This document shows, one piece after another, positions 1 to 64,000 of a DNA stretch of 64,000 nt; position 1 is the first letter of the stretch, and every line of letters begins with the position of its first letter. This stretch comes from Pyrobaculum neutrophilum V24Sta. GTDB lineage: Archaea; Thermoproteota; Thermoprotei; Thermoproteales; Thermoproteaceae. Position numbers and translations under genes: made by a program. The stretch spans positions 620,001 through 684,000 of the forward strand of contig NC_010525.1 of assembly GCF_000019805.1 (NCBI RefSeq). Reading direction: 5' to 3'. A model generated the notes under the pieces. That model did no database searches, was not told the origin of the DNA, and saw nothing but the letters and a program-made list of their open reading frames with translations.

Positions 1-135
1 GCGGGCTTGCTCCACGTTTAGCCCTACCGCCTTCAGCTCGCCTAGGGAGAACCCTCTGCCGGTTTTCCACCTGGTAATTCCACCGCTACTTATCTTGGCA
101 GGCGCCTTAACAAGCGGCTTAGGCACCTCAGCCAT
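1..135 (-). CDS. rpl13e: Ribosomal protein L13e, N-terminal part
   Basis: Starts at the ATG on the minus strand at 135 and runs off the left edge of the window, so only 45 codons are seen. The peptide begins MAEVPKPLVKAPAKISSGG and continues TRWKTGRGFSLGELKAVGL, which I recognise as the start of the eukaryote-like large-subunit protein L13e found in many crenarchaea. A TATA-like box (TTTATAAA on the minus strand, about 153-160) lies some 25 bases before the ATG, fitting a leaderless mRNA. Identification is from the N-terminal motif alone; the C-terminus is outside the window. Confidence 0.88.
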   Translation of the reverse strand, partial: MAEVPKPLVKAPAKISSGGITRWKTGRGFSLGELKAVGLNVEQAR

Positions 136-216
136 ATGCCGCTACATAGCCCCTCTTTATAAACTTTCCACATGCGGGCGGCTCTAAACTTATTACTGCC
201 TACCAACTTTCCCAAG

Positions 217-525
217 ATGCACAGGGCTTTAGCCACCGTAGCCGTGTTTAAGCTCATCATAGCCCTAGTGATTTTCATAGCTACGGTAAACCTAGACGCG
301 GTCCTGTTGGTGAGCTGTATCCTCATGGCCGTGGCCGCTGCGATAATCAGAAGTGTACAAGAGGGGGAGGTCGCGCTTGTGTTAGTCAGCCTAATTCTCT
401 TGATAGACGCCATTGGGTTTTTCCTCTCTATGGCCTCGGCGGCTGTGCTCCAGATAGTGGCGTATACGTTCCTCCTCGCTTGGGATGTACAGATAATAAT
501 GCTTTTCCGCCAGCTGGAGACCTAG
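217..525 (+). CDS. Small integral membrane protein, unknown function
   Basis: A 102-residue, very hydrophobic protein with about four likely membrane helices and few charged residues. It matches no family I can name. The frame is open from an ATG at 172, but I prefer the ATG at 217 because a TATA-like AAACTTATT lies 22-30 bases upstream. Its stop shares the CTAG at 522-525 with the stop of the convergent downstream gene. It is divergent from L13e, but nothing in the context gives a job. Confidence 0.55.
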   Translation: MHRALATVAVFKLIIALVIFIATVNLDAVLLVSCILMAVAAAIIRSVQEGEVALVLVSLILLIDAIGFFLSMASAAVLQIVAYTFLLAWDVQIIMLFRQLET

Positions 526-860
526 GCGACCACCTTCACCACTCTCCGGACTCTATAGAAGTCTAGGTACCCCCACGCCTCGAGGTTTATCACCACCTCG
601 CCTGTCCCCGCCACGATCCTCACCATGTGGTTTTTCACCTCAACTTCAACCGTGCCTCTCGTCTCTATCCTGTAGCTGAAGTTTTGGACAAATATGTACA
701 GCTTCTCTAGATCTATAATGCCGCCGCTTTTGGCAACCGCTGGGAGGGGATACCTTTTGAATATTGCCACGAGTTTGTAGTCGTGGAGAATACGTTGCGT
801 CAATAACATTCCCAGGGCGACCACCGCCAAGATGGAGAGGGAATCCAGCGTCAGATTCAT
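522..860 (-). CDS. Membrane-anchored protein, unknown function
   Basis: A 112-residue protein starting MNLTLDSLSILAVVALGMLL: one N-terminal membrane helix or uncleaved signal anchor, then a soluble domain rich in beta strand. The longer frame up to 950 is discarded because the ATG at 860 overlaps the TGA of the upstream HIT-like gene (857-859) in an ATGA arrangement, which indicates translational coupling. No family was recognised. The pair probably forms a two-gene operon. Confidence 0.6.
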   Translation of the reverse strand: MNLTLDSLSILAVVALGMLLTQRILHDYKLVAIFKRYPLPAVAKSGGIIDLEKLYIFVQNFSYRIETRGTVEVEVKNHMVRIVAGTGEVVINLEAWGYLDFYRVRRVVKVVA

Positions 861-1165
861 ACCTCCCGGGCCAGCCTCTCCAGATCCTCCCTTGACTGCG
901 GAATGACCTTCATCCCTCCGAAAAAAGCCACGTTTACATCGCCGCACCAACGCGGTATTATGTGTATCTCGCTATCCGAGATATATATGTTGAAACCCTC
1001 TGGCCTCAGCTCACGCTTCTCCGCCTGTATCACCGAGTCTATCTTTTTCTTTAAAGTGGCTAGCTCTTCAAACCTCATCTCGTATATCGGCTTGGAGAGC
1101 TTAACCACTAGGTGCCCCCCGTTGAAAGGCCTGAGGGGGACCTCGACTGAGGAAACCGGATCCAC
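857..1165 (-). CDS. HIT-superfamily-like protein lacking the His triad
   Basis: A 102-residue protein with a GTG start at 1165. The C-terminal half contains EIHIIPRWCGDVNVAFFGG followed by MKVIP, closely resembling the end of HIT domain proteins (HxHxHxxPRWxGDxNF and then KVIPE). The expected HxHxH is reduced to SEIHI, so only one histidine of the triad remains, and the usual first 50 or so residues with the nucleotide-binding strand are missing or unrecognisable. It is probably a shortened, catalytically dead or repurposed HIT relative. It overlaps the downstream membrane-protein gene by 4 bases. Confidence 0.6.
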   Translation of the reverse strand: MDPVSSVEVPLRPFNGGHLVVKLSKPIYEMRFEELATLKKKIDSVIQAEKRELRPEGFNIYISDSEIHIIPRWCGDVNVAFFGGMKVIPQSREDLERLAREV

Positions 1166-1192
1166 TTGGCATAGAAAAACCCGTGATTAAAA

Positions 1193-2194
1193 CTATTTGA
1201 CTGGGACCTTTATGTTTAAGGCCTTTGCAAGCTCCTTGTACCTGTTTCTCACCGTGACCTCGGTGACTCCAGCGGCCACTGCGAAGTCCTTCTGTGTCCT
1301 GTTGTCGCCGTGCATAAGAGAGGCTATATACACGGCAGCGGCCGCTAAACCTGCCGGGTCTTTGCCCGCGGTGATGCCGGCTTTTTTGGCCTTCTGCAAT
1401 ATGTCTATGGCCGTCTTCACCACCTCCCCGCTTAGTTTAAGCTGCTCTGCTATCCTGGAGATGTAGAGCGTGGGATCGCTTATTGGCACTTTTACGTTGA
1501 GCTCGCGTAGGAGTAGGCGGTAGCATCGCGCAACCTCCCTCCTGGAGGCCTTTGTGTACCTCACCAGCTCGTCAAGCGGCCTTGGCATCTTCATCATGCG
1601 GCATGCCATGTATAGAGCGGCGGCGGCCATGGCCTCCACGGACCTCCCTCTGACGAGCTCTTTCTCAAGCGCTTGTCTGTATATCTCTAGGGCTTGCTCT
1701 ATACATGGCCTCGGTATACCCATGGAGCTCCTTAGCCTCTCCAGCTCTTGAGCCGCCTGTATGAAGTTCCTCTCGTAGGAGGTCTGGACGCGAGCCCTCG
1801 TCTGCCACTTCCTTAGCCTAATGACCTCCAGCTTGCGTTTTATGTCTAGCTCTTTGCCGGAGACGTCTTTATCTCTCCAGTCTATCACCGTGGTAAGAGC
1901 CTCCGAGATAAGCCTAGTTAGAGGGGCGCCGGTGCGGGCCCTCTGGCCTCTCTCCTCTGAGGTGAAGGCCCTCCACTCGGGCCCTAGGTCTAGCAACTGC
2001 TCCTGTACCACGGCGCCGCATACGATACAGACCACCTCCCCTCTCTCGTAGTTGTAGATGAACTTGTCGTTTCCACATATGGGACACCGGTATACCTCTC
2101 CGGTGTCCGTGACAAGGCTTAAATAGCCCTCGCTATCTCTGTTTATACGTAGCTTAAGGGGTTTCCCAGAGGATGGCGGGTTGGGGGACGTCAT
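1193..2194 (-). CDS. tfb: Transcription initiation factor B (TFIIB homologue)
   Basis: A 333-residue TFB, which binds the TBP-TATA complex and recruits archaeal RNA polymerase. The N-terminal zinc ribbon is visible at about residues 36-62 (CPIC ... CIVC), followed by the B-reader/linker (LLDLGPEWRAF ... RARTGAP) and two cyclin-fold repeats, each ending in the usual helix-turn-helix. The length is normal for the family. The ATG at 2194 is preceded by a TATA-like ATTTATATAG (about 2216-2227, read on the minus strand). Thermoproteales often carry several tfb paralogues; whether this is the main one cannot be told here. Confidence 0.95.
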   Translation of the reverse strand: MTSPNPPSSGKPLKLRINRDSEGYLSLVTDTGEVYRCPICGNDKFIYNYERGEVVCIVCGAVVQEQLLDLGPEWRAFTSEERGQRARTGAPLTRLISEALTTVIDWRDKDVSGKELDIKRKLEVIRLRKWQTRARVQTSYERNFIQAAQELERLRSSMGIPRPCIEQALEIYRQALEKELVRGRSVEAMAAAALYMACRMMKMPRPLDELVRYTKASRREVARCYRLLLRELNVKVPISDPTLYISRIAEQLKLSGEVVKTAIDILQKAKKAGITAGKDPAGLAAAAVYIASLMHGDNRTQKDFAVAAGVTEVTVRNRYKELAKALNIKVPVK

Positions 2195-2249
2195 GGCGAG
2201 TTTATAAGCTTTTTCTACTATATAAATCTTTCGTTTAGCTTAAAAACAA

Positions 2250-3209
2250 CTATACGGCGTGTTTCAGAAGTCTCCTCACCTTCGCAAGAGCCCCGTATAT
2301 CTGCGCCAGCCCACGCGCCCCCCTCAGCGTTGCGTAGTGAGCCTCGGCTACTATATATGCAAGATCTGGCTTTACATATTCTGGCACATCTAGCCTCAGC
2401 ACCTCCCTGTGTATCTGCTTTAGTATCTCCAACTCGCCGACTCCTCCATCTACTACAAAGCCGTAGATCTGCGTCATCGCCTTGCTAAAGCTACCTCTCA
2501 CGGCCTCGTGTAGGGTCTCCCTCAACAACTTAGGCGACACCAAGCCGAGCGCCTTCGCCACAGTCTCCTCGGTGATTTCGCGACTCGTGGCAGCGGCGAT
2601 CTGGAGAGCGTTGATGGCCTTCCTCATATCTCCCTGCGTGAACTCAAATATCGTCTCCAACGCGTCGTCCGACGCCTTTATACCCTCGTTCTCCGCTATG
2701 TATCTAAGTCTTGCGATCACGGCATCTTTCGGGAGCGGGTTGAACCTCACCATCACTACTCTCGACTGTATGGGCTCGATGATCCCGCTTACGTAGTTTG
2801 CCAGTAGTATGAATCTTGTGTTTTGTGCGTATATTTCCATTATTCTTCTGAGGGCTTGTTGGGCGTCGCTTGTCATGTTGTCTGCCTCGTCTAGTATGAC
2901 TAGTTTGAAGGGGGCTTTGATTGGGGCTGTGCGGGCGAATTCCTTCACCCTCTCCCGTATCACGTTTATACCTCTCTCGTCTGAGGCGTTGAGCTCCAGC
3001 GTATTCTCACGCCAGTACTCGCCGTAGAGCTCCCTCGCCAAGACAAGAGCCATGGTGGTCTTCCCAGTCCCAGGAGGGCCGTAAAACAAGAGATGCGGCA
3101 TATTACCACTCCTCACAAACTCCCTAAGCCGACTCTTAACCTCCTCCAAATCCACCACCTCATCAAACGAACGAGGACGATACTTCTCAAACCAAAACAG
3201 CTCGCTCAT
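2250..3209 (-). CDS. rfcS: Replication factor C small subunit
   Basis: A 319-residue AAA+ clamp-loader subunit that helps load PCNA onto primed DNA. It shows the RFC box at the start ([15 protein letters not shown]), Walker A GPPGTGKT at about 44-51, Walker B LVILDEAD, sensor 1 LLANY, and the SRC-motif region as IQSRVV (the Cys replaced by Val). Length is typical for archaeal small subunits and no intein is present. The start overlaps the stop of the upstream coiled-coil gene by 4 bases, so the two are probably translated together. A large subunit is not in the window. Confidence 0.95.
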
Positions 3210-3637
3210 ATATAGAACTCCTCCGCCAAGTCGGTTTTTATGTATTGGCCGCCCTTCAGAAGCACGTAGCCCAGGCGGTTGAGGATCTGGAGGAGTTCAT
3301 AGTCGCGGCTCGGCAACTTTTCCGAGTCTTTGACGGAGATTGGGAGCTTGTCAAGTAGGGCACGTGCCGCTTCCTTTAACACGACCACGTCTCTGTTTGC
3401 CCCCTCGTCTCGCAGAACTAGTACAAGCCCCCTTTCCATCGCCTCCCTGAGAGCTTGACGCGATTTCACCTCGGAAACAGGCATGAACTTTTTCTCTCTG
3501 AGCACCTCGACGAGTCCTCGCGGAGCTTGGACGGCCCTCCCCCTCTTCAGTTCTCTGACCTCTTCGAGGAGATTTCGTATCAAGATCTCTATTTCATCCA
3601 GCCTCTCTAGTATCTTCTTCGTGTCTTCACACTCCAC
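3206..3637 (-). CDS. Coiled-coil protein of unknown function, coupled to rfcS
   Basis: A 143-residue protein. Residues 1-35 are a predicted coiled coil ([21 protein letters not shown]...). The rest is alpha/beta and charged, with a C-terminal segment ([30 protein letters not shown]) that looks like a winged-helix wing. No family was recognised. The TGA overlaps the rfcS ATG, and the upstream GTPase gene ends only 26 bases before, suggesting an operon GTPase - this gene - rfcS. A DNA-related role is only an inference from position. Confidence 0.65.
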
Positions 3638-3663
3638 GTATTCTACCCCGCCGTCATTTAAAG

Positions 3664-4827
3664 CTACGCATGTATCTCCACAACGTCGTTATCCGACAGC
3701 GCGTAATCTCGCCCAACTCTCTTAGGTCTCTGCGGAAAGCTCTCCCTCTTCCACACCACGGCGTATTTAAACGTCTGAAGAAGGGAGGAGTGTATCAGCG
3801 CCGCCACTTCTCCGACGGTCGCCCCAGCCTTTACTATAATAGGCTTCTCTACGTAGGTTTTTGAATGCACAGGCTTTGTAAACACCCTAATTCTGCCCGT
3901 CGCCTTTAGGATATCCTCCAGGAGCCTCCTTCTATCAATTACACAACGCCTTAAATCTGTTATGTGGTAGACGATCCCTCTCTTGGCGAAGTAGCCAGCG
4001 AGCTCCTCCGCCGGGTATAGATCAGACATTGTGACTACGGCGATGGTCGGCTTGTACTGTCTCTCAAGGTACAAGGCCTCCTCTACGTCGTCTAGAGTTA
4101 CGGAGCCTTGTATGTACACAACCGCGTGGTATATGCCGTACTCGTTAAGTAGCCTCTTGACGTCGTTTGAAGTGCCGCCGATTATCTGGCCCGACCCTAT
4201 GATCTGCACGCCTCCGAGCCCCCTCCTCTCAATTCTTACGTAGTTCTTAGGCGGGTAGAGGTACACCCCCTCGTCTTCAAAAAATCGGAATATCTTCTCG
4301 ACCGCCTCAAGCGAGGCGTTTGCGCCGACAGTCAGCAGAACCGCGTCCGCGTTTCTGACGGTTGCGAGAGCTATCGTGTTTAAGTCGCTTTGTTGGTCGA
4401 GGACTATGCTGGGGGTCTTCACCAGCTGGACGTAGACGCCGTCTTCGATGAACATAGACGGCACCGGCTCCACCGTTGAAAAGGGGAGGTCGTCGGGCCT
4501 CATAGGCGTGTTTGTTAGACAGGTGAGTAGCGCCGTTTTGCCGGAGCTGGGGGGTCCAACCACCGCCACCTGTAGATCGCCCTCTTTAGCCACATAGATG
4601 CGCGCCCCCCCGCTCCGTATGCTTCGCGCTTTCTCCCGCCGCTCTTGCACTTCCCTCTTCAGCTCCGCCATCCTCCGCCTGATGTGTTTAATGAGCTTCT
4701 CCGTCCCCTTGTGTTTTGGCACATACGACAGGAACTCCTCCATCGCTCTGATCTTCTCCTCGGGGGTCTTCGCCTCCATAACCTTCAGCCAAGCCGCCTT
4801 AGCCTCGGCAGGAAGGTTAGCGGGCAC
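3664..4827 (-). CDS. DRG/Obg-family GTPase-like protein with C-terminal TGS domain
   Basis: A 387-residue protein with the layout of archaeal DRG proteins: an N-terminal helical hairpin (1-70), a G domain starting near residue 85 with a P-loop GPPSSGKT, and a C-terminal TGS domain (about 315-387, ending ALSDNDVVEIHA). The P-loop is kept, but the G3 motif expected as DxPG reads VKTPSIV and the G4 motif expected as NKxD reads VTMSDLY, so guanine specificity and hydrolysis are doubtful. It starts at GTG 4827, with a TATA-like AT run 20-26 bases upstream. DRG proteins act with translating ribosomes; the role here is inferred from the family. Confidence 0.8.
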   Translation of the reverse strand: MPANLPAEAKAAWLKVMEAKTPEEKIRAMEEFLSYVPKHKGTEKLIKHIRRRMAELKREVQERREKARSIRSGGARIYVAKEGDLQVAVVGPPSSGKTALLTCLTNTPMRPDDLPFSTVEPVPSMFIEDGVYVQLVKTPSIVLDQQSDLNTIALATVRNADAVLLTVGANASLEAVEKIFRFFEDEGVYLYPPKNYVRIERRGLGGVQIIGSGQIIGGTSNDVKRLLNEYGIYHAVVYIQGSVTLDDVEEALYLERQYKPTIAVVTMSDLYPAEELAGYFAKRGIVYHITDLRRCVIDRRRLLEDILKATGRIRVFTKPVHSKTYVEKPIIVKAGATVGEVAALIHSSLLQTFKYAVVWKRESFPQRPKRVGRDYALSDNDVVEIHA

Positions 4828-4898
4828 TCGCCCCTCGGCGTCTCAATTTTTTAGCTTTGCCGCCGTCACTGTATTAAAATAGGCTGAAATGACTTCCC

Positions 4899-6212
4899 AT
4901 GGCTGTAAACATCGAAAAGGTCAAAAGCGAGATCTCCAACGTCGTGCCCTTTAGCGGGAAGTATATAGATCCCCCGGAGGGGGAGTACGTAACCTACTTG
5001 GGGCCCGGCCAGCTTAAGGTGCCTGAGAAGGTCGTGATTGGATACATTGAGGGAGACGGGATAGGGCCCGAGGTCGCCTACGCCGCCATCAAGGTAGCCA
5101 ACGCCGCTGTGGAAAAGGCCTACGGAGGGTCTAGAAAGGTCATATGGTACGAGGTCGTGGTTGGGGAGAAGGGCGAGAAGATATTCGGCACCAGGCTACC
5201 TAGCCAGAGTGTAGACGTCTTGAAAAAGGTCAGGGTTTTCCTAAAAGCGCCGTTGGAGACCCCCGTGGGGGGAGGCTTCAGGAGCATCAACGTAACGCTA
5301 CGCCAATTGTTCGACCTCTATGCGAACATACGGCCGGTTAAGTACTTCCCCGGCCTCCCCTCCCCGCTGAAGAAGCCAGAGGTGGACTTGGTGATATTTA
5401 GGGAGAACACGGAAGATGTCTACGCCGGCATCGAGTGGCCGTACGACAGCCCAGAGGCGGCAAAGGTGAGGGAGTTCCTCCGGAGGGAATTTGGGATTAA
5501 CCTGAGGGACGACGCCGGCATAGGCATAAAGCCCATAAGCAAATTCGGGACTCAACGCATCGCAAGGCTTGCTCTCAAGTTCGCGGTGGAGAACAAGAGG
5601 AGGGTGGTGACGGTTATGCACAAGGGGAACATACAGAAGTACACGGAGGGCGCCTTCAAGGAGTGGGCCTTTGAAGTCGCCAGGACCGAGTTTAGGCAAC
5701 ATGTCGTGTTCGAGGAGGAGCTTGGCCAATACGGCGGCCAGGTGCCTCCTGGAAAGATACTGGTAAACGACAGAATAGCCGACAACATGCTACAGCAGCT
5801 ACTGACCAGGACAGGCGAATACGACGTCATACTGGCCCCCAACCTAAACGGCGACTACGTCTCAGACGAGGCCGCAGGCCTCGTGGGAGGCCTCGGCGTG
5901 GCTCCAGGCATAGATGTTGGAGACTGGGGGATGATGGCCGAGCCCGTCCACGGCACCGCGCCCAAGTACAGGGGTAAAAACTACGTGAATCCCACCGCCA
6001 CGATCCTAGCCGTGGAGCTTCTATTTAGATTCATGGGGTGGATAGAGGCCGCCTCCTACATATCGAAGGGCGTAGAGGCTACGTATAGGTCGGGCTACTA
6101 CACCGCGGACTTGGTAAGACAGATGGACGAGGAGGAGAAGAGACGTGTAAAAGAGGTGTTGGGCACGCAGGAGTTCGCAGACAAAGTTGTGGAGCTGATA
6201 AAGGCCCTATAG
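4899..6212 (+). CDS. icd: Isocitrate dehydrogenase
   Basis: A 437-residue TCA-cycle enzyme that oxidatively decarboxylates isocitrate to 2-oxoglutarate. Visible are the substrate-binding segment (SINVTLRQ), FRENTEDVYAGIEW, the catalytic region KFGTQRIARLALKFA, the NDRIADNMLQQL metal-binding region and the MAEPVHGTAPKYRGKN signature with the cofactor loop. NADP preference is likely from the family but not proven. The ATG at 4899 has a TATA-like TATTAAAAT at about -27. It is divergent from the DRG-like gene and convergent with nmd3, with a 6-base overlap of ends. Citrate synthase lies at 16 kb. Confidence 0.95.
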   Translation: MAVNIEKVKSEISNVVPFSGKYIDPPEGEYVTYLGPGQLKVPEKVVIGYIEGDGIGPEVAYAAIKVANAAVEKAYGGSRKVIWYEVVVGEKGEKIFGTRLPSQSVDVLKKVRVFLKAPLETPVGGGFRSINVTLRQLFDLYANIRPVKYFPGLPSPLKKPEVDLVIFRENTEDVYAGIEWPYDSPEAAKVREFLRREFGINLRDDAGIGIKPISKFGTQRIARLALKFAVENKRRVVTVMHKGNIQKYTEGAFKEWAFEVARTEFRQHVVFEEELGQYGGQVPPGKILVNDRIADNMLQQLLTRTGEYDVILAPNLNGDYVSDEAAGLVGGLGVAPGIDVGDWGMMAEPVHGTAPKYRGKNYVNPTATILAVELLFRFMGWIEAASYISKGVEATYRSGYYTADLVRQMDEEEKRRVKEVLGTQEFADKVVELIKAL

Positions 6213-7076
6213 GTGGCCTAGATACACCACCTCTTTGGTGAAGATATCTTCGATCGGTATTCTCTCTACCTCCTTCGTCTCCCTGTTCTGCAGGTGGACG
6301 TATTTACTGTCTACGTCGACGACTACCATATCTCTACCTCTCAACTTCACCGCGTCGCCGGGCTTATACGTGGCTATGCGTATGAGGTAGGTCATGTGGT
6401 ATATCCTCCTCCCGTCTTTAACGCCGACGGCTTTCGCGGTCTCGACCACGTGGCTTGGGAAGGACCTGTGTATAACATAGGCCAGATGGCGAGCTAGATT
6501 GGTAGATGTTGTATATATGTCTAAACCTGTCCTTATATATTTTATATTGCTTATAAAACCAATCTTTTTATCTTTTAGCTTAAAGAGCTCCTGCTCTATT
6601 ATGCTCAGTATCTTTTTCCTCATGTCGTCGGTTAGCTCGCCTGGCGCTGCCCTGATCTGTAACAGCGCAACCTCACGCCTACTTAACATCTCTCTACAGC
6701 TTATACATAGGTCGTAGATAAGCTCCAGCTTGAGCTTGTACGTATAGACACGCGGTTGTATTGATGGATGCGGTGACCCCCTCACGGTTACCTCCAGCTC
6801 AACTCCGCCGTCCCCCTCTCTGACGGCTAGATCCTCCACTACGCCGCTAAGGGAGGCCTTCTCGGCCAGAACCTTCGCCATAAGCTCCTTCTCACCGCCT
6901 TTCCCAGGTCTTAGCCATCTACCTCTGAGAAACACGGCCCCGCAGTATTTACACCTCAGAACTCTGGCTTCCCTGAGAGTCACCAGAGGATGTCTCTCGA
7001 AGTAGCAGTCTTCGCACATCCCCTCGACAAGTCTATCCACTAGACGTCCGCAGTAGGGGCAAGGCACTTTAGCCAC
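6207..7076 (-). CDS. nmd3: NMD3 family protein (large ribosomal subunit maturation)
   Basis: A 289-residue archaeal NMD3. Four CxxC zinc motifs near the N-terminus (CPYC, CEDC, CKYC, and CISC near residue 127) and the following domain order match the family. In eukaryotes NMD3 carries 60S subunits out of the nucleus; the archaeal protein presumably helps 50S maturation. A longer frame opens at a TTG at 7088, but the GTG at 7076 gives the canonical MAKVPCPYCGR start and lies about 25 bases from a TATTAAT box. The gene stands alone between icd and the methyltransferase. Confidence 0.85.
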   Translation of the reverse strand: MAKVPCPYCGRLVDRLVEGMCEDCYFERHPLVTLREARVLRCKYCGAVFLRGRWLRPGKGGEKELMAKVLAEKASLSGVVEDLAVREGDGGVELEVTVRGSPHPSIQPRVYTYKLKLELIYDLCISCREMLSRREVALLQIRAAPGELTDDMRKKILSIIEQELFKLKDKKIGFISNIKYIRTGLDIYTTSTNLARHLAYVIHRSFPSHVVETAKAVGVKDGRRIYHMTYLIRIATYKPGDAVKLRGRDMVVVDVDSKYVHLQNRETKEVERIPIEDIFTKEVVYLGHL

Positions 7077-7122
7077 AGCCCCAACCAACCCTCTGTATTA
7101 ATCCTTTACCGCTGAAGACCGT

Positions 7123-8085
7123 TCAAGCCGGCGCTCCCGTTAGCTGCTTCTTCACCTCCAACGCTATGGCGTAAGCCAGCGGCGGGGGGACGCTTTCGCC
7201 CACCTGGTTGTACTGCGCGTCCTTCGAGCCGTAGAAGATGTACCAGTCTGGATAGCCCATAAGCCTTGCCTGCTCGCGTACTGTCAAAAGCCGGTGCTCC
7301 TCGGGGTGGACAAAACGCCTAGACCCCATGACGGTTGGAGCTACGTCGTCCCATACAAGCCTTATGTAGTTCTCATAGAAGCCGCCCGCGCCTCTGTACT
7401 TCATCAAGGCCTCTCCGGGCTTGAGCTTGGCTATCCGCATCTGCTTCTTGGGGCTTAGAGTTGGGGTTTCGTGGTTCGGCAGAAGTCCGCCGTCTGGAGG
7501 CGGCATCTCGCCTATGGCCTCTCTCACTGTGCGTAGACGGAGCTTCGGCGGTTTGATCTCTATGTTTGAGACAAACACCCTTCGTCTCCTGCTAGGCACG
7601 CCGTAGTCCTCGGCATGTAGCACGTTGAAGTACACGTCGTATCCCACCCGCTTGAACTCCCTCTCTATGTAGGACCTAAGCGGCTCCTCGGCCAACGCCG
7701 CCACGTTTTCCATCACGAACACCTCGGGGCCTAGCTCCCCCACCAGCCTAATGAACTCGAGGGTTAGCTGGCCGGCTGGATCAACGTAAAGCCTGTCGGC
7801 CGGGTCCTCCATCCGGTTGGGGTTGGCGGCGGTGAATGGCTCACAAGGAGGACTCCCAATCACCACCCTTGGATTTTTTACAAACTTTGTAACATCTGTA
7901 TAGCCTATGTTCCGTATGTCCTCCTCCAACACGATGGTGCTCCGGTGGTTGGCGCTGTAGGTACGCGCGGCGTCTCTATCTATCTCGATGGCGACCTTTA
8001 TCCTAAAGCCGGCTTGGCTGAAGCCCAGTCCGAACCCCCCACCCCCTGCGAACAGATCCACCACCTCGGCGTTATACACGGACAT
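7123..8085 (-). CDS. DNA (cytosine-5) methyltransferase
   Basis: A 320-residue C5 methyltransferase using S-adenosylmethionine. Motifs in order: I DLFAGGGGFGLGF, IV GSPPCEPFTAAN with the catalytic Cys (PCEPF in place of the usual PCQxF), VI VMENVAAL, VIII PSRRRRVFVSN, a short target-recognition stretch, IX REQARLMGYPD, and X GESVPPPLAYAIA. All motifs are intact, so it should be active. It is transcribed divergently from a PD-(D/E)XK nuclease over a 41-bp gap with a single TATA-like box, which suggests a type II restriction-modification pair. The recognition site cannot be read from the sequence. Confidence 0.92.
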   Translation of the reverse strand: MSVYNAEVVDLFAGGGGFGLGFSQAGFRIKVAIEIDRDAARTYSANHRSTIVLEEDIRNIGYTDVTKFVKNPRVVIGSPPCEPFTAANPNRMEDPADRLYVDPAGQLTLEFIRLVGELGPEVFVMENVAALAEEPLRSYIEREFKRVGYDVYFNVLHAEDYGVPSRRRRVFVSNIEIKPPKLRLRTVREAIGEMPPPDGGLLPNHETPTLSPKKQMRIAKLKPGEALMKYRGAGGFYENYIRLVWDDVAPTVMGSRRFVHPEEHRLLTVREQARLMGYPDWYIFYGSKDAQYNQVGESVPPPLAYAIALEVKKQLTGAPA

Positions 8086-8126
8086 GTGATGAGTAAACTA
8101 TTTAAATTCACAGCGCCCGCTTTCGT
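8086..8126. promoter_or_regulatory. Shared divergent promoter of methyltransferase and nuclease
   Basis: The 41-bp gap holds one AT-rich box, CTATTTAAATT (about 8098-8108), placed about 16-20 bases from the methyltransferase ATG and 24-26 bases from the nuclease ATG. As TTTAAA is palindromic, it may serve polymerase in both directions, so the two genes would compete for or share one TBP site. This is inferred from spacing; there are no transcript data. Confidence 0.5.
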
Positions 8127-8714
8127 ATGGATTTCGCTAAGAGGCTAAAGGTTCGCCTTAGCGATTTGATAAAACTTGAGAGACCTGACGCGTTGAGTTC
8201 GCGTTATGGCAAAGCGTTTGAGAAGGCCGTGCTCGCTTTAATAAAGGCCAGAGATTCCGTGGCGGCTATAAGGACGTTTATAGAGAACTACGGCGAGCCT
8301 CACAGCGGGGCCATAAGCAAGCTGATGAAGTTGGCCCCTTGGACTAAGAAGATAGTCGAGGCCGAGCCGGCTCCTCCCGTGGTTTTTCAGATCGACGGGG
8401 TGACTATCACAGCCCAGGCCGACTTCATAGTTAAGTACGCAGACGGCAGAAAGGAGCTCGTGGAGCTGAAATCCCACATACTAAAGAGAGACGAGTGGAA
8501 AACCAAGGCCGAGTGGTCCCTCGCCACGAAGATCATGCGTATGCTGTATAGGAAGGCCGGCTACGACTACCCGCTAAGGCTGATATACTTCGTAGAGCGG
8601 GAGGGAGCTGTTACGCCGGAGGAGGAGGTGTTTATCTACCCCAAAGACGAGAAAGACGACGAGACTCTTCTAAATGTCCTCAAGGAGAGAGTTAGGAAGA
8701 CTGTAGGCAAGTAA
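8127..8714 (+). CDS. PD-(D/E)XK nuclease-like protein, candidate restriction enzyme
   Basis: A 195-residue protein. Its core carries a PD-(D/E)XK signature: D99 in QADFIVKY, then E113-L-K115 in ELVELKSH, with a conserved-looking acidic helix earlier (GKAFEKAV, E32). No family name is certain. Because it sits head to head with a cytosine-5 methyltransferase and has the size of small type II enzymes, I infer a restriction endonuclease that protects against foreign DNA; a RecB- or Cas4-like repair nuclease is the alternative, though no iron-sulfur cysteines are present. Its 3' end overlaps the convergent next gene by 23 bases. Confidence 0.65.
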   Translation: MDFAKRLKVRLSDLIKLERPDALSSRYGKAFEKAVLALIKARDSVAAIRTFIENYGEPHSGAISKLMKLAPWTKKIVEAEPAPPVVFQIDGVTITAQADFIVKYADGRKELVELKSHILKRDEWKTKAEWSLATKIMRMLYRKAGYDYPLRLIYFVEREGAVTPEEEVFIYPKDEKDDETLLNVLKERVRKTVGK

Positions 8715-8994
8715 ACCTCTTCCTCGCCAGCTCGTCTGCCGTTTTAATTATCGACAGCGCCTTCTCCAGGTGTGGGATATATTTGGGCTGTATCACCGCG
8801 TTTTCGTCGCCAACCATGTACTCGATGGCGCAGTCTTCGTCGGACCAGGAGAAGATTATAAACACGTAGAGCCCCTCCTGTAGCTGTATCTGGGCCAAGG
8901 CCTCGTACTGTCTCCACTCGACCGTGAAAGCCTCTATGTCCTTGTCTATCTGCGCCTCGAGATCTTTAAAGTACTGCTCCACCTTCTGTCTCAT
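8692..8994 (-). CDS. Small acidic protein, unknown function
   Basis: A 100-residue protein starting MRQKVEQYFKDLEAQIDKDI. It has an N-terminal amphipathic helix and then a beta-rich middle (GLYVFIIFSWSDEDCAIEYM). The frame continues further upstream, but that part is antisense to pheT; the ATG at 8994 is right because a TATA box (9011-9021) lies 17-27 bases upstream. Its end overlaps the nuclease gene on the other strand. No family was recognised. Confidence 0.6.
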   Translation of the reverse strand: MRQKVEQYFKDLEAQIDKDIEAFTVEWRQYEALAQIQLQEGLYVFIIFSWSDEDCAIEYMVGDENAVIQPKYIPHLEKALSIIKTADELARKRFTCLQSS

Positions 8995-9008
8995 GCAGTT
9001 CTCTGGAA

Positions 9009-9022
9009 CTCTCTTTAAATAG
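9009..9022. promoter_or_regulatory. Single TATA box between divergent genes (pheT and small acidic protein)
   Basis: The gap 8995-9040 contains one box, CTCTTTAAATA, whose centre (about 9017) is near 23-24 bases from both the pheT GTG (9041) and the ATG at 8994. It therefore fits as a leaderless promoter in either direction. No second AT-rich box is present in the gap. Confidence 0.5.
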
Positions 9023-9040
9023 ATTTGATTTCCACACCAT

Positions 9041-10591
9041 GTGCCCATCATCGAGGTTGTAAAAAGCGACCTGGAGAGACTAGTCGGGCTGAGGTTTGAG
9101 GAGATAACAAGGCTTCTGGAACACGTAAAGTGCGAAGTGGAGGAAGACGCCGGCGACTCCATAAAGCTTGAGGTTACGCACGATAGGCCGGACCACTTCT
9201 CTGCGGAGGGTCTGGCGAGAACTCTAAAGGGGGTGGCCGAGGTGGAGGTGGGACTGCCGCCGATCGAGATAACCACGTCCTCTGTAGAGCTTAAGGCCGA
9301 CCACATAGAGGAGAGACCCTACATCTCTATGGCGGTTGTACGCGGCGTGAGACTCGACGAAGATGCCATTAAGCAGATCATACAGCTACAGGAGAAGCTA
9401 CATGAGACCTACGGTAGAGGGAGGCGGAGGTTCGCGATAGGCTTCTACGACGTCTCTAGGATACGGCCGCCTATATACTACCGGAGAGTAAGCCAAGACG
9501 ATGAATATACGCCGCTGGGCTTTGACAGACCTGTGAAAATAGCCGATATGTACAAAGTCACTGAGCAGGGGCAGAAATATTCAAGTCTCATAGATAGGGA
9601 GCGGCCGCCGGCGCTCGTAGATAGCTCTGGGCAGATCATGGTGGTAATCCCCGTTTTAGGGTCAGAGTGTTGCAAGATAACAACCAAGACCCGGGACATC
9701 TTGATAGACGTCACGGGGACTGACCTCCGCTCTGTAAACAACGTGATGTCGATACTCATATATGCGCTCTTAGAGCGTAGCGGCGAGAAAAAAGTCGAAG
9801 TGGTGAAGGGCGGAAACCCCTACGTCCACAGCTACACCCGCGTAGGCGTAGACCCCGCCCGCGTGGGCGAACTACTCGGCGTAGATCTAGACCTCCAAAG
9901 GCTTAAGAGACTCGCCGAGAAGGCCAGACTGGGGTACGAAAACGGCGAGGTCGTAGTACCGCCGTATAGGATAAACGTGTTGTCGTGGGTAGACGTCGCA
10001 GAAGATATCGCGCTTATGATAGGCTACAACGCGCTACCCCGCGAGACGGCTAAGGTGTTGACGGGGGGGAGGCGCCACGCGGTGGAGGTTGCGACGCAAC
10101 AGATCCGCATAGCACTCCTCTCGATGGGATTCGCCGAGGTCAACAACTACGTGTTGACCGACTCCACCGCCTACGACCTATGCACGCCGGCCGCCGTGGC
10201 GAACCCCATCTCTGAGCTATACGAGGTGGTTAGATGTTCCATAGTGCCGCAGTTGATCGCCACAGCGGCCACGCTCAAGAGGCGCGAGATCAAGATCTTC
10301 GAAGTTGGGGAGGTCGTCAGAGGCGGAAAGACTCTGAGGTCCGTAGCCTCCGTCATTAGCAGAGATGGCGCCACCTTGACAGACGGCCTCTCCGTCGTCA
10401 AGGCGCTGTGTAAGCGCCTAGGCCTCAGATGCCAAATGACACACACGTCTCTCAACTGGGCGTTGCCCAACAGAGCCGCCGCCGTCGAAGGAGATGTAAG
10501 CGGCTACATAGCCGAGGTGCATCCAGACATCTTGGCAAAACACAACCTCCTTGTCCCAACCGTCGCCTTCGAGCTCTTCTTGAAGGTTTAA
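9041..10591 (+). CDS. pheT: Phenylalanyl-tRNA synthetase beta subunit
   Basis: A 516-residue archaeal/eukaryotic-type PheRS beta chain, which pairs with PheS to charge tRNA-Phe. Recognisable stretches are the N-terminal domain (MPIIEVVKSDLERLVGL), the B3/4 region (RRRFAIGFYDVSRIRPPIYY), and the B5 and catalytic-like C-terminal region (IEVHP-type ending GYIAEVHPDILAKHNL). The start is GTG 9041; the ATG two bases earlier is out of frame. The alpha subunit gene is not in the window. The next gene follows 22 bases later with its own TATA-like box. Confidence 0.93.
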   Translation: MPIIEVVKSDLERLVGLRFEEITRLLEHVKCEVEEDAGDSIKLEVTHDRPDHFSAEGLARTLKGVAEVEVGLPPIEITTSSVELKADHIEERPYISMAVVRGVRLDEDAIKQIIQLQEKLHETYGRGRRRFAIGFYDVSRIRPPIYYRRVSQDDEYTPLGFDRPVKIADMYKVTEQGQKYSSLIDRERPPALVDSSGQIMVVIPVLGSECCKITTKTRDILIDVTGTDLRSVNNVMSILIYALLERSGEKKVEVVKGGNPYVHSYTRVGVDPARVGELLGVDLDLQRLKRLAEKARLGYENGEVVVPPYRINVLSWVDVAEDIALMIGYNALPRETAKVLTGGRRHAVEVATQQIRIALLSMGFAEVNNYVLTDSTAYDLCTPAAVANPISELYEVVRCSIVPQLIATAATLKRREIKIFEVGEVVRGGKTLRSVASVISRDGATLTDGLSVVKALCKRLGLRCQMTHTSLNWALPNRAAAVEGDVSGYIAEVHPDILAKHNLLVPTVAFELFLKV

Positions 10592-10613
10592 TACCGGAGA
10601 TTTTCACATAAAC

Positions 10614-10976
10614 GTGGCAGACGACATAGATGCCCTCCTTAGGAAAAAGGCCCTCGAGCTTGCGAAACACAGGTTGATGGAGTCCGCCCAACCTCAGAAA
10701 AGGGAGCTCACCGAGGCGGAGGCGGTTGAAATCGTGAAGAGGATAACAAAGGGGGATAGGGCGAGCGAGATTATAGAAAACGCCCTAGCGCTGTATAGAC
10801 CACACGTCATTCCGCTTTTTAAGAAGCTGGCTGAGTTACATACCCAAGGCGTGATAAAGGAGCTCGCAGACCACGAGCTCTACCAAATCTTGGCTAGAGC
10901 AGGCTTCAGAGTACCTGTGAAGACTGAGGTGAAGATAGTGAGACACGGTAGAGAGTACAAAATAGGAGAGAGCTAG
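10614..10976 (+). CDS. PDCD5-like DNA-binding protein (tentative)
   Basis: A 120-residue, highly charged helical protein starting at GTG 10614 (MADDIDALLRKKALELAKHR). The middle block (ALYRPHVIPLFKKLAELHTQGVIKELADHELYQIL) resembles the conserved core of archaeal PDCD5-family dsDNA-binding proteins, where a helix starting with RPE is followed by a short loop and an EILxxL helix. The C-terminus is basic. The call rests on that pattern only; otherwise it is a conserved hypothetical. Its TAG overlaps the end of the convergent zinc-ribbon gene. Confidence 0.45.
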   Translation: MADDIDALLRKKALELAKHRLMESAQPQKRELTEAEAVEIVKRITKGDRASEIIENALALYRPHVIPLFKKLAELHTQGVIKELADHELYQILARAGFRVPVKTEVKIVRHGREYKIGES

Positions 10977-11197
10977 GTGCCTAGGTACAGCCTATAGAGC
11001 TCGGCCATCATACCGCTCCAGTTGAAGCTCCTACTTCTGTAGTCCACAAACCTCTTCACGAAATCCCTTTTACCCCTCTTCACGTACCTCATACATCTCC
11101 TACACCCAAACCAGAGGAAGACCCCATCCTCCACCAGCTCCAGGGGACCGCCGCAAGATGGGCAGACACTCGCCGTTTCCACCGAAATTAAACCCAT
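10973..11197 (-). CDS. Small zinc-ribbon protein
   Basis: A 74-residue protein with two CxxC knuckles (CPSCGG and CRRC, 17 residues apart), so a zinc ribbon, followed by a basic and aromatic C-terminal tail. The ATG at 11197 is chosen because a TATA-like TATATTAAC lies at about -20 to -27; the frame upstream is open but lacks a promoter. Function is unknown. Small zinc ribbons of this kind bind nucleic acids or partner proteins. Confidence 0.6.
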   Translation of the reverse strand: MGLISVETASVCPSCGGPLELVEDGVFLWFGCRRCMRYVKRGKRDFVKRFVDYRSRSFNWSGMMAELYRLYLGT

Positions 11198-11248
11198 ACC
11201 TCCACGCGGTCCTCTGTTAATATAGCCGGCACACAATTTACACCCCGG

Positions 11249-11278
11249 GTTTATAACCAAATGACGTAGCTACGTCAT
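11249..11278 (+). promoter_or_regulatory. TATA box followed by an 18-bp perfect palindrome at a mini-gene start
   Basis: GTTTATAAC (11249-11257) is a TATA box. From 11261 to 11278 runs the perfect palindrome ATGACGTAGCTACGTCAT, which lies exactly where transcription should begin and whose right end contains the first two bases of the ATG at 11277. A dimeric repressor bound here would block initiation. The palindrome is directly visible; the operator role is inference. Confidence 0.55.
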
Positions 11279-11360
11279 GTTTAAGCTCCTGTTGAAGCTC
11301 ATTGGAGGAGATAGGAAGAAGCTGTTGGAGCAGTTGAAAGAGGATCTCGAGGTTATCTAG
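11277..11360 (+). CDS. 27-residue mini-protein, unknown function
   Basis: ATG at 11277, TAG at 11358-11360; 27 codons. The peptide is MFKLLLKLIGGDRKK followed by LLEQLKEDLEVI: a hydrophobic/basic first half, a Gly-Gly turn, then an acidic amphipathic helix. A TATA box stands 20-28 bases before the ATG and an 18-bp palindrome covers the start, which is a complete leaderless promoter. Its stop overlaps the stop of the convergent YbaK gene in a shared CTAG. It could be a regulator, a membrane-associated peptide or a chance ORF. Confidence 0.45.
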   Translation: MFKLLLKLIGGDRKKLLEQLKEDLEVI

Positions 11361-11752
11361 ACGTCTACAGGAGTTGCAAGGCCTCTCTCCACAAGGCTAG
11401 AGGGCTTGAACTTTAGTAGGCTACGCTCGTTGCCTCCGCCGCCGTATACATATTCGACCTCTAGAAGCTGTCTATCTATATACACAGGTATGTTTAACAC
11501 AGGCGGCACAGCGCCGACGGGGTAGCCTGTAATAGACAGCACCTCTTCTGGCGTAGCTAGGCGACAGCCCAGCTTTTTCAGATCTAGCCTCTTGTCGCCC
11601 CGTATCACATAAGCCCTATACCCTCCTCCGCAGTATACCACAAGCGTTTTCACTATCCTGCTCTCGTCGGTTCCGACGGCTTGAGCTGCTTCTCGTACTG
11701 TTCTAACCGTGGCGTTTAGCCTAATCACCTCGCCGAATTCCTCAAGACCCAT
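11357..11752 (-). CDS. YbaK/ProX-family aminoacyl-tRNA deacylase
   Basis: A 131-residue protein of the YbaK/EbsC fold, whose members hydrolyse mischarged tRNAs such as Cys-tRNA-Pro or Ala-tRNA-Pro. Diagnostic pieces are SRIVKTLVVY with the conserved Lys, the VIRGDKRLDLKKLG stretch, and GYPVGAVPPVL. Substrate specificity is not decided. It begins 2 bases after the archease stop, so the two form an operon centred on tRNA quality and maturation. Confidence 0.85.
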   Translation of the reverse strand: MGLEEFGEVIRLNATVRTVREAAQAVGTDESRIVKTLVVYCGGGYRAYVIRGDKRLDLKKLGCRLATPEEVLSITGYPVGAVPPVLNIPVYIDRQLLEVEYVYGGGGNERSLLKFKPSSLVERGLATPVDV

Positions 11753-11754
11753 GT

Positions 11755-12198
11755 CTAGATATCTACGACGTACTGCACCATCCAGTAGTCCCCGATCTGC
11801 CGTATCTCCATCATGTGGAAGGTCATGGCTTTCACGATCAAGCCGGTGAATCCGTGTTTTTCCTGGCTGTAGATGTCGCCGTAGAGAACTGCCTTTATCC
11901 TATAGCCACCGTCTTTTTCAAGTTTCAGATCTATCTTGCGGCTTATCGCGAACTTCTCGGCGTCGAAGAGGTAGAGCAGTTCGTCTATCCACTTGAAGAG
12001 GAGGCCCTCTAGGTCGTCGTACTCCACCTCCACCTCTCTCGAGTGCTTAGGCTCGACTTTGGAGGTGCTGTATGTCACTTCCGCGAGGGCTACGGCGGCG
12101 TTTACAAACGCCTCCTCCAGAGTGCACCCATAGGCCTGGATCAACACGTCTGCGGTGTGTTCGCCGTATCTATAGTCGGCGGGCTTACCGCATGTCAC
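11755..12198 (-). CDS. Archease, activator of tRNA ligase RtcB
   Basis: A 147-residue archease. The signature [13 protein letters not shown] near the start contains the metal-binding Asp, and [14 protein letters not shown] and the C-terminal [10 protein letters not shown] complete the fold. Archease enables multiple turnovers of RtcB, which joins tRNA halves after intron removal; this suits a genome with intron-bearing tRNAs such as the two in this window. A single TTTAAAA box (about 12220-12226) lies between it and the divergent hexulose-phosphate synthase gene. Confidence 0.93.
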
Positions 12199-12245
12199 GT
12201 AGGCTGGCTATACATAGCTTTAAAACCGTTAATACCAAGGCCACG

Positions 12246-12914
12246 ATGAGGCTTCAAGTGGCGTTGGACCTGGTGGACTTAAGGAGGGCTGTGGAGTTGA
12301 CGAGAGAGCTCTGCAACGCCGGGCTGGAGGTCGTGGAAGCCGGCACCCCCCTCATCAAGCTGTATGGCCTACCCGCCGTCAGCGCTATAAAAGCCGCTTG
12401 TCCCAGGGCCGAGGTCGTGGCAGACATAAAGACCGCAGATGTGGGAAGGCTGGAGGCCCAGCTGGCTAGGGAGTTCGGCGCAGACTGGGCCACGGTCCTC
12501 GGCGCCACAAACATAGAGACCATCGAGGATTTCGTCAACGGCGGTAGGTCGATGGGGCTTAAAACCGCGGTCGACCTAATCGGAGTTTCGAACCCGCTAG
12601 AGAGAGCTAGGGAGATCCTCAGGTCCGTCGCCCCGGACCTCTTCATCTTCCACCTCGGCATAGACGCCCAGAGGCGGACCGGGCTTAGGTTCGAGGAGCT
12701 TCTAGCCGCCGCCTCTAGGCTTAGGGAGGAGACAGGCATCTCTGTAGGGGTCGCGGGAGGAATTACGGAGCGCGAAATAGAGATTGTAACTAGGAGCGGC
12801 AAGAGAGTTGACGTCATCATAGTCGGAAGAGCGATCACCGGCGATGCGTCTCCTGCTTCAAGATTTATAATTATGAACAATATTTTAAAACAAGTTAGAT
12901 CGCCATCTTCATGA
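12246..12914 (+). CDS. 3-hexulose-6-phosphate synthase (OMP decarboxylase family)
   Basis: A 222-residue TIM barrel. VALDLVDLRRAVELTREL at the start and the metal/phosphate motif DIKTADVG (DxKxxD) place it in the HPS/KGPDC branch. In archaea without an oxidative pentose phosphate pathway, this enzyme runs in reverse with hexulose-phosphate isomerase to make ribulose 5-phosphate from fructose 6-phosphate, releasing formaldehyde. No isomerase domain is fused. The frame is open well upstream, but the ATG at 12246 sits about 25 bases after a TTTAAAA box. The stop overlaps adkA in ATGA. Confidence 0.85.
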   Translation: MRLQVALDLVDLRRAVELTRELCNAGLEVVEAGTPLIKLYGLPAVSAIKAACPRAEVVADIKTADVGRLEAQLAREFGADWATVLGATNIETIEDFVNGGRSMGLKTAVDLIGVSNPLERAREILRSVAPDLFIFHLGIDAQRRTGLRFEELLAAASRLREETGISVGVAGGITEREIEIVTRSGKRVDVIIVGRAITGDASPASRFIIMNNILKQVRSPSS

Positions 12915-13507
12915 AAATCGTACTTGTAGCTCTGTCGGGAAGCGGAAAATCGACGATTATGAACCTTGTCAAGCAGAAGTTGGGAGATGTGCAGATAGTT
13001 AACTATGGCGACGTGATGCTAGAAATCGCTAAACAGAAATTCGGCATACAGCATAGGGATGAGATGAGGAAGAAGATCCCGATCGCCGAATATAGGAAGA
13101 TCCAGGAGGAGGCCGCCGAGTATATAGCGTCTCTCCCCGGCGACGTCATAGTAGACACACATGCCTCAATTAAAATTGCGGGCGGGTACTACCCAGGTCT
13201 ACCCGATAGAGTTATATCTAAGCTCAAGCCAGACGTCATACTTCTCATCGAGTACGACCCGAAGGATATAATAGAACGACGTAAGAAGGATCCCCAGAGG
13301 TTTAGAGACCAAGAGACCGAGGAAGAGATAGAGATGCACCAACAAGCCAACAGGTACTACGCCTTTGCCGCAGCCAACGCTGGAGAAAGCGCCGTACACA
13401 TCCTCAACTTCAGAGGTAAGCCGCAGAGTAGGCCTTTTGAACACGCCGAGATGGCCGCCGAGTATATAGTAAATCTCATACTTAAGGCAAGGCAGCAGAA
13501 GCCTTAA
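12911..13507 (+). CDS. adkA: Adenylate kinase, archaeal AdkA type
   Basis: A 198-residue enzyme that interconverts AMP + ATP and 2 ADP. The P-loop ALSGSGKST begins at residue 7; NYGDVMLEIAK and the DEMRKK and RRKKDPQRFRDQET segments match the short-lid archaeal AdkA family described from Sulfolobus, which is unlike bacterial Adk. It overlaps the hexulose-phosphate synthase stop by 4 bases, so the two are co-translated. Confidence 0.92.
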   Translation: MKIVLVALSGSGKSTIMNLVKQKLGDVQIVNYGDVMLEIAKQKFGIQHRDEMRKKIPIAEYRKIQEEAAEYIASLPGDVIVDTHASIKIAGGYYPGLPDRVISKLKPDVILLIEYDPKDIIERRKKDPQRFRDQETEEEIEMHQQANRYYAFAAANAGESAVHILNFRGKPQSRPFEHAEMAAEYIVNLILKARQQKP

Positions 13508-13530
13508 ATAGGCTTTTTGTCGGGTTGGCC

Positions 13531-15100
<1,570 letters not shown>

Positions 15101-15130
15101 AAAGAGATATAAGTACCCGATCTAGTACTG

Positions 15131-15185
15131 GCGGTGATAGAGAGGTTTCCGGAGCGACCGATGAGCGGGCCGTTGTAGCTGACCA
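15131..15185 (+). ncRNA. Candidate C/D box sRNA
   Basis: A TATA-like GATATAAG (15106-15113) stands just after egsA with no protein gene to serve. About 26 bases later is a C-like box TGATAG (15135), then GGAG as a possible D', a C'-like CGATGA, a 14-nt guide and a D box CTGA (15179-15182). The C box deviates from RUGAUGA, so the call is weak. If real, it would guide 2'-O-methylation. Confidence 0.35.
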
Positions 15186-15247
15186 TTGCGAACAGTTTGA
15201 CGACAGTGGCCAAGACCGCCTGCTTAGCGACGCCGACCCCCTCTACT

Positions 15248-15282
<35 letters not shown>

Positions 15283-15577
15283 CGCGGTCATATATCCACC
15301 TCCTCGCGTGTATGAGAAGACTGCCAAGGTAAGTCACGGGGCAGGCGGAGCATCGCGGCAGGGAGCTACATCGACGTCGGACAAGGCGGGAGTAGGGGCA
15401 AGACAGACCTTTTGGCCTCTAACAGCTCTCCTCCCATGAACGACATCTACTTACACCTTGGGGCGTGTAGACGGAGATAAAATCGATGTGACCGCCACGT
15501 CCCCCGTATGAGTTGCCCTCCACCCCGGTGTACCCGCGGCGGGTCCTTGAGCCCCCAGAGGGGGCCGGGGAGACGCT
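15283..15577. other. Gene-poor stretch downstream of the hairpin repeat
   Basis: No convincing protein gene: the frames here lack a promoter and family resemblance. The sequence just before it (15186-15255) and after it has mixed composition and may be decayed mobile DNA. A TATA-like CATATATCC (15288-15296) has no clear target. Confidence 0.4.
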
Positions 15578-15994
15578 CTAGTAGAAGTCTATAGTTCTGA
15601 CGCCTAGCAACCGCGGCGGTTTTCCCCCTATTGGCAGAAAGTACGGCTCCCTAGATGGTATGCTCGACGCGGCTAACACGCCCCATGACCCTAGGAAGAC
15701 TACGCCTATGGCCAAACGGTGGCTTGGGAAGTAGAGCCAGCCGCTACCCGAGATCTCTTCCCGTATCTTCACCCTGCCCGGTTCCACCCTCTCGATCCTC
15801 ACCCGCATCCAGCTCTTTTTCAAACTCTCGACGTATTTCCCCGCCCTCCTACTTGGTATCGACTTTATAAGCGATATATTATATTTATCGTTTTTTAAGA
15901 CTATATATTTCCTATTTTTATCGAACTTGTTTTTGTATATTTTTATCACAATTTTTATTTTCTCACGGCCCACGGAACTGATAGCCGTCCCCAA
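15578..15994 (-). CDS. Hypothetical protein with AT-rich 5' half
   Basis: A 138-residue frame starting one base after the citrate synthase stop. The first 50 residues are rich in Lys, Ile, Asn and Tyr (KIVIKIYKNKFDKNRKY), with codons far more AT-rich than the neighbours; the second half has normal composition and ends with a hydrophobic patch. No family is recognised. It could be a recently acquired gene, or a chimera formed next to the repeats at 15256 and 17310. It might be co-transcribed with citrate synthase. Confidence 0.4.
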   Translation of the reverse strand: MGTAISSVGREKIKIVIKIYKNKFDKNRKYIVLKNDKYNISLIKSIPSRRAGKYVESLKKSWMRVRIERVEPGRVKIREEISGSGWLYFPSHRLAIGVVFLGSWGVLAASSIPSREPYFLPIGGKPPRLLGVRTIDFY

Positions 15995-15995
15995 T

Positions 15996-17210
15996 TTAAG
16001 CTCTTTCGTTAATCGGTACGTACTTAAGGTCGTGCGGACCCACGTAGCACGCCCTTGGCCTAAATATCCTGTTGTTATCCCAGTACTCTAGTATGTGTGC
16101 GACCCAACCTACGACTCTTGAGACGGCGAAAAGTGGCGTGTAGTACTCATATGGTATCCCCAGGTAGTAGAGGACTATGCCGGACCAGAAATCGACGTTT
16201 GGGTATAGTCTCCTCTGTCTGAAGTATGGCAGGCTGAGGACCTCCTGTTCTATCGCGACCGCGATCGCGAACAGATTATCGCGATCTCCGTACTTGGTCA
16301 TGTAGTCTCTAGCGAAATCTTTCAATATCCTGGCTCTGGGGTCGTACGCCTTATATACCCTGTGTCCGACGCCCATGAGCTTCGGCCCTCCTGGCTTCGT
16401 AGCAGCCTCTACTATGGACTTCGCTCTTGATGGATCGCCGATCTCGAGGTAGGTCCTCACCACTGCTTCGTTCGCTCCGCCATGTAGAGGTCCCTTGAGC
16501 GCGGCGACAGCCGCCGCTATGGATGAATACAGATCACTCAGCGTAGACGCGACCACCTGCGCCGCCAGTGTACTAGCGGGGACCTCGTGATCGGCGTGGA
16601 GTATGAGGTAGAGATCCAGGCCTCTTACCGCTAGACGCTCCGGCATTTTCCCGAACATGAGATAGAGGAAGTTCGCCGCGTGGGGGAGGTCCTCCCTAGG
16701 TCTCACCGGTTCTAGACCGCGCGACAGTCTGTAGTGATACGCCACGATGGTTGCCATTTTCGCCACAAGCTTCTCGGCGATCCTATAAGCGAGCGCCTTT
16801 TCCTCGTCTCCATATTTCCCAGTCCTGAGGCTTTCAGAGAGCTTCCTATTGTCGTCATCGAAGGCGCCCTCTGTAGCAATGGCGGCCTCAGCCGCAAACA
16901 TCGGATGCGCATAGGCCAGGTTTTTCAAAACCTCGACAGTCGCCGGGTTGAGATCCCTATTTTTCGCCAAACGGCTTGTGAACTCGTCTAACTCGCCCCG
17001 CGTTGGGAGTTTCCCATAGAGCAGTAGATATGCGACCTCCTCATATGTGGAGTTTCTCGCAAGATCTTCGATCCTGTATCCTCTGTACCACAGGATCCCC
17101 CTTTCTCCGTCTATATCGCTTATCGACGTTGTCTTTATTAAAACGTCCTCTAGCCCATGTGCTATTTCTCCACATGGAGAGCTCATCTTTCTCTTAGAGG
17201 CTCTTTGCAT
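15996..17210 (-). CDS. gltA: Citrate synthase
   Basis: A 404-residue type II citrate synthase condensing oxaloacetate and acetyl-CoA. Catalytic regions are LILHADHEVPASTLAAQ, LKGPLHGGANEAV, MGVGHRVYKAYDPRA and the Asp segment near NVDFWSGIVLYYLGIP. The frame is open to 17279; I take the ATG at 17210 (MQRASKRKMSSP) because TTATAAAGC lies 23-33 bases upstream; the ATG at 17186 is the alternative. With icd at 4.9 kb it belongs to the TCA cycle. The gene lies between two identical 27-bp hairpin repeats. Confidence 0.95.
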   Translation of the reverse strand: MQRASKRKMSSPCGEIAHGLEDVLIKTTSISDIDGERGILWYRGYRIEDLARNSTYEEVAYLLLYGKLPTRGELDEFTSRLAKNRDLNPATVEVLKNLAYAHPMFAAEAAIATEGAFDDDNRKLSESLRTGKYGDEEKALAYRIAEKLVAKMATIVAYHYRLSRGLEPVRPREDLPHAANFLYLMFGKMPERLAVRGLDLYLILHADHEVPASTLAAQVVASTLSDLYSSIAAAVAALKGPLHGGANEAVVRTYLEIGDPSRAKSIVEAATKPGGPKLMGVGHRVYKAYDPRARILKDFARDYMTKYGDRDNLFAIAVAIEQEVLSLPYFRQRRLYPNVDFWSGIVLYYLGIPYEYYTPLFAVSRVVGWVAHILEYWDNNRIFRPRACYVGPHDLKYVPINERA

Positions 17211-17309
17211 AGATGTGCTGAAATCAAGCAGAGCTTTATAACAATGGCCTTGTGTGGATTCAGACGCCGGATCCCCCATATGGCTCCCTACGCGTCGTCT
17301 ATTATAACC

Positions 17310-17336
17310 GAAAGCCTCGCCCTTTAGGGCGGGGAG
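17310..17336 (+). repeat. 27-bp hairpin repeat, IS200/IS605-end-like (copy 2)
   Basis: Identical over 27 bases to 15256-15282 and in the same orientation. Both copies are followed within about ten bases by GTCATAT. The two direct repeats bracket about 2 kb with citrate synthase and the AT-rich ORF. It probably marks the end of a lost IS200/IS605-like element; no transposase is left. Confidence 0.5.
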
Positions 17337-17405
17337 GGTGTCATATCTAAAACCACATCTGAGCCGCCGTTTTGGGCAACCGCGTTTGACTTCGAATAGG
17401 TCTCT

Positions 17406-17460
17406 CGTCAGATAGGATGCCGACTGTCACAACTCCACCGGGTTCTAATCATCACGTTAT
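17406..17460 (-). ncRNA. Candidate C/D box sRNA
   Basis: On the minus strand a TATA box CTATATTAAC (about 17477-17486) is followed 25 bases later by a perfect C box GUGAUGA (17449-17455). Then come 19 bases holding a guide and a weak D', a C'-like UGACAG, a 12-nt guide UCGGCAUCCUAU and a D box CUGA (17408-17411). Length of about 55 nt and box spacing match archaeal methylation-guide RNAs. The D-guide target would be AUAGGAUGCCGA in rRNA or tRNA. Not verified. Confidence 0.5.
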
Positions 17461-17493
17461 GAAGTTAAACCCCACGGTTAATATAGTTACCCG

Positions 17494-18060
17494 CTATTGT
17501 TTCGCCACAAGCTGGGAGCACCTTAGCGCTATTAGGCCTAGCGCATCTGAGAAAGTATCTCCACATGCTATTACGACGCTACCGCCGTCTTCCACGTAAG
17601 GCTTTAGCGTTTCCGCCAGCCTTTTGTCGTACTTCTCCAGTGGATCGTCAAGGGGGGGCAGGGCGAGCTTGCCCTCTCTTGGAACCGCTATTAAGGCGCC
17701 GCATGCGCCGAGTCTAACAAGGCTGTCGCGGAGACCTATGACGTCTTTTACCCCCTCCATCGTTATGAAGCCCATGCACCTCCTACCGCAGAGTATCTTT
17801 TTCGCGTCGTCTAGCGGCAACATCTTAGTTATCCCACAGAGGGCTAGCGCCTCCCTTAGAAACTCCGAGCCGGCTTCGGTTATTTTAACACCTCCCTTGA
17901 GCACGGCCACGTGTCCAAGATCCCTCCCGCCCTCGAGAAGGGTTCTCACCACGCCTTCGCCGATTTTCAGCTCCTCCGCCAGGTTTTTCCTGCCCCGCGG
18001 CGTGTTGGAGATGGCTAGTACCGCGAGCATCTGGAGGTATGCGATTTCTCTGCTTTTCAC
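17494..18060 (-). CDS. Winged-helix regulator-like protein (DUF4443 type)
   Basis: A 188-residue protein. Residues 1-70 form a winged helix (NLAEELKIGEGVVRTLLEGGRDLGHVAVLKGG...VKITEAG), so it probably binds DNA. Residues 80-188 are an alpha/beta ligand-binding-like domain (DAKKILCGRRCMGFITMEGVKDVIGLRDSLVRLGACGALI), matching my memory of the archaeal DUF4443 family. It is divergent from the TIP49-like gene, with each gene having its own AT-rich box in the 37-bp gap, so it may control that gene. Confidence 0.65.
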   Translation of the reverse strand: MKSREIAYLQMLAVLAISNTPRGRKNLAEELKIGEGVVRTLLEGGRDLGHVAVLKGGVKITEAGSEFLREALALCGITKMLPLDDAKKILCGRRCMGFITMEGVKDVIGLRDSLVRLGACGALIAVPREGKLALPPLDDPLEKYDKRLAETLKPYVEDGGSVVIACGDTFSDALGLIALRCSQLVAKQ

Positions 18061-18097
18061 AGGCTTTATAATTCTACAAGCTTAAAAAATTTTTTAA

Positions 18098-19474
18098 ATG
18101 GATGCTTCTGGCCTATCTATGTCATCTATAAAGATAGAGGAGGTTAGGCCACATGCCGAGAGGTTCGCCGCCCACAGCCACATCAGAGGGCTGGGGATTA
18201 GAAACGGAAAGGTGGAGTTTTCAGCAGATGGCTTCGTCGGTCAGACCGAGGCTAGGGAGGCCGCGTACATAGTCGTTAAGATGATAAAGGAGGGGAAGTT
18301 CGCTGGGAAAGGCGTCTTGATAGTGGGTCCTCCTGGCACCGGGAAAACCGCTCTGGCGTTGGGCATAGCCCGCGAGCTAGGCCCCGAGACCCCCTTCGTG
18401 GCGCTGTCAGGCGGCGAGATATACTCGCTCGAGGTGAAAAAGTCGGAGTTTCTAATGCGCGCCCTCAGGAGGGCCATCGGGATAAAGATACGGGAGTGGA
18501 GGAGGGTTTACGAGGGAGAGGTGAGAAGCGTCGAGTTTAGATACGGCCGGCATCCCTATAACCCCTACCTCCAGAGGGTGCTAGGCGCCACCATTAAGCT
18601 GAGGACAAAAGACGATGAAAAAACGCTTCGCGTACCCGCCGAGATCGCCCAACAGCTCATAGAGCTTGGGGTCGAGGAGGGTGACGTGATTATGATAGAC
18701 GAGGAGACGGGGACTGTGTCTGTAGCTGGCAGGGGTGAGGGGGGCGAGCAGTACGACGTGCCGGCGAGGAGGAGGGTCGAAATACCTAAGGGTCCTGTGT
18801 ACAAAGAGAAGGAGGTAGTCCGCTTCTTTACCCTACATGAGGTAGATATGTCTCTCGCGAGACAGAGAGGCTTGATCTCGGCCATGATCTTCGGCTTTGC
18901 GGAGGAGACCAAGGAGATACCGGACGAGGTAAGAAGGCAGGCTGACGAGATCGTTAAAAAGACCGTGGAGGAGGGCAAGGCAGAGCTGGTCCCAGGGGTC
19001 CTGTTTATAGACGATGCCCATCTGCTGGACATAGAGACGTTTGCCTTTCTCACTAGGGCTATGGAGACGGAGTTCGCCCCAATTATCATAATGGCCACAA
19101 ATAGAGGGTTTGCCAAGGTTAGGGGAACCGACATAGAGGCGCCGCACGGGATACCGCAGGACGTGTTAGACCGGCTTGTGATTATAAAGACCAGGCCGTA
19201 CACCGCGGAGGAGATTAGAGAAATCGTGAGTATAAAGGCGCGGGAGCAAAACATAGCGCTCGGCGAAGACGCGCTTAAGCTCCTCACGTCTATCGGCGTA
19301 GAGCACTCTCTAAGGTACGCGCTACAGTTGCTGGTGCCGGCCTATATTATAGCCAAGGAGAGGGGCAGATCCAGCGTCGCCGCAGAGGACGTAGAGTATG
19401 TGAGGGGGCACTTCATTTCCACGAAGGAGTCGGTTGAATACGTCAAGTCCCTAGAGGGGAAGTTCCTAAGATAG
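18098..19474 (+). CDS. TIP49/RuvB-like AAA+ ATPase
   Basis: A 458-residue homologue of eukaryotic RuvBL1/2 (TIP48/49). Walker A GPPGTGKT lies near residue 76, Walker B FIDDAHLLD near 305, sensor 1 MATNRG, and the inserted OB-fold domain II spans roughly 130-240. The HSHIRGLG motif near residue 28 is typical of the family. In eukaryotes these ATPases act in chromatin remodelling and snoRNP assembly. The archaeal role is unknown, but snoRNP-like C/D sRNPs exist here. An ATG seven codons later (18119) is an alternative start with its own AT-rich box. Confidence 0.93.
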   Translation: MDASGLSMSSIKIEEVRPHAERFAAHSHIRGLGIRNGKVEFSADGFVGQTEAREAAYIVVKMIKEGKFAGKGVLIVGPPGTGKTALALGIARELGPETPFVALSGGEIYSLEVKKSEFLMRALRRAIGIKIREWRRVYEGEVRSVEFRYGRHPYNPYLQRVLGATIKLRTKDDEKTLRVPAEIAQQLIELGVEEGDVIMIDEETGTVSVAGRGEGGEQYDVPARRRVEIPKGPVYKEKEVVRFFTLHEVDMSLARQRGLISAMIFGFAEETKEIPDEVRRQADEIVKKTVEEGKAELVPGVLFIDDAHLLDIETFAFLTRAMETEFAPIIIMATNRGFAKVRGTDIEAPHGIPQDVLDRLVIIKTRPYTAEEIREIVSIKAREQNIALGEDALKLLTSIGVEHSLRYALQLLVPAYIIAKERGRSSVAAEDVEYVRGHFISTKESVEYVKSLEGKFLR

Positions 19475-19918
19475 CTTATTAGCCAGATACACGTTGTAGA
19501 CGGCGTATAGGATCAGCACTTGTCCGATGTCGAGATATACTTGGGTGACGCCTTTTACAGATATCGTGTAAAACAGCGGATATATAGCTATGCCGTAGCC
19601 GGGAGGCGACGACGTAAACAGCAACGTGAGGTAGTGGAAGACGGCGATTGAGACCGAAAGCGCCGCTAAAGTCCAGCGGACTCTGGCGTTTGAACGGGTG
19701 AAAAACGTGGCCACAATCGCCGCGAAGAGGAGAGCCGTGAGCGTTATAGTGACCCTCCAGAAGTATAGCCAGAGGGGGGCGTCCACAACGGCGATCCCGG
19801 AGGGGGTAACCACTTTGTTGGGGGGTGGCCTGTAGGCGTCTGAAACCAGGTTTTCAACTGGCAACATAGCTGAGACCGCGGCCACGGCAACTATGGCAAG
19901 TATCAGCAACTTCGTCAT
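19466..19918 (-). CDS. Membrane protein, unknown function
   Basis: A 150-residue protein with a signal-peptide-like N-terminus (MTKLLILAIVAVAAVSA), a short external segment containing RPPPNKVVTPSG, and three further membrane helices. It follows the site-2 protease gene with a 4-base overlap, suggesting joint expression and perhaps a functional link, such as a partner or substrate of the protease. No family is recognised. Its end overlaps the convergent TIP49-like gene by 9 bases. Confidence 0.6.
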   Translation of the reverse strand: MTKLLILAIVAVAAVSAMLPVENLVSDAYRPPPNKVVTPSGIAVVDAPLWLYFWRVTITLTALLFAAIVATFFTRSNARVRWTLAALSVSIAVFHYLTLLFTSSPPGYGIAIYPLFYTISVKGVTQVYLDIGQVLILYAVYNVYLANKLS

Positions 19919-21423
19919 TTTATCGACTGCAGTATTTTGTACTGCTCCCCCAACACGCCCAAGGCCGCGTTGAACACCAACATCGCTGCGAGAACCCAGG
20001 TGACAGCCGTCACCAGCGCCTTGCCGTTTTTCTCCCCCAACTTCCGCTGTGCTACCGCGGCGAGTAGTTGGCCGCCGTCCAGCGGATATATGGGCAAGGC
20101 GTTTAACATAGCTAGGCCGTAGTTAACCACTATCATCCAGAAGATCAGCTTGGCGAAGTCCGTGTTGTAGAGCTGGCTCCTCCTAATGGGACCTTCGTCG
20201 TAGCCCCACAGGGGGAGACTGCCGGGCCCAAGCCCGAAGAATATTGAGCCTCCCTTCTCCACGAGAGTGATGTTGAACGTCGCAAGTGTGCCGTTTCTCT
20301 CCACGTCCACAGATATGACGTCGCCGGGTTTACACCTCTGCTTCATTAGCTGGAGCGCCGATATGAGCTGGCCGCTGGTGTTGACCTCCGCCTCCACGCC
20401 GCATCCAACCACCCTCTTTATAACATCTCCCGCCCTCACGCCGCCTTTATACAGGGAGCCTTCTACGTAGAGCCAGTTGACCCTGGGGGGCGTCGTGAAG
20501 TTGACGTAATCCACCTCAACGCTGTATCTTCCAAGCCAGCTCCCCGCCACCAAGGTGACCTTATCCCCAGGTCTACACGAGACAGTCTTGTTCACGCCTA
20601 GGAGCGGGCCCATGCCGGCAAGCACGTTTACCTTGGTCAAGAAGTCGTCGGGCGTGTACACCCTCTCGCTCATGCCGCATCCATGTATCTCCAGAACCCT
20701 ATCTCCGGTGTTTACGCCAAGCGCCGAAACGCCGAATACAGCCCCTTGGAGTCCAGCCCACGCGCCCAGGATCCCTAACGCCATCGCCGCCACAGCCAAC
20801 ACCACGTTGGCCGCAACGCCGCTCGCCAGCACTGCTACCTTAGCCTCGGTGCTGGCCTTTTTGAAGCTTTCCTCGTCCGGCTCAACAAACGCCCCGCTGA
20901 ATACATACAACAGCGAGAAGACGCCCACCGACTTTACAGGAATTCCGTATCTCAACGCGGCGTAGCCGTGCATGAGCTCGTGCAACACAACGGAGACGAC
21001 GATGGCTACGGCCAAATACGGCAGTTGATCCCAAGGCAGAGTTACGCCGGGGACTATCGGCGTTACTCCCGCCGAATGCGCCGCCGCCTCCTCCACCGGT
21101 CTCCCCCCAGCCAGAGATTTAATTGCAGACAGCGTGCCGCCGACCAACATGTAGAGGAATCCTGAAAGGAGCTGCACTTGCCCATCGGGGCGCACCAACG
21201 GCATTGCTAAAAACACAGGCATGAGAAAAAGCACAACCACGGCGGCTAGATACGCCCTAAGAGGTATAAAGCTCAGCTTCTCCGTAAACCTAGCCACATA
21301 CGCCACAAGCCTCTCGCTTTTCCAATAAATCGCGACGAAGTACCTGACGGCCCTTTTGTCTACTAGGTACACCAGCCCCACGAGGAGCACCCAGCTGGCC
21401 AGAAACACCAACGCGTTTTCCAC
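19915..21423 (-). CDS. Site-2 protease family membrane metalloprotease (M50)
   Basis: A 502-residue intramembrane protease. Several N-terminal membrane helices precede the zinc motif HELMHGYAALRYG (HExxH); a large PDZ-containing loop follows (about residues 230-410), and the third ligand motif NALPIYPLDGGQLLA is near the C-terminus. Such enzymes cut membrane-bound regulators within the bilayer. The loop has paired cysteines (for example in CGMSERV, VSCRPGD, VVGCGVE, MKQRCKPGD), which suggests disulfides on the outside. It is translationally coupled to the downstream membrane protein. Confidence 0.92.
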   Translation of the reverse strand: MENALVFLASWVLLVGLVYLVDKRAVRYFVAIYWKSERLVAYVARFTEKLSFIPLRAYLAAVVVLFLMPVFLAMPLVRPDGQVQLLSGFLYMLVGGTLSAIKSLAGGRPVEEAAAHSAGVTPIVPGVTLPWDQLPYLAVAIVVSVVLHELMHGYAALRYGIPVKSVGVFSLLYVFSGAFVEPDEESFKKASTEAKVAVLASGVAANVVLAVAAMALGILGAWAGLQGAVFGVSALGVNTGDRVLEIHGCGMSERVYTPDDFLTKVNVLAGMGPLLGVNKTVSCRPGDKVTLVAGSWLGRYSVEVDYVNFTTPPRVNWLYVEGSLYKGGVRAGDVIKRVVGCGVEAEVNTSGQLISALQLMKQRCKPGDVISVDVERNGTLATFNITLVEKGGSIFFGLGPGSLPLWGYDEGPIRRSQLYNTDFAKLIFWMIVVNYGLAMLNALPIYPLDGGQLLAAVAQRKLGEKNGKALVTAVTWVLAAMLVFNAALGVLGEQYKILQSIK

Positions 21424-21458
21424 GTCGCCTGAGAGATCTGCATATTAATTATTTAGCT

Positions 21459-22031
21459 CTAGATCTCCACAACAGAGCCGGCGCCGATCTTGAAGACGTT
21501 AAACTTCCTCTCCAGCTCTTTTACGAATTGGGGGGCCGTGTGCGTCACCACTAGGCATCTGGCGCCGAGCAACCGGAGCTCCGCCACGACTCTGTGTTGG
21601 ACATATGGGTTAATGGCCGTGCCTCCTAACCCACCCACGACGCACCTAGCCTTTAGCCCCCTTCTCGACAGCTTGTGGTTGGGTAGGGTGTAGAGGCCGC
21701 AGGGGGTGATCAACACGTTGTCGACGTATAACACGCTCTCCCAGCGCTCCCAGAACAAGCTGTATTCAACCCCCCTAACCCTGAGCCTCAGATCCCCGCT
21801 TGGCTTGACCACCGGCACATTGAAGAGGTCGAAGCCGCCGGCGTGGTGGCTACTGCCCGGTACGCCGGCGACGCCCAGCAACGGCCTTGATGGATACCTA
21901 GACAGAAACGCGGAGGCGGCCTCTCTGCTACAGCTGTCGAACAGCAACACATCGTTTATCAGCAAGCCAAAGCCATGGCTAGGCTCAAGGGAGCCGGGAA
22001 AGTCTGAGCAGACCGCCGCGATTTTTACCAC
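21459..22031 (-). CDS. Degenerate metallo-beta-lactamase-fold protein
   Basis: A 190-residue protein. GFGLLINDVLLFDSCSREA matches the start of the metallo-beta-lactamase fold (HGLSLLI...LFDTG), and GVAGVPGSSHHAGGF occupies the place of the HxHxDH metal motif. Later, VVGGLGGTA and VVTHTAPQFVKELE mirror the C-terminal ligand regions. The histidine-aspartate cluster is largely gone, with only HH and one later His kept, so hydrolase activity is doubtful. The closest pattern is the archaeal dihydropterin-type subfamily. Confidence 0.55.
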   Translation of the reverse strand: MVKIAAVCSDFPGSLEPSHGFGLLINDVLLFDSCSREAASAFLSRYPSRPLLGVAGVPGSSHHAGGFDLFNVPVVKPSGDLRLRVRGVEYSLFWERWESVLYVDNVLITPCGLYTLPNHKLSRRGLKARCVVGGLGGTAINPYVQHRVVAELRLLGARCLVVTHTAPQFVKELERKFNVFKIGAGSVVEI

Positions 22032-22079
22032 GCCTCCACCGTATTATAAGGTTTATAAACTGCGCCACTTCCCAACGCC

Positions 22080-22763
22080 ATGAGGCGCGTTTTAATCAGC
22101 GCGGTCTCTATACTGGCGTTTGCCACGATACTCACTTTCTTCCCAAGCGATTATTTCACCGCCGTCCTGCTGTACTTCGTACTGTTCTTCGCGGTATCTA
22201 TCTTCATAGGCGTAAGGACGTACAGGAGAGGCATAGCGAATGTACAAGAGATCTCTAGGGGCAAGCCGTTGATGGAGATAGACGAGAAGGAGGTCGATAA
22301 ACTTCTGGAGAAGGACAAGGCGTTGATGGACGAGTACAGGAAGTTCGCAAGGGCGTCCTTCATGCCGCTACTCATACTCCCCGGCTTTATACTGCTGGCC
22401 ACCTTCCTCTTCCCCACCTTGCCGCACGTGGCCGAGACATCGCTGGGCGCATCAATAGGCCCAACCGCGGCCAGGTTCATAAGCTACGTCGCGATCTTCA
22501 GCGTGTTCTCAGCCATATCTATGCTGGCGTTTAAGCCCCCCGTGGTGCCGCGCATCGTGAGAAGTCTCAAGGTCTACGAAGCCGGAGTTGTGATAGACAA
22601 AACCCTGGGTTTAAAAGCCCCGCTTGAGGTATCTGAGTACAAGATTAACGAGGAAAGGCGTTTCATAGAGTTCAAGCTAAATAACCAAGTGTTCAGGATA
22701 TATCACAGAGATGTAAAAGAACTTGATGCTGTTTTATCTAGGCTACTACGCCTAAAACAGTGA
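22080..22763 (+). CDS. Membrane protein, DUF2208-like
   Basis: A 227-residue protein with two membrane helices at the start, a charged cytoplasmic helix pair ([24 protein letters not shown]), two more helices, and a soluble C-terminal domain ([32 protein letters not shown]). The architecture agrees with archaeal DUF2208 proteins, whose function is unknown. The ATG at 22080 lies about 25 bases after TTTATAAAC. Its end overlaps the P1/L12 gene by 12 bases on the other strand. Confidence 0.6.
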
Positions 22764-23075
22764 GGCCAGAGAGCCGGCGATCTCCTCCTCGCTTGGGCCT
22801 TTCTTCTCCTCCTCTTCCTTTTTCTCCTCTGCCTTGGCTGCAGGCGCCGCGGCGGCCGTAGCAGTTGGAGCCGCCGCCGGGGCGGCGGCCACTGGGGCGA
22901 AAGCCGCCGACTTTATAGCCTCCTCTATGTTCACCTCCTTAAGCGCCGCCACGAGGGTCTTCACTCTCACCTCGTCTGGCGATATGCCTGCCGCTTGGAG
23001 CACCTTCGTGAGATTTTCCTCGTTTATCTCCTGTTTGGCGTAGTGGAGCAACAGGGCGCCGTATATGTACTCCAT
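22752..23075 (-). CDS. rpl12: Ribosomal stalk protein P1 (L12)
   Basis: A 107-residue archaeal P1/L12. The N-terminal dimerisation domain ([30 protein letters not shown]) is followed by an Ala/Pro-rich hinge and a highly charged tail ([23 protein letters not shown]) that recruits elongation factors. A TTTAAAAA box lies about 25 bases upstream. It stands apart from L10 and L1, which are not seen here. Confidence 0.96.
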
Positions 23076-23109
23076 GGTTGAGAGCGAGAAGGAGACCTTT
23101 AAAAATTTT

Positions 23110-23313
23110 TCAGACCTCCTCGATTTTGACGTTTTTAGCCTTCAGCTCAGACAGAACCTGCTCCGCCTTTTCTGGAGGAAGCTTTATCGTGTAGAGGTAG
23201 CCTGAGAGCCTTGCCTTCAGTTTTACGTACTCCGGGTACCGCTTTACTCTCACCTCCTCAGCCTTTTCGCCATACTGTCTCCACAGCTCGAGCAAAAACA
23301 CCTCCTTAGGCAT
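23110..23313 (-). CDS. rpl38e: Ribosomal protein L38e
   Basis: A 67-residue basic protein. [20 protein letters not shown] followed by [18 protein letters not shown] aligns by eye with eukaryotic L38 ([23 protein letters not shown]...). L38e is found in a subset of crenarchaea, which agrees with the suggested lineage. The ATG at 23313 has a TATATAC-type box about 24 bases upstream. The P1 gene follows 34 bases downstream on the same strand. Confidence 0.85.
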
Positions 23314-23436
23314 AGTGGGGGGAATGGGCTATGTATATAAGTTTTAACGATATGGCCGGGGTAACCCGCCAGGCTCATACGCCCCCCTACAGGGGTGTTG
23401 CCTAGGGCAGTATTTGGTACATCTACTTATTTAAAG

Positions 23437-23967
23437 TTATCCGACGTCTCTGTGTCTATACTTGATATGGGGGAGGGTTCTCATGACCTCGAAGGCTAGG
23501 TTGGAGAGCTGGTTGAGGAGCTTGGCCACCGCCTGCTCGCCCAGGGCCACGGCCCTCCTCTCCGCCCACCTTATCCACACCCTAGCTTCGTCTACGGCGC
23601 TACACTCCGGCGAGGCGCAGGCGATCCAGCTCCTCAGCGGCTCCTCCGGGGCATGCGCATACGCCAACTTAAGCGCGCGTTTGTACAAGGCCGTGGCTGT
23701 GTCTAGGTACTCCGCCCTCCCCGTCGCCATGTAGAAGCCGAGCTCCATCAGCGAGAAGGCGGCCAGCCTCATGATGCGGGCCTGCGGCCTCTGGAGGACG
23801 TTCGCCGCCTTATGGGCATATGTCGTTGCCGTATCGAGGGCGCCGTACAGCTTAACGACGGGGTCGTCCTTCCTCGCCCTACGCGCCTCCCCCCTCCAAT
23901 ACACAAGGGTATCTCCACCGTCGCCGGGACATGAAAACCACATCAGACAGGGCTTGGCTAACACCAC
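23437..23967 (-). CDS. Helical protein, unknown function
   Basis: A 176-residue protein from a GTG at 23967, with a TATTTATTTA box 16-26 bases upstream. After an N-terminal part with three cysteines (CLMWFSCPGDGG) it is almost wholly alpha-helical and rich in Ala, Leu and Arg (residues 35-170), resembling a helical-repeat or HEPN-like bundle. The usual HEPN RxxxxH motif is not evident. No family is recognised and the neighbours give no clue. Confidence 0.5.
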   Translation of the reverse strand: MVLAKPCLMWFSCPGDGGDTLVYWRGEARRARKDDPVVKLYGALDTATTYAHKAANVLQRPQARIMRLAAFSLMELGFYMATGRAEYLDTATALYKRALKLAYAHAPEEPLRSWIACASPECSAVDEARVWIRWAERRAVALGEQAVAKLLNQLSNLAFEVMRTLPHIKYRHRDVG

Positions 23968-24062
23968 CAGTTTTCCAACTCCTAAATAAATACACAGTGG
24001 ATAAAAATGTCGGTGATGAGGCCGCTGAGCATTGACGTCGTGAAGCGATTTCAGCCGTCTGA

Positions 24063-25028
24063 CTACTTCTTTTCGGCACGCCAGTCCACCAAGGAGTGGA
24101 GGGGCCTCCCTTTGATCTTCATGACGTAGGCTGTGGCAGATAGGGCAGCGGCGACGCCCATGGCTGCCGAGATCACGGCTTGCTTGTAGGGATATGCCAC
24201 GATGTCACCCGCTGCAAACACGCCGGGGGTCTTAGTCCTACCCTCCCAATCCGCTATTATCTCACCTCTTTCGTTGAGGTCCACAAGATGTTTAACAAAG
24301 TCGCTTTTTGTGACGTAGCCCACCTCTACGAAGACGGCAGCCACGGGCAACTCCTGGGTCTCCCCGGTTTTTCTGTTCCGCACGACGATAGACCTCACCT
24401 TTGTGTCGCCCTTTATCTCCACCACCTCGCTGTTTGGCATAAAGACGGCCTTCCCCAACCTCCTAGCCTGTTCTATGAACTCGTCGTCGTGTATGGGTTT
24501 CTCTGAGGGGTATATCCAGTAGAACTTGTTGGATACCGAGGAGAGTATCGTTACGGGCTCCCTGGCCAGATCGCCCCAACTCACCAGCGCTATGTCTTGC
24601 CCCTTGAAGAACGGGGCATCGCAGATGGTGCAGTAGGACACTCCCTTGTTTTTGAACTTAGCCTCGCCGGGTACGCCGAGCTCCTTCGGCGTTTTCCCAA
24701 ACGCCAGGATGACCGCAAGCGTTTTGTACTCGTCTCCCCCCTCGGTCTTTACGATAAATACGCCCTCGCCCTTTTCCACGGTTTTCACCTCGTCGAAGAT
24801 TATCTCGGCTCCAAAGGAGCGGGCTTGTTGCTCCACCCTTTTCGCCAGCTCCGGCCCCGAGATCTTTGGTATAGCTGGGTAGTTCTCAATCAACGTGGTC
24901 ATGTTTAGTTGGCCCCCCAGATCTCTGCTTATCACCAGAGTCCTAAGGCGCTGGCGTGAGGCATATAGGGCTGCTGAAAGCCCCGCTATGCCTGCCCCTA
25001 TGATTATAACGTCGTAGTCGGCCTCCAT
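24063..25028 (-). CDS. trxB: Thioredoxin reductase-like flavoprotein with altered NADPH site
   Basis: A 321-residue FAD enzyme. The FAD motif IIGAGIAGLSAALYA is at residue 9, the redox pair C133-T-I-C136 is in YCTICDAPFF, and the C-terminal FAD motif is TPGVFAAGDI. The second nucleotide site is abnormal: the expected GGGxSA reads VSWGDLA (149-155), and the HRRxxxR motif that binds the NADPH phosphate reads YPSEKP. The enzyme may therefore take electrons from something other than NADPH. It stands alone, divergent from rps19. Confidence 0.9.
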   Translation of the reverse strand: MEADYDVIIIGAGIAGLSAALYASRQRLRTLVISRDLGGQLNMTTLIENYPAIPKISGPELAKRVEQQARSFGAEIIFDEVKTVEKGEGVFIVKTEGGDEYKTLAVILAFGKTPKELGVPGEAKFKNKGVSYCTICDAPFFKGQDIALVSWGDLAREPVTILSSVSNKFYWIYPSEKPIHDDEFIEQARRLGKAVFMPNSEVVEIKGDTKVRSIVVRNRKTGETQELPVAAVFVEVGYVTKSDFVKHLVDLNERGEIIADWEGRTKTPGVFAAGDIVAYPYKQAVISAAMGVAAALSATAYVMKIKGRPLHSLVDWRAEKK

Positions 25029-25101
25029 AAACGCGCCATCGAGGTGGAGATAAAAAGATTAAGGCGGCAAAGCTTTTAAACTATCTTGATACGCCGCGAC
25101 A

Positions 25102-25578
25102 ATGTCTTCAAAAGAGCAGGAGGCTCAGAAGGGGAAGCAGGGTTGGATAACCCCCGCCGTTATCCCGCCGGAGGAGTGGGGGACGTTTAGATACAGAGGC
25201 AAAACTCTTGAGGAGCTCCTAAACCTCCCAATGGACGAGTTTATCAAGCTGTTGCCGGCGCGCCAGAGGAGGAGCCTCAAGAGAGGGCTAAAGCCGGAGC
25301 ACAGGAAGTTGCTTGAGAAAATCAGGAAGGCCAAGAGGCTCGCGGCGCAGGGGAAGAAGGTCACCATAAAAACCCACAGTAGAGACATGATAATACTGCC
25401 CGAGATGGTCGGCTTAACTATACACGTATACAACGGTATTACCTACATACCGGTCTTCATATCGCCTTGGCACATAGGCCACTACCTAGGCGAGTTCGCC
25501 CTCACCACCAAGGTTGTGCAACACGGCGAGCCAGGCCTAAAGGCGACAAGGTCCTCGCTCCACATCGCCGCTAAGTGA
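25102..25578 (+). CDS. rps19: 30S ribosomal protein S19
   Basis: A 158-residue archaeal S19 with a Lys-rich N-terminal extension. [20 protein letters not shown] and [18 protein letters not shown] are the family core. It is followed after 4 bases by S17. In the usual archaeal S10-type operon the gene after S19 is L22, so the order here is altered. An AAGCTTTTAAAC promoter box lies 24-34 bases upstream. Confidence 0.97.
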
Positions 25579-25582
25579 TGCC

Positions 25583-26023
25583 ATGACGGTCGTGAAGCTA
25601 CAGTCTAGACCTCGCGCCGGCGACGTCGTAACTCTGCCCAATGGAAAGAAGGTGGAGGTGAGAGACATAGGCTTGCCGTATGTTCAACCTCCGCTGGCCG
25701 TATGCGACGACCCCCTCTGTCCTTGGCACGGGCATCTCAAGATTAGGCTGAAGCTGCTTGAGGTCACCGTTGAGAAGGTCAGGATGCACAAAGCCGCCGT
25801 GGTGACCCACGAGTGGGTCCACTACATACGTAAGTACAACCGCTACGAGCGTAGAAGGAGAAGGATCAAGGTGAGAGTCCCCGAGTGTATAGAGGTGAAG
25901 CCGGGGGACAAGGTGATCATAGCAGAGACGAGGCCGCTCTCTAAAACTATCTCCTGGGTTGTCATAGGCAAGAGGGAGGACCTAATCGCCTGGAAAGCCA
26001 AACACGAGACCTTGACCGCCTAG
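25583..26023 (+). CDS. rps17: 30S ribosomal protein S17
   Basis: A 146-residue S17. CDDPLCPWHGHLKIR is the archaeal signature, and EWVHYIRKYNRYERRRRRIKVRVPE and VKPGDKVIIAETRPLSKT form the OB-fold core. It directly follows S19 and nothing follows it on the same strand, so L14 and later genes of the usual operon are elsewhere. The missing block L22-S3-L29-Rpp29 is found at 45.3-47.2 kb. Confidence 0.96.
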   Translation: MTVVKLQSRPRAGDVVTLPNGKKVEVRDIGLPYVQPPLAVCDDPLCPWHGHLKIRLKLLEVTVEKVRMHKAAVVTHEWVHYIRKYNRYERRRRRIKVRVPECIEVKPGDKVIIAETRPLSKTISWVVIGKREDLIAWKAKHETLTA

Positions 26024-26360
26024 TGCAAAACCGTTTACCGCCTGTCCCTAGGCGTCGCCTAGCGACTTTCTCCTCGCCCATGCCTTCATTAGTAGCCAGG
26101 TTATCCCCGGCGTGAGATCATCGGACATGGGGGACAACGGCCAACCTAAGGTTGGGCTACGTCATCAGCTTCTAACCGCCGTTGATGTAGCGCCGGATTG
26201 GTTGGCCGAGGGTTGTCGCAATCCAGCTCCTATGCGTTGGCGCGTTTATCGCGGTGTCCGGCGCCTAGAGGTGGTCTTAGAGCGCCTTGCCGCAAGACAT
26301 GCCCCGTCAAGCCTCGGCGGCACTCCAGATCACAGATAATTACAAAAGCTTTATCTAACG
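26024..26360. other. 337-bp intergenic region with stable inverted repeats, no gene seen
   Basis: No ORF has a promoter or family likeness. Two compact inverted repeats stand out: CTAGGCG-T-CGCCTAG (26048-26062) and CCAACCT-A-AGGTTGG (26141-26155). An AT-rich box on the minus strand (about 26333-26353) has no protein gene to serve. The stretch may hold a structured RNA of unknown class; I looked for RNase P, SRP and C/D motifs without success. Confidence 0.35.
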
Positions 26361-27020
26361 ATGATGAAATTCGAGCTTGTCCCTACCGTTCTCGTAGACT
26401 CGCGCGAACAAGCTGAGGAGGTAGTACGCCACATAAAGGAGGCCGGTTGCGCCGTTGTAAAAACTAAGCTTGAGGTGGGGGACTACGTGGCTGGCGTCTT
26501 TATCTTCGAAAGGAAAAGCGCTTCGGATTTTGTAAATTCTATAATCGACGGCAGGCTTTTCGATCAAGCCGAAAGGCTTAAGAGTGCCGGACTGAGGCCG
26601 GTGATAGTTGTGGAGGGTGACCTCTGGGAGGAGCTAAAGTCGAGGAGGGTTTCCCCAAACGCCGTCTTAGGCGCCCAGTTGGCCCTCTACAAGATGGGGC
26701 TTGGTCTCATATATACGGAGGATAGGGCGCAGACGGGGGCCCTCCTCTGTCTCGCCGCCAAGAAGGAAGGTGGTGGCAAGGTGAAGGCGCCTGCCGCTAA
26801 AAAGGGAAGCGACGTCCGCGCCCTTCAGATCGCGCTTCTGGCCTCTCTGCCCGGCATAGGGCCTAAGCGTGCTGAGGAGCTGTTGAAGAGGTTCGGCACC
26901 CCCCTCAACGCCCTCCTTAACTACAGATCGTGGAACATAGACGAGAGACGACATGCCGCGATTAAGAGGATCCTAGAAACTCCGTACTCCTCCGGCTCGC
27001 AACTTGACGATTTTCTATAG
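26361..27020 (+). CDS. xpf: XPF/ERCC4-family endonuclease
   Basis: A 219-residue structure-specific nuclease of the short, helicase-free crenarchaeal type. VLVDSREQ and GDYVAGVFIFERKSASDF (GDxnERKx3D) form the catalytic core. A tandem helix-hairpin-helix (ALLASLPGIGPKRAEELLKRFG) follows. The final residues SQLDDFL look like a PCNA-interacting peptide, as in the Sulfolobus enzyme that requires PCNA. It cuts 3' flaps and nicked junctions. Two ATGs stand in tandem at 26361 and 26364. Confidence 0.93.
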   Translation: MMKFELVPTVLVDSREQAEEVVRHIKEAGCAVVKTKLEVGDYVAGVFIFERKSASDFVNSIIDGRLFDQAERLKSAGLRPVIVVEGDLWEELKSRRVSPNAVLGAQLALYKMGLGLIYTEDRAQTGALLCLAAKKEGGGKVKAPAAKKGSDVRALQIALLASLPGIGPKRAEELLKRFGTPLNALLNYRSWNIDERRHAAIKRILETPYSSGSQLDDFL

Positions 27021-28088
27021 CGGTTCCCAACGCCACTCTAGACCAGCGTTTCTCTCCTCGAGAGGGCACTCCGGCGGATTCTCAAGCGTCTGCCTAAACT
27101 TTTTCGCAAGTTCGGTGGGAACACGTCTCGTGCCTACTACGTCGACTAAGGCAAAAAAGGGCTGGTACCCGAGCCCCCATTCGTAGCCGTGTAGAAAGCT
27201 CCACCAGATAGCGGCCACAGGTTTCGCCCTCTTTAAGACATGAGCCATGGCGCAGAGGTAGCTGTATCTCGTCCTCTCGTCTCTTGTTGCTATGCCGAAT
27301 TCCGTCACTGCAAGAGGCGTAGGGCTCTTCACCTCCAGCAAAGCCGCTGGTCTATAGATAAAACGTAACGCCAGATCTTCGTATCTCCCCACAACGTAAT
27401 AGTTTAGCGATGTATAATCCATTTCTTTAAACATCTGCATATATTCTATGTGCTGTCTATTTAGGAAAAAGGATACAGCCTTGAAAACTATGTTTCTAGA
27501 CTCGATTTTCGTGTACGAATGTGTAAAAGATACGGCGACGCCGTAGGATTTCACCACGTCTCTGGCCTCCAGGATGGCCCTCTTGATGTTCTCCAAAGCC
27601 CTACGCATGTGCCTAGGCGATAGGAAGCCGTAAGGCGGCAGATCGCCTCTGATATAGGCGAGAAACGTGTACATATTTGGCTCGTTAAAGAGGAGAGCTA
27701 CGTCTATCAAGCCACCCAGCTCTCTAGCCACGAGCTCGACGTATTGGACAAACCGCCTAGCCACATGCCTCGATTCCCACCCGCCATGTTTCCAAACCCA
27801 CCTCGGGTTGGTGAAGTGGTGCAGGGAGACCCACGTCTTGAGCCCACGTCTCTTTATGGAGGCTAGGTAGTCTGAAAACAGCCTAATAGACTCCCGGTTG
27901 TACTCCCCCTCCCTCGTCTCCACCAACGCCCACTCGACGCCTGTCCTAAACGCGTCAAGGCCTAGCCTCCTGGCGAGGTCGAGGTCCTCCTCGTAGAAGA
28001 GCAGGTGGTGGGCTCCCGGTTCGTCGGGGAGGTCGCATCTACAAAAGCCGAAGTGTTGATATGGAGAAACCGCCGCGCCTATCTGCAC
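27015..28088 (-). CDS. Short GH1-family beta-glycosidase
   Basis: A 357-residue TIM-barrel glycosidase. The proton donor is in LLFNEPNMYTFLAYIRG and the nucleophile in LAVTEFGIA (family TENG changed to TEFG). GAAVSPYQ at the start, and WVSLHHFTNPRW agree with GH1. It is about 130 residues shorter than Sulfolobus LacS, lacking several loops, so the active-site pocket probably differs. The GTG start abuts the stop of the upstream USP gene, so the two form an operon. Confidence 0.82.
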   Translation of the reverse strand: MQIGAAVSPYQHFGFCRCDLPDEPGAHHLLFYEEDLDLARRLGLDAFRTGVEWALVETREGEYNRESIRLFSDYLASIKRRGLKTWVSLHHFTNPRWVWKHGGWESRHVARRFVQYVELVARELGGLIDVALLFNEPNMYTFLAYIRGDLPPYGFLSPRHMRRALENIKRAILEARDVVKSYGVAVSFTHSYTKIESRNIVFKAVSFFLNRQHIEYMQMFKEMDYTSLNYYVVGRYEDLALRFIYRPAALLEVKSPTPLAVTEFGIATRDERTRYSYLCAMAHVLKRAKPVAAIWWSFLHGYEWGLGYQPFFALVDVVGTRRVPTELAKKFRQTLENPPECPLEERNAGLEWRWEPL

Positions 28089-28508
28089 CTACCGCAGTAT
28101 TAAGACGGAGGTGTTGGCCGCTAGCGCTACTGCGATAGATGTGCTGTTGTAGAGAAGCGCTGAAGAGCCGTAGTACCCACGCGAGTGTAGGATAACCATG
28201 TCGTAGCTGTTTTCAGAAAGCTCTTTCACGATCTCCGAGGCAACGGTTTCGCCTTCGCCGAGTTTCCTCACCTTAAAGCTGTATCTAACCCCCTTCCTAG
28301 CCATATGCTCTTCGATAGATCTCTTCAGCTGCTCCACGTCCGCATCGCCAGCGGCTACGTAGACATATACTATCTCGGCGCCGTATCTCTCCCCAAAGTC
28401 GGCCGCCACGCTCAAGATCTCCTTCAGCCTGGAGGGATTCATCGGCGAGACTGGGACAAGTATCCGTCTAAACCTATAGGCGAGCTCGTATGACGGCTCA
28501 TCCACCAT
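28089..28508 (-). CDS. Universal stress protein family
   Basis: A 139-residue UspA-fold protein. RRILVPVSPMNPSRLKEIL at the start and the C-terminal ILHSRGYYGSSALLYNSTSIAVALAANTSVLIL correspond to the family, but the ATP-binding GxxGx9GS motif is modified (SRGYYGSSALLYNSTS), so nucleotide binding is uncertain. A TTTTAAAATT box stands about 26 bases before the ATG. It leads a two-gene operon with the glycosidase. Confidence 0.8.
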   Translation of the reverse strand: MVDEPSYELAYRFRRILVPVSPMNPSRLKEILSVAADFGERYGAEIVYVYVAAGDADVEQLKRSIEEHMARKGVRYSFKVRKLGEGETVASEIVKELSENSYDMVILHSRGYYGSSALLYNSTSIAVALAANTSVLILR

Positions 28509-28724
28509 TGTGAAATATAGCTAGTGCAGTTTTAAAATTTGGTCCCCTCTACGGCCCCGGCCACAGCTCGCGGAGGCGCCGCGAGGGCGGCCTAGTCCAG
28601 GTTAGTCATAGGGGCTGGCTGTATCGATGCCTTGTTCTCCTCGCCTGCGCCCAGAGGCTTCGTTATGAACCAGTCTTAACCCAGCGTGGGGCAATGGTTT
28701 TTATGCAGCGCTTTCTGCTACTCC

Positions 28725-29150
28725 GTGAAGTGGGTTACGCACTACGTCTGGGCGGCGCTTCCGCTGATTTCGGTCTACCGCTGTTCATATCTTCTACTCA
28801 TTGCGGCGTACGCAATCGCCGCCACTAAGCTCACAGACGTCTTGGCCCACGGCAGAAAGCCCGTCAAAGCGTGGCGGGGTGGCCCCTGGGCCGTGGCAAA
28901 AACAGTCCCGTACAGGACGCGTTGGCACGACCCCTGGGCCGTGGCTACGCACTCTCTGACCGCCGCGTCGGTGGCGTGGATCGCCGGCCTCCCATGGGCG
29001 TTATGGGCGGCGCTCGGGGCGTTGGGCGGCCTCACCCACGTCTTTCTGGACCGGCTGACGCCGGGGAAGAGGGCGATATCTTGGGTGTACAACGCGCCCG
29101 CACTCGTTTTAGGCCTCCTTATGGCTTATTATCTGTGCCTTCCACGCTGA
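28725..29150 (+). CDS. Membrane protein, metal-dependent-hydrolase-like (DUF457/DUF1286 type)
   Basis: A 141-residue membrane protein. WVTHYVWAALPL at the start, DVLAHGRK, WAVATHSLTAASVAW and LTHVFLDRLTPG place His and Asp residues as in the archaeal family of inner-membrane putative hydrolases (YdjM-like). Three to four helices are likely. The frame opens at 28686, but the GTG at 28725 has a GTTTTTATG box at about -27. Substrate unknown. Confidence 0.6.
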   Translation: MKWVTHYVWAALPLISVYRCSYLLLIAAYAIAATKLTDVLAHGRKPVKAWRGGPWAVAKTVPYRTRWHDPWAVATHSLTAASVAWIAGLPWALWAALGALGGLTHVFLDRLTPGKRAISWVYNAPALVLGLLMAYYLCLPR

Positions 29151-29205
29151 CACACTAAACCGGGTCCTCAGGAGGCTTGCGCGTTTCAACGCCTCGCTTG
29201 CAAGC

Positions 29206-29226
29206 GAAAGCCCGCCCTAGGGGTGG
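29206..29226 (+). repeat. Hairpin repeat, IS200/IS605-end-like (copy 3, diverged)
   Basis: GAAAG followed by a stem CCGCCC / GGGTGG around TAG, preceded by the palindrome CGCTTGCAAGCG. It is a diverged version of the 27-bp hairpin at 15256 and 17310 and lies in the roughly 200-bp gap between the DUF1286-like gene and gapdh. The rest of that gap shows no gene. Confidence 0.4.
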
Positions 29227-29352
29227 TATCGATATTCTGATGGCCGTAGCCCCAGCGTCTATAAACCCAGCGGACGTGCCATGGGGACAGATTCCGCAGC
29301 GGGCTAAAAACCGTCGCAAGTCTTTCTGATGTATATGGGCGAAAACGCGTCT

Positions 29353-30387
29353 TCAGCCGTATCTCTTCCCCTCTGTGGTGAGCTTAAGCGATTTATCGGT
29401 TTTTTCTATGGATCTCCACTTAGGCAACGTGCCGAATATGGAGCGTATCGCGTCTATGTTCTCTGGCACCACTATCGACTCCTGGTGGACGCCGTACATG
29501 AGGTAGAGCTCGTTTCCGTGGGTGGTTACCGAGTCTCTAAACACGGCCACCTCGGGGAAGTCGCCTCTCGGTCTCCCGAGATCCCTCGCGTATTCGATCA
29601 CCTGCGCGAGGCTCTGGAAACCCGCCCCAACGTCTGCTAAGAAGATACGCGGCGTTTTAGCGAAAGCCTCTATGACTTGGTCTTTGGGATAGGCTGAATC
29701 TAGCTCTATATACGCCATGTGCATGTGCATTATCGTCACAGGTACTGCGACAGCCATAGTCACAATATCGACGTTTCTCAGTATTGTCTGTACGTCGGGG
29801 CCGTGGTGGCTAGGCACGGTGGCTGGGTTTGGAACCACGTCGTTGATAGGCCCCTTCTTGTGCTCCTTAGGGTCGGCGCCTCTCCTCGCTATAAATATCC
29901 TCGCCTTCTTTATGCCGACGCCGTTGAGGGTTAGCGATGTTAGCACTCTCGTGATTCCTGTGGTGTTGCAACTCACCACTCTGACGTAGCGCTTGCCCCT
30001 AGCCTCCTCGTAGTTCGCCAACGCGTTGAAGCTAACCTCTGCCACGTCGGCCTCCTCGCCGCCTTGGAATATGACTGGTTTGTCATACCTCTGGTAGTAC
30101 TTCTCCTTATTTTCCCGCCCAACGTCCTCAGGCGAGGCGTCGACAACCACGTCGGATGCCTTGATTAGATCCTCTATCGTGCCCGCGGGCTCTATGCCGG
30201 CTTTTTTGAACTTCTCAACTCTGTCGGGCAGCGTGTAGACCGGGAAGCCTCGGGAAACTGCGACTTTCGCCTCGTAGTCTGGGCTTACCTTCAACACGCC
30301 GGCTATCTTCATGTCGTCTTGTGCAACAACGGCGTCTGCGATTCTTTTGCCTATTGTGCCGTAGCCGACGATGCCTACCCTTATCAT
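29353..30387 (-). CDS. gap: Glyceraldehyde-3-phosphate dehydrogenase, archaeal type II
   Basis: A 344-residue phosphorylating GAPDH. The Rossmann motif [11 protein letters not shown] is at residue 8 and the catalytic Cys in [11 protein letters not shown]. It overlaps the pgk stop by 4 bases, so both are translated from one mRNA. In Thermoproteales, catabolic oxidation of glyceraldehyde 3-phosphate mostly uses non-phosphorylating enzymes, so this pair probably works in gluconeogenesis. Confidence 0.96.
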
Positions 30388-31610
30388 AGCCCAAACTTCT
30401 TAGCCGATGTTAATAACGCTTTCACAGCAGGCATTTCCTCGCCCCCTATGGTCTGTATAAACGCGCGGCCTCCGGTGGAGACGTGGAACGCCTTGTCTAA
30501 CACCCCCGCCTTCTCGGCCCCCAGTATCGTGTGGCCGCCGCCTAGTATCAGCCGTTTTTTGGAGGCCGCGCGCATGAGCTCTATCGTGCCTGCGGCGAAT
30601 CTCTCATCTTCTATATAGCCCATGGGTCCGCTGAATATGACGATCTCGCTGTTTTCGATAAGCTCCTTAAACTGTATCACGGTGGATCGGCCTATGTCCA
30701 GCGGCACTTGAGGAAGCGAGTATATATCTACGTCCATTCTGCCGTTTTGATTTACGGCGAAGTCTATCGGCGTATAGATCTGCTTCCCGTACTTGTCCAA
30801 CAGCGCCCGCGCCTTATCTACATATGGCATATAGCCGCCTTTTTCCACCTCCTGCCTCAGCGCGCTGTTTACAAACCCGTACTTCGCCACTGAGAACACA
30901 AATCCGACGAGGCCGCCTACTGCTACGTGCTCCGCGGTGTTGCTCTTCAACAGCTGTTCCACGGCTTTGAGAGTGTCGGAGATCTTCGCTCCGCCTGCTA
31001 TCAGCAGTACGCCTTTTCCGCGTCTCTCAAAGACCACGCTAAGCGCCCTCAGTTCTCTCTCAAAAACCGGACCCATACACGACGGCAGCACCATTGGGAA
31101 TCCGACGACGCTCGGCTGCGATCTATGCGCCACCGCGAAGCCGTCGAAAACGAAGTAGTCCCCCAGCGGCGCCAGCTTACGCACTAGATAGGTCTCGGCC
31201 TGGGCCTCCGGGACTTTCTCTATAACCTCCTCCGAGAGCAGTCTCACGTTTTCCAGAAGCAGTATCTCTCCCTCCCTCAGCTCTTTGATCTGTCTCCTAG
31301 CCTCGGGACCTGCGACGTCGTCTACGAACTTGATCGGTCTCTCGAGGTACTTCTCGATGTACGGCTTGTGGATTTCTAGGGAGGTGAAGTCGTCTTGGCC
31401 GGGTCTGCCCTGGTGGGCTAGAACCACGGCTTTCGCCCCCGCCTCAGAGGCCAACTTGAGGGTGGTTGCGTGAGCTCTTATCCTAAAATCGTCAACTATC
31501 TTTCCATTTACTATGGGAGAGTTTATATCAACTCTGATAAATAGAGTTTTGCCTTTTCTTAGGCATTTATTGATGTTTGGCAACTGGTCTATAACATCAT
31601 TAAGTAGCAT
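30384..31610 (-). CDS. pgk: Phosphoglycerate kinase
   Basis: A 408-residue PGK that interconverts 1,3-bisphosphoglycerate + ADP and 3-phosphoglycerate + [24 protein letters not shown], the GGAKISDTL region, [10 protein letters not shown] and GGGHT are diagnostic. It leads the pgk-gap operon. A GGTTAATAA box is about 25 bases upstream, and a 16-bp perfect palindrome (31659-31674) lies further upstream, in the gap shared with the divergent nucleotidyltransferase gene. Confidence 0.96.
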
Positions 31611-31658
31611 GTTGGATTGTAAAACCGAGGTTAATAAGTATTACTGATTACACTCGAT

Positions 31659-31674
31659 ATATAGATCTATATAA
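31659..31674. promoter_or_regulatory. 16-bp perfect palindrome between pgk-gap and nucleotidyltransferase
   Basis: TATATAGATCTATATA is perfectly symmetric. It lies about 25 bases upstream of the pgk TATA box and about 25 bases upstream of the TATTAAAG box of the divergent gene at 31726, so one bound dimer could affect both promoters. The operator role is inference. Confidence 0.4.
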
Positions 31675-31725
31675 CTACCATATCGCCCGTGGCCAAAGGT
31701 TATTAAAGGCCGGCCATCTAGATCT

Positions 31726-32301
31726 ATGCGCCTTGACAAATACCGAGAGGCGCTGAAGTTGGTTGCCGCCAAGCTTCAAGAGAGAGATGTAGAGTTCGTA
31801 CTCGTCGGCAGCGCCGTATTGCCCTTTCTCTACAAGATAGAGTACGACCCAGGCGACATCGACCTATTTATCTTGAACAAGTCCACCGTATTAGACAACG
31901 AGCTTTTCGAGGAAATAGCTAGCCAGAACGATTGGGATATGGGGACCTCCGACCACGGCACGATATACTATGAAATAATAGCCAGAGGCGAGGCGGTACG
32001 TGTAGATCTGCTGGAGAACATCCTCGACATCTATATCCCACCAGAGCTCCTATCAGACTTAAAACACGTCGACGTCAACGGTCTCAAGATCAAGTCCATA
32101 GGCCTAGAGGAGTTGCTTGTGCTTAAGGCAAAGATAGCGACTAGAGAGGCGGAGGAGTTTATTAATGAAGTAGCACGGTTAATACTTGAACGAAACATCA
32201 AGATAGATTACGATAAGATCAAAAAATATGCCAATTTATACCCAGAAGATTCTGAAGGTATTTTAAAAAGACTAAGGAGAAACGGTATCTACGTCGAATA
32301 G
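31726..32301 (+). CDS. Nucleotidyltransferase-fold protein
   Basis: A 191-residue protein of the pol-beta-like nucleotidyltransferase superfamily. FVLVGSAVLPFLYKIEYDPGDIDLFIL gives the G-S motif and the DxD (D-I-D) pair, and AVRVDLLENILDIYIP supplies the third acidic residue; a C-terminal helical region follows (IGLEELLVLKAKIATREAEEF). It resembles stand-alone DUF6036-type or toxin-type enzymes. No HEPN antitoxin-like partner is adjacent, so a toxin role is not supported. Substrate unknown. Confidence 0.65.
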   Translation: MRLDKYREALKLVAAKLQERDVEFVLVGSAVLPFLYKIEYDPGDIDLFILNKSTVLDNELFEEIASQNDWDMGTSDHGTIYYEIIARGEAVRVDLLENILDIYIPPELLSDLKHVDVNGLKIKSIGLEELLVLKAKIATREAEEFINEVARLILERNIKIDYDKIKKYANLYPEDSEGILKRLRRNGIYVE

Positions 32302-32327
32302 ATATAAATAACAGACGTGTTTGAGCC

Positions 32328-34157
32328 ATGCGCGTTTTGTACCTACATACAGAGCGTTTTAGTTGGGAGGTAAAAGAGCCTGCGCTTGATATCAGGGACG
32401 AGCCGGTGTCGGGAGGCGCCTCCAACGCCCTCGTGGTGTTTACCACGGTAGAGAGGGGGGACGTCCCCGAGGAGGGATTCCTACGCCAGATCGCCCGCGA
32501 CATAGTTGAAGTAGCCGAGAAGGTCAAGGCCTCCTCCATCGTTATATACCCCTATGCACATCTCTCAAACGAGTTGGCGAGACCGTACGCCGCGAGAGAA
32601 ATCGTCAACAAACTGTATGAGGTCGTTAAGTCCGAGTTCCGCGGCGAGGTCTACAAAGCGCCTTTTGGATACTACAAGGCGTTTGAGCTGAAGTGCCTCG
32701 GCCACCCCCTTTCGGAGCTGAGCAGGAGCTTCAAGCCCGGCGATTCCAGAGCCGAGAAGAAGGCGGAGGAGAGGAGGGATTTATACATCGTGATTACGCC
32801 CTCCGGCGAAGAGCACGACCCAGCTAAGTTCAACTACGACGGCTACGAGGATCTCAAGATCCTCGTCGAGAAGGAGGTGTTCAAGAGGGAGCTCGGCGGC
32901 GGTTCTGAGCCGAGGTACCTGGAGTACATGAGGAAGTTCGGCTTCGAGTGGGAGCCTATGTCGGACGTCGGCCACATGCGCTATGCGCCGGAGGCCACCT
33001 TGATGATGGAACTTGTGGAGGACTATGCGTACGCGGTCGCCAAATCTCTGGGGATCCCTGTGTTTAAGATAAGGGGGACCAACATGTTTAAGCTGTCGGA
33101 GAGAGCCATCGAGTCCCACGCCCGGCTATTCGGCGAACGGCTCTACATCGTTGAGTCGGACACAGACCTCATACTGAGATACGCCGCCTGCTTCCAGCAG
33201 TTTGCCATGGTAAAGGACTGGGTCATCAGCTATAGGCAGTTGCCGTTCGGCATGTTGGAGGTGGCCGACTCCTATAGACTTGAGCAACCTGGCGAGACGG
33301 TCCTCCTGTTTAGACTAAGGCGGTTCTACATGCCAGATCTCCACATCTTTACGAAGGATCTGGCGGAGGCCATGGAGGTGACCTTTAGACTACACGAGGC
33401 GATCTTTAGAGAAATCGGAAAGCTTGGAAGGACCTACGTCTCGCTGTACAACGTGACTGAGGATTTCTACAAGGCGCATAGGCAGTACCTGGTGGAGCTG
33501 GCGAGGCGGGAGGGGAAGCCTATACTGGTGAGGGTTCTCCCAGGCCAGAAGTACTACTGGGTTCTAAACGTCGAGTTCCATATAATTGACGAGCTGGGTA
33601 GACCCAGAGAAATAGCCACGTTCCAGATCGACGTCGGCAATGCCCAACGCTTCGGCATTAAATACGTTGACGAGAACAACCAGACCAGATATCCAGTGAT
33701 AATACACACAGCCATCTTGGGAAGCGTTGAGAGGTACCTCTACGCCGTGTTTGACACCTTGGCTAGGGCGGAAAAGGAGGGCAAGGCCCCCCGTCTTCCC
33801 ACGTGGCTCTCGCCCGTGCAAGTCCGTATTATACCTATCACCAGAGACAACTTGAAGTACGCGGTTGAGGTAGCCGACAAATTCGAGGCCGAGGGCATAA
33901 GGGTAGACGTCGACGATAGAGATGAGACGCTCTCTAAGAGGATTAGAGACGCGGAGGTTGCATGGGTACCCTACATATGTGTCGTGGGTTCTAAGGAGGA
34001 GGCGGAGGGAGTTGTATCCGTTAGAGAGAGGGGAGGCGGACAGTATAGGGTTAAGCCAGAGGACCTCATTAAGAAGATCAGGGAAGATGTGAGGGGCTAC
34101 CCTAACAGACCGCTTTATATGCCCCGCTTCCTGAGCCAACGCCCCACGAGGAGCTAG
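32328..34157 (+). CDS. thrS: Threonyl-tRNA synthetase, archaeal type
   Basis: A 609-residue ThrRS. The N-terminal about 145 residues are the archaeal editing domain (MRVLYLHTERFSWEV), related to D-aminoacyl-tRNA deacylases, which removes Ser from tRNA-Thr. The class II catalytic core follows (MRYAPEATLMMELVEDYAY, motif 2 around DSYRLEQPGETVLLFRLRRF, motif 3 with KYVDENNQTRYPVIIHTAILGSVERY). A C-terminal anticodon-binding domain starts near 505 (VQVRIIPITRD). It is an unsplit, full-length enzyme. Confidence 0.96.
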   Translation: MRVLYLHTERFSWEVKEPALDIRDEPVSGGASNALVVFTTVERGDVPEEGFLRQIARDIVEVAEKVKASSIVIYPYAHLSNELARPYAAREIVNKLYEVVKSEFRGEVYKAPFGYYKAFELKCLGHPLSELSRSFKPGDSRAEKKAEERRDLYIVITPSGEEHDPAKFNYDGYEDLKILVEKEVFKRELGGGSEPRYLEYMRKFGFEWEPMSDVGHMRYAPEATLMMELVEDYAYAVAKSLGIPVFKIRGTNMFKLSERAIESHARLFGERLYIVESDTDLILRYAACFQQFAMVKDWVISYRQLPFGMLEVADSYRLEQPGETVLLFRLRRFYMPDLHIFTKDLAEAMEVTFRLHEAIFREIGKLGRTYVSLYNVTEDFYKAHRQYLVELARREGKPILVRVLPGQKYYWVLNVEFHIIDELGRPREIATFQIDVGNAQRFGIKYVDENNQTRYPVIIHTAILGSVERYLYAVFDTLARAEKEGKAPRLPTWLSPVQVRIIPITRDNLKYAVEVADKFEAEGIRVDVDDRDETLSKRIRDAEVAWVPYICVVGSKEEAEGVVSVRERGGGQYRVKPEDLIKKIREDVRGYPNRPLYMPRFLSQRPTRS

Positions 34158-34195
34158 GTCGTTTCCCGCCGTCGCTCTCCGGCAATCGATATATT

Positions 34196-34209
34196 TTTTC
34201 GATCGAAAA
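34196..34209. promoter_or_regulatory. 14-bp perfect palindrome upstream of the speD TATA box
   Basis: TTTTCGATCGAAAA is perfectly symmetric and directly precedes the TATA box TTTATATAG (34211-34219), thus covering the BRE region of the speD promoter. A protein bound there could block TFB. The operator role is inference. Confidence 0.45.
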
Positions 34210-34241
34210 GTTTATATAGGGTGACCTACGGCGCGCACGAA

Positions 34242-34622
34242 ATGCAGACGACAACCCAAGTCAAAACCCCGGTGGTGGGCAAACACGTCTACGGCGAGCT
34301 GTACGGGGTAGACGAAGAGCTTCTCCGAGACCAGGAAAAGCTCAGGAAGATAGTGATAGAGGCTGCGCATATCGCCAAAATGCACCTCGTCGAGGTTAAC
34401 TCGTGGAAGTTCAAGGGCGGGGATAAGGAGGGCGTATCCGTAATCGCGCTTGTACTGGAGAGCCACATCGCGATACACACGTGGCCGACATACAACTACG
34501 CCACCGTAGATGTGTACACATGCGGCGAACATTCCGACCCCATGGCCGCGTTTAGATACATAGTCTCGCAACTAGCCCCCAAGAGGTTCACGGTCAACTA
34601 CTCAGACCGCTCATATAGGTAA
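34242..34622 (+). CDS. speD: Pyruvoyl decarboxylase SpeD (AdoMet or arginine decarboxylase)
   Basis: A 126-residue proenzyme. The self-cleavage site is at Glu-Ser in [20 protein letters not shown], where the Ser becomes the pyruvoyl group; [10 protein letters not shown] carries the catalytic Cys and His. In crenarchaea one paralogue decarboxylates S-adenosylmethionine and another arginine, both for polyamine synthesis; I cannot separate them here. The GTG at 34221 is open, but the ATG at 34242 lies 24-31 bases after the TATA box. Confidence 0.9.
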
Positions 34623-34637
34623 TCTTTCTCTTTTTCG

Positions 34638-35561
34638 ATGTCTAACCTCCTTTTGCTCCTCCTCTGGCAGAGCCCAGACAAGATAGGCAGAGACATCCTA
34701 GACAAGGTGGCCTTCGTCGGTACCGCCTATTCCGCAGACGCCGTGAATTTCGTCGTGAAGTCCCTGTATGAAAATCTCAACGGAGTTGACACCGTAATCG
34801 TATACGGACCCGACTTAAACGGGGCGGGCGACCTCATAATCCAGGCTCTCCGCGGTGTATGTAACGAGGCCCTGAGAGTACCATGTAAATACGTAGAAAA
34901 CCTCGGCGTTAGAGTCGTGGATCTGCGCTGGAGTAGCGAGGATCGTCTGAGGAGGGCCGTAGAGGAGCTCTATAAGCCGGCGGCGTCTGAGGTAAGGCCG
35001 CGCGTCGAGATCCAGCTAGAGGTTCCAAACAAGAGAATGCCGTATCAAGGGCCGCACATCCTCTACGACAGCGACTTGGAGGCGCTTAGGTATAAAGCCG
35101 TCGATTATCTCCTCACCTACGGCCTAGACTCCGGGGACGTGATATACGGGGTGTTGATACTGCAGGTAGGCTCCACGGGGAGCTACCTGACGAGGCCTTG
35201 CGACGTTCTACAGGAGTGGCCCTGCGGCCTTGAAAAATCGGCTTTCTTGATAGCTACGCCTGCCTTTGTGCAGAAGAGGGACCTCGAGGCCTTCTACACG
35301 GCTAAGCCGGAGATATACAAGAGGGATGTGTACGACCCGCATGGCAATTTCGTAATAGCTGACAGACTGTACCACTACAGCCCTAGGGGTGTTTTGCTGA
35401 GACAGCTAGAGCTTGACGAGGCGAACCTACGGAAGGAGGCTCAGAAGTTGTTGCCGGACCACGCCTTTTACCTAGGCCAAGAGTGGGCGGCGTACAAGAT
35501 CCTAAGAGATAGGTATGTCCAAGACAGGTGGAAGACCGCTGGCGCCGGGGGTGGGATTTGA
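34638..35561 (+). CDS. DUF4346-domain protein, thymidylate synthase-like annotation
   Basis: A 307-residue protein. The N-terminal part (VAFVGTAYSADAVNFVVKSLYENLNGVDTVIVYGPDLNGAGDLIIQALRG) is an alpha/beta domain. The C-terminal part (YDPHGNFVIADRLYHYSPRGVLLRQL...LLPDHAFYLGQEW) matches my recollection of DUF4346, found in archaeal proteins often labelled thymidylate synthase. A true thymidylate synthase (ThyX) lies at 63 kb, so this protein may do something else. Its last 22 bases overlap the 3' end of tRNA-Ser on the opposite strand. Confidence 0.6.
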   Translation: MSNLLLLLLWQSPDKIGRDILDKVAFVGTAYSADAVNFVVKSLYENLNGVDTVIVYGPDLNGAGDLIIQALRGVCNEALRVPCKYVENLGVRVVDLRWSSEDRLRRAVEELYKPAASEVRPRVEIQLEVPNKRMPYQGPHILYDSDLEALRYKAVDYLLTYGLDSGDVIYGVLILQVGSTGSYLTRPCDVLQEWPCGLEKSAFLIATPAFVQKRDLEAFYTAKPEIYKRDVYDPHGNFVIADRLYHYSPRGVLLRQLELDEANLRKEAQKLLPDHAFYLGQEWAAYKILRDRYVQDRWKTAGAGGGI

Positions 35562-35649
35562 ACCCACGCCCCCTTGACGGGGACGGGATCTCAAGTCCCG
35601 GTCAGGCCTGCCGCGCGCAGGTCGCCTTGGGCCGCTCGGCCACCCCGGC
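35540..35649 (-). tRNA. tRNA-Ser (UGA) with a short intron between D arm and anticodon arm
   Basis: The acceptor stem GCCGGGG / CCCCGGC, T arm GTGGG-TTCAAAT-CCCAC, a long variable arm (CCCC / GGGG) and the anticodon arm CGGGA-CTTGAGA-TCCCG give a class II tRNA with anticodon UGA. Discriminator G and an encoded CCA (35540-35542) follow. Between the D arm (...AAGGC) and the anticodon stem are 23 bases where one is expected. AGGC/GCCU with two GAC bulges and a CUGC/GCAG stem look like a bulge-helix-bulge, so an intron of about 20-22 nt at a non-canonical site is likely. A TATTTAAAC box lies about 26 bases upstream. Confidence 0.88.
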
Positions 35650-35682
35650 GTTTGACTATACCTCCGGGTTTAAATAGCTTGC

Positions 35683-36141
35683 TTAACGACGTGGTCTATA
35701 GGCGGAGATCAGTCTAAGCACCGCGCATACGTCTTGTTCTACACACATCGGCTTGACGGCTTCGTTTGGAGTCTGGAGCACCACGTCGGCGTCGCTGGGG
35801 GGATCCGGCCCCACGTGTATCTTGAAACCGATCTTTACGTCGCGGAGACCCTCCACGACTATGTAGTCCGCGGCAACGTCGCCGCAAGACACCTCGCGGG
35901 TGTATAGCACGTAGATATCTCCGTTGTAGAACAAGACTCTATCCGCCCCCGCCCTCCTAAGGCGGTGGGTGTCCTTGTGCGGAGGCTCGGGATCGTGGTG
36001 GCTGATTTTGACGGCTACTACGGAGTAGCCTCTGCTCTTCAACTCCGAGATAAGCCTCTCGGCCAACACGGTTTTCCCCACGTCCTTCCCCCCGGTGATC
36101 TGTATCACGCAGGGGCGCCTCTCCGCCGTGTTCAAGCTCAT
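35683..36141 (-). CDS. mobB: Molybdopterin-guanine dinucleotide biosynthesis protein MobB
   Basis: A 152-residue P-loop protein. The Walker A is GGKDVGKT (residue 17 onward, a modified GxxxxGKT), followed by ERLISELKSRGYSVVAVKISHH and DKDTHR-like HKDTHRLRRAGADRV, typical of MobB. It binds GTP and assists attachment of GMP to molybdopterin for Mo/W enzymes. It overlaps the PadR-like gene by 4 bases. That it lies in one operon with a regulator and inositol-phosphate synthase is unexpected. Confidence 0.88.
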   Translation of the reverse strand: MSLNTAERRPCVIQITGGKDVGKTVLAERLISELKSRGYSVVAVKISHHDPEPPHKDTHRLRRAGADRVLFYNGDIYVLYTREVSCGDVAADYIVVEGLRDVKIGFKIHVGPDPPSDADVVLQTPNEAVKPMCVEQDVCAVLRLISAYRPRR

Positions 36142-36440
36142 GAAAGCCTTTTAACCAGATCCTCGAGCTCCCTCAACGCCTTCCTGAAGTTCTCCTGTGC
36201 GACATCCGTCGCTATGTAGAGCTTTTTGCCGTCTTTCTCCACCTCCTTCAATACGCCGTCTGCGACCATCCTCTTCAACAATACATAGCCGTAGACTGTG
36301 CTGACGCCGAAGCCGAGTTGCCTCAGCTCTTGGATGATCCCGTAGCCGTGTAGAGGCCCCCGCCTGTTGAGTATGCTGACTACGTAGAGCCAGAGGTTCC
36401 CCCGCCCTATACACCGCTTGAACCGCAGATAGGCTTTCAT
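36138..36440 (-). CDS. PadR-like winged-helix regulator
   Basis: A 100-residue DNA-binding protein. NLWLYVVSILNRRGPLHGYGIIQEL, GVSTVYGYVLLKRMVADGVLKEVEKDGKKLYIAT is the classic PadR N-terminal domain (HGYxI, the recognition helix, then the wing). The C-terminal helix (QENFRKALRELEDLVKRL) would allow dimerisation. It overlaps both neighbours by 4 bases, in the order ino1, padR-like, mobB, so it is likely autoregulated with that operon. Ligand unknown. Confidence 0.85.
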   Translation of the reverse strand: MKAYLRFKRCIGRGNLWLYVVSILNRRGPLHGYGIIQELRQLGFGVSTVYGYVLLKRMVADGVLKEVEKDGKKLYIATDVAQENFRKALRELEDLVKRLS

Positions 36441-37492
36441 CTACTTCGCTTGCCCTCGATGAACTCCACAACCGCTCTATACGCCTCGTCGGGGCTCATG
36501 TGGACAGGCGGGTTTTTGAATCCCCACGCGGAGGCGCTTATGAGGGGGCCGCCCACTCCTCTGTCAAGCGCCAACTTGGCCAGTCTCACGGAGTCTGTTA
36601 CCACCGCCGCGCTGTTCCAGGCGTCGTGGACATCTAGAGTGGCCTCTATCCTTATCGAGAGGCCTCCGAAGATCTCAGCCTCTATGAGGGTGTGGGCAAT
36701 CTTCCTATCGCCTAGGAATTCGATATAGGCAACAGGCGAAATATATGCGCCGAACTCCTGCCCCCCTGCCATCATCTTCACGGCGGCGGTCTTCGTCTTC
36801 TCCTTGTCGCCGCGTCTATACATCAGGTTGACGAAGTCTGGCGTGCCGCCTACGTTTATCTGGTAGGTGTGTTTAATCCTCACGCCTCTGATGGCCAACA
36901 GCCTTACCAAGGTCTTGTGAAACACCGTAGCCCCTATCTGGTTCTGGGTGTCGTCGCCCAACAGCGGGAGGTTCCTCTCGGCGAACTTCCTCTGCCACAG
37001 CTCGCTGGTGGCAATCGGCGCCGGCATTGCGTTTACGAAAGCAACCCCCGCCCTCAGGGCGGCTTCTGCGTACGCCTCAGCGGCTTTCTTCGCGCCTGTC
37101 GGCAGATAGTTCACCAACACCTCTGTATTTGTCGAGTTAAGCTCCTTTACGACGTCATCCACAGTACCCTCTACGATTTTTGGCACTAGGCCTCCCTCCG
37201 GCACGCCGTCAAGAGCGGGGCCTGGGCGTACCGTCACCCCCAGCTTCCGCGGCTTAAAAACCACCGTGGCGTTATTAGGCGGCTGAAATATGGCATCTGC
37301 GAGGTCGAGCCCCACCTTCCTGGCGTCTATCTCAAAGGCAGATGTAAATACGATGTCGCGGGGGGTGTATTTGCCGATTTCTTTAAAGGCCACTATGGGC
37401 TCTAGATCGGGATTCTGTTTATACATCTCTATCCCCTGCACTAGGGCAGATGCACAGTTGCCCACGCCTACGATGCCGACTCTGACGGGCAT
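36437..37492 (-). CDS. ino1: myo-Inositol-1-phosphate synthase
   Basis: A 351-residue NAD-dependent enzyme that converts glucose 6-phosphate to inositol 1-phosphate. VGIVGVGNCASALVQGIE is the NAD motif, and PLLGDDTQNQIGATVFHKTL, TYQINVGGTPDF and the KMMAGGQEFGAYISPVAYIEFLGDRK region match archaeal and actinobacterial MIPS. The product feeds archaetidylinositol and the thermoprotectant di-myo-inositol phosphate. The ATG at 37492 is chosen over the longer frame because GTTTATTAACAG lies about 26 bases upstream. Confidence 0.94.
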   Translation of the reverse strand: MPVRVGIVGVGNCASALVQGIEMYKQNPDLEPIVAFKEIGKYTPRDIVFTSAFEIDARKVGLDLADAIFQPPNNATVVFKPRKLGVTVRPGPALDGVPEGGLVPKIVEGTVDDVVKELNSTNTEVLVNYLPTGAKKAAEAYAEAALRAGVAFVNAMPAPIATSELWQRKFAERNLPLLGDDTQNQIGATVFHKTLVRLLAIRGVRIKHTYQINVGGTPDFVNLMYRRGDKEKTKTAAVKMMAGGQEFGAYISPVAYIEFLGDRKIAHTLIEAEIFGGLSIRIEATLDVHDAWNSAAVVTDSVRLAKLALDRGVGGPLISASAWGFKNPPVHMSPDEAYRAVVEFIEGKRSR

Positions 37493-37543
37493 ATCCCTCT
37501 TAACAGACCTGTTAATAAACAATTCTGTAAAGACGCTACAACT

Positions 37544-37569
37544 GGAAGCCTCGCCCTACGAGGCGAGAG
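37544..37569 (+). repeat. Hairpin repeat, IS200/IS605-end-like (copy 4)
   Basis: GGAAGCCTCGCC...GGCGAGAGG with stem CTCGCC / GGCGAG, preceded by CTACAACT, as copy 1 is preceded by TTACAACT. It ends at the stop of the HdrDE-like gene. The similarity of both stem and left flank to copy 1 argues for common descent, not chance terminators. Confidence 0.45.
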
Positions 37570-37573
37570 GTCG

Positions 37574-39493
37574 TTAGGTCATCTCCTCTAGGACAACCTC
37601 GGCGATATCTTTCACCTCCACGGGGCTTTCCTTAGTTCTTTTCGCGTCTGACAACATGGCGTTGCAGAACGGGCAGAGCGTTACCACAGTCGAGGCGCCC
37701 GTGGCCGCCAGTTCCTCAAACCTTATGTGGCTAATCCTCTTCTCCTCAGGCACGTCGTACCAGTAGTTGGCTCCGCCGGCGCCGCAGCAGAAGGTTTTTT
37801 CTCCACGTCTTGAGGGCTCTATTAGCTCTCCAAGTTTAACCAAGACTCTCCTCTGCGGCTGAACAACGCCGTTGTGGCGAGCTAGGTAGCATGGGTCGTG
37901 GATGGTGTACGCCTTGCCGGCGCTTTTCACCGATATTTTACCTTCTTCCAGGAGTTTCTGGATTATTTCGACGTGGTGGAACACCTCTATTTTAACGCCG
38001 AATCTGGGATATTCATTCTTAAATGTGTTATAGCCATGTGGACATATCGTTATAATTTTTTTGACTCCGTATTTCTCAAATATCCGTTTATTGTTAAGCA
38101 CGATTTCTTGAAATCTGCTTTCCTCCCCCAGCCTTCTTAGAGGGTCGCCGCAACACGTTTCCTCATCGCCGAGAACTGCGACCTTCTCTATAAGGCCGGC
38201 TCTCCTCAAGATCTCAACCAAGGACCTAACGATATCCTTGGATCTAGCGTCGAAACTACCCATGCACCCAAGCCAGAGGATGTATTCGGCCTCGGTGTTC
38301 TCTCCTACATGCTTAACCCCGAGGTCCCTAAGCCAGTCGTGTCTACCCGTGTTTGGCTGCATCAACGTGTTTCCGTATTGGCCTACCGATACGAGAAGGT
38401 CGGCCTTCTTTTGGTCAACCCGCGACTCGAAAACAAGCGCGCGGCGCATATCTACTATATAGTCGATGTGGCGTATGTACACGGGACATTGGTGGACGCA
38501 GGCGCCGCAGGTGGTGCATGACCAGACTTCATCCTCTGATATGCCTTCCTGGAAGAGGTCTGAGCCGCCTCTAGCTCTCGCAATTTTTACCACAAATCCC
38601 ATTGGGCTGAGCGGTCTTTTCGCAACAAATGCGGGGCACACCTCCTCGCAACGGCCGCATCTTGTACACGCGTCAAACATTATGCCGTAGAGCCCTTTCC
38701 ACTCCTCCCTCCTCCTAACGCCGACCTTAACCTCGCCGCTCTCCAACACTTTCTCCAGCTCAAAGGGCGTGTTGAGCTCGCCTAGGCGTCTCTCCTCTAG
38801 GAGGAAGTTCGCATAGGCGATGTACATGTGGCGAAGCGCAACAGGCGAAAACGCCATCGTCAAAAACGCCGCGGCTATGTGTATGAAGTACGATACGACG
38901 TAGAGGTCATGTGGGATCTGGGGCAGTAGGTATGTGAGGGGGGACCAAGGCGAGGGTCCCCCTAGGTAGCTCTCGGCTCTATACCTCCTCATCACTACGC
39001 CCGTGACGCCGATTACCAAGAACCCAAGCAACGTCAGAATGTACGGCTTGATATCGTCGTGTATGGATCTTCTCGCATAGACCCTAGCTACGCCCGCCAC
39101 AGACGCGTAAATGAGCAAAACCGCCGCGACGTCCAGTAAAAACCTCATCGCCAAGAAGAGCCTCCCCTCGTACGGCGCGCCGGTATACTGAGACACAGCC
39201 ACCAATAAGGTACCCACCAGAGAGATTGCCAGGCCTACCACAAGAAGGAGGTGGCCCACGCCGCCCAGCGTCTCATAAGAGAGGAATCTGTAGTGGGGGA
39301 GGAACTCCAGCAGAAAACGCGCCGCTCTGCCAGGCTTTCTCACGGTGTGTACGAAAACTCTGGAAAGACCCACCTCTCTATATGTCTTAGACATGCCGTA
39401 TATCCACGCCACAACAGATAGAAGGGCTAGGAGGTAGACCAGAAGCTGCGTGTACCACGGAAGCCCGAGATACTCGACGTAGCGAGCCGACAT
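37574..39493 (-). CDS. Membrane-bound HdrD/HdrE-type Fe-S oxidoreductase fusion
   Basis: A 639-residue protein. Residues 1-225 hold five to six membrane helices with histidines, like the haem b subunits NarI/HdrE. Two ferredoxin motifs follow, CTRCGRCEEVCP and CTTCGACVHQCP. Two CCG domains end the protein (CCGDPLRRLG and CCGAGGANYW). This is a fusion of heterodisulfide reductase subunits E and D in one chain, similar to QmoC/DsrMK-type modules. In a non-methanogen it probably moves electrons between the quinone pool and a thiol/disulfide or sulfur partner. That partner is unknown. Confidence 0.85.
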   Translation of the reverse strand: MSARYVEYLGLPWYTQLLVYLLALLSVVAWIYGMSKTYREVGLSRVFVHTVRKPGRAARFLLEFLPHYRFLSYETLGGVGHLLLVVGLAISLVGTLLVAVSQYTGAPYEGRLFLAMRFLLDVAAVLLIYASVAGVARVYARRSIHDDIKPYILTLLGFLVIGVTGVVMRRYRAESYLGGPSPWSPLTYLLPQIPHDLYVVSYFIHIAAAFLTMAFSPVALRHMYIAYANFLLEERRLGELNTPFELEKVLESGEVKVGVRRREEWKGLYGIMFDACTRCGRCEEVCPAFVAKRPLSPMGFVVKIARARGGSDLFQEGISEDEVWSCTTCGACVHQCPVYIRHIDYIVDMRRALVFESRVDQKKADLLVSVGQYGNTLMQPNTGRHDWLRDLGVKHVGENTEAEYILWLGCMGSFDARSKDIVRSLVEILRRAGLIEKVAVLGDEETCCGDPLRRLGEESRFQEIVLNNKRIFEKYGVKKIITICPHGYNTFKNEYPRFGVKIEVFHHVEIIQKLLEEGKISVKSAGKAYTIHDPCYLARHNGVVQPQRRVLVKLGELIEPSRRGEKTFCCGAGGANYWYDVPEEKRISHIRFEELAATGASTVVTLCPFCNAMLSDAKRTKESPVEVKDIAEVVLEEMT

Positions 39494-39494
39494 G

Positions 39495-40148
39495 TCACCG
39501 GGTAGCCACGTTTCTACATATCACCTCAAAGGGACATCTACCGCATCTAGCCGCGGGGGGTCTATCCGAGCTCAACACCTTTTTTATCTCCATGAGCAAC
39601 TCCACCGCTCTATCGTCTCTCTCAACTCTCTCGACCTTATTTCTGTACACAAGATATCCATACCCGGCGTTTAGGAGGTAGATATATATCTGCAGTTGCT
39701 TCCTGTGCGCCTCCTTCGACGCAAGACCTGTCTTCACCTCCACAGGTATGCTACGCCCCCCCTTCCTAATTACGACGTCGATAACGCCGACGAGATCCCC
39801 CACCTCTACCTTATACTCGGTGATCACGTTATCGAAGGCTGAGACCGCCCTTTCATACCTCTCGTGGAGCAACCTCCCGCGGACCAGCGAAATGGCCGAG
39901 CTCTTCGTGAAGAGCTTAAGCCCGAGCTTATACTGAACCCACAACAGCCTAGGGCAGTACTCGAAGTCGTTGATTACGGAGGGCGAGATTCTCCTAAAGT
40001 CGTACCTGTATGCGTAGACGTCTGGAAGTAGCCTAAAGACCTCCTGCTCCTTTTTCATCTCCTCCAGCGCGCTGTCTGCGTCAATCGAATTCTCCAAATC
40101 GTCGCAGTTCACCAAGCTACAGATGGGCCTAGGAAGCAGAAGCTCCAT
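39495..40148 (-). CDS. cas4: Cas4/RecB-type nuclease, not next to a CRISPR array
   Basis: A 217-residue Cas4-family exonuclease. An Fe-S cluster is implied by one Cys in FEYCPRLLW and three in CGRCPFEVIC. The nuclease core is GRLLHERYER, DLVGVIDVVI, SIPVEVKTG and QLQIYIYLL (motifs with D, ExK, QxxxY). The ATG at 40148 overlaps the upstream GTPase gene by 20 bases; later starts are possible because residues 1-45 have no family match. No other cas gene or repeat array is in the window, so a general DNA repair role is possible. Confidence 0.85.
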   Translation of the reverse strand: MELLLPRPICSLVNCDDLENSIDADSALEEMKKEQEVFRLLPDVYAYRYDFRRISPSVINDFEYCPRLLWVQYKLGLKLFTKSSAISLVRGRLLHERYERAVSAFDNVITEYKVEVGDLVGVIDVVIRKGGRSIPVEVKTGLASKEAHRKQLQIYIYLLNAGYGYLVYRNKVERVERDDRAVELLMEIKKVLSSDRPPAARCGRCPFEVICRNVATR

Positions 40149-41688
40149 CGCCGACCCTCAGCACCCGGCCGAAGATCCTTGTAGGCCCGTTTCTAAACAC
40201 GAAGACCCCGCCGTCTATATGCCACGGCCTCGCTAACTCTATCTTGACGATGCCGCTGTCGCCAACCATAAGCTCGCCCTTGTCTATCTCCCTTATATAT
40301 GCACTAGTCCTAACCGCCTTGTAGTGGAAAACCCCCGAGAAGCCTGCCCTAATAACCGTGGGATGTCGCAACACGAGGACGTCTGCGACGACCTCCCTTG
40401 CCGCCCCAAGAGGCTTGCTAGACAGCACCATGCCCTTCTCCACCTTGTCCACCCTGTCTAAGCTGACAGTTATGAAGCTTCCAGCTCCGGCGGACTCCAC
40501 AGGCGTTCTGTTTATGTGTATGGATTTTATGGTGGCCGAGATCCAATTCCCATCTCCGTAGGGGCCTACCCAAACCCTATCTCCAACTCTGGCCACGCCC
40601 CTCTCCACCAGCCCTCCAACGACTACGCCGACCCCCCTAACTAGGTATATATCCGATATATACATTAGGAAGTCTCCTCCGTAGTCCCACTTCCTCCTCC
40701 TGGGCAGTATAGAAAGAAAACGCAGGAGAAGATCCAGCCCGTGCCCAGTCACGTTCGATACGAAAAATATCGGGGCTACGCGCCCCGCCGGCATGGCCTT
40801 TGCGGCCAGCACCACATCGCCTAGATCTCTAACTACGTAGGGGATCTTGCTCACGCCAGGCATCTTCACAACTTTAACCACATCCTCGAGTGTTCTCTGG
40901 AACACCTCCTGAGGCGCGATGTCGACCCTCGTGATGACTATAAACACGGGCACGCCAAGCGCAACCGCTATGCCTAAGTGCTCCTTCGTCATCTTCTGAA
41001 CGCCTGAGTTGGCCGCCGCGACCAACATCACGTAGTCCGGCTGCGAGCTGAAAAGCCCCCTCAACGCGGTTCTCAGATACCTCTCGTGGCCTCCCACGTC
41101 TACTAACAGAACCAATTTGTCCGAGCGTCTATACACCTCGGCCTCGTCCAGCGGGTCGATGAGCTGGTGGTTCACCGCCGAATCCGCCCTAAACCCCAGA
41201 AGCCGCATAGACACCGCGGAGGTGCGCCCCGTCAAAACCTCATGCTTGTACCTAGAGGCGTAGGCTCTGGCTGACCCCTTCCCATCGTCAAGCTTCCCCG
41301 TGGTCAGAACCCCTACCAGCGTGGATTTCCCAGCGTCTACGTTGCCCAACACGACGACTGTGACCGTCGGAGGCGGCTCCTCCCTTGTAGCAACCCTCAG
41401 CAGAACCTCCGCCACCTTCCCCCTTATGCCCTCGGAGATGCGCAGGATATGCAACGACGCTCCCGCCCTCTTCGCCACCTCGCGCAACACGCCCAACGCC
41501 TTAACCAACTCATCGTCGGGAAGCCCTAGAGGTCTGCCGTCGTTAGAAACGCCGACTAGGTAGATCGCTTCCCCGCCTCCCTCAGAGAGGCGCCTTTTCA
41601 GCTGTCCTGCCAACCTATCTATATCTGTAGACCCGAACGTAAGCTTATACTCTACGTTCCCCTCCTCGCTTTCCGGAGGAAAACCCAC
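40129..41688 (-). CDS. GTPBP1-like translational GTPase
   Basis: A 519-residue EF-Tu-related protein. After an N-terminal extension of about 110 residues come G1 GNVDAGKST, G3 DVGGHERYLRT, G4 ITRVD (usually TKxD), then two beta-barrel domains (VRGVGVVVGGLVERGVARVGDRV onward). It matches the GTPBP1/GP-1 family, linked in eukaryotes to mRNA turnover and ribosome rescue. The start is GTG 41688. The Cas4 gene overlaps its 3' end, so the two are probably co-expressed. Confidence 0.85.
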   Translation of the reverse strand: MGFPPESEEGNVEYKLTFGSTDIDRLAGQLKRRLSEGGGEAIYLVGVSNDGRPLGLPDDELVKALGVLREVAKRAGASLHILRISEGIRGKVAEVLLRVATREEPPPTVTVVVLGNVDAGKSTLVGVLTTGKLDDGKGSARAYASRYKHEVLTGRTSAVSMRLLGFRADSAVNHQLIDPLDEAEVYRRSDKLVLLVDVGGHERYLRTALRGLFSSQPDYVMLVAAANSGVQKMTKEHLGIAVALGVPVFIVITRVDIAPQEVFQRTLEDVVKVVKMPGVSKIPYVVRDLGDVVLAAKAMPAGRVAPIFFVSNVTGHGLDLLLRFLSILPRRRKWDYGGDFLMYISDIYLVRGVGVVVGGLVERGVARVGDRVWVGPYGDGNWISATIKSIHINRTPVESAGAGSFITVSLDRVDKVEKGMVLSSKPLGAAREVVADVLVLRHPTVIRAGFSGVFHYKAVRTSAYIREIDKGELMVGDSGIVKIELARPWHIDGGVFVFRNGPTRIFGRVLRVGDGASAS

Positions 41689-41700
41689 TATAATACTCTG

Positions 41701-42213
41701 CTATTTATTCTTCTTTCTAGATACAGCCTCAGATATTATCTTCAGTGCCTCTTCCCTGCCCTTGAATTCCTTGACCTTAACCCACTTCCCCGGTTCCAGC
41801 TCTTTATAATGCTCAAAGAAGTGCTTAATCTGGCTCAACACGCTTTCAGGCAGATCTTTTACGTCTCTTACTCCGGCGAAGCGGGGGTCGACCTTTTCAT
41901 GCGGCACCGCGATTATCTTCCTGTCGACTCCCTCCTCGTCCTCGGTAATTAGTACCCCAATCGGCCTGGCCCTAATAACTACGCCGGGAAGAAGCGTCTC
42001 ATGAGTAACCACAAGGCAGTCGAGCGGGTCTCCGTCCTCCTCCAGAGTTTCAGGTATGTAGCCGTAGTTGAATGGGTAGAACATCGCCGTGTACAGAATC
42101 CTGTCAACGACAATCGCCCTCATCTCTTCATCGAATTCATACTTGATGTTGCTACCCTTCGGTATTTCTATAAACACGTAGATATCCTCAGGCGGGTTCT
42201 TCCCCGCTTTCAT
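41701..42213 (-). CDS. ppa: Inorganic pyrophosphatase (soluble, family I)
   Basis: A 170-residue enzyme splitting pyrophosphate to phosphate. DGDPLDCLV is the signature with three Asp metal ligands, and IEIPKGSNIKYEFDEE, YNYGYIPETLEEDGDP and DPRFAGVRDVKDLP are family blocks. The frame continues to an ATG at 42231, but the ATG at 42213 has TTTATAATC 22-30 bases upstream. An inverted repeat at 42263-42285 lies between this promoter and that of atpI. Confidence 0.95.
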   Translation of the reverse strand: MKAGKNPPEDIYVFIEIPKGSNIKYEFDEEMRAIVVDRILYTAMFYPFNYGYIPETLEEDGDPLDCLVVTHETLLPGVVIRARPIGVLITEDEEGVDRKIIAVPHEKVDPRFAGVRDVKDLPESVLSQIKHFFEHYKELEPGKWVKVKEFKGREEALKIISEAVSRKKNK

Positions 42214-42262
42214 GCCGGGGTCTTTCGGCATGATTATAAAGATTTTTTCCCTTTGGAAATCG

Positions 42263-42285
42263 GTATACGTGTTCTACACGTATAC
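42263..42285. promoter_or_regulatory. Perfect 9+9 inverted repeat between ppa and atpI promoters
   Basis: GTATACGTG, five spacer bases (TTCTA), CACGTATAC. It ends six bases before the atpI TATA box (CTTTAAAG, 42292-42299) and is about 25 bases upstream of the ppa box. The half-site shares GTATACGT with the palindrome at 54587-54602. It is a good candidate for a regulator site common to two unlinked promoters. Inference only. Confidence 0.5.
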
Positions 42286-42318
42286 GCAATACTTTAAAGT
42301 CTTTGAGATGCATGCGAC

Positions 42319-44619
42319 GTGCCTCTTGAACGTGTTGTTGAATTCAAGATAGCGGGGAACGTAGACACGTTGCCTGAACTCATATACTTCATTGGCAAAG
42401 CGAGCGTTGCCATGTTCGAGGACCGCCCTGAGAGACTTCCAAGGCCCCGGGACCCTTCCGTGGCGCAGAGGCTGAAGAGGCTAGAGGAGTTGCTCAACCC
42501 ACTCCTCCAATACCTCCAGCCACAGCAGGTGAAGTTGCCTCTGGAGACCCTAGAGAGGCAGCTGGAGGATGCGATAAAGAAGCTTGAGGCTCTACATAGA
42601 GATGTCTCCTATAACGTACGGCTTGCTGAAGAGTTGAGGACGAAGCTCGCGCTATCTCGCGACGTCGCCCCGATAAAGACTGCGGCGGTGCCTAAGACCG
42701 AGACCTTAGACGTATTTGTCGCACTGCCCGGCAGAGCGCTAAAGGAGGCGCTGGAGCTGGCGAGATCGCAGGGCGCAACCGTGGTACAGCAGGGAAACGC
42801 CCTCCTCATCGCTGTGGAGCGGAAAAACGTCAAGCAGCTAAAAACAGCGCTGGAGAAGCTTGGGGCTAGGGTATTGACGTTGCAGGAGGTTGCAGATATA
42901 GAGCCGCCGAGCGCCATAGAGGAGAAAATAAAGAGGGTAGAGGAAGAGCTCAACTCCACGATAGTAAAACACCAAGATCTCCTAAACTACGCATACACGC
43001 TCAGGGAAACGGCGGCCAAGGTCTTAGACGTATACTTTAGATCGGCGGTCGACGAAGGCGCCGAGATGAAACACCTCTTCGAATCGCATGAGCGCGAGAT
43101 CAAGAAGCTAGAGGAGCAGCTGGCCACCCTGAGAAAAATCGGGAAAGTGCTAGAAGGCCTCCAAGCCTCCAGCTTAAAACTCCCTGAAGGCTACAAGCTG
43201 TATGTAGATCCCGAGATGCCCATAGAGGCGCCGCATATGATCCAAGAGATAAACGGGATGAAGGTGGCGCTTGTGAGAGGGGAGGCCCGTGGGGTAGAAA
43301 TACCGCAGGAATACCTCCAAGACGTTAGAACAGGCATCGAGCTGGTTAAAAAGGCGGAGGAGTCGACCAACGCGGCTCTCCAGAGGATCAAAAGAGAGCT
43401 GGAGTCCCTGGAGAAGCTCTACCAAGAGTTTTCGCTATATGGAGACAAGAGGTGGGAGGAACACGCAGACACCGCCTCAGTCACCTTCTACGTCCTTGAG
43501 AAAGACGTTGGAAAACTAGACGAGGCCCTGGCCGAGTTCATCAAGCGCAACGTCGGAAAGTTGGATATAGTTAGAAGACTTCGCTACAAGTACCTAAGAG
43601 ATGTCCCAGTAGAGAGAAGGCCGACCGTCGAGAGATATCCAGCTCCAATAAGGCAGTTTACGAAGATAGTCTACATGTACGGGGTGCCGAGGGCCGACGA
43701 GTTAAGCCCTGCCCCCCTCGTAGCGCTCCTATTCCCGGTATTTTTCGGCTGGATGTACGGCGATCTTGGCCACGGCTTCTTGCTGTTTCTCCTGGGGGTG
43801 CTTCTAATGACGAAGCTGTACGGGGGGAGACACAGAGACTGGGGGGTGATATGGGCTCTAACTGGGCTGTCGTCGATGTTTTTCGGCGCATTCGTCTACC
43901 AAGAGGTCTTCGGGTTTGGCTTAAAGGAGCTTGGCATAAAGATGCCCACGCTCCCGTTGCTACACCTATTCGGGGTACATACGCTGGTGGAGTCGGAGGG
44001 GGTGATAGTGGCCATGAGGGCGGCGTTTCTACTCGGCTTCCTACTTGTCCTCCTGGCCTTCCTCTCTAAGGTGGTAAACACCGTGCTACGCGGGGAGCCA
44101 GACGTCGCGGTAGGCATCGTGTTACCTCAAGCCTTAATCTTCCTCTCGCTGGGCATGGTGTTCTTCAGCCTCATAAAAGAGGCCTTCCACATGGAGTTCC
44201 TAGCCCCCTTGTTGCAGCTCCCCTGGATGTACATCTTCCTAGTCGCCTTCATCTGGAGCGCGGCCGGCATGCTCATACTTAGGGCTAGGTATAAACACCA
44301 TGAGGAGGCCCCGCCCCTAACCGAGGAGTTCATCATGGGGTTCGTGGAGGGGTCTCTGGCGGCTCTTGCAAACATTCCAAGCTTCTCACGTCTAGTAATA
44401 CTGATACTTATCCACGGCGTTTTGACAAAGTTAGCTAATGGCGTAGCCATAGCCCTAGGCCCCGCTGGGATACTCTTTGCAGTGTTTGCACACGCCCTAA
44501 TAGCAGCGGGGGAGGGCCTCTTCTCGACGGTACAATCGCTACGTCTGACCTTCTACGAGATATTCTCCAAGTTCTACGAGGGCAGAGGCCGCCTCTTTAC
44601 GCCCCTGGCGCTTCCATAA
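42319..44619 (+). CDS. atpI: A-type ATP synthase subunit I (subunit a)
   Basis: A 766-residue membrane stator subunit. Residues 1-430 form the cytoplasmic coiled-coil arm; about eight membrane helices follow from LSPAPLVALLFPVFFGWMYGDLGHG. The helix ANIPSFSRLVILILIHGVL carries the Arg expected to face the rotor ring, and GEGLFSTVQSLRLTFYEIFSKFYEG is the terminal signature. It starts at GTG 42319 with CTTTAAAG at about -25. The other ATPase subunits are elsewhere. A shorter paralogue lies at 50.4-52.3 kb. Confidence 0.93.
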   Translation: MPLERVVEFKIAGNVDTLPELIYFIGKASVAMFEDRPERLPRPRDPSVAQRLKRLEELLNPLLQYLQPQQVKLPLETLERQLEDAIKKLEALHRDVSYNVRLAEELRTKLALSRDVAPIKTAAVPKTETLDVFVALPGRALKEALELARSQGATVVQQGNALLIAVERKNVKQLKTALEKLGARVLTLQEVADIEPPSAIEEKIKRVEEELNSTIVKHQDLLNYAYTLRETAAKVLDVYFRSAVDEGAEMKHLFESHEREIKKLEEQLATLRKIGKVLEGLQASSLKLPEGYKLYVDPEMPIEAPHMIQEINGMKVALVRGEARGVEIPQEYLQDVRTGIELVKKAEESTNAALQRIKRELESLEKLYQEFSLYGDKRWEEHADTASVTFYVLEKDVGKLDEALAEFIKRNVGKLDIVRRLRYKYLRDVPVERRPTVERYPAPIRQFTKIVYMYGVPRADELSPAPLVALLFPVFFGWMYGDLGHGFLLFLLGVLLMTKLYGGRHRDWGVIWALTGLSSMFFGAFVYQEVFGFGLKELGIKMPTLPLLHLFGVHTLVESEGVIVAMRAAFLLGFLLVLLAFLSKVVNTVLRGEPDVAVGIVLPQALIFLSLGMVFFSLIKEAFHMEFLAPLLQLPWMYIFLVAFIWSAAGMLILRARYKHHEEAPPLTEEFIMGFVEGSLAALANIPSFSRLVILILIHGVLTKLANGVAIALGPAGILFAVFAHALIAAGEGLFSTVQSLRLTFYEIFSKFYEGRGRLFTPLALP

Positions 44620-45296
44620 TGGAGGTAATTGCGGAGATAACACCGCTTAGAGACAGAGATAAGGTACTCAGAAAGCTGGAGGCCATAAAGCCGTATGTGG
44701 AGAAGGTAGATATCCCAGAGTCGCCGGGCGGTAAACCGACAGCTCACTCCCTGGCCGTTGGCGTTTTAGCGAAGCAGCTGGGGCTGGAGCCCATAGTCCA
44801 CATAAGGCTCCTCGATGTGAACAAGACCGGTTTTAAATCCCTCCTCGGCGGCGCTCACATACTCAACATAAAATACGTCGTGGTTCTACAGGGAGACCCC
44901 CCGGCGGAGGGCAAGCCGGTGGGCGAAGTCGCCACGGAAGACGCCGTGGCAGAGGCGAAGAAGATGGGGTTTGTGGCGGGGGCCCTCCTCAGCTTCAAGA
45001 GGAACTACCGGGAGCGGATAGCGCAACTAGGCGCAGACTTCTACCTAGCGCTACATCTGACGGACCCAAGGCAACTGGATGGCCTGCCGCCTGCGGTCTA
45101 TCCCTACATAATGATAAAAACCGGGAACAACGCCGCGCTTCTCGAAAGGCTGAGGCAGACGGCCGTGGATCTCCAACAAGCGCTAAAGTTGGTGGAGGAG
45201 CTCGACGGGTTGGTCCCCGGCGTGGTCCTGTCGGCGCCCGGAGACTTCGAAGCACTCCTCGCGGCCCTTAGGGAGGTCAAAAGGCGCCGCAGTTAA
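44619..45296 (+). CDS. Methylenetetrahydrofolate reductase-like protein
   Basis: A 225-residue TIM-barrel protein of the MTHFR/MetF superfamily: VEKVDIPESPGGKPTAHSLAVG, PIVHIRLLDVNKTGFKSLLGGAHILNIKYVVVLQGDPP matches the DxP...HxxxRD...L...G....L...GDPP pattern. It is shorter than bacterial MetF (about 290), so FAD and the pterin donor need not be the same. The ATG shares its A with the last base of the atpI TAA, so the genes are translationally coupled without an obvious functional link. Confidence 0.72.
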   Translation: MEVIAEITPLRDRDKVLRKLEAIKPYVEKVDIPESPGGKPTAHSLAVGVLAKQLGLEPIVHIRLLDVNKTGFKSLLGGAHILNIKYVVVLQGDPPAEGKPVGEVATEDAVAEAKKMGFVAGALLSFKRNYRERIAQLGADFYLALHLTDPRQLDGLPPAVYPYIMIKTGNNAALLERLRQTAVDLQQALKLVEELDGLVPGVVLSAPGDFEALLAALREVKRRRS

Positions 45297-45516
45297 AAAG
45301 CCTCCTGTCGCGGTAGCCCACTAAATACGTCCCCCTCACCAACAGCCCCAGATCGTAGACGTAGAACCGGCAAAGCCGCTTTGGGACAGCCACCACCCTA
45401 TTGCCCACAAGTATTAGAAACGTGTTGTAGGTCTCGCCCACGACCACCCCCCTGGCCCGATATGGACAACCGTATGTGGAAACTTCCCTCCCCAGCAGAT
45501 CTATGCAGCTATGCAC
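45277..45516 (-). CDS. RNase P protein Rpp29-like (Pop4)
   Basis: A 79-residue Sm-like protein from GTG 45516 (TTG at 45540 also in frame). LLGREVSTYGCPYRARGVVVGETYNTFLIL, VPKRLCRFYVY and YLVGYRDRRL follow the Rpp29 pattern (LIGxxV...GxVVDETxNTLxI...VPKxxxxFxF...GxxLxGRPExR). Position is also right: it follows L29 as Rpp29 does in archaeal ribosomal operons. The protein is short and divergent. In RNase P, Rpp29 pairs with Rpp21 on the specificity domain. Its end overlaps the MTHFR-like gene by 20 bases. Confidence 0.72.
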   Translation of the reverse strand: MHSCIDLLGREVSTYGCPYRARGVVVGETYNTFLILVGNRVVAVPKRLCRFYVYDLGLLVRGTYLVGYRDRRLFNCGAF

Positions 45517-45727
45517 TAGGGCGCCTCTCCTCCCTCTCAATGGTGAGGATCCTCGCTATCGCCCTCCTGATCTCCCTAATCCTCCCAGGCTTTTCCACAA
45601 AACCCCTAGCCCTCTGCGTCTCAAGTTTCACAAGCTCCGCCCTGAGCTGGTTAAGCAACTCGCGCCTCTCCTCAGGCTTCATCCCACGTATAACCTTTGC
45701 GTTAAGCTTCTTCTTCTCAGAAGACAT
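45509..45727 (-). CDS. rpl29: 50S ribosomal protein L29
   Basis: A 72-residue two-helix protein. IRGMKPEERRELLNQLRAELVKLETQRARG and PGRIREIRRAIARILTIERE are L29. It lies 30 bases after S3 and overlaps the Rpp29-like gene slightly, in the standard archaeal order S3-L29-Rpp29. Confidence 0.95.
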   Translation of the reverse strand: MSSEKKKLNAKVIRGMKPEERRELLNQLRAELVKLETQRARGFVEKPGRIREIRRAIARILTIEREERRPSA

Positions 45728-45757
45728 AGGGGGTTGGGAAGAGACGGTTTTTAAAAG

Positions 45758-46411
45758 TTACTGCTGGCCAGCGGCCTCGGGCTTAGTAGGCGGCTTTATC
45801 TTGTATTCGTCGGAGTACTGCAGAGCCGCCGGGGCAATCCTCACCTCGATCCCGTAGATGCCGGGCTTGAGCAACACATGGACGACGGCCCTCCTAACCC
45901 TGTTCTTCGCGTCGTATCCTATCTTGTACAGCTTGCCGTACGTGTGTTTCTCAAAACGCGCCCTCTCCGTCGAGAGCTTTCCGCTCACAACGATCTCAAA
46001 CCCCTTGGCGCCGGCCTCCATAAGCTGTCTCACAGCCACAAACATAACACGCCTAAACCTCACCCCCTTAGCCATGGCGTTGGCGATGCGGTAGGCAACA
46101 ACCTTGGGGAACATCTCGGGAGCCTCTATCTTAGAGACGTCGATGACGTCAATCTGCGGGTTCTCCACCCCCAGCTTGTTCATCAAGATGTTGCTAATCT
46201 CCTTAACAATAGCGCCTTTTTTGCCGATAATCCTAGAAGGCCTCTCGGCATAAATAACTATGCGTGTGCCAAGCGGCGTCTTCAAGATCTCGGAGTCGAT
46301 ATAGCCATACTTGCTCAGCCTATACTCGAGAAACTCCTTGATCATCCACTTCTTCTTGTTCTCCTCCAAGATCTTCTTATAGACAGGCAACCTCCTCTGC
46401 ACAGCAGACAT
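45758..46411 (-). CDS. rps3: 30S ribosomal protein S3
   Basis: A 217-residue S3 with an N-terminal KH domain (IVIYAERPSRIIGKKGAIVKEIS; GxxG as IGKKG) and the C-terminal domain (GAKGFEIVVSGKLSTERARFEKHTYGKLYKIGYD). The frame is open to 46486; the ATG at 46411 is chosen because an ATATTTAAAG box lies at 46431-46440. It is separated from L22 by 237 bases that contain a candidate sRNA. Confidence 0.96.
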   Translation of the reverse strand: MSAVQRRLPVYKKILEENKKKWMIKEFLEYRLSKYGYIDSEILKTPLGTRIVIYAERPSRIIGKKGAIVKEISNILMNKLGVENPQIDVIDVSKIEAPEMFPKVVAYRIANAMAKGVRFRRVMFVAVRQLMEAGAKGFEIVVSGKLSTERARFEKHTYGKLYKIGYDAKNRVRRAVVHVLLKPGIYGIEVRIAPAALQYSDEYKIKPPTKPEAAGQQ

Positions 46412-46568
46412 CGCACCCACTATAGGCACCATATTTAAAGTTTTCCCTAACCCCGGCGGCAAACGCCCGAGACTTGAAGCACACATAGGGTGTTAACCTC
46501 CAGGGCCGTTTGAGGTTAGCCGTTTGACCCCAGGCGCGCCGCCCGTGCCCTAATTTTCGCTTGTAAGC

Positions 46569-46622
46569 TCAGCAAGGGGTGAACCGGTCACCGCTCTCCA
46601 TAAAGGAATTTCCATCACCGGT
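46569..46622 (-). ncRNA. Candidate C/D box sRNA between L22 and S3
   Basis: On the minus strand the TATA box CCTTATAAAAGG (46637-46648) is followed about 26 bases later by a C box variant UGAUGG (46612-46617), 21 bases, a C'-like UGACCG, a 12-nt guide GUUCACCCCUUG and a D box CUGA (46569-46572). Spacing fits archaeal methylation guides, but two boxes deviate from consensus. The D-guide target would be CAAGGGGUGAAC. The box also might be a second promoter for S3. Confidence 0.35.
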
Positions 46623-46648
46623 TGAAACGATAGCCGCCTTTTATAAGG

Positions 46649-47206
46649 TTAGCGCTTTACAAGGTTCAGTCTGTAGCGCTTTGGTACAACCTGTTGAGGT
46701 AGCTCCGCGGCGATCACCTCGACGTTGACCGTCTGTTCGTCGAATCTGGTGGCTCTGCCGAAGGCCCTCGGCATAATGTTGTGTATCCTGTAGCCCTTGT
46801 GGGCCGCGGCGTGGACGATGACAACCCTCTCGACGTCCAACCCTCTGAACCTGGCGTTGTTCTCCAGATTCTCCAACAGATCTAGGAACCTCCTCGCCAC
46901 CTTCACAGGCCACTTAGCCACAGGCCACCCGCTCCAGGGGGTGGCGTGGTGGGCCTGCTTCTTCTTGAAGGTCCTAATGGGGATAGGCCTCTTCATCTTA
47001 ACCACGTCCTCAAGCCACGACTTGGCTTGCCTAAGGGTCATGCCCTCTATAAACCTGGCCACCTCAACGCTCTTTTTCCAAGACATCTTCTGCTCCGGCG
47101 CGTAGGCCTTGGCGATCTGTTCAGCCGATACCTTCACCCCGTACTTCCTAAACACCAGCTGGACCGCAGCCTCATCGCTGAGGGAATAGTTCTGGTGCCG
47201 AGGCAC
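46649..47206 (-). CDS. rpl22: 50S ribosomal protein L22
   Basis: A 185-residue archaeal L22. Signatures are [21 protein letters not shown], and [35 protein letters not shown]. The frame is open to 47245, but the GTG at 47206 ([19 protein letters not shown]) lies 27 bases from the TTTATAAAC box (47226-47234), so it is the better start. It heads the L22-S3-L29-Rpp29 block, which is separated from S19-S17. Confidence 0.95.
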
Positions 47207-47275
47207 GAGGGCCGCGAAATAGACGTTTATAAACGTTCCCACCACAGTTTTAAAGAGGAGCTGTATAGCCCCTCC

Positions 47276-48106
47276 GTGTCGCTCTGGCGCCTAATAAGAG
47301 GCGAACACGGCGTCCTCGCGGCGCTTGCCTCAGCCTCCTCCTACGCCGTGGCGGGCGGTAGCGACGCCTACAAACTCGCCCTACTAGCCGCCTCAACATT
47401 CCTCGCCGAGGCCGGCCTCTTCGCCCACAACGACCTGTCCAACCTAGAGGAAGACAAGATAAACAGGCCCGACGCCCCCTTGGTCACGGGGGCGGTTTCT
47501 GTAAACGCCGCGCGGGCGGTGGCCTACGGCTCGCTGGCGGCGGGAGCCGCGTTGGCTCTGCCGCTGGGCCCCGCGCCGCTTGCCATATACGCCGCGGCCG
47601 CGGTATTCGGCGTGTTGTACAACGCCAAGCTCAAGCGCGTGCCGGTGGTGGGCAACCTAATAGTGGCCTTCCTCACGTCGATGACTTATCTATACGGCAT
47701 GGCCGCGGCGGGGGGAACCTCGGCGGCTCTCCTCCTGCTATTCGCCTCGTCTCTCGTGGCTAACGTCGGGAGGGAGTTCGTCAAAACGGCGATGGACTAC
47801 GAAGGCGACTTGAGGTCGGGGATAAAGACGTTGGCCGTCGCCGCCGGCCCCCACACGGCGGCTAGACTAGGGGCCGCCGTCACCCTAGCCTCCACGGCAC
47901 TAGGCGCGGTTCTGGCATATACGGCGGTTATGGAGAAGCTCTACGCTCTGGCGGCAGGCGCCGCCGCCACAAGCCTCGCCTTAGTCTACCTATCGCTGGA
48001 GGCCGCAAGAGGCCGGTGGAGGAGATACAGAAACGGCACGCTGGCCGCCTTCGGAGTCACGTTGCTCGCCCTAGTGGCGGAGGCCCTATGGCGACTGTTC
48101 TCATAG
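47276..48106 (+). CDS. UbiA-family prenyltransferase, probable DGGGP synthase
   Basis: A 276-residue membrane enzyme with about eight helices. The two Asp-rich motifs are [21 protein letters not shown] and [14 protein letters not shown]. In archaea this family includes digeranylgeranylglyceryl phosphate synthase, which adds the second C20 chain to glycerol 1-phosphate and so acts downstream of EgsA. Other UbiA substrates, such as quinone precursors, are possible. The frame is open far upstream antisense to L22; GTG 47276 with GTTTTAAAG at about -26 is the real start. Confidence 0.85.
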
Positions 48107-48789
48107 ATCTAGACGGCACCTTGATACCTCTAAACGCCTGGCGGCCCGTCTTCGCCGAGCTCTGCGAAGAAATCGCCAGGGAGGCCGGCGTGCGGCCGGA
48201 GGATGTGTGGAGGAGAGCAAGGCAGAGAAACCTAGAGCAGATGCGCGCCCTAGACTGGCGGGCCTTCGACTGGCAGAGGATCTTCACAGAGGTGGCTAGA
48301 GAGCTGGGGCTAAGCCGGGCGCCAGACGTCGGAGAGGCTCTACAGAGGCACCTACACGCCTTCACCCTCAACGAGGGGGCAGCCGAGGCGCTGGCCAGGC
48401 TTAGGGAGATGGGGCACCGGGTCGAGATAGCCACAAACGGCCACGCCGTATATCAGCTCCCAGTTATACGCCGCCTAGGCCTAGACCGGCTGGTAGACGG
48501 CGTGAGAACTTCCGACATGTACCAGTGCCCCAAGACGTGCCCTCAGTACTTCGAAAACGCCGACGCGATCGTTGGGGACAACCCCATATTCGACGTGTAC
48601 TTCCCCAGGAGGTTTGGGCTTATCACGGTCTTCTACGGCGAGTGGGAGAGGAGCTCGGCGGTCCACGGGCAGAGGATGGCCATAGACTTGACGGAGACGG
48701 TCCCTCACGCCGTCGTGAAAGCGCTAAGGGAGGTGCCAGACGCGGTGGAGAGGTTGCTCCCCCGCAGATCTACTGCTCGGTCTCTTTAG
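48088..48789 (+). CDS. HAD-superfamily hydrolase
   Basis: A 233-residue phosphatase-type HAD protein. Motif [10 protein letters not shown] has the nucleophilic Asp, motif II is IATNGH, and motif IV is GDNPIFD; a helical cap lies between. A CPKTC pair near residue 152 is unusual. The ATG at 48088 is inside the end of the prenyltransferase gene (19-base overlap), implying coupling and perhaps a role in lipid-phosphate or isoprenoid-phosphate removal, but that is inference. Confidence 0.82.
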   Translation: MATVLIDLDGTLIPLNAWRPVFAELCEEIAREAGVRPEDVWRRARQRNLEQMRALDWRAFDWQRIFTEVARELGLSRAPDVGEALQRHLHAFTLNEGAAEALARLREMGHRVEIATNGHAVYQLPVIRRLGLDRLVDGVRTSDMYQCPKTCPQYFENADAIVGDNPIFDVYFPRRFGLITVFYGEWERSSAVHGQRMAIDLTETVPHAVVKALREVPDAVERLLPRRSTARSL

Positions 48790-49243
48790 GCCAGCACCAG
48801 ACCCCCCTCTCCTTCTGGACAAACCCCCTCTTCCTCAACATTACGCTGTTTAGGTTCTTGCCGTAGTACTTCCTGATCTCGGCGAAGGTTAGACACCTAT
48901 CAGGCCTCCTCAAGGCCTCCCTCACGACGGCCTCCCACCCGCCCCCGACCTCAGCCCCCCCTATCTGGACGTGGCGAAGCGCCTCTCTAACCGCCCTATC
49001 TACCGAGTGGGCGATCCGCCTATCTACGTCCCCCAAGACGCGTCCAAGAGCCTCTTCGACGGCCCGCGCCACCCGGGCATCCCAGTTGGCGGCCGCCATC
49101 ACCTCCTCCACTATCTCCTTCAACCTAAGCTTACAAGGTTGCTCCAGAAGCTTAACGATGACGTCGTCAAAGGGGGCGTCCGGCCTAGGCAACAGCCGCC
49201 TCAGCCGCTCCACCAGGGAGGGATCCCTAATCTCAATATGCAT
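48770..49243 (-). CDS. Hypothetical protein, possible DNA-binding
   Basis: A 157-residue, Arg- and Glu-rich protein. Residues 1-36 (MHIEIRDPSLVERLRRLLP...) look like a ribbon-helix-helix or similar binding segment, the middle is helical, and the C-terminal part (CLTFAEIRKYYGKNLNSVMLRKRGFVQKERGVWCW) looks like a winged helix. It could be a regulator. No family is recognised. Its stop region overlaps the HAD gene by 20 bases. Confidence 0.5.
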   Translation of the reverse strand: MHIEIRDPSLVERLRRLLPRPDAPFDDVIVKLLEQPCKLRLKEIVEEVMAAANWDARVARAVEEALGRVLGDVDRRIAHSVDRAVREALRHVQIGGAEVGGGWEAVVREALRRPDRCLTFAEIRKYYGKNLNSVMLRKRGFVQKERGVWCWPKETEQ

Positions 49244-49282
49244 GGCGGAGAGTATGTAAAACTATATAAAGGTTGTGAAAAA

Positions 49283-50122
49283 CTAGTCCTTTACCTCCTT
49301 CGCCATCCGTTTAGCAAGCATGTACACCACAGGCGCCAGGAGGATACCCACCGCGATAGCCACCCCCCACGCCACGTTCTGCACCACCTGCGCGGTGGCG
49401 GGGAAGTTGGCAAAGATGGCGCCGAGCCCAACCATCAGGAATATCAGATACAGGAGGAACTTGGCATACGGCGCCGCGTTGGCAAACTCCGGGTGATCCT
49501 CCACGATATTCCTCACAATAGTGTGGCCAATGAAGATGCCGGCTCCAATAATGACAGTGCCTAAAATAAGCGGATACACCAGAGGCCCGGTGAACAGCAT
49601 CAAGTCAAGCGCTATAGATACAACAAGCGCGATCAAGCCTATCAGAAGCAGATTCCTCAACATCTCGCCGATCTCCACAAACTGCTTCGGGAAGAGACTC
49701 ACGAGCAACCTCCCGATGTAATCCGTCAAAAGAGCGACGAGAATTAAGCCGGCCGTAAGCAGGATGATGCCCCCAATGAGCCTCGGGAGATACCGCGCCA
49801 CCTGAGCCACCAGAGCCCCCGCCTCTCCGCCAATCTTCAGATAGCCGAGGGCAATAACGACGCCGATCACCACCACAAAAGCCGTAATCAACATACCGAT
49901 GAGGTTAGAAAGGTCGATCCCAGCCGCCCTAAAGGCCTTACCTACATCAGTCCGATCAAACGCCCTCTCCAACCCCGTCTTTTCGATCAACCTATTTACG
50001 GCGCTTCCCACAAGAGAGCCCACCGCCCAAGCCACAACAACTATCAGCACCGCAATCACGCCCTGTAGGCCATAGGTGACGAAATCCTGCCAAAGCTGGT
50101 CCCAGTTCAACACCAGGTACAT
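49283..50122 (-). CDS. MscS-like transmembrane protein (conserved TM-helix repeat type)
   Basis: A 279-residue protein with about six membrane helices. GLQGVIAVLIVVVAWAVGSLVGSAVNRLIEKTGLERAFDRT followed by FRAAGIDLSNLIGMLITAFVVVIGVVIALGYL is the repeated helix unit seen in CmpX/MscS-related proteins. The MscS beta and pore domains are absent, so it may be a small channel or a scaffold, not a gated mechanosensitive channel. A TTTAAATATG box stands about 23 bases before the ATG. Confidence 0.75.
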   Translation of the reverse strand: MYLVLNWDQLWQDFVTYGLQGVIAVLIVVVAWAVGSLVGSAVNRLIEKTGLERAFDRTDVGKAFRAAGIDLSNLIGMLITAFVVVIGVVIALGYLKIGGEAGALVAQVARYLPRLIGGIILLTAGLILVALLTDYIGRLLVSLFPKQFVEIGEMLRNLLLIGLIALVVSIALDLMLFTGPLVYPLILGTVIIGAGIFIGHTIVRNIVEDHPEFANAAPYAKFLLYLIFLMVGLGAIFANFPATAQVVQNVAWGVAIAVGILLAPVVYMLAKRMAKEVKD

Positions 50123-50159
50123 AACTAATAAGTAGTTCTACATATTTAAACATGACGCG

Positions 50160-50290
50160 CAATTAACACTGTTAATGGCGGGGTTGCGGCGGGTTGAGTC
50201 CGCAGTGTTAGCTTGGGCAAACTAACACGGCACGAATACACACGGCGCATAGAACCCGCGGAAAACGCAGGTCATGGGCAAACGATAATG
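50160..50290. ncRNA. Structured intergenic element, candidate ncRNA of unknown class
   Basis: Inverted repeats are nested: TAACACTG (50164-50171) with CAGTGTTA (50203-50210); GTGTTAG (50205-50211) with CTAACAC (50222-50228); GCGGGTT (50189-50195) with AACCCGC (50253-50259). The first two share one arm and so exclude each other. The 9-mer TGGGCAAAC occurs at 50214 and 50275. On the minus strand a TATAAAAT-type box (about 50305-50318) could start an RNA near 50285. No ORF is present. Strand and class are open. Confidence 0.4.
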
Positions 50291-50362
50291 CTTGCCTTCA
50301 AGATATTTTATAGATATGATATATGTATACGATAGGTTATTTTGGTATTTAATGTAGGGTAA

Positions 50363-52300
50363 CTACTTCTCTTCTATTTTGTCTGGCTTGAAGATTCTCC
50401 CAGTTCCATGGTAGAACTTTGTCAATGTTTCGTAGTAGACAAGGCGGAGGGATTGTATGGTTGTTAGGAAGCCTTCGCCTAAGACGACGAGGAGCTGTAG
50501 TAGGATAGTGATCGCTATGCCGCCGGGTAGCGACGCGGCTCGTAGCGTGAGGTGTGTAAGAGTGGCGTGTATGACGTGGATGATCTCCAACCGCATGAAG
50601 CTGAACAGGTTTGCCGTAGCCCCTATGAAGGTCTCTATAAACGCCAGAGGTAGCTCCCCAAGGACCTCGGAGGGCTTTGCCCTATAGCGGCGTATCGCGT
50701 ACGTCATAGACGCCGCCAGCCACACAGCCGAGAAGAGGGCTATGTGGGGGGCCGCGTCAATTAGGCCGGCTAGAAGCCACGCCCCCGGCCGCCCCGAGAG
50801 GGCGTCTGCGACGTTGAAGAGCTTTAGAAAGGCGGCGCCTATTGAGACATAGAGCGCCAGCAGGCCGGCGTATGGGCCAAGAGCCATGAAGCGCTCCCCC
50901 AGGAGGAGCAGATTGAGGATCTTCAGGAGGAAAGCCACTAGAACCACCAGGAAGCCGAATACGGCTGCAGCGGCTAGCCCCTCGGCTATTGGGTGCTCCG
51001 CCCTCTCTGCCCCCCAGAGGGGGAGCCCGAAGACCTCGCCGTAGTAAAGCCCGAAGGCTATGGACGACGCGGCGGCGGCGCCCCATATGTAGGCCCAGTC
51101 GCGTTTCCCCAGCTTATGGAGGAGCAACGCCACGGCGGCTATCAACAAGCCGTGTCCAACATCGCCGAACATCCAGCCGAAAAACACCGGAAAGAGCAAC
51201 GCCACGAGGGGTACGGGAGATATCTCCTCTGGCCCCGGCGGGCCCACCATGTACACCAACGTGGTGAAGGCTTGTATCGGCTTAGGCCACCTCTCCGCTC
51301 TCGGCGCCTCCGCCGTGTATATGAACTTCGTGGAGACCTCCAGCCTATATGCGAAGGAGGTCGCCGTGTAGAACCTGGCGAGCACCTTGGCGATTGCCTC
51401 GTCTACAGCCTTGAGATCCCTCTCTCTTACGTAGAACGCCACCGTCGCCGCGTCCCGTCCCCAGTTGTAGTCCCCGAACGCGGAGAACTTCTCGTACTGG
51501 CTACGCAGATAGGCAAGCCTCTCCCTAAGCTTGGCGAGAGCTCTGTCCGCGGACGCCAGCGCGTCCGCGACTAGGCGCCGCGCCAGCTGGGGGTCGAGGA
51601 GGTACTCGCGGGGGACAGCCACGCCCCCGTAGTCCTGCCCCTCCACCGTGATGTAGACGTCCAAGTCGCCGATCCTCACCCTCTCGTGCGGGGCCTCCAC
51701 CCTGTGGATCGGGTTAAGTACCACCTGGTACCCCCTCGGGACCTTCAAGCCGCCGGGCGGTAGCTCAGACAGGAATTTGTATATCATCTCCAGCCTCCTA
51801 CGCTCCGCCTCCTGCGCCGCCAGCTCTCTCTCAAGCGACGTGAAGTACTGCCCCGTCTCGCGCCCCTCCGAATACGCGCATCTGTTGTACATCTCGGCCG
51901 TCCAAGCGGCATGTCGGTACAGTGTCGCAACCGCATCTATGTCCCAGCCGGCGCTTTTGAGGCACTCCATCACCTCCCGTTTGGAGACGGTCTCCACGAC
52001 CTGGTCTCCGCGTCTATACGCCTGGGTGCACCTCTCCACGGCCCCTAGGGCGTCGCGGAGAAGCTCATGGAGTAGCCTATCCCTCGGCACCTCTACGCCG
52101 CCGCGGCCTCCGCCAAGTAGCTCAAGCCAGCCGCCCAGTTGCCTCAGATCTTCCTCTATAGGGAGGGGAGGCGCCGGCGCGAAGACCTGCGGCCGCTCCT
52201 CGAAGACAGCGACGCCCAGCCTACCCAGGGCGTATGTGATCTCAAACAAGGCGAGGGGAGGCGCCCCGATCTTGAATAGGGCGATTTTTTCAAAAGGCAC
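50363..52300 (-). CDS. Second A-type ATPase subunit I paralogue, shorter
   Basis: A 645-residue paralogue of the atpI product at 42.3 kb, about 120 residues shorter mainly in the N-terminal coiled-coil arm. Shared blocks include ISPVPLVALLFPVFFGWMFGDVGHG and the terminal GEGFLTTIQSLRLVYYETLTKFYHGTGRIFKP. The critical Arg is kept in ANLFSFMRLEIIHVIHATL. It therefore could work as an alternative stator subunit with different coupling or pH behaviour. The start is GTG 52300. The divergent small ORF at 52333 follows a 32-bp gap. Confidence 0.9.
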   Translation of the reverse strand: MPFEKIALFKIGAPPLALFEITYALGRLGVAVFEERPQVFAPAPPLPIEEDLRQLGGWLELLGGGRGGVEVPRDRLLHELLRDALGAVERCTQAYRRGDQVVETVSKREVMECLKSAGWDIDAVATLYRHAAWTAEMYNRCAYSEGRETGQYFTSLERELAAQEAERRRLEMIYKFLSELPPGGLKVPRGYQVVLNPIHRVEAPHERVRIGDLDVYITVEGQDYGGVAVPREYLLDPQLARRLVADALASADRALAKLRERLAYLRSQYEKFSAFGDYNWGRDAATVAFYVRERDLKAVDEAIAKVLARFYTATSFAYRLEVSTKFIYTAEAPRAERWPKPIQAFTTLVYMVGPPGPEEISPVPLVALLFPVFFGWMFGDVGHGLLIAAVALLLHKLGKRDWAYIWGAAAASSIAFGLYYGEVFGLPLWGAERAEHPIAEGLAAAAVFGFLVVLVAFLLKILNLLLLGERFMALGPYAGLLALYVSIGAAFLKLFNVADALSGRPGAWLLAGLIDAAPHIALFSAVWLAASMTYAIRRYRAKPSEVLGELPLAFIETFIGATANLFSFMRLEIIHVIHATLTHLTLRAASLPGGIAITILLQLLVVLGEGFLTTIQSLRLVYYETLTKFYHGTGRIFKPDKIEEK

Positions 52301-52332
52301 ACTTAATTACTCAAAATAATGTAATATCTCTT

Positions 52333-52542
52333 GTGGTCCCGATCAACGCCGTGTGGACTTCTAGGAGGAGGACGCCCGACGGCTACTACGTCGTGGTCCT
52401 CGGCCTGTATGCCCAGGAGGTTTTGAGGGTTGTGGGGGCCGAGCGCGCCGGCAGGTTCTACATATACCGGACGAGGTCGTGGGCCGAGGTTCTGAGGATT
52501 GTGAGGAGGGCGGAGGCCTTGGGCCTAGACGTGAGGGCTTAG
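52333..52542 (+). CDS. Small hypothetical protein
   Basis: A 69-residue basic protein from GTG 52333 (MVPINAVWTSRRRTPDGYYVVVLGLYAQEVLRVVGAERAGRF). Strand pattern suggests a small beta-alpha-beta fold with a C-terminal helix. No family is recognised. It is divergent from the second atpI gene, and its end overlaps the convergent rnhA end by 4 bases. The promoter is weak, so it could be spurious. Confidence 0.45.
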   Translation: MVPINAVWTSRRRTPDGYYVVVLGLYAQEVLRVVGAERAGRFYIYRTRSWAEVLRIVRRAEALGLDVRA

Positions 52543-53102
52543 CGCCTCTTCAGCGCCCTCTCTATCAGCTTGGAGGCCTCCCTCTTTGATAGACAGTCGG
52601 CCTCTATGCCGAGTCTGCCCAGGAGCGCCCTCTGTCTCTCGGTGGCGAGCCACGCCGCGTATCTCCCTCTCAGCTCTGGGTGCGTCTTTAGGAAGTCGCA
52701 GTAGGCCTTCTTGGAGTAGTAGTCGGCTCTGGCGTTGCGCTCCCGCGGGACCCAGCCTATGGAGAACTTCGCGAAGCGCTGGGAGAGCTCCACTGCGCGT
52801 TTATACAACGGCTTGAGGTGCTCCGCCTTCACCTGATATACGCCGAGCATCTGCCTAACCACCAGCTGACTGTCTCCGTAGACGTTGACGCAGCTCTCGC
52901 CGGCGGCCAGAGCCCACTCGAGCCCCCGGATGAGGCCCATGTACTCGGCGTAGTTGTTGGTGCACCACCTCTCCCCGGCGCAGACCACCCCTCCCTCGCC
53001 GTGTATCTCCTCGCCGTTTTTAAATGCGGCGAAGCCGTAGCTACCCACGCCCCCCGGATTCACGGGCTCGCATGCGCCGTCGAAGAAAAGGTCAATGCAC
53101 AT
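52539..53102 (-). CDS. rnhA: Ribonuclease HI
   Basis: A 187-residue type 1 RNase H that cuts RNA in RNA-DNA hybrids. FFDGACEPVNPGG, NNYAEYMGLIRGLEWAL, VYGDSQLVVRQMLG and RNARADYYSKKA hold the D-E-D-D catalytic residues. A C-terminal extension of about 50 residues is not part of the core. The ATG starts on the last A of the CCA end of tRNA-Val (53102), and no TATA box lies within the tRNA at the right distance, so its mRNA must come from the tRNA transcript. Confidence 0.92.
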   Translation of the reverse strand: MCIDLFFDGACEPVNPGGVGSYGFAAFKNGEEIHGEGGVVCAGERWCTNNYAEYMGLIRGLEWALAAGESCVNVYGDSQLVVRQMLGVYQVKAEHLKPLYKRAVELSQRFAKFSIGWVPRERNARADYYSKKAYCDFLKTHPELRGRYAAWLATERQRALLGRLGIEADCLSKREASKLIERALKRR

Positions 53103-53194
53103 GGTGGGCCCGCCGGGATTTGAACCCGGGACCACCCGCGTTCCCAGGCGAGGAGCCGCGTGAGGCGGGCATCATACCGCTAGACTACGGGCCC
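53102..53194 (-). tRNA. tRNA-Val (CAC) with an 18-nt intron and encoded CCA
   Basis: Acceptor GGGCCCG / CGGGCCC, T arm CCGGG-TTCAAAT-CCCGG, anticodon arm CCCGC-CTCACGC-GCGGG. The intron CGGCTCCTCGCCTGGGAA sits at the canonical 37/38 site. It forms an exact bulge-helix-bulge: exon CUCA pairs with UGGG, bulges are CGC and AAC, and the inner stem is GGC/GCC. Discriminator A (53105) and CCA (53104-53102) are encoded. GTTTAAAAAC about 25-30 bases upstream is the promoter. Confidence 0.93.
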
Positions 53195-53235
53195 TGCACA
53201 TCATAAAGAACACGTTTTTAAACTTTCGCGGCGCG

Positions 53236-53616
53236 TTACTGGACGGGGGCTTGCACCTCTACCTCCACCTCGGGAGGGCTCTGCTTGGTGTCCACCTTGG
53301 TGTACACCTCCCTGATGGGGGTGCCGAGGGTCTTCCCCTCCTTTAGAGCCCAGAAGAGGAGGGTGGCGTATGCGTTGTCTACCTTCTCGGCGCTTCCCGT
53401 GAATTTGGTGGAGGCCACCTTAGACGCCGGCAGAACCTTATCGCCGTTGGGATCCGGCGTGAAGATCTCAAACACCAGCTCCTGCCCCTCCTTGCCGTGG
53501 AATATGAAGACGGCGTTTTGCTTTAGGTCTGCGAAGAGCGCCGCCCTGTTGGTAACCCTTTTCACAACGCTGAAGCCCCTCACCTCTTGCACATCCTTGA
53601 CCTCGATCTTGGCCAT
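53236..53616 (-). CDS. Conserved-looking hypothetical protein
   Basis: A 126-residue protein, beta-rich with a helix near residues 80-95 ([18 protein letters not shown]) and an acidic, Val/Glu/Pro-rich tail. N-terminal [38 protein letters not shown] has no family match that I know. It has its own TATA-like box in the 67-bp gap to the divergent nucS gene. The tRNA-Val promoter starts about 10 bases after its stop. Confidence 0.55.
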
Positions 53617-53683
53617 GCCACGGCAGAAGGCCCCCTATATTAACTTATTGCTTTTTAATGCGGCGCGAGACAGCAGTGTGTTT

Positions 53684-54403
53684 ATGCAAAACCCGTCCGC
53701 CGAAGAGGCGGCCCGCGTGGTGAACTCGGGACGGAGGAGAGGTCTCGCGGCGGTGGTGGGCATCTGCGAGGTGGTATACAGCGGTAGGGCGGCCGCCGCG
53801 CTTAAGCCAGGTCGCCGCCTCGTCATAGTGAAGAGAGACGGCACCCTCCTCGTCCACGAGGCCGAGAAGGCCCAACCGAAGATCTGGAACCCGCCCGGCT
53901 CTTCGACAGCCGCCTACGTCGAAGGCGGCAGGCTGGTGATAAAGAGCGTGAGGTCCCGGCCCTTCGAGAGCGTCAGGGTGTACTTCTCAACCCTGGATTT
54001 CGTGGCGGCGTTTGACGTCGGGGCGTCTGAGCTGGAGCTCGTTGGGAGCGAGAGAGACGTCGTCGAGGCCCTGGTTAAGGCGCCTTGGCTGATTGAGGAG
54101 GGCTTGGAGGTTTTGGGGGTAGAGGTGCCCACCGACGTGGGCCACATCGACATCTTGGCTAGGGATAGGGAGGGGAGGTACGTGGTTGTGGAAGTGAAGA
54201 GGGACGTGGCTACACACGACGCCGTTTTCCAGCTGGCCAGGTATGTAGAGCTGTATAGAAAAAGAGGCGAGAGGGCAAGAGGGATACTTGTAGCGAGCGA
54301 CATCACCGCGGCGGCGCTTGAATATCTTAGAAGATATGGCCTAGAATTTGTAAAGGTGCACCCAAGGGAGTTGATGGCTCTAATAGATAAAAAGGTGTCA
54401 TAA
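53684..54403 (+). CDS. nucS: Endonuclease NucS (EndoMS mismatch endonuclease family)
   Basis: A 239-residue NucS. The N-terminal domain is recognised by [29 protein letters not shown], and the RecB-like nuclease core by [22 protein letters not shown] (D, ExK) and [10 protein letters not shown] (QxxxY). The family cuts both strands at mismatches in Thermococcales and actinobacteria, standing in for MutS/MutL. The ATG at 53684 has TTTTTAATG about 27 bases upstream. A C-terminal PCNA-binding peptide is not obvious. Confidence 0.93.
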
Positions 54404-54586
54404 CGGCTCCACATACACCTCCTTGTCTCCTACGGAGGTAGCCCACGTTATACGTAGTATGTAATGCGTTAGCCTATAAAACTTTTATGATTTACTAGAA
54501 ATCCTAGCTCTTTCTTTCTATAGTTAGCAGGATTTTTTGACGGTGCCTTATTGTAATATGTTAAAATTGTGAGGTGGTTTTTAAAT

Positions 54587-54602
54587 ACGTATACGTATAC
54601 GT
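54587..54602. promoter_or_regulatory. 16-bp palindrome at the start of a small gene
   Basis: ACGTATACGTATACGT is perfectly symmetric, with internal 6-base periodicity. It occupies the interval between the TTTTTAAAT box (about 54577-54585) and the GTG at 54605, the expected transcription start. It contains the GTATACGT motif of the inverted repeat at 42263-42285. Probable operator, by inference. Confidence 0.5.
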
Positions 54603-54604
54603 CC

Positions 54605-54826
54605 GTGTATAGGGTGTTGGCGAACAAGAGGGAGGGCAGGATCCTGGTGACTGGGAAGGAGAAGGACCTGGAGCTGTTGGCGGAGGGGTGGGACCTCCTC
54701 CTGGAGTCCCTAGACTGGGAGGAGGCTTTCGAGTACGCCCTAGAGATAGCGGGCGACGACGTCGTGGAGTGGTACTACGACGAGGCTGTGAAAAAGAAAC
54801 ACCTCGCCGGTCTAGTGGCCTCTTAA
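54605..54826 (+). CDS. Small acidic protein, unknown function
   Basis: A 73-residue protein from GTG 54605 (MYRVLANKREGRILVTGKEKDLELL), rich in Glu, Asp and Trp, with a short beta hairpin and then helices (WDLLLESLDWEEAFEYALEIAGDDVVEWYYDEAV). The frame opens at 54569, but the TATA box lies inside that extension, so the later start fits. It looks like a small binding or regulatory protein. No family is recognised. The 200 bases upstream hold only AT-rich sequence. Confidence 0.55.
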   Translation: MYRVLANKREGRILVTGKEKDLELLAEGWDLLLESLDWEEAFEYALEIAGDDVVEWYYDEAVKKKHLAGLVAS

Positions 54827-56152
54827 AACGTCGAGGATTATTTCGGCGGCTTTGAAAGCCATATCGCGCGGGATAACCAGCGGCGGGGCTATCCTGACCG
54901 TGGACAGCCCGGCCCCAATCACCGCGACGCCGCGTTTAAACGCCTTCAGTAGGACGTCCTCCAAGTACTTCGCCGGTTTTTTCCCCTCTAGTAGCTCTAT
55001 GCCTATCATCAAGCCTAGGCCTCTGACGTCGTGTCTATGGCCCACCTCGTCTCTAAACAGCTTTTTCAACTCCTCGCCGAGGGTCTCCGCGTGGTTTAAC
55101 AAGCCCTCCTCCTCTATGACCTCCAGCGACGCGAGCGCCGCGGCGGCCGCCACGGGGTTTCCGCCGAAGGTGTTGGCGTGGGCGCCCCGTGGGAGAGACA
55201 TGACCTCCGCCCTGCCGATTATTGCGCCGAGGGGGAGGCCGGCCGCTATGGCCTTGGCCGTTGCTATGAGGTCCGGCTCAACGCCGAAGTGCTCAACGGC
55301 GAACCACCTGCCGGTTCTGCCGAAGCCCGTCTGGACTTCGTCGACGGCGAAGAGAATGCCGTGTTCATACGTCATCTTTCTAAGGCCCTGGACGAAGTTT
55401 CTGGGGGGAACCACGTAGCCCCCCTCGCCCTGGACTGGCTCCATCAGAACCAAGGCCACCTCGGAGGGGTCCACAAGCCGCCTGAAGATCCAGTCCTCCA
55501 GGAAGGCTAGGGCGTATTCGCCGCACTCCTCGGGGGTTTCTGCCTTGAAGGGGCAGTGGACGGGGTGCGGGAATGGCGCGTGTATGACGTTGGGGACCAT
55601 GGGCGAGAAGTGCCTCCTGTGCACCGGCTTGGAGGCGGTTAAGCTCATGGAGCCGTAGGTTCTGCCGTGGAAGGCGCCTAGGAAGGCGATGACGTACGGC
55701 CTCTGCCCTTTGAAATAGCCACGCGCGATCTTTAGAACCCCCTCTATAGACTCAGTCCCGCTGTTTGTGAAAAAGACCTTCTTCCTCCCGGAGATAGGCG
55801 CTATGGCGATCAGCCTCTCCGCCAGCTTAACCGCCACCTCGTAGTAGAAGTCGGTTAGAGAGTAGTGGAGGAAGAGCTCCGCCTGCCTCTTTATAGCCTC
55901 TACCACCTTCGGGTGGGCGTGGCCTACGTTGGCCACAGCGATGCCCGCGTTGTAGTCTATGTACAAGTTGCCGTCTACGTCTTCAACAACGGGGCCGTAG
56001 CCCCTGGCAACCACCAGGGGGTACCACCGCGAGAACGACTGCATTATCACCTCGCCATCGCGCCTCACGACCTCAAGCGCCCTCGGCCCAGGGGGCTCCA
56101 CCAAGATCCTCGGCACCGCGTCCGGATCTATAGGCCAGTGCCACTTCGGCAT
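54812..56152 (-). CDS. Class III aminotransferase (GabT/ArgD-like)
   Basis: A 446-residue PLP enzyme. FTNSGTESIEGVLKIAR binds the cofactor phosphate, LFAVDEVQTGFGRTGRWFAVEH holds the Asp, and ATAKAIAAGLPLGAIIG carries the PLP-binding Lys. The length and N-terminal extension fit archaeal 4-aminobutyrate/broad-substrate enzymes and not the shorter LysW-dependent LysJ/ArgD. The substrate is not decided by context, since it stands alone; its end overlaps the preceding small gene by 15 bases. Confidence 0.9.
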   Translation of the reverse strand: MPKWHWPIDPDAVPRILVEPPGPRALEVVRRDGEVIMQSFSRWYPLVVARGYGPVVEDVDGNLYIDYNAGIAVANVGHAHPKVVEAIKRQAELFLHYSLTDFYYEVAVKLAERLIAIAPISGRKKVFFTNSGTESIEGVLKIARGYFKGQRPYVIAFLGAFHGRTYGSMSLTASKPVHRRHFSPMVPNVIHAPFPHPVHCPFKAETPEECGEYALAFLEDWIFRRLVDPSEVALVLMEPVQGEGGYVVPPRNFVQGLRKMTYEHGILFAVDEVQTGFGRTGRWFAVEHFGVEPDLIATAKAIAAGLPLGAIIGRAEVMSLPRGAHANTFGGNPVAAAAALASLEVIEEEGLLNHAETLGEELKKLFRDEVGHRHDVRGLGLMIGIELLEGKKPAKYLEDVLLKAFKRGVAVIGAGLSTVRIAPPLVIPRDMAFKAAEIILDVLRGH

Positions 56153-56305
56153 ATTTCATTTATAACAACCAACTATTTACAGTTGTGATGAGGGCTGGGT
56201 TGTTGAGAGATGAGAAATTAGGAGCCAGCTGAGGTTTTTGCCGGCGCTTCTATAATTCCGCTCCTCTACGCATCAACGGCTTTAATAAAGCGGTTGGGAG
56301 TGCGA

Positions 56306-57070
56306 CTACAGCGCGAGTTCTTTCTGTATCTCCTTGAAGTAGTTCTGGTAGCCCACCTCCTCTATCCTCTTTATCACCCCCTCGTCCCCCTCTAGTATTA
56401 CTCTACCCTCCGCCATGACGTATACCCTGGTGGGCTTGATGAATCTGAGGACTCTTGCGTAGTGCGTCGAGAGGAGCACTCCGCTGCCCGAGGCGCTTAG
56501 CTCCATTATGGCTTTGCCCACGGCGGCGATGCCGTCGATGTCGAGGCCGCTGTCTGGCTCATCTAGGACGACTATCTTTGGCTTGAGGAGCAGCGCTTGG
56601 AGGACCTCGGCCCTTTTGAACTCGCCTCCGCTGAAGCCGGCTCCGATGCCCCTGCTGAAGACGTCCGGCCTAAGGCCTAGCTCAGCTGCTATCTTCTGGG
56701 CCTGCGCCAGCGCCTGTGGGTTGGGGTCTGTCAGCTTTTTGCCCGCCCTTATGTTCAACATCGCTTGGAGCATGAAGGCGAACCTAACCTCTGGGACCGC
56801 GACTGGCGACTGGAAGCCCACGAATACCCCCCTCGCGAAGCGGTCCTCCGGAGGCAGATCCCTTATCGACTCGCCGTCTAGCAGGATGTCGCCTCCGAGG
56901 ACCTCGTACTTGGGGTTGCCGGCTATCGTCTGGAAGAGGGTGGATTTGCCGCTTCCGTTGGGCCCCATGAGGACGGCTACCTCGCCGCTGGATACGGCAA
57001 GGTTTACGCCTTTTAGAACCTCTCTTCCGCCTACGGCCACCCTGAGCTCTCTTACCTCAAGCCTAGCCAT
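56306..57070 (-). CDS. sufC: Fe-S assembly ATPase SufC
   Basis: A 254-residue ABC ATPase. Walker A GPNGSGKST, Q-loop VGFQSP, signature FSGGEFKRAEVLQ and Walker B IVVLDEPDSGLD are all SufC-like. It powers the SufB scaffold. It is divergent from sufB across 72 bp holding a separate box for each gene (GTTTTAAAG for sufC, CTTATAACC for sufB). The 150 bases downstream, up to the aminotransferase, show nothing. Confidence 0.96.
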   Translation of the reverse strand: MARLEVRELRVAVGGREVLKGVNLAVSSGEVAVLMGPNGSGKSTLFQTIAGNPKYEVLGGDILLDGESIRDLPPEDRFARGVFVGFQSPVAVPEVRFAFMLQAMLNIRAGKKLTDPNPQALAQAQKIAAELGLRPDVFSRGIGAGFSGGEFKRAEVLQALLLKPKIVVLDEPDSGLDIDGIAAVGKAIMELSASGSGVLLSTHYARVLRFIKPTRVYVMAEGRVILEGDEGVIKRIEEVGYQNYFKEIQKELAL

Positions 57071-57142
57071 GTTTTCAACACCGATTGGCAGTTTTAAAGG
57101 CGTGTCTAGAAAGTCTTATAACCTACATTCGCGGTTTTTCCC

Positions 57143-58567
57143 ATGCAAGAGCTTGAGTCTCTGCGGTCCACGATAAGCCACGTCGAGTCCGTGGAGGAGT
57201 TGCTCGGCGTGGAGAGGCAGTTCAACTACCAGGTGGAGCTGAAGGGCCGCATCACCAGAGATATGATAGAGGAAATTAGCCGCCTCAAGGGGGAGCCGGA
57301 CTGGATGAGGAGGCTCAGGCTGAGGATGCTTGAGCTGTTTGAGAAACTGCCCACGCCGAGGTGGGTGAGGGCGGTGGAGGAGATAGACCTGGAGGCTCTC
57401 GTCCACTACGCGAAACCCCAGACCGAGGCTGTGTCGAGCTGGGACCAAGTGCCCAAGGAGATTAGGGAGTACTACGAGAAGCTTGGCCTCCCCGAGATCG
57501 AGGCCAAGGCGCTTCTCGGGCTAGGTGCGCAGTTCGACAGCGAGATAATATACTTCAACCTAAAGAAGAAGTTGCAGGAGCTCGGCGTGGTGATGTTGCC
57601 CATGGAGGAGGCCGTCAAAAGGTATCCGGAGCTTGTCCAGAGGTACTTCATGAGGGTGTTCCCCCCCGAGCACAAGTTCGCCGCTTTACACGGCGCTCTC
57701 TGGTCGGGAGGGGTCTTCATATACGTGCCCCCAGGCGTGAGGATAGAGCAGCCTCTGGAGACGTTCTTCTTCATCGGACAGTCCATGGAGAGCCAGATGG
57801 AGCACTCCATCGTGGTGGCGGACAAGGGGGCCTACGTCCACTGGATCGAGGGCTGCTCGGCGCCCCGCCTCCTGAAGTACTCCTTCCACAACGGCATGGT
57901 GGAGGGGTACGCCCACGAGGGGGCTACCCTTAAGATAACCACGGTGCAGAACTGGTCGCGTAACGTGGTAAACTTCAACAACAAGAGGGCTGTGGCGGAG
58001 GCCGGCGCCAAGGTGCACTGGGTAGAGGGCTCGATAGGGAGCAAGACCACATACACCTTCCCCTCCACTGTGCTCAAGGGGGAGGGGGCCTCCACGGAGA
58101 TCGTGGGGATTACCGCGGCGAAGGGGCCGTACTGGAAAGAAAACGGGGCTAAGGTGTGGCATCTGGCGCCCCGCACCAGTAGCAGAGTTGTAAACAAGAG
58201 CATCTCCGCCGAGGGGGGCGTCGCCGTGTATAGAGGCGTTGTACACGTCCAGAGGGGGGCGAAATACGCCAGATCCCACGTCCAGTGCGACTCCCTGGTG
58301 CTCGACAAGAAGTCGGCCACGCTGACTGTGCCCCACGACCAAGTGTTCGAGGAGACGGCGGTGGTGACGCACGAGGCGACGGCCTCCACGATCTCCGAGG
58401 AGAAGATCATGTACCTCCGGGCCAGAGGCTTCACGGAGGACGACGCCAAGGCCTCCATAGTTCTAGGCTTCGTGGGAGACATACTGAAGGACCTACCCTT
58501 TGAATACGCGGTTGTGCTGAGCAGAGTAATAGAGCTGGAGTTCGGCCGCCTCTCCAAGGTTGGGTAG
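57143..58567 (+). CDS. sufB: Fe-S cluster scaffold SufB
   Basis: A 474-residue SufB. SGGVFIYVPPGVRIEQPLETFFFI, SVEGCSAP-type WIEGCSAPRLLKYSFHNG (Cys region), the beta-helix core, and the end YLRARGFTEDDAKASIVLGFVGDILKDLPFEYAVVLSRVIELEF are typical. No SufD follows; archaeal SufB can work with SufC alone. The next two genes are in the same direction with short gaps, so they may be functionally linked. Confidence 0.96.
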   Translation: MQELESLRSTISHVESVEELLGVERQFNYQVELKGRITRDMIEEISRLKGEPDWMRRLRLRMLELFEKLPTPRWVRAVEEIDLEALVHYAKPQTEAVSSWDQVPKEIREYYEKLGLPEIEAKALLGLGAQFDSEIIYFNLKKKLQELGVVMLPMEEAVKRYPELVQRYFMRVFPPEHKFAALHGALWSGGVFIYVPPGVRIEQPLETFFFIGQSMESQMEHSIVVADKGAYVHWIEGCSAPRLLKYSFHNGMVEGYAHEGATLKITTVQNWSRNVVNFNNKRAVAEAGAKVHWVEGSIGSKTTYTFPSTVLKGEGASTEIVGITAAKGPYWKENGAKVWHLAPRTSSRVVNKSISAEGGVAVYRGVVHVQRGAKYARSHVQCDSLVLDKKSATLTVPHDQVFEETAVVTHEATASTISEEKIMYLRARGFTEDDAKASIVLGFVGDILKDLPFEYAVVLSRVIELEFGRLSKVG

Positions 58568-58597
58568 ATTTTAAATACCGGGCCGCTAAGTAGGTGC

Positions 58598-59194
58598 ATG
58601 CACTCCTGTGTTTCAGAGAAGTTCACCCTCTGCAACCCCGAGGTCGATAGGGAGAGGGCGCTGGCGGCTGCCCTCGAGATGGAGAAAACGCTATCTGCAT
58701 CCCCCTACGACCTAATCGCCGTGGCTATAGCCTTCGGGGCTGATCCCGCAGAGGCGAAGAGGAGGTTCGCCGTCGAGATCTCCGGCTACAGGAGGAAGCC
58801 CGTGGCCACCTTCCTCGCGTACTACGGGAAAATCCACGGCTATGAGAAAGTGGAGAGCGAGTTGCTCAAGCTGTATCAAGCCCAGAGAGGCGCCTGTCTC
58901 TGCCCAGTGGGACCCATCGCGCCTTTGGAGGACGGCCGCTATATCGTCCAGAGGCCCGGCGGGATATACATATGCGGCGGCGGGGAGTGTAGAGAGGCGG
59001 CGCCGGAGCCCATCGCGGTGTATGAACACCCCAGCGGCTGCATGTTCTACACGCCGCCTCTGGTTTTGGCGGATCAGCCCATAACTGCGGTGGCGAACGC
59101 CCTGAAGCAGCTCAAGGTGGCGGAGCCGGACGTGGTGGCGAGGTACCTACTCCCAGGCCTCTGCAGAGACCTGTGGGGGGTCTATATACCCTAG
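58598..59194 (+). CDS. Cysteine-containing protein following sufB, unknown function
   Basis: A 198-residue protein. It has an N-terminal MHSCVSEKFTLCNPEVD, a middle pair CLCP, then CGGGEC, PSGCMF and LPGLCRDLWG: eight cysteines in all, several in pairs suited to an Fe-S cluster or metal. The first 100 residues are helical, the rest beta-rich. No family is recognised. Its own TTTTAAATACC box is about 26 bases upstream, and it lies 30 bases after sufB, so a role in Fe-S assembly or as a client is a fair guess. Confidence 0.6.
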   Translation: MHSCVSEKFTLCNPEVDRERALAAALEMEKTLSASPYDLIAVAIAFGADPAEAKRRFAVEISGYRRKPVATFLAYYGKIHGYEKVESELLKLYQAQRGACLCPVGPIAPLEDGRYIVQRPGGIYICGGGECREAAPEPIAVYEHPSGCMFYTPPLVLADQPITAVANALKQLKVAEPDVVARYLLPGLCRDLWGVYIP

Positions 59195-59200
59195 CGCGCG

Positions 59201-60100
59201 ATGGAGATAGGCATAATCCGGCCCTACGAGGTGGAGTTCAACCCTGGCGACGTGGCGGATCTAGAGGAGGCGGTGAGAAAGAGGGGGCACACGCCCGTCA
59301 GGATATATGTAGACATGTTGGAGGTGCGTATAGAGTCGGCGGGGCTGAGGATCCGGCAGTCCGTGGGGAAGAGCCCTCCCGTGGAGGTGGCGCCGCCGGG
59401 GGCCGTCTTGAGGCACCTAGGCATATTCAGAGATTTCGAACAGTTCCTCTACAGGGTGTGGGCCGCCAAGGCGCTAGAGGAGGCGGGCACCTACGTCATG
59501 AACCCCGTAGAGCGGTGGGTTGTCGCCGGGGATAAGATGGCCGCCTTGATGAAGCTCGCCAAGGCCGGCCTGCCCGTGCCTCCCACCGTGGTGACGGAGA
59601 ACATGTTCGTAGGCTACAGAGCGGTGGGTGAGTTCAAGAGGGCTGTGGTTAAACAAATGAGGGGGGCCATGGGCTACGGCGCGTTTCTAGTGGAGGACCC
59701 CGACGTGGCATTCCACATATTTTCCATGTTGGCCAACATAAACAAGCCCATATATGTCCAGAGGTTCCTTGAAAAGGGGCCCGGCGACTACAGGGTGGTG
59801 GTGGTGGGGGGCCGCGCGGTAGGGGCGGAGTACAGGAGGGCAGATGGTTGGAAGACAAACGTTGCGCAGGGGGCGGCGCCTGAGCCGGCGAAGCTGACGC
59901 CTCAGTTGGAGGAGCTCGCCGTCAAAGCCGTGGAGACGCTGGGCCTAGACTACGGGGGGGTAGATATCGCGGAGACGAGGGAGGGCTACTACATACTGGA
60001 GGTGAACCCCACCATGAGCTGGCAAGGCTTCAAAGTAGCCACTGGGGTAAACCCGGCAGAACACATAGTAGACCACCTCATCGGAAAGATAAAGAGGTAA
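59201..60100 (+). CDS. RimK/LysX-like ATP-grasp ligase
   Basis: A 299-residue ATP-grasp protein. The central ATP-binding stretch (NPVERWVVAGDKMAALMKLAKAGLPVPPTVVT), the RAVVKQMRGAMGYGAFLVED loop, FLEKGPGDYRVVVVGGRAVGAEYRR, and the metal-binding YYILEVNPTMSWQGF follow RimK. Such enzymes join glutamate or another amino acid to a carboxyl group of a protein, coenzyme or carrier protein. It starts 7 bases after the Cys-rich protein, probably in one operon. The acceptor is unknown. Confidence 0.82.
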   Translation: MEIGIIRPYEVEFNPGDVADLEEAVRKRGHTPVRIYVDMLEVRIESAGLRIRQSVGKSPPVEVAPPGAVLRHLGIFRDFEQFLYRVWAAKALEEAGTYVMNPVERWVVAGDKMAALMKLAKAGLPVPPTVVTENMFVGYRAVGEFKRAVVKQMRGAMGYGAFLVEDPDVAFHIFSMLANINKPIYVQRFLEKGPGDYRVVVVGGRAVGAEYRRADGWKTNVAQGAAPEPAKLTPQLEELAVKAVETLGLDYGGVDIAETREGYYILEVNPTMSWQGFKVATGVNPAEHIVDHLIGKIKR

Positions 60101-60155
60101 TCAGTCCGTCGCGAGCCCATCACGGATCATTGCTTTGATACCCATCATCACGTCT
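60101..60155 (-). ncRNA. Candidate C/D box sRNA
   Basis: On the minus strand the TATA box CTTATATAAG (about 60170-60179), which has no protein gene downstream, is followed about 25 bases later by a perfect C box GUGAUGA (60145-60151). Then come a 14-nt guide, a D'-like AUGA, four bases, a C' box UGAUGG, a 12-nt guide GCUCGCGACGGA and a D box CUGA at the end. Order and spacing are those of archaeal guide RNAs. The D-guide target would be UCCGUCGCGAGC. Confidence 0.55.
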
Positions 60156-60179
60156 ACCTCCGACGCCCCCTTATATAAG

Positions 60180-60467
60180 CTAGACGCCGCTTCCCCTGCG
60201 CCTAATCGAGGCGGCAACCGCCTTGGCCCTCCGCTCCGTCCCAGCCGTCTTGACTGTGCGGCATCCGTATAACAACGCTACGATGGCTCTCACGGCGCGG
60301 AGCGCCTCCCTAGGCACCCCCACGACTAACACATCGTCGTAGATAGCCACAAGCCGAGGCTTGTGTATAAGGGCTGTGAAGCCGACCAGCTGATACCTCT
60401 CGAGCAACTGGAGATAGCACGACACAGGGTCGCCGCTTCTAACCAGGAGGTATCTGTACTTAACCAT
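60180..60467 (-). CDS. RNase P protein Pop5
   Basis: A 95-residue basic protein. [13 protein letters not shown] at the start and [42 protein letters not shown] follow the Pop5/Rpp14 pattern (ending V...VSGTxRxARR). It overlaps the Rpp30 gene by 8 bases, and Pop5 and Rpp30 bind each other on the catalytic domain of RNase P RNA, so position supports the call. The protein is shorter than most Pop5. Confidence 0.78.
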
Positions 60468-60990
60468 CTCTCTCGGAGATAAGTTCGGCTAAGATGCCCA
60501 GGGAGTTCAGTATCGGCCTCCTCCAGCTGGGGTCGCCGCCTACTTCCACGAGCAACGCGGCGACGTCGAGGGGGGACTTCACGTCGTCTAGCTCCTCCAC
60601 AGGCGTCGAGAAGACCACCACGTCTGGCTCAAGAACCTCAAGCCACCTCGCGAGCAGAGGCACATCGGCGAGCAGAGGTTTGAGGGGCAGCTCTATATAC
60701 TTTCCATACCTCGCGGCTGCTCTAACCTGGTCTCTGGTAAGCGGCGTGTGGGGATTTACGCGGATGACTTGTACATCCTCCCTGTATACATAGGCGTTAA
60801 ATCTGTCGCGGCTCTCCGCCTCAGCCCACCTCACATCCACCCCCCGCACCACCGGGGCCAAAAGGACCGTTTCGACGTCCCTTCTGAGGACAGCCGCCCG
60901 CACCCCCACCTCCCAGAGCGCCTTCTCCACCTCCGGCGTGGCGGCGGCTAGATCCCACTCGACGAAACCTCGCCTAACTACAGAGGCCAT
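60460..60990 (-). CDS. RNase P protein Rpp30
   Basis: A 176-residue protein of the Rpp30 family (PHP/TIM-like fold). FVEWDL at the N-terminus, [17 protein letters not shown] in the middle and [30 protein letters not shown] (family: SSGAxxxxxLRSPxDVAALxxxxG) near the end are diagnostic. It is translated with Pop5 (8-base overlap) and follows the RNA-binding protein gene (17-base overlap), in an RNA-processing operon. Confidence 0.85.
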
Positions 60991-61330
60991 CCTTTGTCCT
61001 AATCTTGAGTCTTACGACGTCGTCGTGTTCCACGGCTTTTACAGCCCCGGCGGCCAGCGCTTGTTTATCTAGGCGGAGGTAGTAGAGTCCCTCCGCCTCG
61101 CCCCTAGAGGCGGGCACAGCTCCGCCGAAAGCCGAGCAGAGCTTCTCCAACAAGGCGTCGCAGTCCTCGAGATACGACGTGACTAGGTATATGGGGTTGC
61201 CGTGGTGCCCCTCGTATATCTCAACCACCAGCGGCAACTCCCCGAAGAACCGGCGCAACGCGTTGAAGACCTTCTCCAAGCTCTCCGTGGCGTGTACGAT
61301 AACGCTGATTTCTACATACCGGCAACGCAC
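60974..61330 (-). CDS. RNA-binding protein, archaeal exosome-associated type (COG1325)
   Basis: A 118-residue protein. [72 protein letters not shown] fits the archaeal RNA-binding family once predicted to be an exosome subunit. The gene heads an operon with Rpp30 and Pop5 and is divergent from L15e. The same order is common near exosome genes in other archaea. It starts at GTG 61330. Confidence 0.88.
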
Positions 61331-61401
61331 GTTTGCCCCCGGGGGGGCTTTATTAAAGCATGGCGTTGGAAAAGCTTAAAAAGACGCCATAGAGAGGTGC
61401 C

Positions 61402-61968
61402 GTGGCTCGGTCGGCGTATGGCTATATGGCGATGTGGTATAGGAAAATCGGCAGAGAGGTCCACGAGAGGTTGATGAGGAAGATCCTCATAGAGTGGAGA
61501 AGGGCGCCCTCCATTGTGAGAGTCGAGAGGCCGTTTAGGCTTGAGAAGGCGAGAAAGCTGGGCTACAAGGCCAAGCAGGGGGTAGTCGTCGTGAGAGTAA
61601 GGCTCATGAGAGGCCCCTTCAACAGGAGGAGGCCGGACTCCGGCAGAAGACCAAAGAGGATGGGCGTCTACGGCATAACCACCTGGAAATCCTGGCGCCA
61701 GGTGGCAGAGGAGAGAGCTGCCAGGAGGTACCCCAACCTGGAGGTCCTAAACAGCTACTGGGTAGCCGACGACGGCGTCTACCGCTACTACGAGGTGATA
61801 CTCGTCGACTGCAACCAGCCCACGGTCAGAGCAGACCCGCTCTACTCCGGCATATGCGGCAGGGAGGTGCCCAGCAGGAGGATAACGCGTAGGCTGAGGG
61901 AGAGGCAGAGGAAGCTGATTGAGCATCTAAAGAAGACGCTTCTGCCAAAGCTGAAGGGGGGACAGTAA
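61402..61968 (+). CDS. rpl15e: 50S ribosomal protein L15e
   Basis: A 188-residue, strongly basic protein. [18 protein letters not shown] at the start, [33 protein letters not shown], and [34 protein letters not shown] are L15e. It starts at GTG 61402 with GCTTAAAAAG about 26 bases upstream. It is shared by archaea and eukaryotes. The 100 bases after it contain only a GC-rich inverted repeat. Confidence 0.97.
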
Positions 61969-62068
61969 ACTTTTTAAACCATCACGTCAATACAACTGCC
62001 GCGACGGGCTACGGAGACCCGCCGCAGGCGGCGCTGTGAGGTAGCCTGACGGCGTCTGGGATCACTCC

Positions 62069-62923
62069 TTATCGCATCTCTCTGTATAGGTGCCCCACGT
62101 AGGCCAGATTCAGGGCGCCTCTCCCCCTGAGCCCCACGTCTAGGAGGAAGGCCAGATCCGCCGATCTTGCTAGGTTGTACATCGCCAAAGCCCAGGCCGC
62201 ATCCTCCGCCCTCCCCTGCATGTATACATACGTCGGCCGGCCCCCCTCCCCGTACATCCACACCTGGAGCTCGCCCAGGTTTATCTTCGACGCCTTACCC
62301 TCGGGCCTGCAGCCAAACGCGGCGTAGAACCGGTCTTTCCCAACGGCGTATTCAAGCTTGATCCTCCTCCTGGGAGCCTCCATCCCCATGATGGCGGCGT
62401 AGATATCCACGGCGGCGTATATCCTCTCCAGGGCGCGCATGGGCGTGTAGAGGCAGCCGCCCCAGGCGTCCCTTGCGCTACAGAGGCTGTAGTCGCCCCC
62501 CACGTAGGGCCTATACTTCACCGAGACCTCCACAAACTGGCCCGTCTTCTCCACGGGGATATCCACCTCCACGTCTGGCACAGGGAGGGATCTATACAGG
62601 GAGAGGGAGGCCGACAGCCACCCGTCCCCCACCACGTACACCACCTCGCCGCCGGCGAGAGCCCTCCTCACCTCATCAAAGCCGAAGACGTCGCAGGAGT
62701 CCACCACCGCGTCGTACCTCCCCTCCGGCTCTTGCACAAGCCGAACCGCCAAGACATCCCTTATAAAATCCAGCGTAAACAGCGGCTCAAAAGGCGGGAC
62801 GTCCAGGAGGGGGTCCGCCGGGTTGGCGGTCAAGAGGTCTACCTCAACCCCGCTCTCCCGGAGGAGATACGCCAGGTAGGCGGAGCCCGCCTCAAGCCCC
62901 CTAATCAAAACCCTCTCAGCCAT
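62069..62923 (-). CDS. Rossmann-like protein of unknown function, coupled to thyX
   Basis: A 284-residue protein. The start MAERVLIRGLEAGSAYLAYLLRESGVEVDLLT has the beta-alpha-beta pattern of an NAD/FAD-binding fold, though the GxGxxG is changed to GLEAGS. Four cysteines are scattered (DSCDVFG, SLCSARDAWGGC, FGCRPEG). VSVKYRPYVGGDYSLCSARDAWGG... may be a substrate domain, as in FAD-dependent oxidoreductases. No family is certain. It overlaps the thyX stop by 8 bases, so the two are co-translated. Confidence 0.6.
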   Translation of the reverse strand: MAERVLIRGLEAGSAYLAYLLRESGVEVDLLTANPADPLLDVPPFEPLFTLDFIRDVLAVRLVQEPEGRYDAVVDSCDVFGFDEVRRALAGGEVVYVVGDGWLSASLSLYRSLPVPDVEVDIPVEKTGQFVEVSVKYRPYVGGDYSLCSARDAWGGCLYTPMRALERIYAAVDIYAAIMGMEAPRRRIKLEYAVGKDRFYAAFGCRPEGKASKINLGELQVWMYGEGGRPTYVYMQGRAEDAAWALAMYNLARSADLAFLLDVGLRGRGALNLAYVGHLYREMR

Positions 62924-63650
62924 TTACCGCCAGAGCCAGCCAAGGCTTCTCCGGGAGCGGGCCGTGCTTCTCCTCGGCGTCTTTTACGGCGTATAGGCGG
63001 CAGTCCTCGCCCTTCGGCACCTTGGTGCAGAAGTCCCTGTGGAGGCTGGGCAGGTCGTCCCACACCAACTTGGCCAGATTCGGCCAGAGCCTCCAGACGT
63101 GGGCGTACATCTGCCAGCAGACGTGTCTAATCTCGGCCTGGGCGGCGTAGGCGCACCTCAGGGGGACGAAGTTCAGCAGAAGCTCCCTGGCGTTCATCTG
63201 GACGGCGAAGAGGACGGCGGTGGCGTTGGGGAGGACCATCCTGGCGTGCTCCGGCCTCCAGCCCTCCCTAAGCTTCACGTAGTCCTCGTAGGCCCTCTTG
63301 AGGAGGTCGGCGGGGAAGCCCCTGGGCACTATGAACCTGATCTCCCTCCGCGCGTAGTCGACGTAGCGTTGTGACTCAGACCAGTAGGAGGCGAGCCTGT
63401 GTCTTATGAACTGGGTGTGGCAGGCGCGGGAGCACTCCACGAGGAACTGAGCCCCCATGAACTCGAAGACAGACCAGTGGCCCTGCCTGTAGAAAGCCGA
63501 GATGCGCCTCGCCACGACGTCGCCGCCCTGTTTAAGCGCCTCCTCTAGGGGGACGCCCCGGTAGAGCACGTCGGTGAAGGAGGACACCAGCTCCTCCGAC
63601 CCCCACGACCCAACCAGGGCAACCCTAGGCGTGTGGGACACCAACACCAC
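62916..63650 (-). CDS. thyX: Flavin-dependent thymidylate synthase
   Basis: A 244-residue ThyX, which makes dTMP from dUMP with FAD and methylenetetrahydrofolate. The signature RHRLASYWSESQRY (RHRxxSxxxxSxRY) is present, as are SVFEFMGAQFLVECSRACHTQFIRHR and NARELLLNFVPLRCAYAAQAEIRHV. The start is GTG 63650, with GGTTTTTAAGTC about 25 bases upstream. It explains how the cell makes dTMP without ThyA. Confidence 0.96.
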   Translation of the reverse strand: MVLVSHTPRVALVGSWGSEELVSSFTDVLYRGVPLEEALKQGGDVVARRISAFYRQGHWSVFEFMGAQFLVECSRACHTQFIRHRLASYWSESQRYVDYARREIRFIVPRGFPADLLKRAYEDYVKLREGWRPEHARMVLPNATAVLFAVQMNARELLLNFVPLRCAYAAQAEIRHVCWQMYAHVWRLWPNLAKLVWDDLPSLHRDFCTKVPKGEDCRLYAVKDAEEKHGPLPEKPWLALAVNG

Positions 63651-63804
63651 AGCTCAACAGCCCCATGACTTAAAAACCTAGGCGTCTTTTCCACATATTA
63701 CAAAGCCCCGCTCGGCGGTTGAAATCGCGGTGTTGTTGAGAGCGGGTGCGTCGCCGTCTGTGGGATGGGCGGCAAAAGCTTTTGTACCGGCTCCATCTTT
63801 CGAC

Positions 63805-64000
63805 GTGGTTAACATCACTTTTTTGAACGTGTCTATTCCGAAAAACGTCATCAACGAGACACTCCAGGTGCTAAATAGGACTAGGGAGGGGCCTGTCACG
63901 ATCTCGAACGCGCCGGAGGTCCCCATGTGGCTTCAACACGCCTTGCTTGCCATATACTTCGCCTTGCTCGCGCTGGCTATCCTGTTGATGATGCACTACA
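63805..64000 (+). CDS. Membrane or secreted protein, cut by the window end
   Basis: From a GTG at 63805 the frame reads MVNITFLNVSIPKN, VINETLQVLNRTREG, PVTISNAPEVPMW, LQHALLAIYFALLALAILLMMHY and is still open at the edge. An external-looking part with several N-x-S/T sites is followed by a membrane helix. The AAAAGCTTTT box (63775-63784) fits a leaderless promoter. Family unknown; the C-terminus is missing. Confidence 0.5.
   Translation, partial: MVNITFLNVSIPKNVINETLQVLNRTREGPVTISNAPEVPMWLQHALLAIYFALLALAILLMMHY

Follow-up and report, generated by a model that had tools for sequence, protein, structure and literature searches.

An rnhA gene two bases behind tRNA-Val(CAC) in Pyrobaculum neutrophilum, probably expressed as the trailer of a dicistronic tRNA-mRNA unit

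The window analysed here is a stretch of 64,000 nucleotides from the genome of Pyrobaculum neutrophilum V24Sta (a single contig of 1,769,823 bases, denoted G000 in the genome comparisons). On its minus strand, a tRNA-Val(CAC) gene is followed in the same direction by rnhA, and the two genes are separated by a spacer of two bases (Table 1). The minus-strand junction reads GGCCC (53110 to 53106), A (53105), C (53104), C (53103), A (53102), T (53101) and G (53100). A first-pass annotation of this DNA had placed the discriminator at A53105 and the letters CC at 53104-53103, and had assigned A53102 both to an apparent CCA and to the ATG; these coordinates are exact. The 126-aa gene upstream, which encodes a GyrI-like domain, adjoins tRNA-Val in several relatives as well and serves, together with the 69-aa convergent ORF downstream, as a synteny marker.

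Table 1. Features at the tRNA-Val/rnhA junction, in positions of the window.
Feature	Position	Strand	Remarks
126-aa GyrI-like domain gene, upstream neighbour	53236..53616	-	PF06445, E 6e-6
BRE/TATA promoter GAAAGTTTAAAAACG	53213..53227	-	-33 relative to tRNA start; 17.5 bits (predicted)
tRNA-Val(CAC), 72 nt plus 18-nt intron	53105..53194	-	Rfam RF00005; discriminator A = 53105
Spacer CC, two bases	53103..53104	-	Read as CC of CCA; TC in sister G004
Shared base A	53102	-	Base 3 of apparent CCA = base 1 of rnhA ATG
rnhA, ribonuclease HI, 187 aa	52539..53102	-	ATG 53102-53100; NF041175, PF00075/PF13456
69-aa convergent ORF, downstream of rnhA	52333..52542	+	Synteny marker, conserved in genus

The Rfam tRNA model gives a complete match to 53194-53105 at 57.1 bits (gathering score 29), and an intron of 18 nt sits beside the anticodon (position 37/38). 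ARAGORN labels 53105-53194 as tRNA-SeC(tca), a call that we rejected as an artefact of the anticodon-adjacent intron, the orthologue in G001 (72 nt, without an intron) being called tRNA-Val(CAC). This label on an intron-bearing tRNA-Val is a likely source of mis-annotation. No second CAC copy was found when the genome was searched with up to 3 mismatches. The MFE fold of the tRNA together with the rnhA start is a mixed, non-cloverleaf structure with a z of -1.4 and, as the model ignores the intron and tRNA modifications, was set aside. The position of the tRNA-Val(CAC) intron varies between close Pyrobaculum genomes, being adjacent to the anticodon in G000, G004, G003 and G009, in or near the T arm in G006 (L157) and G008 (L054), and absent in G001, G005 and G010. 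In G006 (L157, near 851, minus strand), a second sequence resembling tRNA-Val(CAC), but damaged, starts at the end of rnhA, with the TAG stop codon of rnhA falling inside its 5' part. In its T loop this damaged copy bears the same insertion as the tRNA-Val of G008, and the intact upstream copy in G006 has another intron.

RnhA scores 157.7 bits against the NCBIfam ribonuclease HI model NF041175 (cut-off 140), matches the archaeal RNase HI structures 2ehg and 3aly (E 1e-29), and carries the N-terminal FDGAC motif of the ribonuclease HI family. Read from the ATG at 53102, the N-terminus is MCIDLFF (predicted peptide (M)CIDLFFDGACEPVNPGGVGSYGFAAFK), and profile position 4 of NF041175 aligns to residue 5, which fits this start. 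Within rnhA there is no other in-frame start before codon 14, a GTG at 53063, and initiation there would remove the first catalytic aspartate. In the sister genome G004, RnhA is 93% identical, and 38 of the 52 differences over 561 bases of the gene fall at third positions. Given this pattern and a dN of about 0.03 against a dS of 0.37-0.50 (dN/dS about 0.06-0.09), rnhA is, by this measure of sequence change, under strong purifying selection and has been kept while fused to tRNA-Val. The assignment of ATG 53102-53100 as the rnhA start, also made in the first-pass annotation, is borne out because orthologues begin at the equivalent place, 3-5 residues ahead of the same FFDG motif, and because selection on the gene is strong; the profile alignment agrees. 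No rnhA match was obtained in 3 of the 11 Pyrobaculum genomes (G002, G005 and G007, one of which is a fragmented assembly), so the gene may be dispensable in the genus, and little or weak expression may be tolerated.

Promoters were scored using a matrix built on 39 other tRNA promoters of the same genome, which range from 10.2 to 23.8 bits and all lie at -32 to -36. As the matrix derives from tRNA promoters, the absolute scores of protein genes run low, and it is the contrast between genomes that counts. The predicted promoter of tRNA-Val scores 17.5 bits here and 20.5 bits in G004. For rnhA itself, the best score between -75 and -8 is -10.9 bits in both genomes, which is at random level (median -10.3 for random stretches) and upholds the earlier claim that no TATA-like box precedes the rnhA ATG. 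Unfused rnhA genes, in contrast, have a box near -30, with scores of 10.9 (G003 and G009), 10.6 (G008), 4.6 (G006) and 2.0 bits (G001). In addition, inspection of the sequence ahead of the rnhA ATG revealed no Shine-Dalgarno-like element. The BRE/TATA site GAAAGTTTAAAAACG is probably the sole promoter serving both tRNA-Val and rnhA. Because rnhA lacks its own promoter and a strong TATA/BRE element stands ahead of the tRNA, we infer with good support that the two genes are co-transcribed and that RNase Z releases the mRNA. To this extent the first-pass proposal that tRNA 3' processing would free the rnhA mRNA is supported, and the message would be near-leaderless, beginning CCAUG.

Within the genus, the fused layout with its 2-nt spacing occurs in G000 and G004 only; the junction in G004 reads GGGCCCA-TC-ATG, without CCA. 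Because the flanks are conserved (the 126-aa GyrI-like gene and the 69-aa convergent ORF), one and the same locus can be followed from genome to genome. In G003 and G009, a convergent gene of 1023 residues, which we take to be a member of the GH57 family by its WHLHQPP motif, stands behind tRNA-Val, and next comes rnhA in the direction of the tRNA and with its own promoter. The GH57-family gene is intact in G005, where rnhA is lost, and survives as a remnant of 21 residues between tRNA-Val and rnhA in G008, a state that the intergenic sequence of G006 resembles by eye. It is gone in G000 and G004, where two bases remain between tRNA-Val and rnhA, and is also absent in G001, where tRNA-Val has the opposite orientation, divergent to rnhA (L158, 1386 onward). 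The block of tRNA, GH57-family gene and rnhA in G003 and G009 is inverted relative to its flanks. Judged by the divergent tRNA-Val of G001 and this inverted block, the locus is one that has been rearranged repeatedly. The simplest reading is that a deletion took out the GH57-family gene together with the rnhA promoter, and the loss would have taken place in the ancestor of G000 and G004 if the direction of change is as we infer. The intermediates indicate how a gene that once had a promoter can become a tRNA trailer when the gene beside it is lost.

Comparison of the junction across the Thermoproteales, which the first-pass annotation had called for, gave a divided answer. The layout and the 2-nt spacing are kept in the sister, but the CCA is not, and the arrangement is limited to two close species. 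The letters CCA stand here and TCA in the sister, which is not the pattern of a CCA kept as a tRNA feature, and the bases 3' of the other tRNA-Val(CAC) orthologues are CCT, TTG, CTT or TCC, with CCA in G002 only. The apparent CCA probably arises where spacer and start codon happen to coincide in one base, and it lies outside the conserved design. What the two fused species share is discriminator, two nucleotides and ATG, the arrangement required if an mRNA released by a cut at the discriminator is to be translated without a leader. We also surveyed 45 genomes of the order with a canonical T-arm pattern, by which tRNAs with T-loop introns are missed. Among the 150 listed CCA+KK junctions, TG occurs 29 times, GT 45, GG 50 and TT 26 times, and among 36 junctions of tRNA, two nucleotides and start codon that were checked, a long frame (187 aa each) follows only in the rnhA pair, the next longest having 48 aa. 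We rejected the notion that the Thermoproteales widely use CCATG as a designed junction behind their tRNAs, because TG is not enriched over GT, GG and TT and because the other frames are this short; CC-ATG behind tRNAs is common in the order and looks like chance. At another locus (L104, minus strand), a tRNA CCA is followed by TCC and then by the ATG of a 304-aa ORF, a spacing at which the start codon would survive a cut after CCA. No Pfam family matches the first 60 residues of that ORF.

P. neutrophilum encodes a full-length RNase Z (P0002; 237-242 bits) and a CCA-adding enzyme (444.6 bits). In each of the 11 Pyrobaculum genomes RNase Z falls short of the NCBIfam cut-off (237 against 293), and the family is therefore no guide to where the Pyrobaculum enzyme cuts. 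Against TIGR02650, which represents the Thermotoga type with its cut after CCA, the enzyme scores 29.9 bits where the cut-off is 507. CCA is encoded in 27 of the 43 tRNA genes of this genome, and precursors that contain it must therefore be routine for RNase Z here. The RNase Zs of Methanococcus and Methanolobus place 70-90% of ends after CCA where it is encoded, and in vitro with cobalt both these enzymes and that of B. subtilis cut mainly after encoded CCA (PMC7479834). We found no report in the open-access literature on this locus or on a measured cleavage site of a Pyrobaculum RNase Z. The first-pass annotation had also asserted that each transcript must choose between a CCA-bearing tRNA and a translatable mRNA. 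As stated, this part of the proposal is not supported, because a cut after the discriminator, with CCA supplied by the encoded CCA-adding enzyme, would serve the tRNA and the start codon alike. A conflict would exist only if RNase Z here cuts after the encoded CCA as the methanogen enzymes do; most rnhA start codons would then be lost through the single base by which this junction differs from that of the sister.

We consider it probable that tRNA-Val(CAC) and rnhA form a dicistronic unit born of the deletion, from which the mRNA is freed by an RNase Z cut after the discriminator to be translated in leaderless fashion. One predicted promoter upstream of the tRNA, none for rnhA, and direct adjacency conserved in G000 and G004 are the marks of such a unit. 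Transcription would initiate at the tRNA-Val promoter, RNase Z would cut after A53105, and the tRNA half would receive its CCA from the CCA-adding enzyme. The trailer would be the rnhA mRNA, with a 5' monophosphate and a leader of two nucleotides (CCAUG here, UCAUG in the sister), and would enter translation by a leaderless-type route; a 2-nt leader, as predicted for a discriminator cut, would fall within the leaderless class, for which the limit is at most 5-8 nt. In P. aerophilum, mRNAs are as a rule leaderless (PMC7531240). In a Saccharolobus (crenarchaeal) system, a leaderless mRNA with a 5' monophosphate continues to assemble initiation complexes, with a toeprint intermediate between those of the triphosphate and hydroxyl forms (PMC11698992), so a 5'-monophosphate rnhA mRNA should be usable although not optimal. 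Archaea also offer precedents in which RNase Z is proposed to free the RNA behind a tRNA (PMC3491384, PMC7994747, PMC4247193). Several points count against this explanation. A cut after the encoded CCA, as in methanogens, would take the first base of the rnhA start codon, and the RNase Z here deals with CCA-bearing precursors as a matter of course while its family score gives no cleavage rule. The three genomes in which rnhA was not matched also suggest that the gene may need little expression.

Such a cut is central to a rival reading, unlikely in our view but with a real chance of being right, in which RNase Z normally cuts after the encoded CCA and rnhA is expressed only through the rarer discriminator cut. 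Each precursor would then give either a CCA-ended tRNA and a decapitated rnhA mRNA, or a translatable mRNA. The site preference of the methanogen and B. subtilis enzymes (PMC7479834) and the 27 tRNA genes with encoded CCA speak for this switch, as does the lack of any alternative rnhA start before codon 14, which is already past the first catalytic residue. Nevertheless, the TCATG of the sister offers no CCA, so that the switch would be novel to one species, and selection on rnhA speaks against losing its start codon. Furthermore, a discriminator cut with CCA addition would already supply both products, and the TIGR02650 score sets this RNase Z apart from the Thermotoga type. We regard as doubtful the more specific proposal that a single spacer change from TC to CC in this species made the encoded CCA and thereby turned the choice of RNase Z site into a post-transcriptional switch between a tRNA-Val end that is already complete and an RNase HI mRNA that can be translated.

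The remaining explanations dispense with the discriminator cut or with the start codon. A cryptic promoter within the tRNA gene might give a separate leaderless rnhA transcript, given that leaderless genes of the genus depend on an upstream TATA box, at a distance of about 30 nt, and that weak boxes, such as those of G001 and G006 (2.0-4.6 bits), can work. The best score in both fused species is at the random median, however, and the region is GC-rich tRNA constrained in sequence by tRNA function, which makes such a promoter distinctly improbable. Internal initiation on the uncut tRNA-mRNA transcript finds a parallel in T. kodakarensis, where a tRNA-Lys lies inside the 159-nt 5' UTR of TK0306 (PMC4247193), but here the ATG has no Shine-Dalgarno-like sequence and lies 3 nt from a GC-rich acceptor stem of 7 bp, and we think this route very unlikely. 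Finally, there is scarcely any chance that rnhA has been assigned the wrong start, with translation beginning at another codon and the overlap without meaning. In-frame GTGs do exist at 53135, in the T arm, and at codon 14, but use of the former would translate the T arm, which is missing from the orthologues, and use of the latter would forfeit the catalytic aspartate, while the orthologues use the equivalent of the annotated codon.

The dicistronic unit with a discriminator cut, which we prefer, resembles the archaeal tRNA-sRNA dicistrons (tRNA-Pro of T. tenax and tRNA-Arg-sR44 of T. kodakarensis), in which a promoterless RNA likewise stands directly behind a tRNA and RNase Z has been proposed to form the 5' end of the downstream RNA (PMC3491384, PMC7994747, PMC4247193). 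Here, in contrast, it is an mRNA that lies behind the tRNA, with its start codon directly at the predicted cut site. The T. kodakarensis tRNA-Lys/TK0306 pair is also a case of an archaeal tRNA and mRNA served by one promoter (PMC4247193). Whereas that tRNA sits within a long 5' UTR, merely two bases separate tRNA from ATG at the present locus, and processing would therefore set the 5' end of the rnhA mRNA. In the tRNA punctuation of animal mitochondria, excision of tRNAs frees mRNAs that have their start codons at or beside the cut. That arrangement, which is named in PMC5474008, differs from the present one, a single chromosomal archaeal locus with ordinary promoters elsewhere. Precursors that RNase Z cuts after an encoded CCA, as in Thermotoga maritima and Methanococcus maripaludis (PMC7479834), share the encoded CCA with the P. 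neutrophilum transcript, but such a cut here would destroy a start codon. The CCATG/TCATG pair of sister junctions offers natural substrates, one junction base apart, for the question of how a crenarchaeal RNase Z handles encoded CCA, and the locus would be a clean natural archaeal case in which tRNA 3' processing, and not transcription initiation, defines the 5' end of an mRNA. Compared with the nearest published cases, the new element suggested by the sequences is the placement of an mRNA start codon at a tRNA cut site.
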